A stretch of DNA of 35,314 nucleotides, taken from positions 1-35,314 of the forward strand of contig JAUSKB010000008.1 in assembly GCA_030647415.1 (NCBI GenBank), given 5' to 3'. Under the pieces are notes generated by a model. That model had not been told where the DNA came from. It saw nothing but the letters and a program-made list of their open reading frames with translations, and searched no databases. Position numbers and translations under genes: made by a program. Position 1 is the first letter of the stretch. Every line of letters starts with the position of its first letter. Positions 1 to 35,314 of this stretch are shown here, one piece after another. The DNA is from a bacterium. GTDB lineage: Bacteria > Patescibacteriota > Minisyncoccia > UBA6257 > GWB1-50-10.

Positions 1-227
1 TCCAGGTGCCACGGCACCCCGCACACTGTCGTCGTCGCGCGCCGTACCGTCGCACTGTCGCCCCACAACAGGCACTTTTCCCATGTATGATGGCCATGCA
101 GGCCAATTGTGCGCCAAAAGCGGCCCGCAAGCCTCATATGGGTTCATGTTTCGGACACATGCATCAACCAAATTTCCGAGACAAACTCTCGGGCGAATAA
201 GACCTATATGCAAAACATCAATATTCG
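1..227. other. No gene recognised at the left edge
   Basis: Three overlapping plus-strand ORFs in this stretch have unbalanced, Arg/His/Cys-rich compositions, match no family I know, and lack a Shine-Dalgarno sequence. One of them runs on as an antisense shadow of fusA. In many genomes tuf follows fusA, but nothing resembling EF-Tu is present. I see only the trailing sequence downstream of fusA. Confidence 0.6.
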
Positions 228-262
228 GGAAGTCCGACTTCCGAATGGAAGATCGGACTTCC
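228..262 (-). terminator. Hairpin just past the fusA stop
   Basis: The arms GGAAGTCCGA and TCGGACTTCC are perfectly complementary and enclose a second stem (CTTCC/GGAAG) around a GAAT loop, giving about 15 paired bases with one bulged A. It begins 5 bases beyond the fusA stop, so it is well placed to end the str operon transcript. The minus-strand T-tract after it is poor (only TTTTG some distance away), so it could also be a 3' protective stem or a dispersed palindrome. Confidence 0.45.
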
Positions 263-267
263 AAATA

Positions 268-2382
<2,115 letters not shown>

Positions 2383-2447
2383 AAGAGATTTGTTATTATT
2401 TAATCAGCTTTTTCAACACGATCCATAATTCGAGAAGAGGTGATAAA

Positions 2448-2618
2448 ATGATTTCAATCTTTCTGGTGGCAGGGAATTCTCTTATCAGCTTCTGTCTTAC
2501 TATGATGGGAGGTGTTCTTTTCGGCTACTGTCTCGCAACATTGGGAAAGTATCGAATCTCATTTTGGGGATTGATAGCTGGAATCCTCATGATTTTTGTG
2601 GGACTCAATCTTCTCTAA
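2448..2618 (+). CDS. Small two-helix membrane protein inside the str operon
   Basis: This ORF of 56 codons is too short for the supplied track. It begins at an ATG preceded by AGAGGTG seven bases upstream, a strong ribosome binding site, and ends TAA, followed 15 bases later by a textbook terminator. The product starts MISIFLVAGNSLISF and ends FVGLNLL. It has two hydrophobic stretches, about residues 3-30 and 36-55, separated by a short GKYR turn, so it is probably a helical hairpin in the membrane. It matches no family I can name. Its strand is opposite to rpsG and fusA on either side, which is odd for this conserved operon. The binding site, stop and terminator together make it more likely real than chance. 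Confidence 0.72.
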   Translation: MISIFLVAGNSLISFCLTMMGGVLFGYCLATLGKYRISFWGLIAGILMIFVGLNLL

Positions 2619-2632
2619 GTGCAAACTACTTC

Positions 2633-2657
2633 GGCCAGCTCTGCTGGCCATTTTTTT
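2633..2657 (+). terminator. Rho-independent terminator of the small membrane gene
   Basis: GGCCAGC and GCTGGCC form a perfect 7-bp stem with a TCT loop, followed by A and seven Ts on the plus strand. The opposite strand has no comparable T run, so rightward transcripts should stop here while leftward rpsG-to-fusA readthrough could continue. Confidence 0.85.
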
Positions 2658-2676
2658 ATTTCAATCGGCCCATATT

Positions 2677-3147
2677 CTACCGCAGGAGCGATGCAAAAGC
2701 CCTATTTGCCTCGGCCATCCGGTGCATATCGTGCTTCTTCTTGATGGCCGTCCCCTCGCCCTTCGCCGCCAAGAGGAGCTCGTTCGCGAGCTTCACGGCC
2801 ATCGGCTTTCCCTTCCCCGCGCGCGCCGCCGCGATGAGCCAGTGAGTGGCGAGGAAGAACTTGCGCTCCGGCCGGATGTCGCGCGGAATCTGGTAGTTCG
2901 CGCCGCCGACGCGCCGCGAGGTCACCTCGACCAAGGGGGTTGCCTGCTCAAGCGCCTTCTCGAACGTCTTCACGGGCTCCTCCTTCGTCTCCTTCGCGAT
3001 GCGGTCCATCGCGCCGTAGAACACCTTCTCGGCGGCCATCTTCGCGCCGCCGGTCATGAGGTAGTTGATGAACCGCGTGACGTCCGTCCGCTGGTACTTA
3101 TAGTCCGGCTTGTGCTCCCGCCGGGTGAAATAGGTGGCTTTTCTCAT
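2677..3147 (-). CDS. rpsG: 30S ribosomal protein S7
   Basis: S7 nucleates assembly of the 30S head and contacts the tRNA exit site. The 156-residue length is normal. Recognisable segments are the basic N-terminus (MRKATYFTRR), KFINYLMTGG-like helix 1, TRRVGGANYQIP (rRNA-binding hairpin) and the C-terminal KKKHDMHRMAEANRAFA helix. The gene lies between rpsL and fusA in the usual str order. The gap to rpsL is 110 bases, longer than usual, and is filled with ATTCG-rich repeats. Confidence 0.97.
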   Translation of the reverse strand: MRKATYFTRREHKPDYKYQRTDVTRFINYLMTGGAKMAAEKVFYGAMDRIAKETKEEPVKTFEKALEQATPLVEVTSRRVGGANYQIPRDIRPERKFFLATHWLIAAARAGKGKPMAVKLANELLLAAKGEGTAIKKKHDMHRMAEANRAFASLLR

Positions 3148-3257
3148 ACTAATGGCGTGATACTAATATACTAATTCGTGCGAATGATGCGAATCATACG
3201 AATGAAATCCCATTGGTATCTATTCGTATCATTCGAATGCATTCGTATATTGGTATC
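3148..3257. repeat. ATTCG-rich inverted and direct repeats between rpsL and rpsG
   Basis: The spacer consists largely of iterations of CGAAT/ATTCG (for example CATACGAATGA and its complement ATTCGTATCATTCG), giving several overlapping imperfect inverted repeats around CCATTGGTATC. I see no ORF. It could form a stem in the rpsL-rpsG transcript or be decayed dispersed repeat material. Confidence 0.55.
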
Positions 3258-3668
3258 TCATTTCTTTGGCGTCTTCGCGCCGTACTTCGACCTCTGTTGC
3301 TTCCGCTGCACGCCGGCGGTGTCGAGTACGCCACGGACGATGTGGTACCGCACGCCCGGCAGGTCCTTCACGCGGCCGCCACGGATGACGACGACGGAGT
3401 GCTCCTGCAGGTTGTGCCCCTCGCCGGGAATGTACGCCGTGACCTCCATGCCGTTCGTGAGCCGCACGCGCGCCACCTTCCGAAGCGCGGAGTTCGGCTT
3501 CTTCGGTGTCGTCGTAAACACCTTGAGGCAGACGCCGCGCTTGAACGGCGACGGCGAATTTACGGGCCGGTTCTTCAGGGAATTGAAGTAGAACCCCAAG
3601 CCGGGGCTTTTATCCTTCCTTTGTGCGCTCGTGCGGCCGCGCTTGATGAGTTGTTGTACGGTGGGCAT
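3258..3668 (-). CDS. rpsL: 30S ribosomal protein S12
   Basis: S12 lies at the decoding centre and controls accuracy. The conserved core is intact: [21 protein letters not shown] (with the lysine at the usual streptomycin-sensitivity site), [30 protein letters not shown] and the C-terminal [11 protein letters not shown]. The protein is 136 residues against 124 in E. coli. The extra ~13 residues all lie before KRGVC ([17 protein letters not shown] region). It is the first gene of the leftward str operon. No strong Shine-Dalgarno sequence is visible; a TATAGT lies almost directly against the start codon. Confidence 0.97.
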
Positions 3669-3866
3669 ACACTATAAAATCCTAAATCCTAATTTCGAAA
3701 TCCTAAATTCTAAATTCTAAACGGTACGCGATTTTGTTTTGAGTTTTACTCATTAGAATTTGTTTTCCGCCAGGGGCAGATCCGCCTTTGGTGGAAGGGT
3801 TTGGGGTTTCGTGCTTAGGATTTCGAATGCATGAGTACGTTAGCGAAATACCATCAAAAAGTCAAA
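3669..3866. repeat. Low-complexity repeats upstream of rpsL
   Basis: The first part has repeated AAATCCTAA/AAATTCTAA units, whose complement CTTAGGATTTCGAA occurs near the right end. The middle has a TCCGCC...GGTGGA hairpin in a run reading CCGCCAGGGGCAGATCCGCC. No ORF with a ribosome binding site is present. The stretch probably contains the str operon promoter, but I cannot place a convincing -35/-10 pair. Confidence 0.5.
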
Positions 3867-4481
3867 CTAGCTACCCACGAGAAATCGGAAGATGGTGAAA
3901 ATAATGGGCCCGAGGAACTGCGCGCCGAACCAGATGAAGGCGACGAGGATGAAGAGGCCATACCGTTCGAGCGTCTGCCGGAGCGCGCCCGCAGACGCGG
4001 GCAAGATGGCGTAGAGCAACTTCGACCCGTCGAGTGGCGGAATCGGCACCAGGTTGAAGATTGCGAGCGATATGTTCACGATGACGATAAGCGTCGCGAG
4101 GTCGATGAACGCTGCGTACCCGGGAACGGTCGCGAGTACCCGGACGACGATACCAAACACGACCGCCAGGATGAGATTCGATACGGGTCCCGCGAGCGCG
4201 ATGAGCGCCCCGTCACGGTCCGGCCGCTTAAGGTTCGCCGGGTTATACGGCACCGGCTTCGCCCAGCCGAACACCACGCCGCCGGGAATGAGCGACAGGA
4301 AGAGCGGCACGAGGATGGATCCGACGGGGTCAATGTGCTTTAGGGGATTTAGGGTGATGCGCCCGAGGAGCCGCGCCGTTGGGTCGCCGAGCCGCTCCGC
4401 GACCGCGCCGTGCGCCACCTCGTGGATGATGACGGAACCTAAAAGTACAAGGAGTTGGAAAATGAAGAGTGGCATGTTCAT
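3867..4481 (-). CDS. M50 family (site-2-protease-like) membrane metallopeptidase
   Basis: This is a polytopic intramembrane zinc metalloprotease of the small S2P/YwhC type. The zinc motif HEVAHG follows the first hydrophobic helix (about residue 21 of the start chosen here), and the second metal-ligand motif is present as PIPPLDGS late in the protein. A GWAKPVPYNP segment and an ALAGPVSNLILAV helix are typical of this subgroup. About 204 residues and five to six hydrophobic segments fit the compact form. The track's start (4520) lies inside the neighbouring inverted-repeat element, so I choose the ATG at 4481 (or 4475) immediately before MPLFIFQLLVLLG. Substrate unknown; likely membrane-protein turnover or regulated proteolysis. 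Confidence 0.88.
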   Translation of the reverse strand: MNMPLFIFQLLVLLGSVIIHEVAHGAVAERLGDPTARLLGRITLNPLKHIDPVGSILVPLFLSLIPGGVVFGWAKPVPYNPANLKRPDRDGALIALAGPVSNLILAVVFGIVVRVLATVPGYAAFIDLATLIVIVNISLAIFNLVPIPPLDGSKLLYAILPASAGALRQTLERYGLFILVAFIWFGAQFLGPIIFTIFRFLVGS

Positions 4482-4500
4482 GCGATGAGACGAATGGTTT

Positions 4501-4605
4501 ACCCTGTTAGAGTTTTGCACATAGTCTTACGTACTGCACACATACTTGTACCAGCAGACGAATTATACCTTTGAAAGTTGCGCGCGTGCAAAACTCTAAT
4601 AGGGT
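4501..4605. mobile_element. MITE-like inverted-repeat element, copy 1
   Basis: The element is 105 bases. The left end ACCCTGTTAGAGTTTTGCAC is complementary to the right end over 20 bases with one mismatch. The interior is non-coding. Its right half (a stretch around ATTATACC and then TTGCGCGCGTGCA) is recognisably related to the interior of copy 3. It sits between two divergent genes. The right end runs into TATAAT (4605-4610), 11 bases before the next start codon. The flanks are compatible with a TA duplication here, but other copies do not confirm it. Confidence 0.8.
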
Positions 4606-4621
4606 ATAATACTATCAAGTT

Positions 4622-5248
4622 ATGAACCAAAATAACACGCCGGTGTTTGTGACCATCATCGTCGTCGTGCTCGTGTTCGCCGGGGCGCTCTTCTTCGCCT
4701 TCGACCGCATCGCGACGCTCTCGGGTAACGTAAAGAGTATCGAGGGGAGGATCACGGCGCTCGCCGTCCCGCCGACTGGCGGACAGGCACTACCGACATC
4801 AACGCCGCCGACTCCCCCGCCACCGCCAGCTAGCGAGCCAACTTCTACATCGATCACTATTCCCGCGGCTATAATTTTCCAGACCTCATCGAGCGAGGCA
4901 CTGCCACCGCAATCCCGGCTCACGGTGACCGTTGAAAGCGCAAAGCGTGAGGTGGATGGCAGGGTGACACTGGGCTTGAAAGTTTTCAGCGGCGAGGCGA
5001 CCGGGTACGCCGCGCTCGACCCCCGCACACTCTTTGAGCTCTTGAACCTCGAGGGCGACAATGTGAAAGCGAACGACATGACCGGCTCCTTCTCCACCAT
5101 CCCCGCGAAGGGCGCCGTTTCCGGCACACTCACCTTCCAGACCGACCCTGCCCGGCGCACCATCATCCTCCAGGTGAACTTGCCTGAAGCAAAGTTCTAC
5201 GAGTTCGACTTCGACCGCAAGACGTACAAACAAGCGGAGGTGGGGTAG
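4622..5248 (+). CDS. Membrane-anchored extracytoplasmic protein, unknown function
   Basis: A protein of 208 residues with one N-terminal hydrophobic helix (about residues 8-27, VFVTIIVVVLVFAGALFFAF), a short coiled stretch, a Pro/Thr/Ser-rich linker (about 50-80, including PTPPPPPASEP) and a C-terminal domain of about 110 residues with alternating polar/hydrophobic strands suggesting a beta sandwich. The layout is that of a cell-surface or periplasm-facing protein held by an N-terminal anchor. No family is recognised. TATAAT lies 11 bases upstream of the ATG with no clear -35, so the message may have a very short leader. Two terminator-like hairpins follow. Confidence 0.75.
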   Translation: MNQNNTPVFVTIIVVVLVFAGALFFAFDRIATLSGNVKSIEGRITALAVPPTGGQALPTSTPPTPPPPPASEPTSTSITIPAAIIFQTSSSEALPPQSRLTVTVESAKREVDGRVTLGLKVFSGEATGYAALDPRTLFELLNLEGDNVKANDMTGSFSTIPAKGAVSGTLTFQTDPARRTIILQVNLPEAKFYEFDFDRKTYKQAEVG

Positions 5249-5282
5249 CAGCAAACTAAGATTCCCTTCCGGCATCAGACGT

Positions 5283-5306
5283 CCCCGCCTTGCTGGCGGG
5301 GTGTTT
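5283..5306 (+). terminator. Terminator after the surface-protein gene
   Basis: CCCCGCC and GGCGGGG form a perfect 7-bp stem with a TTGCT loop, followed by TGTTTT. It lies 35 bases beyond the stop of the gene ending at 5248. Confidence 0.7.
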
Positions 5307-5333
5307 TCGCTCTCGCGTCGTCGCGCTCCGAGA

Positions 5334-5365
5334 CCCGCCCGAACGTACCGTTTGGTACGGGCGGG
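5334..5365. repeat. GC-rich palindromic repeat, intergenic copy
   Basis: CCCGCCCG pairs with CGGGCGGG, then TACC with GGTA, leaving AACG bulged on the left arm. The same design (GCCCGAACG..ACCG...CGGTCGGGCGG) recurs at 8473-8505 and 20101-20135, where it lies inside coding sequences. Confidence 0.65.
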
Positions 5366-5421
5366 TGTGCCGTCGGGGACTGCCGATCCGCTTTCTGGTG
5401 GGTAAAAGGGAAAAACACAAA

Positions 5422-5446
5422 CCCCGCGACTACTCGCGGGGTCTTT
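5422..5446 (-). terminator. Terminator of the TPM-domain gene
   Basis: CCCCGCG and CGCGGGG form a perfect stem with an ACTACT loop. Read on the minus strand it is followed by TTTGTGTTTTT, and it lies 15 bases past the stop of the leftward gene ending at 5461. It may also act weakly on the plus strand (TCTTT). Confidence 0.7.
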
Positions 5447-5460
5447 ACTGCTAAACCTTT

Positions 5461-7143
5461 CTACCAACTCCCTTTCGCACCGCCGCCGCCCGAGCGGCCG
5501 CCGCCGAAGCTGAATCCATTGTTGCTACTTCGACTGCTTTCCTCTCGTCTTCGTTGGTTGCTCTGAATCCGCTCTCGCTCTCTCCGGCGCGCCGCGTCCG
5601 CTGCCGCGATTACTGCGGCGATGTCGCTGTTCGCTTGCTGCTTCGCACCGTTTGCGAGCGTCAACGCCGTCTCGATCGCTGCCGCAACTGCGAGCCAGTC
5701 GGTTCCCAGAGATCCGTTGCCCATGAGATGCGATGCCTTCCGAAGCGATTCTTCCGCATTCTTGGCGTCTTTCTTGGCGTCCGAGCCGACCCGATGATCG
5801 TCAATTGCAGCATACGCTACGTCCACTGCCTGTTTTGCGGCCGCGAAGTTCTTTGGAGAATCTAGTCGCGCACGCTCCGCTTTTTTTGAAAATTCCATAA
5901 CGATCGTAAGCGCACCCTCCGCTGCGACGAGCGCCTGCGATACCGAAGCGAGGGCCTTTCCCGCTGTATCGAACGACTGTTTCTCTATCGAACCGAGACT
6001 TGCCGCGTTCTCTGCATGCTGTTTCGCGAGACGAAGCTCTCGCTCCAGAGTCTCGAAGAAGCTTTTGTGGTCACCCAGGTTGATCTTAGGATGGTGCACA
6101 GTGAGCGTCCGGAATGCGTCGCGCGCCTTCGGCAGCAGATCGCGTATCCGCTTGCTCTCGACGTCTGTCGTTTTCAAGACTTTCCCGCACAGATCCGCAG
6201 TCGCGCTCTTCGAATACAGATCGCCCACCTTGCCATGCACTGCTTCCTTCACCGCGGCCGCGAGCGTTTGCATACTCTTAAAGTACGACGTTGTCCCTTT
6301 CTGATCGAACGATCCAAGCTCTTCGATGCTTGGTTGTAGCGTTTCAAGGTCCCGCATGACATCCGGAGCGTCTTTAAAGCCACGTCGTTGCAATTCTGCG
6401 ACATGCCTGCCTGCCGCGAGAAAACAATCGACGGCTGCACTCAACAGCCATACCGCTTTCTCGCGTGCCGCGGCGCGTTCGGCCCCGGCGCGCTTACGAC
6501 GAGCGTTGAGATGCAAAGCAATACCCGCAAACGCCCCAAAAAATACGATGCTGAGTATGACCGGCCATGCCGCCGCCCAGAATTGCCTGCTCTCTTCGGC
6601 TTGAATGCGCGCGTCTCGCTCGGCCTGCTCGCGCTCCGCCTGACGCTCCGGCGACGTCTGGTACCGCAGGTGCGACGTGATGCCGTCGACGGCCGCGCGG
6701 ATACCCAGCGCGTAGTTTCCAGATCGGAAGTGCTGCGTAAGGCTCTCGCGCCCGATCCGGCCCGCAGCAGCGTCCGTAAGGTATCCCTCAAGGCCGTACC
6801 CCACCTCGATCTTCCATTCGCGATCATCTAGAGCGATGAGCAGCAACACGCCGTTGTCCTTGCCTTTCTTCCCGATCCCCCACCGTCCGAACAGGTCAAC
6901 GGCGTATTGCTCGATAGGTTCGTCGCCGAGCGTCGATATGACGACGACCGCAATCTCCTGCGTCGTCTCCCATTCATACGCGTGGAGCGTCGTCTCAAGC
7001 GAACGGTCGTCCTGCACGGTCAGCGTGGTTTTCGTGAAATCGGTGACGAAGCCGTCACGATACCGATGGTCGGGAATTTCCCCGACCGCCATCCTCACAA
7101 ATACAACAACAAGCAACGCACAGGTTGCGATTATGTTTTTCAC
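5461..7143 (-). CDS. TPM-domain (YgcG-like) membrane protein with long helical region
   Basis: The protein has 560 residues. It has a signal peptide (about 1-21), a TPM domain (about 31-155, with DNGVLLLIALDDREWKIEVG and GYGLEGYLTDAAAG), a transmembrane helix (about 190-212, VILSIVFFGAFAGIAL), a long Ala/Lys/Glu-rich helical region (about 213-530) and a C-terminal SFGGGRSGGGGAKGSW tail of the kind seen in YgcG-family proteins. TPM domains are found in envelope proteins and have been linked to membrane-protein turnover and phosphatase activity; the function here is not evident. The start is a GTG chosen because AAGGAGG lies 5 bases upstream (7149-7155). The helical extension is unusually long compared with ordinary YgcG proteins. 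Confidence 0.85.
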   Translation of the reverse strand: MKNIIATCALLVVVFVRMAVGEIPDHRYRDGFVTDFTKTTLTVQDDRSLETTLHAYEWETTQEIAVVVISTLGDEPIEQYAVDLFGRWGIGKKGKDNGVLLLIALDDREWKIEVGYGLEGYLTDAAAGRIGRESLTQHFRSGNYALGIRAAVDGITSHLRYQTSPERQAEREQAERDARIQAEESRQFWAAAWPVILSIVFFGAFAGIALHLNARRKRAGAERAAAREKAVWLLSAAVDCFLAAGRHVAELQRRGFKDAPDVMRDLETLQPSIEELGSFDQKGTTSYFKSMQTLAAAVKEAVHGKVGDLYSKSATADLCGKVLKTTDVESKRIRDLLPKARDAFRTLTVHHPKINLGDHKSFFETLERELRLAKQHAENAASLGSIEKQSFDTAGKALASVSQALVAAEGALTIVMEFSKKAERARLDSPKNFAAAKQAVDVAYAAIDDHRVGSDAKKDAKNAEESLRKASHLMGNGSLGTDWLAVAAAIETALTLANGAKQQANSDIAAVIAAADAARRRERERIQSNQRRREESSRSSNNGFSFGGGRSGGGGAKGSW

Positions 7144-7191
7144 TGTAACCTCCTTGTATTACTATGATTGAGACTGTGAAATTTCTGGAGA

Positions 7192-7221
7192 AATAGTGCA
7201 CTATTATAGATAAGATGTCAA
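7192..7221 (-). promoter_or_regulatory. Promoter with overlapping palindromic operator for the TPM gene
   Basis: On the minus strand a consensus TTGACA (7216-7221) is followed 17 bases later by CACTAT (7193-7198). The -10 lies in a perfect 14-bp palindrome, AATAGTGCACTATT (7192-7205), a likely repressor site. The distance to the GTG start is about 50 bases. Confidence 0.5.
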
Positions 7222-7278
7222 CTTTTTTGTGTACATTCGCAAATACAAACCCCGCGAATGAATCACAGTGTCCATATG

Positions 7279-7306
7279 TTGCATTTTAAATCTCCTTGGG
7301 TATACT
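7279..7306 (+). promoter_or_regulatory. Promoter of rpmB
   Basis: TTGCAT, a 16-base spacer and TATACT. The start codon of rpmB is 17 bases after the -10, so the leader would be only about 10 nt and no Shine-Dalgarno sequence is present. Confidence 0.6.
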
Positions 7307-7322
7307 GAGTGCACTTTTACCC

Positions 7323-7535
7323 ATGCGGCAATGCGAACGGTGCGGAAAATCATTCATCATGGGCGGGACGCGAAAGCTCCTGCGAGGTCACTACAATCCG
7401 ACGTCGTGGACCAAGAAGCGGGCGAATTTGCAGTGGACTCGCCTCCACACCGTGGGCAAGCCCACGGGGCAGAAGGTGACCCGACGTTCCATGGTCTGCA
7501 CGAACTGCCTTCGGACGCTGTCGAGGGTAAAGTAG
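7323..7535 (+). CDS. rpmB: 50S ribosomal protein L28
   Basis: L28 is a small basic protein of the large subunit. The ATG at 7323 gives 70 residues beginning MRQCERCGK. The track's earlier start is a TTG inside the promoter and is not used. Diagnostic segments are the two CxxC pairs (CERC and CTNC), GGTRKLLRGHYNPTSW, KRANLQWTRL and RSMVCTNCLRTL. The paired cysteines suggest a zinc-binding form. It stands alone, not with rpmG, and is followed by a MITE-like element. Confidence 0.9.
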   Translation: MRQCERCGKSFIMGGTRKLLRGHYNPTSWTKKRANLQWTRLHTVGKPTGQKVTRRSMVCTNCLRTLSRVK

Positions 7536-7557
7536 TGAGTAGGAAGATACAAGATTC

Positions 7558-7659
7558 ACCCTGTTAGAGTTTTACCCGCACGCCGTTATCTTGATACCGA
7601 GTAGCATACAATACTAATCGAATGCGTGCAATAAAGTGTTTGTAAAACTCTAACAGGGT
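7558..7659. mobile_element. MITE-like inverted-repeat element, copy 2
   Basis: The element is 102 bases with perfect 18-bp ends: ACCCTGTTAGAGTTTTAC at the left and its complement at the right (7642-7659). The interior is non-coding. It lies 22 bases past the rpmB stop. The flanks (TTC on the left, AAA on the right) show no target duplication. Confidence 0.8.
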
Positions 7660-7686
7660 AAAAGAGAAAAGAGATAAAGAGGGGGC

Positions 7687-7731
7687 AACAACATCCTTAC
7701 ATACTGGAGTATGTAAGGATGTTGTTTTTCA
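7687..7731 (+). terminator. Near-perfect 40-bp palindrome with T-tract
   Basis: A 19-base arm (AACAACATCCTTACATACT) is exactly complementary to the following arm across a GG centre, and the plus strand continues TTTTC. It may terminate readthrough from rpmB. The arm is far longer than ordinary terminators here, closer to the other long AT-rich palindromes of the window. Confidence 0.65.
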
Positions 7732-7754
7732 TTGAAAATTCAGCGATGCGCAAA

Positions 7755-7778
7755 CCCCGCCATTTCGGCGGGGTTTTT
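7755..7778 (+). terminator. Rho-independent terminator, possibly bidirectional
   Basis: CCCCGCC/GGCGGGG with an ATTTC loop, followed by TTTTT on the plus strand and preceded by CAAA, giving TTTG on the minus strand. It lies between the rightward rpmB unit and the leftward gene ending at 7797. Confidence 0.75.
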
Positions 7779-7796
7779 GATGTAGATTGAATCGGC

Positions 7797-8030
7797 TCAG
7801 CTAAAAATCGAGCCCACTTCATTTCCACTTGCAGTGACATCTCGGATAACCTTTTCCCAGCGACGCTCAACTTCTTCCGGAGACAGAAACTGCGCTTCCG
7901 GTCCGATCCCATCGTCTGTTGGGCTACCCTGTTTGGACATTCGCTCCCGCTCCCGACGCTCGTACTCCGCCCTATCCTCAGGTGGAATACCACCACCATC
8001 ACCCCACATATCACCCCACATAAATCCCAT
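7797..8030 (-). CDS. Small hydrophilic protein of unknown function
   Basis: A protein of 77 residues when started at the ATG at 8030, chosen because AGGAGGG lies 4 bases upstream (8034-8040). The track's longer form starts upstream of that site. The N-terminus is a Met/Trp/Gly repeat (MGFMWGDMWGDGGG), followed by a charged helical region with RAEYERRERERM and a helix SPEEVERRWEKVIRDV. No known domain or membrane segment. Confidence 0.65.
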   Translation of the reverse strand: MGFMWGDMWGDGGGIPPEDRAEYERRERERMSKQGSPTDDGIGPEAQFLSPEEVERRWEKVIRDVTASGNEVGSIFS

Positions 8031-8205
8031 ATTCCCTCCTTTTTCTTTTGTCGTTTTTCCTTGTAGTTTCGTGCTCACCCCACCCTACACCACCTCCCGC
8101 TTCCGTTGCAACATCCGATGTTCCATACTATGACTGTCTACTTGTCTCTCGTCTCTCGTTGGTTGTAGGTTGTTGGTCGTACGTTATTGGTTGTTGGTTA
8201 CCCCT
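8031..8205. other. Spacer with TTGG/GTTG-rich repeats
   Basis: Just before the next gene the plus strand is a run of GTTGGTTGTAGGTTGTTGG-type units. It contains no Shine-Dalgarno sequence and no clear promoter. Confidence 0.4.
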
Positions 8206-8733
8206 ATGGACCTCCTCTCCCATGCGCTCTGGGGCGCGACCATCGTGCGGAAACGCCACCTCGTCTGGTGGGCCGCCCTCTTTGGCGCGCTCCCGGACCT
8301 GGTGGGGAGCGCGCCGGGATTCCTCTACCTCCTCTTCGCCCGAGGCATCCTCTGGGGCACCGACACATGGCAGCTCATGCCCGCATGGACGCATGACGCG
8401 TACCACCTCTCGCATAGCCTGCTCGGCATCGCCGTCGTCGCCGTCACGCTCGCGTGCGTCGGCAAATGGCATGCCCGAACGACCGATACCGTCCGGTCGG
8501 GCGGGTGGTTAATCCTCATACTCCCTTTTTCATTTCACATTGTTCTTGACCTATTCACACACGTGACTGACCCGCTCGCGCGACTGTTGTTTCCATTCGT
8601 GGCATGGGACGCCGCACACGTCATCGGCGTGAACTGGTGGGAATCCGGGTGGATTATCGCCACGAACATCGCTACCCTCATCCTCATGAACGCGTTCCTC
8701 TGGCGGCGATGGCGCTTCCCGACACCTGTGTGA
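8206..8733 (+). CDS. YdjM-like membrane-bound metal-dependent hydrolase family protein
   Basis: A membrane protein of 175 residues starting MDLLSHALWGA, a typical opening of the YdjM/DUF457-type family. It has four to five hydrophobic segments with conserved histidines and aspartates near them: SHALWG, PDLVGS, HDAYHLSHSLLG and FHIVLDLFTHVTD. The ATG at 8206 is chosen over the track's upstream start, which lies in the GTTG repeat. Residues about 90-100 (ARTTDTVRSGG) are encoded by a GC-rich palindrome also found in uvrC and in an intergenic space, so this piece is probably an insertion between two membrane helices. Biochemical role not established. Confidence 0.7.
   Translation: MDLLSHALWGATIVRKRHLVWWAALFGALPDLVGSAPGFLYLLFARGILWGTDTWQLMPAWTHDAYHLSHSLLGIAVVAVTLACVGKWHARTTDTVRSGGWLILILPFSFHIVLDLFTHVTDPLARLLFPFVAWDAAHVIGVNWWESGWIIATNIATLILMNAFLWRRWRFPTPV
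8473..8505. repeat. GC-rich palindromic repeat inside a coding sequence
   Basis: GCCCG(AAC)GACCG pairs with CGGTCGGGC. Over about 33 bases it differs from the copy at 20101-20135 at only two or so positions. Here it is read in frame as ARTTDTVRSGG. Confidence 0.65.
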
Positions 8734-8735
8734 GC

Positions 8736-8775
8736 GAATATACCGTATATAACGGCCGTTATATACGGTATATTC
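8736..8775. repeat. Perfect 40-bp palindrome, ACGGCCGT family copy P1
   Basis: It begins two bases after the stop codon of the hydrolase gene. Each half is GAATATACCGTATATAACGG or its exact complement. The central 38 bases have the layout AATATACC-N7-ACGGCCGT-N7-GGTATATT shared with 15652-15689 and 16386-16423. There is no T-tract. Confidence 0.85.
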
Positions 8776-8843
8776 TCGGAGGCGTACGGCCGACACTCGC
8801 GCGCTTGCCACCAACCTAGCGAGCGGTCATACTAGAAACTCGA

Positions 8844-8914
8844 CGGGCTGTAGTATACCGGTAGTACGCTTGCATGGGGTGCAAGTAGACCGGGTCCAAC
8901 TCCCGGCAGCCCGA
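8844..8914 (+). tRNA. tRNA-Pro (anticodon GGG)
   Basis: A 71-base cloverleaf: acceptor CGGGCTG/CAGCCCG with C1-G72 and discriminator A, both typical of bacterial tRNA-Pro; D arm GTAT/GTAC with GG in the loop; anticodon stem CTTGC/GCAAG with loop ATGGGGT (anticodon GGG); variable TAGA; T stem CCGGG/CCCGG. The T loop is TCCAACT, with C where the usual pseudouridine-55 U is. CCA is not encoded. Confidence 0.92.
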
Positions 8915-9048
8915 CTGAGGAGTAATGACGACGAAGTACTGAGGTTAGTAAACCGAATGTACCGAACGAAGGTGAGGGAGGTGCTGAGCGCAGCAGCGCG
9001 AACGTACCGACACGAATTTTAATCTAGCGGAGTTTAACTCCACTAGCA
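8915..9048. other. Spacer after tRNA-Pro
   Basis: Imperfect repeats of CGAA(C/T)GTACCGA and AGTACTGAGGT types are present. I see no ORF with a ribosome binding site and no convincing second tRNA. Confidence 0.35.
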
Positions 9049-9078
9049 TTGACACCGAACCAGTTCCTGGTTTAGTAT
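9049..9078 (+). promoter_or_regulatory. Strong promoter with operator-like inverted repeat
   Basis: A consensus TTGACA (9049-9054), 18-base spacer and TAGTAT (9073-9078). The spacer holds AACCAG-TTC-CTGGTT (9058-9072), a perfect 6-bp inverted repeat placed between the two boxes where a repressor would block RNA polymerase. Confidence 0.65.
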
Positions 9079-9116
9079 GGTTTCAGACTTATTTTCCACT
9101 AATTTCGGAGGTTCGT

Positions 9117-9224
9117 ATGAAACAGCTCAAGATGAGCAAGGAAGTACGATGGAATATCGCCTATGCAACTGTGTTGACGATTTGCGTTTTGCTTCTTGTG
9201 GTTCTGAAAATTCTCTTCTGGTAA
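9117..9224 (+). CDS. 35-aa single-pass membrane peptide
   Basis: The ORF is too short for the track. GGAGG lies 7 bases before the ATG, a good promoter lies upstream and a strong terminator follows the TAA. The peptide starts MKQLKMSKEVRWNIAY and then has one hydrophobic helix of about 17 residues (VLTICVLLLVVLKILF) with a basic N-terminus, so it is probably an inner-membrane peptide with a positive cytoplasmic end. Small type I toxins and small regulatory membrane peptides look like this, but I see no antisense RNA and do not assign a function. Confidence 0.72.
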   Translation: MKQLKMSKEVRWNIAYATVLTICVLLLVVLKILFW

Positions 9225-9266
9225 TGTGGTGGGCGCGGCAATTGCGCGCCTCGTGAAATAGCACAC

Positions 9267-9298
9267 AAAAAAACCTCTCCATCATGGAGAGGTTTTTT
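9267..9298. terminator. Bidirectional terminator
   Basis: AACCTCTCC and GGAGAGGTT form a perfect 9-bp stem with an ATCAT loop, flanked by seven As on the left and a T run on the right. It serves the rightward small peptide gene and the leftward secF (stop at 9321). Confidence 0.9.
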
Positions 9299-9320
9299 CG
9301 TTCGAAGCCGCGCCCCCGCC

Positions 9321-10217
9321 TCATTTCACCTGCGCCTTCCGGCCCCAGAGGTAGAGGAGCGGGCTTGCGACGAAAATCGAGGAGTAGGTGCCGAACATGG
9401 TGCCGACGAGCATGGTGAGTACAAAATAGAAAAGTGAGGTCGGGCCGAATATGAGGAGTGCGACCAAGACGAGAATGAGCGTGAGCGAGGTGTTGAACGA
9501 CCGCACATAGGTTTCCTGGACACTCTGGTTCACGATGACCGCGAGGTCCACGCGCTTCCCCTTCTCCTTGAGTAAATGTTCCCGAATCCGGTCGAACACC
9601 ACGATGGTGTCGTGCACCGAGAACCCCATGACCACGAGGAGGGCGACGATGAAATTCGTGTCGATTTCAATGCCTTTCCAGTTGCCGAGAATGGCCAGCA
9701 TGCCAGTCGGGATGATGACGTCATGGAACAACGTGAGAAGTGTCACCACGCCGTATTTCCACGACCGCACCGGTTCCGAAACCTTCCGGAAAGCAAAGGC
9801 GACGTAGAGCGAGATGCCGAGAAGCACAAGGACAATCGCCCAAAGCGCTTTCGTGCGGAGCTCGGACCCGATAACCGGACCGATGTTCGAGAAGCTCCGT
9901 TCCTGGTACTCCCCTATGCCGCGTAGCACCGTCTGATAGGTCGCGTACTCGGTGGGGGTGATACTTGGCAGGCGGATGAGAAAATCCCCGCCGCTCGCCC
10001 GCTTCACCGTCGCCTCATGTGCGGGCACGGCAACATGGAGCACTTCCACAAGCGCCTGTTCGGTCGGGGCGGAATCCATGAAGGCGACCTGCCACTGCGA
10101 GCCGCCCTTCAGGTCTATGCCCTGCCGGAGACCGAAAACGGCGATTGCGATGATGCTCGCGGCGACCACGACGGCGGAGAAGCCGAAGAACCAGTGTTTT
10201 TTGGAAATCAAATCCAT
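9321..10217 (-). CDS. secF: Protein translocase subunit SecF
   Basis: SecF with SecD uses the proton-motive force to pull secreted proteins out of the SecYEG channel. The protein has 298 residues with six membrane helices. The family segments are visible: GIDLKGGSQ after helix 1 (about 33-41), the periplasmic P1 domain (about 43-120), IGSELRTKALWAI leading into helix 2, GFSVHDTIVVFDRIRE (helix 4-5 region) and QSVQETYVRSFNTSLT. It lies downstream of secD in the same leftward unit but is separated by a 210-base nested repeat element. The start ATG overlaps the end of that element: the element's terminal CTAACAGGAT contributes the A and T of the ATG. Confidence 0.97.
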   Translation of the reverse strand: MDLISKKHWFFGFSAVVVAASIIAIAVFGLRQGIDLKGGSQWQVAFMDSAPTEQALVEVLHVAVPAHEATVKRASGGDFLIRLPSITPTEYATYQTVLRGIGEYQERSFSNIGPVIGSELRTKALWAIVLVLLGISLYVAFAFRKVSEPVRSWKYGVVTLLTLFHDVIIPTGMLAILGNWKGIEIDTNFIVALLVVMGFSVHDTIVVFDRIREHLLKEKGKRVDLAVIVNQSVQETYVRSFNTSLTLILVLVALLIFGPTSLFYFVLTMLVGTMFGTYSSIFVASPLLYLWGRKAQVK

Positions 10218-10425
10218 CCTGTTAGAGTTTTACCCTGTTAGAAATTTGCATATTAATTTATTTGCCATACACATGCCAGTGCCAAAGCAGAATGTATACC
10301 GAAAAAGCAGCGCGCATGCAAATCTCTAACAGGGTGAACACACAATCCGTTGGATGTAAAAAAATTGTTGTCGTGTAAATAAATTTTCATAAGAAATCTT
10401 TGTATTCGTAAAACTCTAACAGGAT
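10216..10425. mobile_element. MITE-like element, copy 3 (outer), interrupted by another copy
   Basis: The outer ends are a perfect 18-bp inverted repeat, ATCCTGTTAGAGTTTTAC (10216-10233) and its complement (10408-10425). The span is 210 bases; removing the 104-base inner element (10232-10335) leaves about 106 bases, the size of the intact single copies. It fills the secD-secF gap. Confidence 0.75.
10232..10335. mobile_element. MITE-like element, copy 4 (inner, nested in copy 3)
   Basis: The left end ACCCTGTTAGAAATTTGCAT and the right end ATGCAAATCTCTAACAGGGT are complementary over 20 bases with one mismatch. The element is 104 bases and lies 16 bases inside the left end of the outer copy. 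Its interior (GCCAAAGCAGAATGTATACC and a GCGCGCATGCA end) is related to copy 1. Confidence 0.78.
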
Positions 10426-10436
10426 AAATAGGAAAT

Positions 10437-11705
10437 TTATTGCTTCGCAGGCGTCACCGTCTCACGGCTCATGTAGAGGCGGAGGAACGACCGGGTGATA
10501 GTAATGGCGGAGAACATGCTCATGATGACACCGAGGAAGAGCGTGAGCGCAAACCCACGCACGAAGCTTGAGGTGAAGGAGTAGAGCACCGCGGCGGTGA
10601 TGAGCGTGGAGATATTCGAATCACGAATGGAGGTCCACGCCCGCTTGAACCCCTCCTCGATGGCTGTTTTCCGGAGAAAGCCGCGCTTCAGCTCCTCCTT
10701 AGTCCGCTCGAAAACGAGGATATTCGCATCCACCGCCATACCGATGGAGAGGATGAACCCCGCGATGCCGGAGAGCGTCATCGTGACTCCCGTGAGCTTG
10801 AAGAGCGCGGCGGTGAGCGCGATGTACATGAGGAGCGCCGCGGCGGCGAAGACGCCGAGTGTCCGGTAATACAGGAGCATGAACAGGATAACCATCATCG
10901 TCCCGATCGCGCCGGCAAGCACGGCCTTCGTGAGCGAATCCTGCCCGAAGTCGGCGTCCACCGTCTGCTGATTCACGAGTGTGATGGGCGCGGGAAGCGC
11001 GCCGGCGTTGAAACGCTCGACGAGCGTCCGCGCCTCCTGGAGCGTGAACCTGCCGGTGATCTGCGCCTTGCCGCCGCTGATCTTCTCCTGCACGACCGGC
11101 GCCTCGATAAGCTGGTTGTCCAGGAACACCGCAATCGGCTTTCCGACGTTCTTGCCCGTCAGCTCCTCAAACAGCTTCGCGCCCTCATCATTGAACTCCA
11201 AACTCACCTGTGCCGCACGGGTCACGGAGTCGAGGGTGAGTTGCGCCCCCTTCACGTAGCGGCCGGTGAGCGCAGTCGGGACGAATGCGGTCGTCGAGGT
11301 TCCGTTCACGTCCACCTGGGTCACCTCCCGGAATTCCAAAAACGGCGTCTCACCGATCTCCTTGATCGCCTGATTCACGTCCTTTATGCCGGCAAGCTCC
11401 ACCACGAGCCGCGTCCGCTCGCCCGCAACCTCGGTGTACACCCGCGGTTCGGAGACACCGAACAGGTTTACCCGGCGTTCGATAACATCCCGGAGGCCCC
11501 CGATGACCGATTCCTGGTCAGCACCCTGGACATTCGAGAGGTCCATCTCATAGGTCAAGACGCTCCCGCCCGCGAGGTCGAGGCCGAGCTTCCACGGCAG
11601 GACATGACTCCACCGCCAAAAAAGCGGCTGGTACGAAAAAAGCCCTGCGGCGACCGAGAGCGCAATCGCGACGACGATCCACACGCGAAGGCGACGATAC
11701 TGCAT
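10437..11705 (-). CDS. secD: Protein translocase subunit SecD
   Basis: SecD is the larger partner of SecF in proton-driven late translocation. I start at the ATG at 11705 (MQYRRLRVWIV), giving 422 residues; the track's 40-residue extension overlaps the divergent gene. Helix 1 is followed by GLDLAGGSVLTYEM, then the periplasmic region with ERRVNLFGVSEPRV and FNAGALPAPI, and the C-terminal membrane part with GMAVDANILVFERTKEELKRG. The length is short compared with E. coli (615) but usual for compact SecD proteins. Its promoter must lie in the 29 bases shared with the divergent gene at 11735. Confidence 0.96.
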   Translation of the reverse strand: MQYRRLRVWIVVAIALSVAAGLFSYQPLFWRWSHVLPWKLGLDLAGGSVLTYEMDLSNVQGADQESVIGGLRDVIERRVNLFGVSEPRVYTEVAGERTRLVVELAGIKDVNQAIKEIGETPFLEFREVTQVDVNGTSTTAFVPTALTGRYVKGAQLTLDSVTRAAQVSLEFNDEGAKLFEELTGKNVGKPIAVFLDNQLIEAPVVQEKISGGKAQITGRFTLQEARTLVERFNAGALPAPITLVNQQTVDADFGQDSLTKAVLAGAIGTMMVILFMLLYYRTLGVFAAAALLMYIALTAALFKLTGVTMTLSGIAGFILSIGMAVDANILVFERTKEELKRGFLRKTAIEEGFKRAWTSIRDSNISTLITAAVLYSFTSSFVRGFALTLFLGVIMSMFSAITITRSFLRLYMSRETVTPAKQ

Positions 11706-11734
11706 ATATCGTGCTCTAGTGTATACTAAGCGTG
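11706..11734. promoter_or_regulatory. Very short divergent promoter region
   Basis: Only 29 bases separate the secD start from the gene at 11735. TATACT (11722-11727) ends 7 bases before the rightward ATG, and on the minus strand TATACA lies about 14 bases before the secD ATG. The two -10 boxes overlap in AGTATACT, so both transcripts would have almost no leader. Confidence 0.5.
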
Positions 11735-12760
11735 ATGAAGTATCAACTGACCACGCTCGTCTTGGGCGAAGTGTCTCGGGAGATGCGCGGCACCATCTTC
11801 CAAATGAAGACCCTCCGGAGCGCACCGCACTACTTCGAGGTGTCCGTCCCCCACCAGGTCATGGTCGGCGAGGAGCGTCACACCATCGACGGACGTGAAG
11901 TAGTGTTCGACCTGAAGGGCTACCCGCCGGATATCCTGCTCATTCAGACGACCACGGAGGTCCCCGACATCTTCAGCGAGGATATCTTCACCCTCGAGGA
12001 GCAGATCTACAACCAATGCCGCGAGATCTTGGAACGGCACGGTGGCAACCGGCGCTTCAGTGAGATGTACTCGATTTTCGAGGTTGCTGGATATAAAGGC
12101 GACCCGGAGCAGTTCATGCCCCATGCGTCGCGCATGGCCTCGCTCCTCAAATCGGAGCGGGTTGAGCTTGACCCGCGGGAGGTCGAGTACACGCTCGCCA
12201 CGCAAATCAAGTACGCCCGGCACGACCTCGCCATCATCGATTGGGACGGCGCCTTCCTCTTCGACATTGAAGGTGTCTTCGCGCCAACCGTGGAGCTCTT
12301 GACGCTCGCGAACGTCCAGCTCCTCCGTCACCGGATTACCGACCGGCGGCTCGACGAGCACCTCGAACGCATGGCCTCCCTGGTAAAGACCATGCCGAAA
12401 AAACTCTCCATCTTCCGACCGACGGCGAAGGAAATCGACCGGCAACTTGAAGAGATCGTCCGCTACCGAATGCTCGCCATCCAGGCATTCCAGACCGTCG
12501 AACGTGAGATTAAGCTCATCGGCGACTGGTACTCGGCGCGCATTTTCGATATCGCGGCACGAAAGTTCAAAATCCTCGAGTGGCGCGACTCCATCAAGGA
12601 GAAGCTGGAGTTTATCGAAGACATCTACACGATTGTGGTGGAAAACTTCGGCCTCTCCCGCAAGGACCGCGCCGAGTTCGCGCAGATCATCTTCTTCTTC
12701 ATTCTCCAAATCGGCTGGCTCGCGCTCATCATCCTCGAATTCATTTATTTCACCCGATGA
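11735..12760 (+). CDS. DUF155/RMD1-like (YagE family) membrane-anchored protein
   Basis: A protein of 341 residues. The N-terminal half is mixed alpha/beta, with DVPDIFSEDIFTLEEQ-type sequence in the middle. The C-terminal half is helical and ends in one hydrophobic helix (about 316-338, FFFILQIGWLALIILEF) after a charged stretch (KILEWRDSIKEKLEFIEDIY). This order, long helices with R/K-E pairs and then a terminal anchor, resembles the RMD1/RMND1/YagE family, but I recognise it by layout rather than by diagnostic motifs. The ATG at 11735 or the adjacent GTG is the start; the message looks leaderless. Its stop overlaps the next gene by ATGA, so the two are probably translated together. Confidence 0.5.
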   Translation: MKYQLTTLVLGEVSREMRGTIFQMKTLRSAPHYFEVSVPHQVMVGEERHTIDGREVVFDLKGYPPDILLIQTTTEVPDIFSEDIFTLEEQIYNQCREILERHGGNRRFSEMYSIFEVAGYKGDPEQFMPHASRMASLLKSERVELDPREVEYTLATQIKYARHDLAIIDWDGAFLFDIEGVFAPTVELLTLANVQLLRHRITDRRLDEHLERMASLVKTMPKKLSIFRPTAKEIDRQLEEIVRYRMLAIQAFQTVEREIKLIGDWYSARIFDIAARKFKILEWRDSIKEKLEFIEDIYTIVVENFGLSRKDRAEFAQIIFFFILQIGWLALIILEFIYFTR

Positions 12761-13239
12761 TACCAATGAACCGACCACAGGCCATACACGCGCTTCTCGC
12801 CGCAACCGACCAAGCGATCACCGCGCTTGAAGCACAGCTCGCGGAAACACAGCGCCATGCCGGCGCGGCACCGAGCGCTATGGAATCGCACAGCGACACG
12901 ACTCGGAGTCAGCTGCAAGCTGTCGTCATAAACACGAGGAGTGCTCTCGATGGGAAACGGCGGATGCGTGCCGGCATCGCGGGCGCGGTGGCAAGCGCGG
13001 ACACATCAGTGCGACCGGGATCCCTCGTCACGATAACGGACCCGACGCACGGACCGCTCACCTACCTCGTCCTCGATGCCGGTGGCGGCGTAGAAACAAC
13101 CGTGGATGGTGAACGGGTCTTCGTCCTCGGGAGCGCGACTCCGCTCGCAAAGCTCCTCATCGGCCACCAGGCCGGAACGACGCTTATGTTTCGGCAAGCA
13201 ACCGCCGAGCGGACGCTCACTATTCAGACCATTGCGTAG
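12757..13239 (+). CDS. GreA/GreB-family C-terminal domain protein
   Basis: A protein of 160 residues from the ATG that overlaps the upstream stop (ATGA); an internal ATG at 12766 is the alternative. The C-terminal ~75 residues follow the GreA/GreB FKBP-like domain: PGSLVTITDP, then TYLVLDAGGG, RVFVLGSATPLAKLLIGHQAGTTLMF and a final TIQTI strand; compare the SPLGkALlGkkvGD signature of Gre factors. The N-terminal ~75 residues are helical and could be a coiled-coil finger, but I do not see the acidic tip that rescues stalled RNA polymerase. It could therefore be an anti-Gre or Rnk-like variant. Coupled to the RMD1-like gene. Confidence 0.62.
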   Translation: MIPMNRPQAIHALLAATDQAITALEAQLAETQRHAGAAPSAMESHSDTTRSQLQAVVINTRSALDGKRRMRAGIAGAVASADTSVRPGSLVTITDPTHGPLTYLVLDAGGGVETTVDGERVFVLGSATPLAKLLIGHQAGTTLMFRQATAERTLTIQTIA

Positions 13240-13248
13240 CTGCCGTCC

Positions 13249-14895
13249 CTACCCTCGCTTGAGGTGCGCAAATGAGTACTGTTGTGTCGCCCCCACCTTC
13301 TTCCCCGGATTGAAGATGTTCTGGGGATCGAAAATCTGCTTCACCCGCTCGAAGAGCGTGTACATTTCCTGCCCGAACTCCTCACGGAGGTAGGGGCTCC
13401 GGATGAGCCCGTCGTTATGCTCACCGGTCAAGGACCCGCCATACTGCAGCACGAGCTTGAACACCTCCGCCGCCACGCGCGGAATCTTTTCGCGCTCGCG
13501 CGCGTCCGAAAGCTTCATGAGCGGGATGATGTGGAAATTCCCGTCGCCGACATGCCCCGCAATGGTGTAGAGCAACTGATGCCGATCAAGAATCTCATAG
13601 AGCTTTGGGAGAAACTGCGGGAGCACCTCCGGCCGCACCACGCAGTCATCAATGAATGGGGCGGTCTGGCGGTCCGTAATTTTTTCCCGGAGCAGGGTGA
13701 AGCTCTCTCGCCTGACCAGCCAGTACTTCTCACGTTCGCGGTCGGAACGCGCCTCGCGGACCGTCGCCGGGAACCGCCCAAATTCACGGGCAAGTGCATG
13801 GACCTTCTCGAGAGCGGCGGCCGTGGTCTCCTCCTCGAATTCGATAAGCAGGACAAGCTTTGGCAATCCCTTGGTGACCGCCATCCAGACCTCGGGGAGG
13901 AACCGTACCCCAAGCGAGAGGAAGTGGAAGAAGCCCATGCGGCTCGCAAACGAGGAAAAGAATTTGAGTGCGAGCCGGAATGTGTGGTCGTCAAACGATT
14001 CGAAGCTCGTCGGGTGGAATGGAAGCACCGTATGGACGATCTCCGCGAGCGGCGCGAGGTCACGAAGCATAACCACGAGCATACCGGCACCTGCCCGCCT
14101 TGGTACGAGCCGGAACGACGCCTCCGTCACGATGCCGAGCGTCCCTTGGGACCCCACGATAAGCTTCGTGAGATCGAACCGCTTCCCGTTCCATACGTCC
14201 CAAAGGTTGTATCCCGACGAGTTCTTTGAGACCTTCGGGCGCGACCGGTCGAGGAGTTCTCGATTCTGCTCGATGAGCGTGGCGACGCTGTTATAGAGCC
14301 GTCCCTCAAACGTCTGCTCGCGCCGCTTCCGGTCAAGCTCCTCCGGCGTCATACGGTGGAGCGCGTATTCATGCCCATCGGAAAGTACCACCTTCAACCC
14401 CACGACGTACCGGTCAGTCTTCCCGTACGCGAGCGACTTCTCGCCGCCGGCGTTGTTTGATACCATCCCCCCCACCGCGGCGAGCTCCCGGGATGCGGGG
14501 TACGAGGGGAGAAATCCTCCCAGAGCGAGCGTCGCCCGTTCAAAATCGCGGTAGAACACACCGGGCTGCGCCGTCGCGGCATCGAGGCGAACATCCACGA
14601 TGCGGTTTAGGTGCGCGGTACAGTCGACGACGATGGATTCCGTGAGCGGACCGCCGGACATATCCGTCCCCGCCGAACGGGCGGTGAGGGATAGCGCCGG
14701 ATATTCCGTTTTCTTTTCCGCCACAAATCGAACGAGCGCCTGAACGTCCGCGCTATCGAGCGGCCGAACCACGACCGACGGCATCACTTCGAAGAGGCTC
14801 GCATCGCGCGAGTACGCCACGAGTGTCGCCACATCATCGAGTACCTCTCCGCGCACCACGGCTTTCAATTCATCCGCGAGCGTCATCCCATTCAT
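13249..14895 (-). CDS. FAD-binding oxidase of the GlcD/D-lactate dehydrogenase type
   Basis: A flavoenzyme of 548 residues that would oxidise a 2-hydroxy acid such as D-lactate or glycolate. The N-terminal FAD_binding_4 domain (about 35-270) shows SAGTDMSGGPL, the PSYPASRELAAVGGMVSNNAGG stretch (FAD phosphate contacts) and GSQGTLGIVTEA. The C-terminal FAD-oxidase domain (about 275-535) carries AGHVGDGNFHII (metal/substrate histidines), GGSLTGEHNDGLIRS and the closing DPQNIFNPGKK. The substrate cannot be read from sequence. There is no iron-sulfur partner gene beside it. A complete enzyme of this class in an otherwise minimal genome suggests a real role in redox balance. Confidence 0.88.
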   Translation of the reverse strand: MNGMTLADELKAVVRGEVLDDVATLVAYSRDASLFEVMPSVVVRPLDSADVQALVRFVAEKKTEYPALSLTARSAGTDMSGGPLTESIVVDCTAHLNRIVDVRLDAATAQPGVFYRDFERATLALGGFLPSYPASRELAAVGGMVSNNAGGEKSLAYGKTDRYVVGLKVVLSDGHEYALHRMTPEELDRKRREQTFEGRLYNSVATLIEQNRELLDRSRPKVSKNSSGYNLWDVWNGKRFDLTKLIVGSQGTLGIVTEASFRLVPRRAGAGMLVVMLRDLAPLAEIVHTVLPFHPTSFESFDDHTFRLALKFFSSFASRMGFFHFLSLGVRFLPEVWMAVTKGLPKLVLLIEFEEETTAAALEKVHALAREFGRFPATVREARSDREREKYWLVRRESFTLLREKITDRQTAPFIDDCVVRPEVLPQFLPKLYEILDRHQLLYTIAGHVGDGNFHIIPLMKLSDAREREKIPRVAAEVFKLVLQYGGSLTGEHNDGLIRSPYLREEFGQEMYTLFERVKQIFDPQNIFNPGKKVGATQQYSFAHLKRG

Positions 14896-14938
14896 TGTAT
14901 AGAATCAGAAAAACAAAAGGTCCCCAAGTTGAATCCCG

Positions 14939-14975
14939 AGGCGAGACCTTAAAAAGGAATCTTAAGGTCTCGCCT
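14939..14975. repeat. Inverted repeat upstream of the FAD oxidase
   Basis: The arms AGGCGAGACCTTAA and TTAAGGTCTCGCCT are perfectly complementary over 14 bases with a 9-base loop. It lies between the FAD oxidase start and the FKBP stop. There is no T-tract, so it is a weak terminator candidate at best. Confidence 0.6.
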
Positions 14976-15059
14976 CCTCCTACCCAACGCTCGTCTCACC
15001 CTTGAACGAATATGGAGTAAATGGACGGTTGGTGCCAGAGAGGACGCCACCCGAGCACC

Positions 15060-15593
15060 TTACTCGATACCAAGGAGCTCCACCTCGAAAATGAGCGTCG
15101 CGTTCGGCGGAATGGGACCGCCGGGCGTTCCCTGGGCGCCATATGCCAGTTCGGGTGGGATGATGAGCTTCCGCTTCCCGCCCACCTGCATCCCCTTCAC
15201 GCCCTCGTCCCACCCACGAATCACCTGTCCCGCACCCAGCGTGAACGTGAACGGCTCACCGCGGTCGCGCGAACTGTCGAACTTCGTCCCATCCTCGAGC
15301 ACGCCCACATAGTGCACCGAGACATTTTTCCCCGGCACCGCCTCCGCGCCCGTTCCCTTCACCTCCTCGACAATCTTGAGTTCCGGCATGTTTGTTGGTT
15401 GTGGTGGTTTGTTTACCTCCTGCGACGATACCGGTTCTGGCTGTACAATCGGCGTCGAGCCGAGACTGCTGTCCGAGAGCGGCGGCGTATCCGCTGGATT
15501 CTTTGTGCTCGTTCCGGCAACCGTGTAGATTGCGACGACGAGAACGAGGGCGATACCGCCCCACATGAGCACGTTTTTTGTTTCCGGTGTCAT
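15060..15593 (-). CDS. FKBP-type peptidyl-prolyl isomerase, membrane-anchored
   Basis: This enzyme catalyses cis-trans isomerisation of proline bonds in exported proteins. From the ATG at 15593 it has 177 residues: a membrane anchor (about 7-26, [20 protein letters not shown]), a Pro/Ser-rich linker (about 30-68) and an FKBP domain of about 105 residues. The domain shows [37 protein letters not shown], the [15 protein letters not shown] core and a final [10 protein letters not shown] strand, so the active-site residues look intact. The longer GTG start in the track is unlikely because TGGTACAAT, an extended -10 box, lies only 8 bases before the chosen ATG. Confidence 0.92.
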
Positions 15594-15601
15594 GCTGTCC
15601 C

Positions 15602-15610
15602 ATTGTACCA
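15602..15610 (-). promoter_or_regulatory. Extended -10 of the FKBP gene, leaderless
   Basis: TGGTACAAT on the minus strand ends 8 bases before the ATG. The identical nine bases precede nfo (18323-18331), 6 bases before its ATG. Confidence 0.55.
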
Positions 15611-15651
15611 CATCAACGGTCTATAATGACGGCAAACACACTCCAAGGATA

Positions 15652-15689
15652 AATATACCATTAGCGACGGCCGTCACTAATGGTATATT
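15652..15689. repeat. 38-bp palindrome, ACGGCCGT family copy P2
   Basis: AATATACC-ATTAGCG-ACGGCCGT-CACTAAT-GGTATATT, palindromic with one mismatched pair. It lies 36 bases past the PaaX-like stop and about 58 bases upstream of the FKBP start. Each end reads outward as TGGTATATT, an extended -10-like sequence. Confidence 0.85.
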
Positions 15690-15725
15690 CTGGGCTGGTA
15701 CCCCACGCTTTAGTGTCGCGTCCTT

Positions 15726-16379
15726 TCACCTCAAATGCACCCTCGTCCGGTCCTTGAGCGTCCCTTCCCTCCCCACCTCGAAGATTTCTAGGTGGTGGAG
15801 AATACGAAGGGTGCGAGCGTCCTTCAGGAAGCGTTCGGGGAGCGACCGTGTGCCGAGCCAGACGCTCTGGTGGAGCTTCCGGTACTCGTTCCGGACGAGC
15901 ACGGCACGGACCCAGTCGCGCTTCCACCGCTCGCGCTCGGGGATGTCATAGGACACTATCGTGATCGCCGTGCGGTCGGGTCCCGGCGGGTACGACCCCG
16001 GGTCCGGAACGTGCGGGCGCTTTGCGCGCAATTGTCGTTCGCGGAGACCACGCTCGGTGAGCCGGACTGTCGCGGCTCCGCCACGGCCATGACGTTCGAC
16101 GATGCCGTCGTGCACCAAGTCGGTAATCGTCCGGTAGTAGCGGAGCCGGGACCGGAGCCGCTCGTCCCGACGCTCGGCGCGCGCCGCGAACTTCCGCTCG
16201 TGCCTCGCGGCCGCCGGACCATACCCAGGACTCGGGTGGAGGCGCATGGGCGCCGGGGTGCTCGGGTCCGTCGTGGCGGCGTAGATCTCGTCGCAAAGGT
16301 CGGTCACGATCCACTCCGTGCCGGCAAGCACCTCCATCACTTGCGCGCGCAGTGATCTCCACCGTGCCACATTCGCCAT
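15726..16379 (-). CDS. PaaX-like winged-helix regulator with a Cas2-fold C-terminus
   Basis: A basic protein of 217 residues. The N-terminal part (about 5-130) is Arg-rich and looks like a winged-helix DNA-binding module, with helices around LRAQVMEVLAG and LRYYRTITDLVHDGIVERH and a wing before VRLTERGLRERQ. The C-terminal part (about 137-217) has the Cas2/PaaX ferredoxin fold: ITIVSYDIPE (strand 1 with the Cas2-type Asp), RWKRDWVRAVLVRNEY and KLHQSVWLG, then a RTLRILHHLEIFEVG helix-strand. It is not CRISPR-associated here: no array and no cas1. The gene is bracketed by 38-bp palindromes, and the one upstream supplies TGGTATAAT six bases before the ATG, suggesting a leaderless, possibly autoregulated transcript. 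Confidence 0.75.
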   Translation of the reverse strand: MANVARWRSLRAQVMEVLAGTEWIVTDLCDEIYAATTDPSTPAPMRLHPSPGYGPAAARHERKFAARAERRDERLRSRLRYYRTITDLVHDGIVERHGRGGAATVRLTERGLRERQLRAKRPHVPDPGSYPPGPDRTAITIVSYDIPERERWKRDWVRAVLVRNEYRKLHQSVWLGTRSLPERFLKDARTLRILHHLEIFEVGREGTLKDRTRVHLR

Positions 16380-16385
16380 TTCATA

Positions 16386-16423
16386 ATTATACCATTAGTG
16401 ACGGCCGTAGCTAATGGTATATT
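16386..16423. promoter_or_regulatory. 38-bp palindrome P3 carrying the PaaX-like gene's -10
   Basis: ATTATACC-ATTAGTG-ACGGCCGT-AGCTAAT-GGTATATT. On the minus strand its end reads TGGTATAAT, an extended -10, with only TATGAA between it and the PaaX-like ATG. The palindrome therefore overlaps the promoter, the arrangement expected of an operator. Confidence 0.7.
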
Positions 16424-16463
16424 TTAACGCGACTGGAAACGGGGATATTTTAGCTGGGAAAGT

Positions 16464-16808
16464 TCATGATTCGGTCTCAATGACCGCTACTTCGTCGCCG
16501 ACCTCCGTCCGGCTCGCGTCCACGGACCATTCAGGGAGCTCAAGCGCGTACGCTGCGGTCGGTTTCCAAAACACAAAGGAGCCGGGGCGCATGGAACGCT
16601 GGACCATCTTTATGATCCCCCTCTGGTCGAATACCACGACGTCGATGGGAAACTTCATTCCGAACGTGTGGATACCGAACCGCGTTTTCAGGAGGAGCGG
16701 CCGCGCCTCCGTCCGGTGCAAGAGGCCGACGAGCTTCTCGCCAAACGTAACCGCCCGCCGCACATCCTCGGCAATGACCGTCTGTTTGGTTCGATTCAAG
16801 ATGCGCAT
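16464..16808 (-). CDS. DUF192 family protein
   Basis: A protein of 114 residues spanning one DUF192 domain. Typical segments are FGEKLVGLLHR, LLLKTRFGIHTFGMKFPIDVV (the His-Thr-x-x-Met core), FDQRGIIKMVQ, the PGSFVFWKPTAAYALELPEWS strand and a final GDEVAV. Many members are exported, but this one has no signal peptide and is likely cytoplasmic. Molecular function is unknown for the family. It is 8 bases downstream of the DUF218 gene and probably co-transcribed with nfo and that gene. Confidence 0.9.
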   Translation of the reverse strand: MRILNRTKQTVIAEDVRRAVTFGEKLVGLLHRTEARPLLLKTRFGIHTFGMKFPIDVVVFDQRGIIKMVQRSMRPGSFVFWKPTAAYALELPEWSVDASRTEVGDEVAVIETES

Positions 16809-16815
16809 GATAGTA

Positions 16816-17448
16816 TCAGCCTTCTAAAAACTTGAGGAGTTGCTTTTTTGTAATCTCCGGATTTTCTGCGTACCCAGGATGTTTAGTATAGAGTAATTTT
16901 TTCACACCATCATCGTCGCCCGACGTAATACCTTGAAGCCATCTATTAAGAACACTAACCACCCTTGTTTCCCTACTAAACAACTGACCGAGTATTTCCT
17001 TAGAAACGTGCGTCTCCACGCCAATAAACTCGACGGCATATTCACTGCCCAATACTTTCTCAAAAATAAGTTTAGTTCGGTTCATGTGGTAATCCGATGT
17101 TATCACAATGACTTTGTTCCAATGGTGAACGCGGAGATACTGAATTTTGCAAAAGTAAGCGTTGCCGATGGTATCTTTTGATTCCTCTTCTTTGAAAATC
17201 ACATCCGGGGAAACTCCAAGCACTGTAGCATATTCCTTCATCGCTTCCGCCTCAGTCTGTAACGGCGTATCCTCTCGCCAGAAATCCCAACAACCGGACA
17301 TGAGCAAACGCGGTGCGGCGCCTTCTCGAAACAAATCAACTCCTTTTTGTACGCGCGACCGAGCAATGTCAGGCAAAGAGCCATCCGAATTCACTCCACC
17401 TCCGAGAATGATAATCACATCTTTCGTTGTATTATTTTTGTTTTGCAT
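16816..17448 (-). CDS. DUF218 (YdcF/SanA-like) protein
   Basis: From the ATG at 17448 it has 210 residues. This start is chosen because the track's longer form runs into the nfo coding sequence; it lies 10 bases past the nfo stop. The Rossmann-like DUF218 pattern is clear: DVIIILGGGVNSDG, RSRVQKGVDLFREG, RLLMSGCWDFW, TEAEAMKEYATVLGVSPDVIFKE, SKDTIGNAYF, and KVIVITSDYHMNRT. SanA/YdcF proteins have been tied to envelope barrier function and nucleotide-cofactor binding. This one lacks a membrane anchor. Second gene of an nfo-DUF218-DUF192 unit. Confidence 0.88.
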   Translation of the reverse strand: MQNKNNTTKDVIIILGGGVNSDGSLPDIARSRVQKGVDLFREGAAPRLLMSGCWDFWREDTPLQTEAEAMKEYATVLGVSPDVIFKEEESKDTIGNAYFCKIQYLRVHHWNKVIVITSDYHMNRTKLIFEKVLGSEYAVEFIGVETHVSKEILGQLFSRETRVVSVLNRWLQGITSGDDDGVKKLLYTKHPGYAENPEITKKQLLKFLEG

Positions 17449-17458
17449 TTGAGTCTTT

Positions 17459-18316
17459 TTAAAAGCATGACCGGAGAATACCAATGTTCTTCGCATCCGG
17501 CCCTTCATCATCGAACCCAGGCACCTCAAGGAGCCAAACTTTGTCGTGAAGGCGCTTTTCGTTTGCTAAATTCTTAAAAGCCGTGATGCCCATAAACCCC
17601 TCACCAATGTTCTCGTGCTTGTCGTGGTGCGAGCTAGATTCGGTCATGGAATCGTTCGCGTGAATCACGGTGAGATTCTCCATGCCGATAGCAGTATCCC
17701 ATGCATCGAAAAGTTTCGTGATGTTCGCTGGCGTGTACTCCGTGATGATACCCGCCTCAAAAGCGTGCGCGGTGTCGAAGCAGACCTCCACGCGGTCGGA
17801 CGCCGCACCATTGAACAGGCGCGCCACGTCTTCGATAGTCGCACCAATCTTATCCCCACCGCCCGCACTGTTTTCAAGGAGGAGTTTTGCCGTTCCGGGG
17901 ACCGCCTTCAGCACCTTTTTAATTCCCTCAATCTCCTGCTCAATCGCCGCATCGCGGTCTATCCCCTTTGATGAGCCAAGGTGAAAAATGAGTCCGTCCG
18001 CGCCGATGGCCGCCGCAATCTTCAGGTGGTCAACCAAACTCTGCACCGAGTTCATATAGAAGTCCGGGTTTGCGCTCGCGAGGTTCACGAGGTACGCCGC
18101 GTGGAGGTAGCACCCGCGGAGACCGCTCTTCGCGTATACATCGCGGTACCGCGCTACGTCATCCGCACTCGGGTGCTTTGCGCGCCACGACTGCGGCGAC
18201 GCGCCGAATATCTGGATGGCGTCCGCGCCAATCGCCTGCGCGTTCGTGACCGCGTTCACCAACCCACCCGCCGCGGAGACATGCCCCCCGATGATTGGCT
18301 TCGATTTTGCTCCCAT
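17459..18316 (-). CDS. nfo: Endonuclease IV (AP endonuclease)
   Basis: It cuts DNA 5' of abasic sites and removes 3'-blocking groups in base excision repair. At 285 residues it is full length. Metal-site and signature segments are present in order: GGHVSAAGGL, HAAYLVNLAS, FHLGSSKG, LLENSAGGGDKIG, CFDTAHAFEAG, VIHANDSM, DKHENIGEGFMG and EVPGFDDEGPDAKN. First gene of a leftward trio with DUF218 and DUF192. An extended -10 (TGGTACAAT) ends six bases before the ATG, so the message is probably leaderless. Confidence 0.96.
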   Translation of the reverse strand: MGAKSKPIIGGHVSAAGGLVNAVTNAQAIGADAIQIFGASPQSWRAKHPSADDVARYRDVYAKSGLRGCYLHAAYLVNLASANPDFYMNSVQSLVDHLKIAAAIGADGLIFHLGSSKGIDRDAAIEQEIEGIKKVLKAVPGTAKLLLENSAGGGDKIGATIEDVARLFNGAASDRVEVCFDTAHAFEAGIITEYTPANITKLFDAWDTAIGMENLTVIHANDSMTESSSHHDKHENIGEGFMGITAFKNLANEKRLHDKVWLLEVPGFDDEGPDAKNIGILRSCF

Positions 18317-18322
18317 GTCTCT

Positions 18323-18331
18323 ATTGTACCA
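18323..18331 (-). promoter_or_regulatory. Extended -10 of nfo, leaderless
   Basis: TGGTACAAT on the minus strand, six bases from the ATG; transcription would begin at or within a base or two of the start codon. No good -35 is seen, as expected for an extended -10 promoter. Confidence 0.6.
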
Positions 18332-18340
18332 GTAGCTTTA

Positions 18341-18374
18341 AAATTAACGACATCATAAGTCGTTAATTTTTTTG
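18341..18374. terminator. AT-rich hairpin with T-tract upstream of nfo
   Basis: AAATTAACGAC and GTCGTTAATTT are perfectly complementary with an ATCATAA loop and T runs on both sides. It lies on the 5' side of nfo and past the end of the gene at 18433, so it could insulate nfo from leftward readthrough. Confidence 0.6.
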
Positions 18375-18400
18375 TGGTATAATAATGTTCAGCGGTATCG

Positions 18401-18424
18401 AAAAGCCCGCGCATATGCGCGGGC
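18401..18424 (-). terminator. Terminator of the unknown gene at 18433
   Basis: A perfect 20-bp palindrome, GCCCGCGCATATGCGCGGGC, followed on the minus strand by TTTT. It lies 8 bases past the stop of the leftward gene. Confidence 0.8.
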
Positions 18425-18432
18425 TCGAACCA

Positions 18433-19059
18433 CTAAATTCGAACTACTGCAATCTTCCAGTCCGCGAGACAGCTATTGTCTATGGAACAAAAACTCATCC
18501 CACGCTTCTGTTCACTGTTCCTGCTCACCCAGGATACGCAGACCCCAGAACCTTCCCTCTCCGAAATTTGACCACCAATGATGTTTCCCAGCACCTTAGT
18601 GTCTAGAAGGTCCACGATATGGATCGCCCCGAACTCCTTGAACGTCGTCATCCGATACTTCAACCGATTCAGCCTGGCAATCACCGAGCCAACGTCTCCT
18701 TCTTGGCAGACATCCGTATCGGGAGATAGAATTTCAATATCAAAGTCACCTGGGAGAATGGTTCCTTGTTTCTCTGAGTGATGAAGAATAATATCTTCAT
18801 ACCTGCATAGCTTCTTATAGACCTCTCTCCATGAATGCACTTCCGTCGTACGAATGGAATACCTCTGAGAAAATCCGAGAAAATTCCAGAAGTCCCGGCG
18901 GTCGATCTTACGAAAATCCATCATCGACAACTTGCTCAAGTCGGACAGAAATCCGCTTTCAAGTAATGCCTGAACGTATTCCCGGTCCTCTGCCGCCGAG
19001 GAGAGAATGCGTATCAAATCCCCCAACTGTGGCCAGGTTGCCTTTTTTCTGCTATCCAT
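18433..19059 (-). CDS. Unknown protein, 208 aa
   Basis: I do not recognise a family. GGAGG sits 6 bases before the ATG and a promoter and terminator bracket it, so it is surely expressed as a single gene. The N-terminus (about 1-80) is helical and begins MDSRKKATWPQLGDLIRIL. The middle has HSWREVYKKLCRYEDIILHHSEKQG, then an alternating strand/helix region with FDIEILSPDTDVCQEGDVGSVIARLNRL. The C-terminal part contains IGGQISEREGSGVCVSW. It is soluble, with no signal peptide. Codon use is less GC-biased than neighbouring repair genes, as for the unknown genes near 30-33 kb. Confidence 0.7.
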   Translation of the reverse strand: MDSRKKATWPQLGDLIRILSSAAEDREYVQALLESGFLSDLSKLSMMDFRKIDRRDFWNFLGFSQRYSIRTTEVHSWREVYKKLCRYEDIILHHSEKQGTILPGDFDIEILSPDTDVCQEGDVGSVIARLNRLKYRMTTFKEFGAIHIVDLLDTKVLGNIIGGQISEREGSGVCVSWVSRNSEQKRGMSFCSIDNSCLADWKIAVVRI

Positions 19060-19140
19060 GGCAATCCTCCGTGGTTCGCGTTTGCGCCGTCCGGAATCTC
19101 CGGTTCGCGGTACTAACGACCATTGTGAATGAACGTCTCT

Positions 19141-19169
19141 TTTCTACACCTCTTTCCCCGCTACGTCAA
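19141..19169 (-). promoter_or_regulatory. Promoter of the unknown gene at 18433
   Basis: Minus strand TTGACG (19164-19169), 17-base spacer, TAGAAA (19141-19146). It is divergent from the promoter at 19182. Confidence 0.5.
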
Positions 19170-19181
19170 TAGTAACAACTT

Positions 19182-19210
19182 TTGTGTGATAGCACTTATT
19201 TTGTTATCAT
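19182..19210 (+). promoter_or_regulatory. Promoter of the second Cas2-fold gene
   Basis: TTGTGT (19182-19187), 17-base spacer, TATCAT (19205-19210), about 39 bases before the ATG. There is no Shine-Dalgarno sequence in the leader (ACCTCCATG). Confidence 0.5.
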
Positions 19211-19249
19211 GAATCAAACGAGCGCTTTAACCCCAAGTATGCAACCTCC

Positions 19250-19741
19250 ATGAGTTTCACCAACGACCTTTTTGAGTTCTTCGAAGAGTTCCGCGGACCA
19301 TACCGCGTCGTGCGGTACTACTACAGCAACCACTATTACCAGATACACCAGACGCCGGCACAGCGGATCGCTGACACTACCTTCCGCGTCACCCTCTCCC
19401 GGCTCAAGCAACGAGGTCTCATCGCGAATACCCGCGGCGCCTGGCACATTACCGCACTCGGCAAGCGCGAGCTCCTGAAACGCGCTCAATCGCGGACCGA
19501 GCAAGTTGACATCCGAAAGAAACAAAAATCACTCATCATCATCTTCGATATACCTGAATCGCTGAAAGCGAAGCGGAACTGGCTCCGCACAGAGCTCGTC
19601 GCGCTCGGCTTCGAGATGCTCCAAAAGAGCGTCTGGTTCGGTCCGGGGCCGCTCCCCCGCTCGTTCCTCGACAAGCTCAAAAACCTCGACCTGCTTCCAT
19701 ACATCAAATTCCTCGATGCGAGAGAATCCGATATCATCTAG
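19250..19741 (+). CDS. Winged-helix/Cas2-fold (PaaX-type) protein, second copy
   Basis: A protein of 163 residues. An N-terminal winged helix (about 1-80) with ADTTFRVTLSRLKQRGLIANTRGAWHIT is followed by a Cas2-like C-terminus (about 90-163): SLIIIFDIPES (strand 1 with the Asp), RNWLRTELVALGFEMLQKSVWFG and PRSFLDKLKNLDLLPYIKFLDARE. It shares this layout and the QSVW(L/F)G motif with the protein at 15726-16379 but is smaller and less Arg-rich. No CRISPR array or cas1 is nearby. PaaX-type proteins are DNA-binding regulators; a regulatory role is inferred. A 44-bp palindrome starts 11 bases past its stop. Confidence 0.75.
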   Translation: MSFTNDLFEFFEEFRGPYRVVRYYYSNHYYQIHQTPAQRIADTTFRVTLSRLKQRGLIANTRGAWHITALGKRELLKRAQSRTEQVDIRKKQKSLIIIFDIPESLKAKRNWLRTELVALGFEMLQKSVWFGPGPLPRSFLDKLKNLDLLPYIKFLDARESDII

Positions 19742-19752
19742 TGAACATAGTT

Positions 19753-19796
19753 CATATTAACACGTTATATGCGGTCGCATATAACGTGTTAATATG
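19753..19796. repeat. 44-bp palindrome P4 between the Cas2-fold gene and uvrC
   Basis: Two 21-base arms (CATATTAACACGTTATATGCG and its exact complement) meet at a GT centre. It lies between two converging genes, 11 bases past one stop and one base from the other, so it may serve as a bidirectional terminator, although no T-tracts flank it. Confidence 0.8.
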
Positions 19797-19797
19797 C

Positions 19798-21126
19798 TTA
19801 TCGTAACGAATTTTTACTGCGGAGCATACGGTGGTAGGCGACGGCGAAGCGGTGCGCTTCGTCGCGAACGCGGATGAGCGTCCGCTCGTCAATCCCCTTC
19901 GGGATTTTTCCGATGACGTCGTTCCGCTTCCGCTCCGGCCCTTTCGCGATACCGACGACGGGAATCGTGAGCCCCGCCTCGGCGACCACCCGTTCCGCGG
20001 TGTGCACCTGCCCCACCCCGCCGTCTACCATGATGAGCGTGGGCAATTCCCAATCGTGTCCGAACCGCCGGAGCAGGACCTCGCGGAGCATGCCCGTGTC
20101 CCCGCCCGAACGACCGGCACCGTCCGGTCGGGCGGAATCCGATTGCTCGATGGTACGGATCCGGAACTTCCGGTACTCGCGTTTGTCCGGCTCGCCGTCC
20201 AGGAAAACAACCATAGAGCCAACTGCAGACGTGCCGGATATATTCGAGATGTCGTACCCTTCAATGCGATTCCCCTCGACTCCGCTCGGGACAAGCAGGG
20301 CAGGCCCCTCGATGCGGACCGGCTCGTAGGGTAACGAGCGCTTCCCGGACAGGAACTCGTCCTCCCCGATCAAGGCCACGTCCCGCACGTGCCGCAGGGC
20401 GTATACCTGCCGCCGGATGCGTGCCGCCTCCTCGAATTCGAGCCGCTTCGCGGCGCCGTTCATCTCCCGCTCGAGCGACTTTAGTACGGCCTGCGTCTTG
20501 CCGCCCAGGACCAGTGCGAGGTTTCGTATGGCCTTCCGATAGGCGACACGGTCCGCCCGCCCCACACATGTGCCGGGGCAGAGCCCGATCTGCGCATCGA
20601 AACACGCCCGCCGTCGCCCTGCTTTGGCGGGTAAAGCCGCTAGCCGTTCTAACTCTTCGGGCGAATGAAGATTATACGGGAAGACGCGGCGCAGGATACG
20701 GAGCGCCTCGCGAAGCGACCCCGCGGTCGTGAAGGGGCCAAAAAGTTTTCCTCGGGCAGACTTCGCCGCGGCGCGGCCACGAACGATGAGTACGCGAGGA
20801 AATGCGTCTTTGGTGATTTCAACAAAAAGAAAGCTCCGGTCGTCCTTCTCACGGATATTAAATGGCGGTTGGTGCTTCTTGATGAGCAGAGACTCGAGTA
20901 TGAGCGCCTCGAGCGCGGTCCCGGTCTCCTTAGTCCCGATGCGCCGTATCCGCGAGATGAGCGATTCGATGCGCGAGTCGTGGGGACGGAGGAAGTAGCT
21001 CGACACACGACGTTTCAACACTGACGCCTTCCCGATGTACAGGAGTTCCCGCTTCGCGCCGTACATGAGATACACGCCGGGGGTGTCGGGGAGATTCTTG
21101 TAGAGCTCAGTTCGGTCAACCGCCAT
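19798..21126 (-). CDS. uvrC: Excinuclease ABC subunit C, short form
   Basis: UvrC makes both incisions around a lesion marked by UvrAB. The GIY-YIG nuclease is at about 16-95 (GVYLMYGAKRELLYIGKAS). The Cys-containing linker follows (RRACFDAQIGLCPGTC), then the UVR/UvrB-binding helix (KRLEFEEAARIRRQVYAL, about 220-240) and the RNase H-like 3'... 5' incision domain (EGYDISN, VDGGVGQ, RDEAHRFAVAYHR). It has 442 residues against about 600 in E. coli. The protein ends right after the nuclease domain, so the helix-hairpin-helix DNA-binding part is missing, as is usual in compact forms. Three GC-rich palindromes are read in frame inside it (about residues 165-173, 273-286 and 331-342), the middle one flanked by a repeated RIEG. 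Confidence 0.95.
   Translation of the reverse strand: MAVDRTELYKNLPDTPGVYLMYGAKRELLYIGKASVLKRRVSSYFLRPHDSRIESLISRIRRIGTKETGTALEALILESLLIKKHQPPFNIREKDDRSFLFVEITKDAFPRVLIVRGRAAAKSARGKLFGPFTTAGSLREALRILRRVFPYNLHSPEELERLAALPAKAGRRRACFDAQIGLCPGTCVGRADRVAYRKAIRNLALVLGGKTQAVLKSLEREMNGAAKRLEFEEAARIRRQVYALRHVRDVALIGEDEFLSGKRSLPYEPVRIEGPALLVPSGVEGNRIEGYDISNISGTSAVGSMVVFLDGEPDKREYRKFRIRTIEQSDSARPDGAGRSGGDTGMLREVLLRRFGHDWELPTLIMVDGGVGQVHTAERVVAEAGLTIPVVGIAKGPERKRNDVIGKIPKGIDERTLIRVRDEAHRFAVAYHRMLRSKNSLR
20101..20135. repeat. GC-rich palindromic repeat inside uvrC, insert 1
   Basis: CCGCCCG(AAC)GACCGG pairs with CCGGTCGGGCGG. It is nearly identical to the copy at 8473-8505, but here it is read on the minus strand in another frame as ARPDGAGRSGG. 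Confidence 0.65.
20271..20308. repeat. Probable repeat insert 2 inside uvrC
   Basis: The minus-strand sequence GCTTGTCCCGAGCGGAGTCG reads LVPSGVEG. It is a dispersed-repeat type sequence I associate with many bacterial genomes. The encoded segment is flanked by RIEG on both sides (VRIEG-PALLVPSGVEGN-RIEGY), as expected if an insertion duplicated its target. Confidence 0.5.
20607..20631. repeat. Probable palindromic insert 3 inside uvrC
   Basis: CCCGCC...GGCGGG arms around GTCGCCCTGCTTT; encodes PAKAGRRRA just before the conserved ACF..QIGLCPG segment. Confidence 0.4.
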
Positions 21127-21165
21127 GCGCCCATCCTACCGCACTACCGCAACGCTGACAAAATA

Positions 21166-21197
21166 TCATTCTAACATTCTTAAGAATGTTAGAATGA
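21166..21197. repeat. Perfect 32-bp palindrome P5
   Basis: TCATTCTAACATTCTT joined directly to its exact complement. It lies in the divergent space between uvrC and the membrane-protein gene at 21272. The same 32 bases occur at 25451-25482. Confidence 0.9.
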
Positions 21198-21205
21198 CGC
21201 AGGAC

Positions 21206-21234
21206 TTGACCGCCGCGCCAACCGGATATACAAC
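21206..21234 (+). promoter_or_regulatory. Promoter of the membrane protein at 21272
   Basis: TTGACC, 17-base spacer, TACAAC, 37 bases before the ATG. It starts 8 bases after palindrome P5. Confidence 0.6.
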
Positions 21235-21271
21235 TGAATACAGTTCACTTCAATAAAAAGAGGATTGCGTC

Positions 21272-21679
21272 ATGAAAGACAATATGAAGGCTACTTTGTT
21301 CGGGAGCGCTCTTCCGATATCACTATGTTTCGCAATTGCATTCATTGCGACGCTGAATCAGTGGCTAAACATAAACGTTTTCGAATGGTATCTATCCACA
21401 TCCGCAATATGTTCTGGTCTCTGGGGTTTCGCTGTTTTCTACGCGATTCGTGACCAGCACGACCCAATCAGCAAAAGGTACGCACGGTGGCTCGGTGGAA
21501 GTTTCATCATCACGAACATTCTTGTTGCTTCAATTGTCGCTATCTTGACGAATGGTACGGAATTGCTCGGGGCACGAATTGCCGTCTCGAGTATAATCAC
21601 ATTCCTTTGTTTTAGTATGGGCGCAGGAATCAGTGATATGGTTAGAGTTATAAGAAAACGATATGGCGCCCAGAAATGA
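21272..21679 (+). CDS. Four-helix membrane protein, unknown
   Basis: A protein of 135 residues with four hydrophobic segments (about 8-28, 40-60, 74-95 and 101-122) and a basic C-terminal tail (RVIRKRYGAQK), so probably integral to the cytoplasmic membrane with the C-terminus inside. AGAGGA lies 6 bases before the ATG; a promoter upstream and a terminator downstream make it a single-gene unit. No family recognised. It has lower GC than flanking uvr genes. Confidence 0.75.
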   Translation: MKDNMKATLFGSALPISLCFAIAFIATLNQWLNINVFEWYLSTSAICSGLWGFAVFYAIRDQHDPISKRYARWLGGSFIITNILVASIVAILTNGTELLGARIAVSSIITFLCFSMGAGISDMVRVIRKRYGAQK

Positions 21680-21717
21680 GCGGGTGCCATGAGCGACCGC
21701 AGCCTCATAACACAGCG

Positions 21718-21746
21718 CAGCGTCCCCTTAGGGACGCTGTTTCTTT
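21718..21746 (+). terminator. Terminator of the four-helix membrane gene
   Basis: CAGCGTCCC and GGGACGCTG form a 9-bp stem with a CTTA loop, followed by TTTCTTTTT. Confidence 0.9.
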
Positions 21747-21774
21747 TTCTCTTCCATCATTCATGTCTCATACC

Positions 21775-24300
21775 TCACTTCTCCTTCAACACCTTCCGCA
21801 AGTACGGCGCCGTCGCGCTTCCTACCTTCCGCGCAACCTCCTCGGGCGTCCCCACCGCCACCACCTTCCCGCCTTTCTCGCCGCCATCGGGACCAAGGTC
21901 AATGACCCAGTCGGCGGACTTAATCATGTCGAGGTTGTGCTCGATGACCACCACGGTGTTCCCCCGGTCCACGAGCCGCTGGAGGACGGCGAGGAGCATC
22001 TGCACGTCCGCAAAGTGGAGGCCGGTCGTCGGCTCGTCGAGCAGATAGAGGGTCCGGTGCGTGTCTCGTTTCCCGAGCTCGGCACCGAGTTTCACGCGCT
22101 GCGCCTCGCCGCCCGAGAGCGTCGTCGCGGACTGGCCGAGCGTGATGTACCCCAAACCCACCTCGTTCAATATCGAGAGCCGGTCATAGAGCCACGGGAT
22201 GTCCTCGAAAAACGCCGCCGCCTCCTCCACCGTCATTTGGAGCACTTCATAGATATTTTTATCCTTATACTCGACTTCCAGCGTCTCGCGGTCGAACCGC
22301 TTCCCCTTGCAGACGTCGCAGGAGATGTACACCGTGGGCAGGAAGTGCATCTCAATGGCAATGGTGCCGTGACCCTCGCAGTTCTCGCACCGTCCCCCCT
22401 TCACGTTGAAGCTGAACCGACCTGGCTTGTACCCGCGGACGCGCGCATCCTCGGTCGCGGCGAAGAGGTCGCGAACGAAGGTCCACGCCCCAACGTAGGT
22501 CGCCGGATTCGAACGCGGCGTGCGGCCGATGGCCGACTGGTCCACGTTCACCACCCGGTTCAGGTACTCGAGCCCGAGCATGCGCTTGTGCGCGCCCGGC
22601 TTGAACGCCGCCCCATTCCACCGGTCCGCGAGCGTCTTGTAGAGCACGTCGTACACGAGCGACGACTTCCCTGACCCGGAGACACCAGTCACCGCCACAA
22701 ACCGCCGGAGCGGGATATCCACATCAATGTTCTGTAAATTGTTCGCGGTCGCCCCACGGATTTTCAGCGACTCACTCGTCTTCGAAACCTTGCGGCGCTC
22801 TTTCGGCACCTTGATAAAATGCTTGCCTCTCAGGTATTGCAGGGTGAGCGAGTTCTGCTTCGTGTCGGTGAGGATTTCGGGCAACGGTCCGGCCGCGACG
22901 ATATTCCCGCCGTGCACCCCCGCACCCGGCCCAACGTCAACCAGGTAGTCCGCGGACCGGATGGTCTCCTCGTCGTGTTCCACGACGAGCACGGTGTTTC
23001 CGATGTCCCGCAGGTCCTTCAGGGTCTGGATGAGCTTCGCATTGTCGCGCTGGTGGAGACCGATGGTGGGCTCGTCGAGAATGTAGAGCGTCCCGGTGAG
23101 CCGCGAGCCAATCTGCGAGGCGAGGCGAATCCGCTGCGCCTCGCCGCCCGAGAGCGTCCCGGACCTCCGCTCGAGGGTGAGGTACTCCAGCCCCACATCG
23201 AGCATAAACTTGAGCCGCGACCGTATTTCCCGGAGCGGCACCTCGGTGATCTCGCGGAACTGTACGGTGCCGTGAGTCAAAAGTCTCGTAGCAAACGCAT
23301 GCGCGTCCACAATGGACATAGCCGTCACGCCCGCAATGTTCTTGCCGTCCACGAGCACCGAGAGCGCCTCGGGCTTGAGCCGTTTCCCGAGACAGACGGG
23401 GCAGATTTGCTCGGACCAGACACTCTCCGTGCCGAGGCCGTTGCACGCCTGGCAGGCGCCGAAGGGGCTGTTGAACGAGAAAAGGCGCGGCTCGATCTCG
23501 GGGAAGGAGAATCCGTCGTGGGGACAGGTGAACTTCGCGGAGAGGGAAATCTCCTTTTCGGCGATGATGGTTACTACATCCGAGCCGTACTTCAACCCCG
23601 ATTCGATGGCCTCGGCGAGCCGGAGACGATTGTCCTTCAACCGGAAGTCGAGCGTCGCCGGAATGCGGTCCACCACGAGATCAATGGTGTGCTGCTCATG
23701 GCGCTGAAGGTCGATGCGCTCTCGGAGGGAAAGGAACTTCCCGTCGATGCGCACCTCATTGAACCCCGCGTTCAGGAAATCGTAGAGCATCTGGTAGTAC
23801 TCCCCCTTCCGGCCGCGCACGACCGGCGCGAGGATGACGAGGTTCTTCCCCTTCCGGTTTTCCTTCGCGATTTGAACGGCCACGTCCACGATCTCCTCGT
23901 TCGTCATCCGCTTGATCTCCCTGCCGCACGTGGGGCAAAAGGGCGTCCCCGCGCGCGCGAAGAGTACCCGCAGATAGTCGTAGATCTCCGTCGTCGTGGC
24001 GACCGTCGAGCGCGGGTTCGCGGAGTGGCTCTTCTGGTCGATGGAGATGGCCGGCGAGAGGCCTTCGATTTCGTCCACGTCCGGCTTGTCGAGCCTGCCT
24101 AAGAACTGCCGTGCGTAGGCGGAGAGCGACTCGATATACCGCCGCTGGCCCTCCGCGAAGATGGTGTCGAAGGCGAGCGAGGACTTGCCCGACCCCGAGA
24201 GGCCGGTGAAGACCACGAGTTTATCCCTCGGAATTTCGAGGTTAATGTTCTTGAGATTATGCTCCCGGGCGCCTTTTATGATTATCTTGTCTTTTGCCAT
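21775..24300 (-). CDS. uvrA: Excinuclease ABC subunit A
   Basis: UvrA is the damage-sensing ABC ATPase that loads UvrB in nucleotide excision repair. From the ATG at 24300 ([18 protein letters not shown]) it has 841 residues. Both ATPase halves are complete: Walker [10 protein letters not shown] and GVSGSGKSS, signatures LSGGEAQRI and LSGGEAQRV, Walker [13 protein letters not shown] and [12 protein letters not shown]. The zinc-binding cysteines are present (CQACNGLG...CPVCLGKR and CENCEGHG...CDVCKGKR), as is the UvrB-binding region. Length is slightly under the usual 940, mostly in the insertion domain. The track's extra 36 residues lie in a hairpin-rich leader. AGGAACT just before the ATG is the ribosome binding site. 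Confidence 0.97.
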
Positions 24301-24354
24301 AGTTCCTGAAATTTTCGAGCTTGTCGTCCCAGCGAAGAAAATTTCACTGGAACT
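24301..24354 (-). promoter_or_regulatory. Hairpin enclosing the uvrA ribosome binding site
   Basis: On the minus strand AGTTCCAGTGAAATTTTC pairs with GAAAATTTCAGGAACT, the latter ending directly at the ATG. The AGGA of the ribosome binding site would be buried in the stem. It may be a translational control element or simply a dispersed inverted repeat that landed there. Confidence 0.55.
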
Positions 24355-24361
24355 ATGAGCA

Positions 24362-24398
24362 TCCCGCCGGAGGTCGTCTGGGGCGACCGCAGGCGGGA
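24362..24398. repeat. GC-rich hairpin in the uvrA leader region
   Basis: TCCCGCC pairs with GGCGGGA and GGTCG with CGACC, around TCTGGGG. It is similar in build to the CCCGCC/GGCGGG palindromes found inside uvrC. No T-tract. Confidence 0.55.
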
Positions 24399-24481
24399 CA
24401 CATACCATACCGAATCGCCCCTCGGGTTGGCTTCCCAGGAGGGTATGAGGGCAAGTGTAGCGGACGGGAGCAGAAAGTCAA

Positions 24482-24511
24482 AAACAAAAAGAGGGCTCAT
24501 CGAACCCTCTT
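24482..24511 (-). terminator. Terminator of the gene ending at 24521
   Basis: AAGAGGG and CCCTCTT pair across a nine-base loop; on the minus strand TTTTTGTTTTT follows. Confidence 0.85.
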
Positions 24512-24520
24512 CCTTCCGTA

Positions 24521-24871
24521 TTATTTGCCCTTGATGTCCCGCTCGACCGTTTTCCCAATCTGGTCTACCTGTGCAAGCACCTGCTGGACCGCCTGCCCCT
24601 CTGGGGAGGCAAAAAGCTGGACGATGGGACTCTCGGGATCTTTCAGCTCACCGTCGGTGAACTCTTTGGCGATCTTGACCAGTGCCCGCATCTTTTCCTC
24701 AGCTATTGCCGCCGTATTAAACACCGGCGGTGTGCTCACGATGGGACGGCAGTATTCATCCGGACCATGCGTAATCCATCCTGAATACTTCCCGTTCTCG
24801 TCGGGACCAGCGGATATGATAATGATGGAGTCCTCGTTTCCCGCGATGGTAAACAATGTCAGTGCTGTCAT
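24521..24871 (-). CDS. Unknown soluble protein, 116 aa
   Basis: The ATG at 24871 is chosen because GGAGGG lies 3-4 bases upstream; the track's start is 23 codons earlier and unsupported. The N-terminal half is mostly strands (LFTIAGNEDSIIIISAG, then YSGWITHGPDEYC), the C-terminal half helical (EEKMRALVKIAKEF and GQAVQQVLAQVDQIG). No signal peptide and no family recognised. It stands between uvrA and a divergent small gene. Confidence 0.7.
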   Translation of the reverse strand: MTALTLFTIAGNEDSIIIISAGPDENGKYSGWITHGPDEYCRPIVSTPPVFNTAAIAEEKMRALVKIAKEFTDGELKDPESPIVQLFASPEGQAVQQVLAQVDQIGKTVERDIKGK

Positions 24872-24949
24872 GCTCCCTCCGTTATTTGAAGAATGTTCGC
24901 TGCCTGAAGCTTGCCAGAAGGTGGGAACCACTGTCAACATGCCGACGGC

Positions 24950-24978
24950 TTGACCCGACGGGAGGCGCGCGGTAGGCT
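24950..24978 (+). promoter_or_regulatory. Possible promoter of the gene at 25021
   Basis: TTGACC, 17-base spacer, TAGGCT. The -35 and part of the spacer resemble the promoter at 21206; the -10 is poor. Confidence 0.4.
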
Positions 24979-25020
24979 CGGAACAGTCAGTATTTCACAA
25001 AGTAGAGAAAGGAGATTATT

Positions 25021-25380
25021 GTGCTTACCGAAGAAACGAGGCGACAAATCGAAGCGGAAGCTACGCGACACCTCGGCACGCCGTATACCCGCGACTTTAA
25101 TTGCATGACGTTCGTCCGCACCATGTACCGGGCCGTCGAGCTTACGTTACCTCCTGTGGCGGCAAACGTGAGATTCATGGAACTCGCTGACCCGCCCATC
25201 GGGCATATCCTCTACCTCCGTCATAAAGAGTCCTCGGTTCGGCGTAGCTACACGCACGCCGCGATCATCCTACCCGGCCGCCGGTGCATTCACTGCTCCT
25301 ACTATTTCGGCGGAAAGGTCGTTGTTAGCGAACTCGACGAACTCCTCAAGACATACGACGTCGCTGGAATTGAGAGATGA
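25021..25380 (+). CDS. NlpC/P60-like small cysteine-peptidase-fold protein
   Basis: A protein of 119 residues from a GTG with AAAGGAG seven bases upstream. The order of elements suggests the NlpC/P60 (papain-like) fold: HLGTPYTRDFNCMTFVRTMYR (a Cys at the head of a helix, as the nucleophile), GHILYLRH, then THAAIILPG and IHCSYYFGGKV with histidines in the strand positions of the catalytic dyad. There is no signal peptide or cell-wall-binding domain, so a cytoplasmic or toxin-like role is possible. The assignment rests on pattern only. A good terminator follows. Confidence 0.45.
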   Translation: MLTEETRRQIEAEATRHLGTPYTRDFNCMTFVRTMYRAVELTLPPVAANVRFMELADPPIGHILYLRHKESSVRRSYTHAAIILPGRRCIHCSYYFGGKVVVSELDELLKTYDVAGIER

Positions 25381-25407
25381 TTCGAACTGAAAATCAGTCG
25401 ACAACAC

Positions 25408-25430
25408 ACCCGCCCTCCCCGGCGGGTTTT
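25408..25430 (+). terminator. Terminator after the NlpC/P60-like gene
   Basis: ACCCGCC and GGCGGGT with a CTCCCC loop, then TTTT. Confidence 0.75.
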
Positions 25431-25448
25431 CGTCATGTCATCGATTTT

Positions 25449-25484
25449 TCTCATTCTAACATTCTTAAGAATGTTAGAATGAGA
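25449..25484. repeat. Perfect 36-bp palindrome P6, same sequence as P5
   Basis: TCTCATTCTAACATTCTT joined to its exact complement; the inner 32 bases equal P5 at 21166-21197. Preceded by TTTT and followed by TTTTT, it could terminate both the rightward small gene and the leftward uppP. Confidence 0.9.
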
Positions 25485-25498
25485 TTTTTACATTCTTG

Positions 25499-26278
25499 CT
25501 AGACGAAAAGAAGAAAGAGGGCGGCGGCCACGATACGGTACCAGCCGAAGGCGGTGAAGGTGTGGGACTGGACGTACGTGAGGAGCCACTTCACCACAAA
25601 CAAAGCAACAACAAACGAAGCAACAAAACCAACACCTAAAATACTAAAATCAGCCGACGCGAACGAGGAGGCGCTCTTCGAGAAGTCGAGGACGGTCGCC
25701 GCGAGCATGGTCGGCACCGCGAGGAGGAAGGAGAATTCGACGATGGTCCGGCGTTTCAAGCCGAGGAAGAGGCCTCCCACGATGGTAGCCGCCGCGCGCG
25801 AGACGCCGGGGATGACCGCGACGGACTGACAGGCACCGATGAAGAGCGCCTGCGAGTAGGTGATAGTCCCAACGTCCTCCGCAAGCGTGTGCTCCGGCGG
25901 GGGGTACTTCCGGTACCATCGCTCAAAGACGACGAGCACAATGCCGCCGAGGAGCAGGGACCAGATGACGACGCGCACATTCCCCAAGAGCACTGATTTA
26001 ATGACGGGATAGAGCAGAAGTCCGACAATCGCCGTGGGAACAAAGGCGACCGCGATGCGCTTCATGACCTCCCAACGCACAAAGAGGTCCTTCCAGTAGA
26101 GCGCAACGACGGCGAGGATGGCGCCGAGCTGGATGGCGATCTCGAATGACTTCAGAAACTCCGTCGTCGGGATACGGAGCAGATTCGAGGTGAGGATGAG
26201 ATGTCCCGTCGAGGAGATGGGAAGGAACTCGGTGACGCCTTCGACGATGCCGAGAATGATTGCGTGGAGAAGATTCAT
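25499..26278 (-). CDS. uppP: Undecaprenyl-diphosphatase
   Basis: This enzyme recycles the C55 lipid carrier by removing a phosphate from undecaprenyl pyrophosphate for peptidoglycan and other surface polymers. The protein has 259 residues with about eight hydrophobic helices. The two catalytic regions are exact: EGVTEFLPISSTGHLIL (about 14-29) and PGVSRAAATIVGGLFLGL (about 160-177). The name bacA is also used. It is downstream of the hisS unit in the same direction, 17 bases past the Cys-rich small gene, so co-transcription is likely. Confidence 0.95.
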   Translation of the reverse strand: MNLLHAIILGIVEGVTEFLPISSTGHLILTSNLLRIPTTEFLKSFEIAIQLGAILAVVALYWKDLFVRWEVMKRIAVAFVPTAIVGLLLYPVIKSVLLGNVRVVIWSLLLGGIVLVVFERWYRKYPPPEHTLAEDVGTITYSQALFIGACQSVAVIPGVSRAAATIVGGLFLGLKRRTIVEFSFLLAVPTMLAATVLDFSKSASSFASADFSILGVGFVASFVVALFVVKWLLTYVQSHTFTAFGWYRIVAAALFLLFV

Positions 26279-26295
26279 GCGGTAGCTACTGCAAG

Positions 26296-26565
26296 CTAAT
26301 AATCAACGTAACAGAACTGGGAATTAAAAGTTCCTCCTTTTGCCTGACACGAACGCCGGCTCAGCATGCTGGACTCGCCATTTGGAAGTGAGCAGCTGCA
26401 TGTCGGTCCAGGTTCAGGCGGATTACGCATGATTTGCAATAGATCACCCGCTGTCCTGCCGCTCCCTGTGGTCAAAATCCAAACAATAAACGCCGCAATT
26501 GCAATCAAGAAACCGACCACGAATAGCCATCGCCACCAACCAGTAACGCCGTTGGTCAACTTCAT
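26296..26565 (-). CDS. Small Cys-rich membrane protein coupled to hisS
   Basis: A protein of 89 residues. A membrane helix lies at about 11-32 (WWRWLFVVGFLIAIAAFIVWIL), followed by a soluble tail with four cysteines: CSC at about 56-58, then one each at about 73 and 85 (FCYVDY end). The tail is probably outside the membrane and could hold a disulfide or metal. Its ATG overlaps the hisS stop (ATGA), so translation is coupled. No family recognised. Confidence 0.7.
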   Translation of the reverse strand: MKLTNGVTGWWRWLFVVGFLIAIAAFIVWILTTGSGRTAGDLLQIMRNPPEPGPTCSCSLPNGESSMLSRRSCQAKGGTFNSQFCYVDY

Positions 26566-27923
26566 ACCCCGATAAGCCGCTCAACGGCGCCCTCGACAAG
26601 CTCGAGCGGCACCTCCTCCTGCGTGCGTCGCGCGAGGTCCTTCACCTGGGCGACCTGCCGCGCAACCTCATCCTTTCCTATAATGACCACGATGAGGTAC
26701 TCCTGCGCGACCGCATAGGCGAGCTGACCCTTGAAATTCCCCTCGTTTCCGAGGTAGAGGTCGGTGGCGATGCCCACGCGCCGTAGTTCCCCCGTCACCT
26801 TCGCACACACCTTCCTCGCCTCCGGGGCAAAGTTCAAGACGATGACTTTCGCTGTGAGCGACTGCTCAATAATCATGCCGAGCTCACGCATGGCGACAAA
26901 GAGTCGATCCACGCCAACGGACGTTCCGGTTGCCGGCACCGGCTGGGCACCGAACCGCGCCACCAGGCCGTCGTACCGGCCGCCAGAAATGACGCTCCCG
27001 ATATTCGGCAGTGCGGTTAAGGTTGTTTCAAAAACGGTTCCGGTGTAGTACCCCAAGCCCCGCGCGACGGAAAGGTCGATTTTCCAAGCGTCAGGGGGTA
27101 CGCCGAATGCGTTGAGGCAGGCGGCTATTTCCGCAAGCTCCCGAATCCCCTCCTCCGCCTGCGGTGATGACGCGAGGAGGCGCCGCGCGTCGTCCAGCAC
27201 AAAAGTCGGCGCCTGACAAACTTCGACAAACGTGCGGAGTTTCTCGATGGCTCCGGTGGGGAGCTGTACCGCACCGGCGAGTTCCGCTGCCACCGCATCC
27301 CACTCGCTCTTCCCGAGCTTGTCGATGGCGCGAAGCACGGTGGGCGTGAGCGTTTCCGGAAACCCGGCATAGACCGCGAGGCCGTTCAACACCTTCCGGT
27401 TGCTCACGCGGATGAGAAAGGAACCATCACCGAACCCCACCGCCCGCATCGTCGCATCCATAAGCGCGACAATCTCCGCGTCCGCGAGGAGGTCCGCGCT
27501 CCCCACGATGTCCGCATCGAGCTGGGTGAACTCGCGGAACCGACCCGCCTGCTGCCGCTCGCCTCGCCATACACGGCCGAACTGGTATCGCTTAAAGGGC
27601 TTCTTGATCTCATTGGGATACTGCGCCACCACGCGCGCGAGTGGCACCGTGAGGTCAAACCGCAATGACAGGTCGTCTTTCCCCACGTCTTCCATCCCCT
27701 CCTCGCTCCTCGTCGCCTTCCGCACTCGAAACAGCATCTTGTCTGACTCCTTCTCGCCGCCGAGCAGCACATCCGTTTTCTCGATACCCGGCGTGTCGAG
27801 CGGCACAAACCCGAACCGCTCGAAGACCTCTTTGATCTTTTCGAGCATCTTCTGCCGCGGAATCATCTCCTTCGGGAGGTAGTCGCGGAACCCCCCGGCG
27901 AGCTCCGGCACGATGGAATCCAT
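26562..27923 (-). CDS. hisS: Histidyl-tRNA synthetase
   Basis: Class II synthetase charging tRNA-His. The protein has 453 residues. Motif 1 region (FRDYLPKEMIPRQKMLEKI), motif 2 (RVWRGERQQAGRFREFTQLDADIVG), the HisRS signature GLGYYTGTVFE, motif 3 (GTSVGVDRLF) and the C-terminal anticodon-binding domain (about 360-450) are all present. An eight-residue-or-so acidic/Arg insert (RKATRSEEGMEDVG) replaces the usual short loop before DLSLRFDLT, as in the archaeal/CPR-like forms. The ATG lies 13 bases from the end of a MITE-like element, with no clear Shine-Dalgarno sequence. Confidence 0.96.
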   Translation of the reverse strand: MDSIVPELAGGFRDYLPKEMIPRQKMLEKIKEVFERFGFVPLDTPGIEKTDVLLGGEKESDKMLFRVRKATRSEEGMEDVGKDDLSLRFDLTVPLARVVAQYPNEIKKPFKRYQFGRVWRGERQQAGRFREFTQLDADIVGSADLLADAEIVALMDATMRAVGFGDGSFLIRVSNRKVLNGLAVYAGFPETLTPTVLRAIDKLGKSEWDAVAAELAGAVQLPTGAIEKLRTFVEVCQAPTFVLDDARRLLASSPQAEEGIRELAEIAACLNAFGVPPDAWKIDLSVARGLGYYTGTVFETTLTALPNIGSVISGGRYDGLVARFGAQPVPATGTSVGVDRLFVAMRELGMIIEQSLTAKVIVLNFAPEARKVCAKVTGELRRVGIATDLYLGNEGNFKGQLAYAVAQEYLIVVIIGKDEVARQVAQVKDLARRTQEEVPLELVEGAVERLIGV

Positions 27924-27936
27924 ATGAGTTTAGTTT

Positions 27937-28041
27937 ACCCTGTTAGAAATTTACACACAAACATCTAAGATTTAAAAACATCAACAATGTTAAAAAAGAT
28001 ACCATTTGATACGCAGATTGTTTGTAAATTTCTAACAGGGT
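27937..28041. mobile_element. MITE-like inverted-repeat element, copy 5
   Basis: The element is 105 bases with perfect 19-bp ends (ACCCTGTTAGAAATTTACA and complement at 28023-28041). The interior is AT-rich and non-coding. It lies between hisS and the amidohydrolase gene. Flanks TTT/TTA; no clear target duplication. Confidence 0.8.
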
Positions 28042-28073
28042 TTACCCTTCACTGCCACGACAATAGGGCGATA

Positions 28074-28901
28074 CTAAAACTCTTCTCTCCCCAATAGAAA
28101 CGCCTCCTCACCCGGGCAGTGCCGCTCGCGGCAAAACACCACCACACAGTTGGTAGGAGCAGGGACCGAACGCCCCCCGTCGGTACCAATAAGTTCGCCC
28201 GTGCGAACCTTTTCGAAATCGGCAAAAGCGCGGCTCGGGGAAAAGTCTGTTTCGGTGATGTGAATGTGGAACATCGCTACAGTCCGCTGGGTTCGGATCC
28301 CTGACGCAATTGCCGAGTGTGGCGCAAAGCCAAGCGCAGAGAGGAATGTGAGGACTGATTCTCTCGCGAACGTCACGCCTTGGGTATCCCCGTGGTACCC
28401 GCACTCGAGGCAAATACCAACTTTGCCCCGTTGATTCATGTAGTATTCGGTCGCTCCGGGCTCAAGCGTGTCCCAACCGGACGATCGGATCGAGACCGGC
28501 AACCGCTCGGCAACCGGGTACGAATGGGGTTCGCAAATCGCGAACGGGATGCTCTGCGGCGACGCGCTTGAGTGGAGGTCGAGCAACGCATCACCCATAT
28601 CGAAATACGGCATGAGATCAAGCGCGCGGCGGCGCTCATAAGAACCGCGCTCGGCGGCGTTCAGGAGCGCGCCCGGTCGAAACGCCCTGTTTAGATTCAT
28701 CTCGGTGCTGCGAACTCCTTTTTCGACCGCGCGGGGATTCCCGATTATGAGGTACACGATTCCGAAACTAACGGAGAGTGAGGCAACAAGACTCTGAATA
28801 GCCGCAACACCATTCGGCTCATTCCCGTGGACGCCCGCGAGAACTATCGCCGTTTTTCCCGGCTCAGCTCCACTAATCTTGAAGATACCTTCTGGCGTCA
28901 T
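28074..28901 (-). CDS. Succinylglutamate desuccinylase/aspartoacylase family protein
   Basis: A zinc-dependent amidohydrolase of the M14-like AstE/AspA family, 275 residues. Zinc ligands: GVHGNEPNG (H and E, about 24-32) and DLHSS (about 109). The substrate-binding NLNRAFRPG and the catalytic ECGYHGD stretch are present. A C-terminal beta domain runs from about residue 205. Family members cleave acyl groups from amino acids or act on capped peptides; no arginine-degradation genes lie nearby, so the substrate is unknown. No Shine-Dalgarno sequence is obvious. Confidence 0.85.
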   Translation of the reverse strand: MTPEGIFKISGAEPGKTAIVLAGVHGNEPNGVAAIQSLVASLSVSFGIVYLIIGNPRAVEKGVRSTEMNLNRAFRPGALLNAAERGSYERRRALDLMPYFDMGDALLDLHSSASPQSIPFAICEPHSYPVAERLPVSIRSSGWDTLEPGATEYYMNQRGKVGICLECGYHGDTQGVTFARESVLTFLSALGFAPHSAIASGIRTQRTVAMFHIHITETDFSPSRAFADFEKVRTGELIGTDGGRSVPAPTNCVVVFCRERHCPGEEAFLLGREEF

Positions 28902-28986
28902 ATGGACACATAATGCACCAAAAGGGAGCTAGGTGAAATAGAAAGCCGGCGCGCTGGGCGACCGGCTCTACATAACATCCTCAAAG

Positions 28987-29982
28987 CTACTGCCCAGAGA
29001 TTAACCGAACGGTTTCTCGAAGCACCCCCAATTCTCCCTTCGAGAATGGCAACCTTCCCTCGCTAGGACCAGTGGGCAATACCGTATCCATCTTCCCCTG
29101 CTTCTGGGCTTTGTTTATTTCCTCGATCTCCCATTTCATTCGCAGTAAGAACTCACCAAGGGAGCGGAAGTTGTGCGAAGAATTGAATGGCGTGTATGAG
29201 CCGCCGTCCGGATTACTCCGCGCACGGATCTCATCCCAGAACGGCCCCAGACATTCCTTGGTTAGATATGTCCCGGTATACCGTGAACTTGTATCGCGAT
29301 ACTTACTGAATATCGAGAATGTCGGCACCAATACCGTCTTCCCATCGGCTAACAACGGATCGAGCATCTCGGGAAAATCACCGAGTAGCCGGAGGCGCTC
29401 CCGCATGAGCCGCATGCGCTCCTCCCGTTCGCGGAGAGTTCGGTCAATAGTTTTGAAGCATCGCGCGACCATCTTTGCCGCGGAATGGTAGAGGGCGATA
29501 TTCCGAAGAAACTCGAGCATTCCCGCAAGTTGCTCCGATGTGGGGCTTGAGGAAAATCGAAGTAGTAGATCACTGCGTTTTATAATCTGCGCGGCGAGCC
29601 CGCTGGAATTCGCCTCAAAATACCCGGGACGACCACCATCGCATTCGAGGTGCATCTTCACGTACCACGATCCTGAACGTTCGAGCATGAGGTCAAACTG
29701 CCCGCTCATGTCGGACCCATCAAGAACCATCATCGCGCGCTTCTTTTGCCACGTCTCCGGCGGCGGCGCTTTGTATATCCCGGACTCGGAAAATACCGGC
29801 ACGTCCAGCCATGGGACAAGCGGAAGGAGAATGATTCGTACCTCCTCGAGTATTTCTGCGAGCGCTTCGGGATTCAACCGCTTCCTGATCTTCCGGGCGG
29901 CCTCAAATAGCCGCTCTTTTTCCGCCGTGGAAATCCTTAGTTCCGGGCGGTCATTCTGCTTTTTACCTCTGGGCGTACCCAT
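28987..29982 (-). CDS. Unknown protein, 331 aa
   Basis: The ATG at 29982 is chosen because AGGTGGAG precedes it by a few bases. The N-terminus is basic (MGTPRGKKQNDRPELR). The middle has LEEVRIILLPLVPWLDVPVF, a DGSDMSGQFDLMLERSGSWYV strand region and ECDGGRPGYFEANSSG. The second half has a strongly charged helix (RTLREREERMRLMRERLRLL) and then a mixed region. It appears soluble and has no family I recognise. A good promoter lies upstream (30078-30105). Confidence 0.7.
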   Translation of the reverse strand: MGTPRGKKQNDRPELRISTAEKERLFEAARKIRKRLNPEALAEILEEVRIILLPLVPWLDVPVFSESGIYKAPPPETWQKKRAMMVLDGSDMSGQFDLMLERSGSWYVKMHLECDGGRPGYFEANSSGLAAQIIKRSDLLLRFSSSPTSEQLAGMLEFLRNIALYHSAAKMVARCFKTIDRTLREREERMRLMRERLRLLGDFPEMLDPLLADGKTVLVPTFSIFSKYRDTSSRYTGTYLTKECLGPFWDEIRARSNPDGGSYTPFNSSHNFRSLGEFLLRMKWEIEEINKAQKQGKMDTVLPTGPSEGRLPFSKGELGVLRETVRLISGQ

Positions 29983-30077
29983 AACTCCACCTCTTGTTGA
30001 TTTATGAATGGAAATCGGCAATGTACGGCGCGGCGAACCAATGCCGGACTGCCAGATTTATTTGAACCGCTCCCCGC

Positions 30078-30105
30078 ACAATACCACCGAGCACAACGTT
30101 GTCAA
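30078..30105 (-). promoter_or_regulatory. Promoter of the unknown gene at 28987
   Basis: Minus strand TTGACA (30100-30105), 16-base spacer, TATTGT (30078-30083). Confidence 0.6.
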
Positions 30106-30138
30106 CTTCAAACGCCAAGACAAACGGAGGAGGTGTTC

Positions 30139-31068
30139 CTAGTCAAAAAGCGAGATGAGGTACGCGTCAATCTCGCGCTGGTCGAGGTCATAGAAAAACT
30201 TTTTGCTATCGTGGAGTACGGTCGCAAGCTTCACCCCCACAAACCGCCAATGCCACGGCTCAAACTGGTAGTAGGCGTTCCCCTTCGGGTAGGAGAGTGC
30301 AAACCCGAACTGGTGGGCGTGGTCCACAAGCCATGTGTACGCCGCCGACGTCTCGAACCTCGAGAACACGGCGCGGTCCGGCGTAGTAATGTCTATCGCG
30401 GTGCCGAGCTGGTGCTCCGAGTACCCCTGGTCCGCGGAGAACTTGTTCGCGCCCGAGCCGTACACGACCTTGTAGCCGGATTTGACCGCCGCCTGCTCCG
30501 CGAACGAGCGGTAGGCCGAGACGACCTGGAGCGTCACCCCATCACGCGCGGCGGCGGCGAACATCGAGTGGAGGCGAGCGAGGACGTCCGAGAGGATGAG
30601 TTGCGGCTGTTTCACATCGTAGAGGTACCGTGAGTCGATTGCGGAGAGCCTCGCGGGAATGTAGTTCTCGTTCAGAAAGTAGACCTTCGAGTACTTTTTT
30701 ATGAGCTCTGGGTCGGTCTCGGCGAGCTTCTGGAGCGTGCCCACAGTCCCCGTGATGTCACGGATTTGTTCTGCGAAGAGTGTGTTCTTATTCTGCTCCT
30801 CGCCGAGGACGCGCCGTACCTCATCGAGCGTCGCGGTGAGCGCGGCGTTCTCGCTCGCCCTCGAGGCGAGTGCGGCGGTGAGCGACGCAATGGATTCGCG
30901 CTGACGTACCCCCACTACCTCAAGAAGCGACACCTGTACTTCGCTCCGGATGAGTGCACGCGCGAGCTCCCCGTAGCGGTACGCGCCGTACGCGAACAGC
31001 CCAAAGATAACAACCGTCCCGCCGATAATTGCGAGGAGCCGCCGCGGATTGAGTGGAACCTTTTTCAC
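30139..31068 (-). CDS. VanY-type D-alanyl-D-alanine carboxypeptidase, membrane-anchored
   Basis: It trims the terminal D-Ala from peptidoglycan stem peptides. The protein has 309 residues: an N-terminal anchor (about 11-30), a coiled-coil spacer (about 40-115, Ala/Glu/Arg-rich) and an M15B peptidase domain (about 150-290). The domain shows SAYRSFAEQ, the zinc motif YSEHQLGTAIDI (SxHxxGxAxD) and EPWHWRFVG with the catalytic Glu and third His. The coiled coil would hold the enzyme away from the membrane to reach the wall. It acts on the outer face of the membrane. Confidence 0.9.
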   Translation of the reverse strand: MKKVPLNPRRLLAIIGGTVVIFGLFAYGAYRYGELARALIRSEVQVSLLEVVGVRQRESIASLTAALASRASENAALTATLDEVRRVLGEEQNKNTLFAEQIRDITGTVGTLQKLAETDPELIKKYSKVYFLNENYIPARLSAIDSRYLYDVKQPQLILSDVLARLHSMFAAAARDGVTLQVVSAYRSFAEQAAVKSGYKVVYGSGANKFSADQGYSEHQLGTAIDITTPDRAVFSRFETSAAYTWLVDHAHQFGFALSYPKGNAYYQFEPWHWRFVGVKLATVLHDSKKFFYDLDQREIDAYLISLFD

Positions 31069-31166
31069 GCATCTATTTTACCACGGCCATAGATTCTTGC
31101 TCCCCGAGTGGGACGTTATTGGAACTTTTGTGTAGAGAAATGGAAGTTGAGGAGTAGACACAGGAA

Positions 31167-31187
31167 AGCCGCCCTTGGGGGGCGGCT
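31167..31187 (-). terminator. Hairpin past the TrpF-like gene
   Basis: AGCCGCCC and GGGCGGCT pair with a short loop; the minus strand continues TTTCC, a weak T-tract. Confidence 0.5.
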
Positions 31188-31201
31188 CTACTTCGATCAT
31201 C

Positions 31202-31942
31202 TTATAAAGTAATCACCCAGGGTCTTGAAACTTCAAGAAACTGGGAAACTTTTTGAAGGTCAAAAGTCGCATCATGATTCGAGCGCACCCGTGTTTCCGT
31301 ATCGATCCAGATGTGGCCTCGAGCAACTTTAGAAATCTTTTCAAGTTCCTCACCTACATTATCCGGCGAAAGTCCTCCGGCATAGCCCGCATACCCGATA
31401 TATTCTGGCCATCGTTTCGGCAATACGCCAGCACCGCCGGACGCGTCAAACAGCGGCAACGCGGTGAATCCCGACCGCGATTCCATCTCGTAGAAGATGG
31501 CTTCGTTATTACTGTTCCCATCCATCTGAAAAATGATCTGTTTGTCGGGTAGATGCTGCCTCAGAATGCTGCTGAATTTTTTTTCATCAATGCGGTGCGG
31601 CTCGCGATGAAAATTCAACTGGAAGCGATCAAACATTGCCCAGGTATATCCGAACTCATCAAAGAAGTCTGACTCACCTTGACACAGTTTTCTGACCCAG
31701 CTACCACAAAGGTGACCGGACAGTCTGAACGCTTTCCCTTGAGACTTCCTTTCGTACCATACAAGATACAGTTCTCTGAGCCAATCTTCAGACGGAAATC
31801 GAGTACTCCCAGTTCGCCGCTTCGAGAGCAGGATGCCGAATTCAACAAAGGGGAAGTCTTCGGCAATCGGAATCAGTTCTTGGGGTCGAATGCTGTCATC
31901 CGCGCCAGTAACGGTGACGGTCTTCACAATCTCTTGTTTCAT
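31202..31942 (-). CDS. TrpF-like TIM-barrel protein
   Basis: From the ATG at 31942, eight bases after AGGAGGG, it has 246 residues. Several pieces resemble the phosphoribosylanthranilate isomerase barrel: VEFGILLS near the start, LSGHLCGSWVRKL, PLFDASGGAGVLP (phosphate loop-like), YAGGLSPDNVGEEL and IWIDTETRVRS before a FDLQKVSQFLE helix. The catalytic Cys/Asp pair of TrpF is not clear and no trp genes are near, so it is probably a barrel of unknown substrate rather than a tryptophan enzyme. It shares its upstream region design with the gene at 32165. Confidence 0.5.
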   Translation of the reverse strand: MKQEIVKTVTVTGADDSIRPQELIPIAEDFPFVEFGILLSKRRTGSTRFPSEDWLRELYLVWYERKSQGKAFRLSGHLCGSWVRKLCQGESDFFDEFGYTWAMFDRFQLNFHREPHRIDEKKFSSILRQHLPDKQIIFQMDGNSNNEAIFYEMESRSGFTALPLFDASGGAGVLPKRWPEYIGYAGYAGGLSPDNVGEELEKISKVARGHIWIDTETRVRSNHDATFDLQKVSQFLEVSRPWVITL

Positions 31943-32014
31943 TACGTACACCCTCCTTGTATTCTTTTTTGTGATTTGATACTTCGTTCAAAGTACTACT
32001 CCCCGGCCATACTC

Positions 32015-32130
32015 GTCAAATCTCGCTGCTCCCCCTGCTGGACGCGTTCACTTGTGGTGAGCGGAGCCGAACCAGAACCGTGGATTGGAGGGAAGTGGCG
32101 GCGGAACTCTCGCTCATACCGGTGTTCGTA
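32015..32130. repeat. ~116-bp direct repeat, copy A
   Basis: About 90% identical to copy B at 33098-33214 by eye, sharing GACGCGTTCACTTGTGGTGA and the flanking segments. It lies upstream of the TrpF-like gene and, read on the minus strand, ends in TTGACG, a -35-like box. An ORF crossing it is open here but not in copy B. Confidence 0.8.
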
Positions 32131-32141
32131 TGAAAATAACA

Positions 32142-32160
32142 AGCCGCCCGAAGGGCGGCT
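32142..32160 (-). terminator. Terminator of the unknown gene at 32165
   Basis: AGCCGCCC and GGGCGGCT with a GAA loop; on the minus strand TTGTTATTTT follows. The stem matches the one at 31167. Confidence 0.7.
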
Positions 32161-32164
32161 CCTT

Positions 32165-33019
32165 TTACTGTATGCCAAAATATTTCTGAAAGTCACTCCA
32201 CCAGCTTCGCTGATCCTGTTGGAACGTTGTTAACGACGTAGCTATACTCCGAATAGCTACGGTGATCGAGGTTCCGAAGTCTGCAGGAAATGAGACTTCA
32301 CGAATCTCGCGAACAGTGGAGAGTTCTCGAAGTTTCCGGCGCTGTGCGGCAACAACAAAGAAGATTGCGACGGGATAATATCCGCGTTTGAAGCTAAACA
32401 GGTACCGTAATTCATCAGCAAGCTCGACGTAGCTCTGAGAACAGAAATGGTTCCAGAGGCTAGTCGCCTGTTCTTGCCACGGCTTCAGAAGAAGTGGCGG
32501 TGTAGCTATCGATTCCTCTAACTTCCATATCCCTGCCCGAACTTCTGAAAACGGTACTCCTCCGATACGTGAGAGTTCGCGCATAAAGCATGGTAACTTC
32601 GCGTCTTTACCGAACGCGGCCACACTGCTCTGCACCACCGCAATGTACCGGATGGAATCCAGGTACAGCATGTGTCCACCGGCATACGGACCTGGTAAAA
32701 AGTACCAGCACTGCTTTGATCCCTCCATAAAACGAAGCTGGGTGGAACCCTCCGGTTCAAAAATACTCTTTAAGGTGAGGAGTGATACATACCACCGCTT
32801 ACAATAGTCAGCAAGAACGAGCATGCGAGTTCCCGGCAATAAAGCGAGAATTTCATTCACAGACACCGGATCATGTTCAGAATTGTCAGGATAGTGATTT
32901 TCCCACGGGCAGTTTGCATCCGGACATGCCAATGTACCTTCTTGTGGCTTGAGTGAAGTGTGCCATTCCGAGAATTTCCTATGTCTGAAAAGTTGAATAC
33001 CGTTCGTTATTTCTATCAT
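32165..33019 (-). CDS. Unknown protein, 284 aa
   Basis: The start is the ATG at 33019 rather than the TTG in the track; AGGAAGGG precedes it. A possible metal site is ACPDANCPW (about 32-40) with nearby His residues (HYPDNSEHD). The middle is mixed alpha/beta (MLVLADYCKRWYVSLL, PYAGGHMLYLDSIRYIAVV). The C-terminal third is basic and helical (RRKLRELSTVREIREV) and ends in a Trp-rich tail. No family recognised. It belongs to the run of low-GC unknown genes from 31 to 34 kb. Confidence 0.65.
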   Translation of the reverse strand: MIEITNGIQLFRHRKFSEWHTSLKPQEGTLACPDANCPWENHYPDNSEHDPVSVNEILALLPGTRMLVLADYCKRWYVSLLTLKSIFEPEGSTQLRFMEGSKQCWYFLPGPYAGGHMLYLDSIRYIAVVQSSVAAFGKDAKLPCFMRELSRIGGVPFSEVRAGIWKLEESIATPPLLLKPWQEQATSLWNHFCSQSYVELADELRYLFSFKRGYYPVAIFFVVAAQRRKLRELSTVREIREVSFPADFGTSITVAIRSIATSLTTFQQDQRSWWSDFQKYFGIQ

Positions 33020-33097
33020 CTCCAAACCCTTCCTAAAATTGTGATTGTTAATTGATTGTCTTACTCTGCACTAAAGAAAGCTCGTTTATAAAATATT

Positions 33098-33214
33098 GTC
33101 AAGTCTCGCTGCTCCCCCTGCTGGACGCGTTCACTTGTGGTGAGCGGAGCCGAACCAGAACGGCGGATTGGAGGGGGTAGCGGCGGAACTCTCGATGATA
33201 CCGGCGTTTGCGTA
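33098..33214. repeat. ~116-bp direct repeat, copy B
   Basis: See copy A at 32015-32130. It lies upstream of the gene at 32165 in the same relative position and orientation, and on the minus strand ends in TTGACA. Confidence 0.8.
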
Positions 33215-33250
33215 AGTAAATCGCCCTATCATCTTAAGACGCTTTGTATT

Positions 33251-33838
33251 TCACTCCATAATATTCTCCAATCTGGTTATATGCTCATTTAGGATCGATT
33301 GGTTGTGCGCGAAAACTTCTTCTCTTGGTGCTCCGGTTTCCGCATCAGGTCCATATCCAATCTCTCGGAGGTCGCCAAGAAGCACCTTCGCAATGCCCGT
33401 GTCGAGTTCGACGTCAAAAAAGACGTTGGGTTCGTTTATCACTAAACCATCGTCTGCAGCTTTGGTAACCAGCTTTTCCACGTCGGACTTCAGTTCTTCA
33501 ATATTTGAGATGTGTACTTTTTCATAATTACCCTTACCACCGCAGAAATCGATTACCCTATGGGTGCCTCCTTGACGGAGGTCTGTTACGTATTCAACTT
33601 TATTTTCAGCATCGTATCTCCAGGTCGGGAGTACGGGATAGCCTCTCTTCTGTAATGCCGTATGCCATTCCGGCCCCTGCATAAATTCAATGGAATACCC
33701 CTGGAATTTTTTTCGTAACAAATCGCGGGAATGTTCTCCGGAAGAGAGTGTCACTGAATCAATCTCTGAACGAGGGCCACTATATACCTTTTCGTTTTCT
33801 GTTATTTTGAACGCGTCCTCGTTAAATTCTTTTGCCAT
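33251..33838 (-). CDS. Unknown protein, 195 aa
   Basis: No family firmly recognised. The C-terminal half (NVFFDVELDTGIAKVLLGDLREIGYG) recalls the region after the catalytic loop of kinase-like folds (N..., then D-L), and YVTDLRQGGTHRVIDF precedes it, but the usual HxD and glycine-rich loop are not visible. Soluble; starts MAKEFNEDAFKI with only a weak AACCT before the ATG. Confidence 0.6.
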   Translation of the reverse strand: MAKEFNEDAFKITENEKVYSGPRSEIDSVTLSSGEHSRDLLRKKFQGYSIEFMQGPEWHTALQKRGYPVLPTWRYDAENKVEYVTDLRQGGTHRVIDFCGGKGNYEKVHISNIEELKSDVEKLVTKAADDGLVINEPNVFFDVELDTGIAKVLLGDLREIGYGPDAETGAPREEVFAHNQSILNEHITRLENIME

Positions 33839-33906
33839 AGGTTAAATTAGAGTTCAGTATAGGTCAAAATTTTTCGGATAAGAATCTCACTACTCGAGGG
33901 CTCCTA

Positions 33907-34452
33907 TTAACCGAGTGTGTACTCCCACCCCGGCTGCCACTTCCCTTTCTTGCGCCAATCGGCTGCGAACGCCTCCTCCCACGTCATGCCCTTGAGGAGC
34001 ATGTCGAGCGCCAGCTGCGGGGCCTTATGTGCGACGATGGCCACGGACTTGCCGTCATAATCACGCTTGAGGTCCGCGAGGAAGCCCGCCACGCGCTCCT
34101 TCACCATCTCGTAGCTCTCCCCTCCCGGCATCGGGGTCGTGATGGACCGCTCCTGCATCGGTTCGACCATCTCTGACGGTTTGCCGTTCAGGTCGCCGTA
34201 GTTGCACTCCCGGAGCCGTGCGTCGGGGATGATCTTGTACTTGTCGCCCCACGTCAGCTTCGCGGACTCGACGGCACGCTTCAAATCCGAGGTGAAAACG
34301 ACATCGAAGTGCCGGTCCTCGGTAAGGGGCCCTAACTCCTTGGATTGTCGTACACCTAACTCCGAAAGTCCCACATCGGACCAGCCAGAGGAGAGTCCTT
34401 GCTCGTTGTCAGTGGTGGTCCCGTGGACGAAGTAGGTGATGCGTATGACCAT
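33907..34452 (-). CDS. Histidine-phosphatase-superfamily protein
   Basis: A phosphoglycerate-mutase-like protein of 181 residues. The N-terminal motif reads YFVHGTTTDNE, so the catalytic His and Gly are present but the Arg of the usual RHG is a Val. SGWSDVGLSELGVRQSKELG, the FTSDLKRAVESA helix, RECNYGDLNG (acid/base Glu) and AIVAHKAPQ (second His) are in place. The missing Arg may lower or change activity; I believe a VHG subgroup exists but cannot verify it here. Substrate unknown. Confidence 0.82.
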   Translation of the reverse strand: MVIRITYFVHGTTTDNEQGLSSGWSDVGLSELGVRQSKELGPLTEDRHFDVVFTSDLKRAVESAKLTWGDKYKIIPDARLRECNYGDLNGKPSEMVEPMQERSITTPMPGGESYEMVKERVAGFLADLKRDYDGKSVAIVAHKAPQLALDMLLKGMTWEEAFAADWRKKGKWQPGWEYTLG

Positions 34453-34506
34453 ACTTCAAATCATAACTCGGAAACCCCGTCCTCGCGACGGTGAATTACT
34501 AGCGAC

Positions 34507-34716
34507 ATGTATAGCAGGAAGCTAGAGGAGTATAAGGACCGGCAATACGAAATAAGCACTCGCCTCGAGGAACACACCCGAGCGGACGAGAGCTACCATA
34601 TCACCGCTGGGACCGTGTTAAACCTCGCCCGCCGCGCGCGTGAACTCTTTGACCGAGTGGGCAATCTTATGGGAGAGAAAATAGACCATCGTATATTTCG
34701 AGTCCGAGCGGGGTAA
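34507..34716 (+). pseudogene. C-terminal remnant of a serine recombinase
   Basis: The 69 codons beginning KLEEYKDRQYEISTRLEEHT, then ADESYHITAGTVLNLARRARELF, closely follow the coiled C-terminal region of large serine recombinases common in CPR genomes. The catalytic resolvase domain and the recombinase domain are missing; upstream lies the start of the divergent phosphatase gene. After ELFDRVGN the match fades. It is most likely the tail of a lost mobile element. Confidence 0.6.
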
Positions 34717-34718
34717 CG

Positions 34719-35000
34719 CGGATAGGACTCGAACTGAATATCGAGAGGCCTTAGGTAAAACCTGAGGCCTCTCGGTCGCTCGATACTAAATCCTTAAGCT
34801 CCCCGGGTAGGACAATCTCACGTCGCTATTCGCTATACAGCAAATCGCTCCCACGAACCCAGCGGTTCGTGTGCTCCGCGACGGTGAACCTCCCGGTACG
34901 AGCTCACCCCGTGTTGGAAGGAATGGGAAACCAGAAGGTGTCCCAGACGGGGGTCGGGGTGAGCGATCCCGATTCCCCTTCCCCGTTCGAGTCCTACCCG
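34719..35000. repeat. Inverted 16-bp repeat resembling a tRNA T-arm
   Basis: GTTCGAGTCCTACCCG on the plus strand at 34985-35000 and GTTCGAGTCCTATCCG on the minus strand at 34719-34734, with one difference. TTCGAGTCC also occurs at 34697. The sequence looks like the 3' half of a tRNA T loop and stem, but no complete tRNA can be folded around either copy. Confidence 0.45.
34742..34774. repeat. Strong hairpin after the recombinase remnant
   Basis: CGAGAGGCCTTAGGT and ACCTGAGGCCTCTCG pair over 15 positions (one G-T) with an AAA loop. No T-tract. Confidence 0.7.
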
Positions 35001-35314
35001 TGTCGCTCGCGATAAAACCGCCTCTCGGCGGTTCTATCATGCTCGCTCATCTCTATAGTACCGCTCGAACAATTTTTATGGAAGATTTGAGCTAGTTTAC
35101 CTAGTCATACGGGTAGTCATACGCTCCTTGCCCGTATGACTAGGCACGAAAGCTGAAAGCCCTATCAAACATTACCTTTTAGACAGCACCTCCTCGCAAA
35201 AGCCAAGCCCTACTTCACTCCGCTCCGGCTTGCTAGCCGTCGCTCCGTGAAATGTCGCGGGTTCGCGTTTGGGTGGCTCGGCCTTCTCTCCTGTTCTGCT
35301 ATTTCTTTTTGCTC
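34775..35314. other. Gene-poor right end
   Basis: I see no convincing gene. The minus-strand ORF 34786-35040 and the plus-strand ORF 34871-35095 have Pro/Arg/Gly-rich products and no ribosome binding sites. GCTCACCCC and GGGGTGAGC (around 34910 and 34957) form an inverted repeat, AACCGCC/GGCGGTT (about 35015-35033) a small hairpin. Confidence 0.5.
35100..35144. repeat. Inverted repeat with an internal direct repeat
   Basis: CCTAGTCATACGGG and CCCGTATGACTAGG are perfect 14-base arms. The loop begins with a second TAGTCATACG, so either copy can pair with the right arm, giving two alternative hairpins. Confidence 0.75.

Follow-up and report, generated by a model that had tools for sequence, protein, structure and literature searches.

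Nested insertion of short inverted-repeat elements between secD and secF in a Patescibacteria genome, and a related superfamily found at start codons

Two copies of one family of short inverted-repeat elements lie between secD and secF in the window (the whole stretch of DNA analysed here, 35,314 nt, from a 964-kb draft genome in 38 contigs), and there is a solid case from alignment that the inner piece is a 106-nt insertion in the outer element, since the rejoined outer element matches intact copies across the joint and the inner core matches full-length single copies. Most probably these are non-autonomous, MITE-like elements moved in trans by a transposase, the second having inserted in the first: an AT-type copy stands directly before the secF start codon, and an AC-type copy 16 nt inside its left end. 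Taken alone, the locus is an event of an ordinary kind in an apparently undescribed family; greater novelty attaches to the superfamily to which both copies belong, whose members may target start codons.

The outer core, CCTGTTAGAG...CTCTAACAGG, occupies positions 10218-10423 (206 bp), or 10216-10425 with its matching outer bases AT..AT, and its ends form an exact 18-bp inverted repeat, ATCCTGTTAGAGTTTTAC (10216-10233 against 10408-10425). The inner core, CCTGTTAGAAATTT...AAATCTCTAACAGG, spans 100 bp (10234-10333), carries ends of a different subtype (AC..GT, AAATTTGC/GAGATTTGC) and begins exactly 16 nt past the start of the outer core; an earlier note on this DNA had placed it 16 bases inside the outer left end. 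The block reads left-left-right-right, the two left and two right ends all belonging to a single repeat family. The net extra DNA amounts to 106 nt (10234-10339), namely the inner core and six bases gained with it, GTGAAC (10334-10339), as judged from a joint rebuilt from homologous copies; the same gain is seen in a nest on contig C20. When 10218-10233 is joined to 10340-10423, the resulting 100 nt can be aligned over their full length with intact single copies elsewhere in this genome. The best match, C19:75848-75944, is identical over the first 25 bases (25/25), a stretch that includes the joint, and clearly homologous thereafter; further single copies also align with what is left of the outer element on the right, its end included (10340-10425). 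The inner core in turn resembles full-length single copies at C20:10763-10870 (82%) and C37:31000-31114 (78%). The nested insertion that the earlier note had proposed is thus confirmed, with some adjustment of its sizes: the inner element, given there as 104 bp, measures 100 bp (core), 102 bp (with the paired C..G) or 106 bp (net insertion) according to the boundary chosen, and the outer remainder, given there as about 106 bases, is 100 nt.

The secF gene (9321-10217, minus strand; Pfam SecD_SecF_C, 1.2e-51) starts against CTCTAACAGG; its ATG is the first codon past the outer element, which ends on that ATG, and the first two bases of the outer left end overlap the start codon. The outer element and the stop codon of secD (10437-11825, minus strand; Pfam SecDF_P1_head and SecD_SecF_C) are about 12 nt apart. 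The gap between the two genes is 219 nt (206+13) in the window, as compared with mostly 5-30 nt in 29 relatives of the same family, none of which has an element there. Relatives carrying the outer element alone, which the earlier note had suggested looking for, were likewise absent among these 29, and the order of events accordingly rests on copies elsewhere in the genome. Those copies include singles of the outer class, so that a single-element state does exist, and, as single copies are about 100 bp long, the inner piece does not represent the usual middle of some longer element class; neither of the two findings that the earlier note had named as refuting its reading was made.

Within this genome, a loose end pattern gave 99+98 matches, against 26+23 for the control. 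Strict two-ended pairs of about 100 bp numbered 44, against none for the reversed pattern, and the strict end pattern was absent from 243 other genomes of the order; the pairing of ends is accordingly far beyond chance. No fewer than 48 different paired copies were read. They are short, non-coding and multi-copy, with inverted ends of 16-18 bp; their interiors can be aligned and oriented, the ends being conserved and the middles divergent. Single copies with paired ends occur in the window itself at 4503-4603, 7560-7657 and 27939-28039. The exact two-ended CCTG pattern had no match in a species-level genome collection, from which the window's own genome is possibly absent, and viral contigs yielded two lone end matches only. 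The window also contains repeats of other kinds: a direct repeat (32015-32126 and 33098-33208, 1083 nt apart, 96% identical over 78 nt and next to a stretch at 88%), and short near-perfect palindromes (ATATACCATTAGYGACGGCCGT..., TCATTCTAACATTCTTAAGAATGTTAGAATGA) at 15649-15689, 16383-16423, 8734-8774, 21166-21197 and 25451-25482, which are unrelated to the CCTGTTAGA family.

An insert is found at the identical 16-nt position in six copies, that of the window and five others, each time after TTTAC (TTTTAC in the window), and four of the six are complete nests. Further nests have the insert at a GTATAC in the interior, at GCACGC or 28 nt in from an end; elements are also stacked end to end, and one 6-mer is common to some neighbouring copies. 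The repeated hits at the 16-nt position and the stacking show that each copy brings new target sites. They also favour mobility, in keeping with the transposition that the earlier note had read from the nesting. Adjacency to start codons differs between the types: 8/11 AT-type copies of this genome adjoin one, as compared with 8/38 AC-type copies.

The family belongs to a widespread and apparently undescribed group. Core-end pairs (CCYGTTAGA-N66..96-TCTAACRGG, about 100-120 bp) were found in 124 of the 384 class genomes, the control giving zero matches; the window's genome has 67 and others up to 33. Interiors differ between genomes, and the end subtypes are matched within each element (positions 10-12). 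In a species-level scan, for which core ends plus ATG were required for specificity, all informatively named records among the matches listed were Patescibacteria, including Nomurabacteria, Wolfebacteria, Kerfeldbacteria, Kaiserbacteria, Yanofskybacteria, Doudnabacteria and Zambryskibacteria. The open-access literature searched contained no description of these ends or of such elements in Parcubacteria. At four loci in other genomes of the class (L147:975-1080, L148:981-1086, L149:976-1079 and L150:945-1052), a complete tRNA gene lies inside a pair of CCCGTTAGA ends (tRNA-Gly, Ala, Val and Ala, respectively), with only about 12-20 nt from end to tRNA; the tRNAs may have been captured, or the ends may act as processing stems.

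In relatives within the class, superfamily members mostly stand right after the A of an ATG start codon, often with an exact 4-bp duplication. Among 74 elements collected without selection for ATG, 54 ends abut an ORF (at least 60 codons; start codons here are ORF calls, not experimentally mapped starts) that begins exactly at the element boundary, and 0-4 ends lie at any other offset. Exact 4-bp direct repeats flank 29 of the 74, as compared with a shuffled mean of 7.1 and maximum of 16. A larger set of 154 elements, about half of them ATG-selected, includes 131 that are start-adjacent; in 74 of these 131 the exact duplicate tracks the gene's own bases (TGAA, TGGA, TGAG, TGCG, TGTA or TGGG), and in 71 it is preceded by A. 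Since the duplicate follows the gene's bases after an A, the event that these joints show would be ATGNN -> ATGNN-T[element]A-TGNN, in which an intact start codon is kept. Stacked copies at one locus (L304) suggest that the rebuilt target has been used again. In genome G458, three identical 105-bp copies (L156:497-601, 1530-1634 and 1822-1926) occupy consecutive junctions of a ribosomal-protein operon; each ends exactly at an ATG, without a 4-bp duplication, and a TAA stop precedes two of the left joins, as though insertion had occurred within a TAATG stop/start overlap. An N-terminal extension of the protein from the duplicated upstream ATG was considered and rejected, the frame being mostly stop-closed or out of phase. 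In the sampled loci, only about 5% of start codons have a Shine-Dalgarno-like motif before them.

The flanking bases follow another pattern in the window's genome. The terminal bases just outside CCYG..CRGG are matched, C..G or T..A. Next to CCCG copies, the outer 4 nt form direct repeats in most cases (4/6); in the CCTG class both flanks read outward TTYA or TATA with strict polarity, TTCA being paired with TTTA in 18/39, and direct repeats are rare, for which reason a plain 4-bp duplication was rejected as the rule for this class here. The window joint, where the earlier note had suggested looking for a target duplication, has the left flank TTTA (10229-10232) and gained TGAA (10335-10338) where a copy of TTTA would be expected: four nucleotides were gained, as in a 4-bp duplication, and the copy is not exact. 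Both nests whose target is known by homology, that of the window and that on C20, gained TGAA beside a target TTTA. The 4-nt length at the joint thus fits staggered insertion and its sequence does not fit simple copying. A 'coupling sequence' model of the tyrosine-recombinase kind was ruled out by the fixed polarity of the flanks at both ends. A 35-nt hairpin, CTCTTCGAGTCTGAGACTCTCAGAGTCGAAYGA, which is not a tRNA, occurs seven times in this genome (C19:144925, C20:10732, C29:6014, C33:13244, C37:31139, C38:13083 and C19:93224), each time with TTYAY on one side and an element's CCTG end on the other.

We propose that a trans-acting transposase would recognise the ends over some 12-16 bp, and that the target would be cut at TNNA-like words, the two cuts staggered by 4 nt, and the element joined in. 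Start codons may be preferred or best tolerated as targets, through target preference, selection against other sites or both. In the branch of this genome, one 4-nt flank would usually be carried with the element rather than copied from the target; this would account for TTTA...TGAA at the joint in the window as well as for the outward TTYA, whose polarity is fixed at either end.

Bacterial MITEs are inverted-repeat elements that are not autonomous and depend on a DDE transposase acting in trans. The present family shares with them a size of about 100 bp, the lack of an ORF, matched terminal inverted repeats, numerous intergenic copies, nesting and, in most related genomes, 4-bp duplications; it differs in that it inserts one base into start codons, that the duplication is mostly not exact in this genome, and that no parent transposase was found in a search of the window's genome, which covered DDE_Tnp_1 and Y1 only. 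The single DDE_Tnp_1 gene (L120:1104-2045) was rejected as a parent, being part of an insertion sequence with other inverted ends of about 20 bp, ACTTGCTCTGTAGAAAACATC, whose flanks continue the inverted repeat. Nor was any element longer than about 300 bp with the family's ends seen in the loci from other genomes. A MITE-like origin is favoured by the homology across the joint, the five further inserts at 16 nt, the complete nests and stacks, the empty gap in relatives, the strict pairs private to this genome, and the class-wide core ends with their start-codon positions and gene-tracking duplicates; it is weakened by the missing transposase, by the mostly duplication-free CCTG class and by the three G458 copies.

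The most serious alternative, which we nevertheless consider rather unlikely, is single-stranded DNA movement of the REPIN or IS200/IS605 kind, in which a Y1 (HUH) enzyme would cut 3' of TTYAC and the right flank GTRAAC would move along, without duplication. A REPIN consists of two inverted conserved ends forming one long hairpin (PMC3116915). The present elements have the same architecture, with about 100 bp, two conserved inverted ends of about 16 nt, a variable middle and a whole-element hairpin (MFE -41.4 as compared with -18.5 for shuffled sequences), and they too form species-specific populations in a genome with REP-type Y1 genes, of which there are two (L109:1201-1875 and L110:1276-1929, minus strand). 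However, they differ from REPINs in their position at start codons, their single ends are not small REP palindromes and fold worse than shuffled sequences (mean MFE -1.0 as compared with -2.3), and each Y1 gene is bracketed by an inverted motif of its own (AAAAAGGGTGTCAGGAACCCTTTTT and CAGAGGCTTCGCCTCTG, respectively) that differs from the element ends, with no CCTGTTAGA end nearby; both were rejected as parents. With IS200/IS605 and its non-autonomous derivatives the family shares insertion beside a short fixed word, as TTYAC precedes most CCTG copies, and a flank apparently carried along in the two nests of known target, where the gained bases are not a copy; it differs in having long symmetric inverted ends instead of subterminal hairpins, and in the 4-bp duplications of the superfamily. 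The Y1 route would explain the carried flank and the strict flank polarity, but not the gene-tracking exact 4-bp duplications common in relatives, nor the direct repeats at CCCG copies.

Improbable is a conserved, immobile leader RNA that would regulate translation as a hairpin before the AUG, the nested appearance being due to duplication of the leader. The position exactly before start codons, the ends matched by subtype and the strong fold of the secF leader strand (z -8.3) would agree with it, although strong folding is expected of any inverted-repeat element. Against it, Rfam gives no match, the interiors vary from genome to genome, most AC-type copies here do not adjoin a start codon (the 8/38 above), and the duplications, nests and stacks are in keeping with insertion of DNA. 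On the gene strand, G-U is not in excess of A-C among the stem mismatches, for which reason RNA-level selection on the stem was rejected; a regulatory role acquired after insertion is possible, but without support in this analysis. Finally, that the extra 16-nt end arose from repeat ends by a small duplication or by recombination, with the outer right end an unrelated neighbour, might be entertained for the two of the six copies in which the outer remainder is missing or not resolved (L041 and L058), but is very improbable for the window, given the homology of the remainder over its whole 100 nt and the exact inverted repeat of the outer ends.

Returning to the MITE-like reading, we propose tentatively, and with slightly more doubt than confidence, that a Patescibacteria superfamily of about 105-bp elements takes start codons specifically as its target, entering one base in with a 4-bp stagger and rebuilding both start and target, and thereby colonises operons, including ribosomal ones, and stacks, the window's lineage having shifted to a carried 4-nt flank. 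Patescibacteria genomes are small and compact, and short mobile elements seem little described in them, none having been found in the literature searched. If the proposal is true, landing on a start codon and regenerating it would be an unusual choice of target for a transposable element, and it would place a long hairpin directly before the AUG of basic genes such as secF and those of ribosomal proteins. Elements in this position would offer a natural test of translation initiation in these bacteria. The nested copies serve as recorded empty sites, from which the way insertion works can be read.
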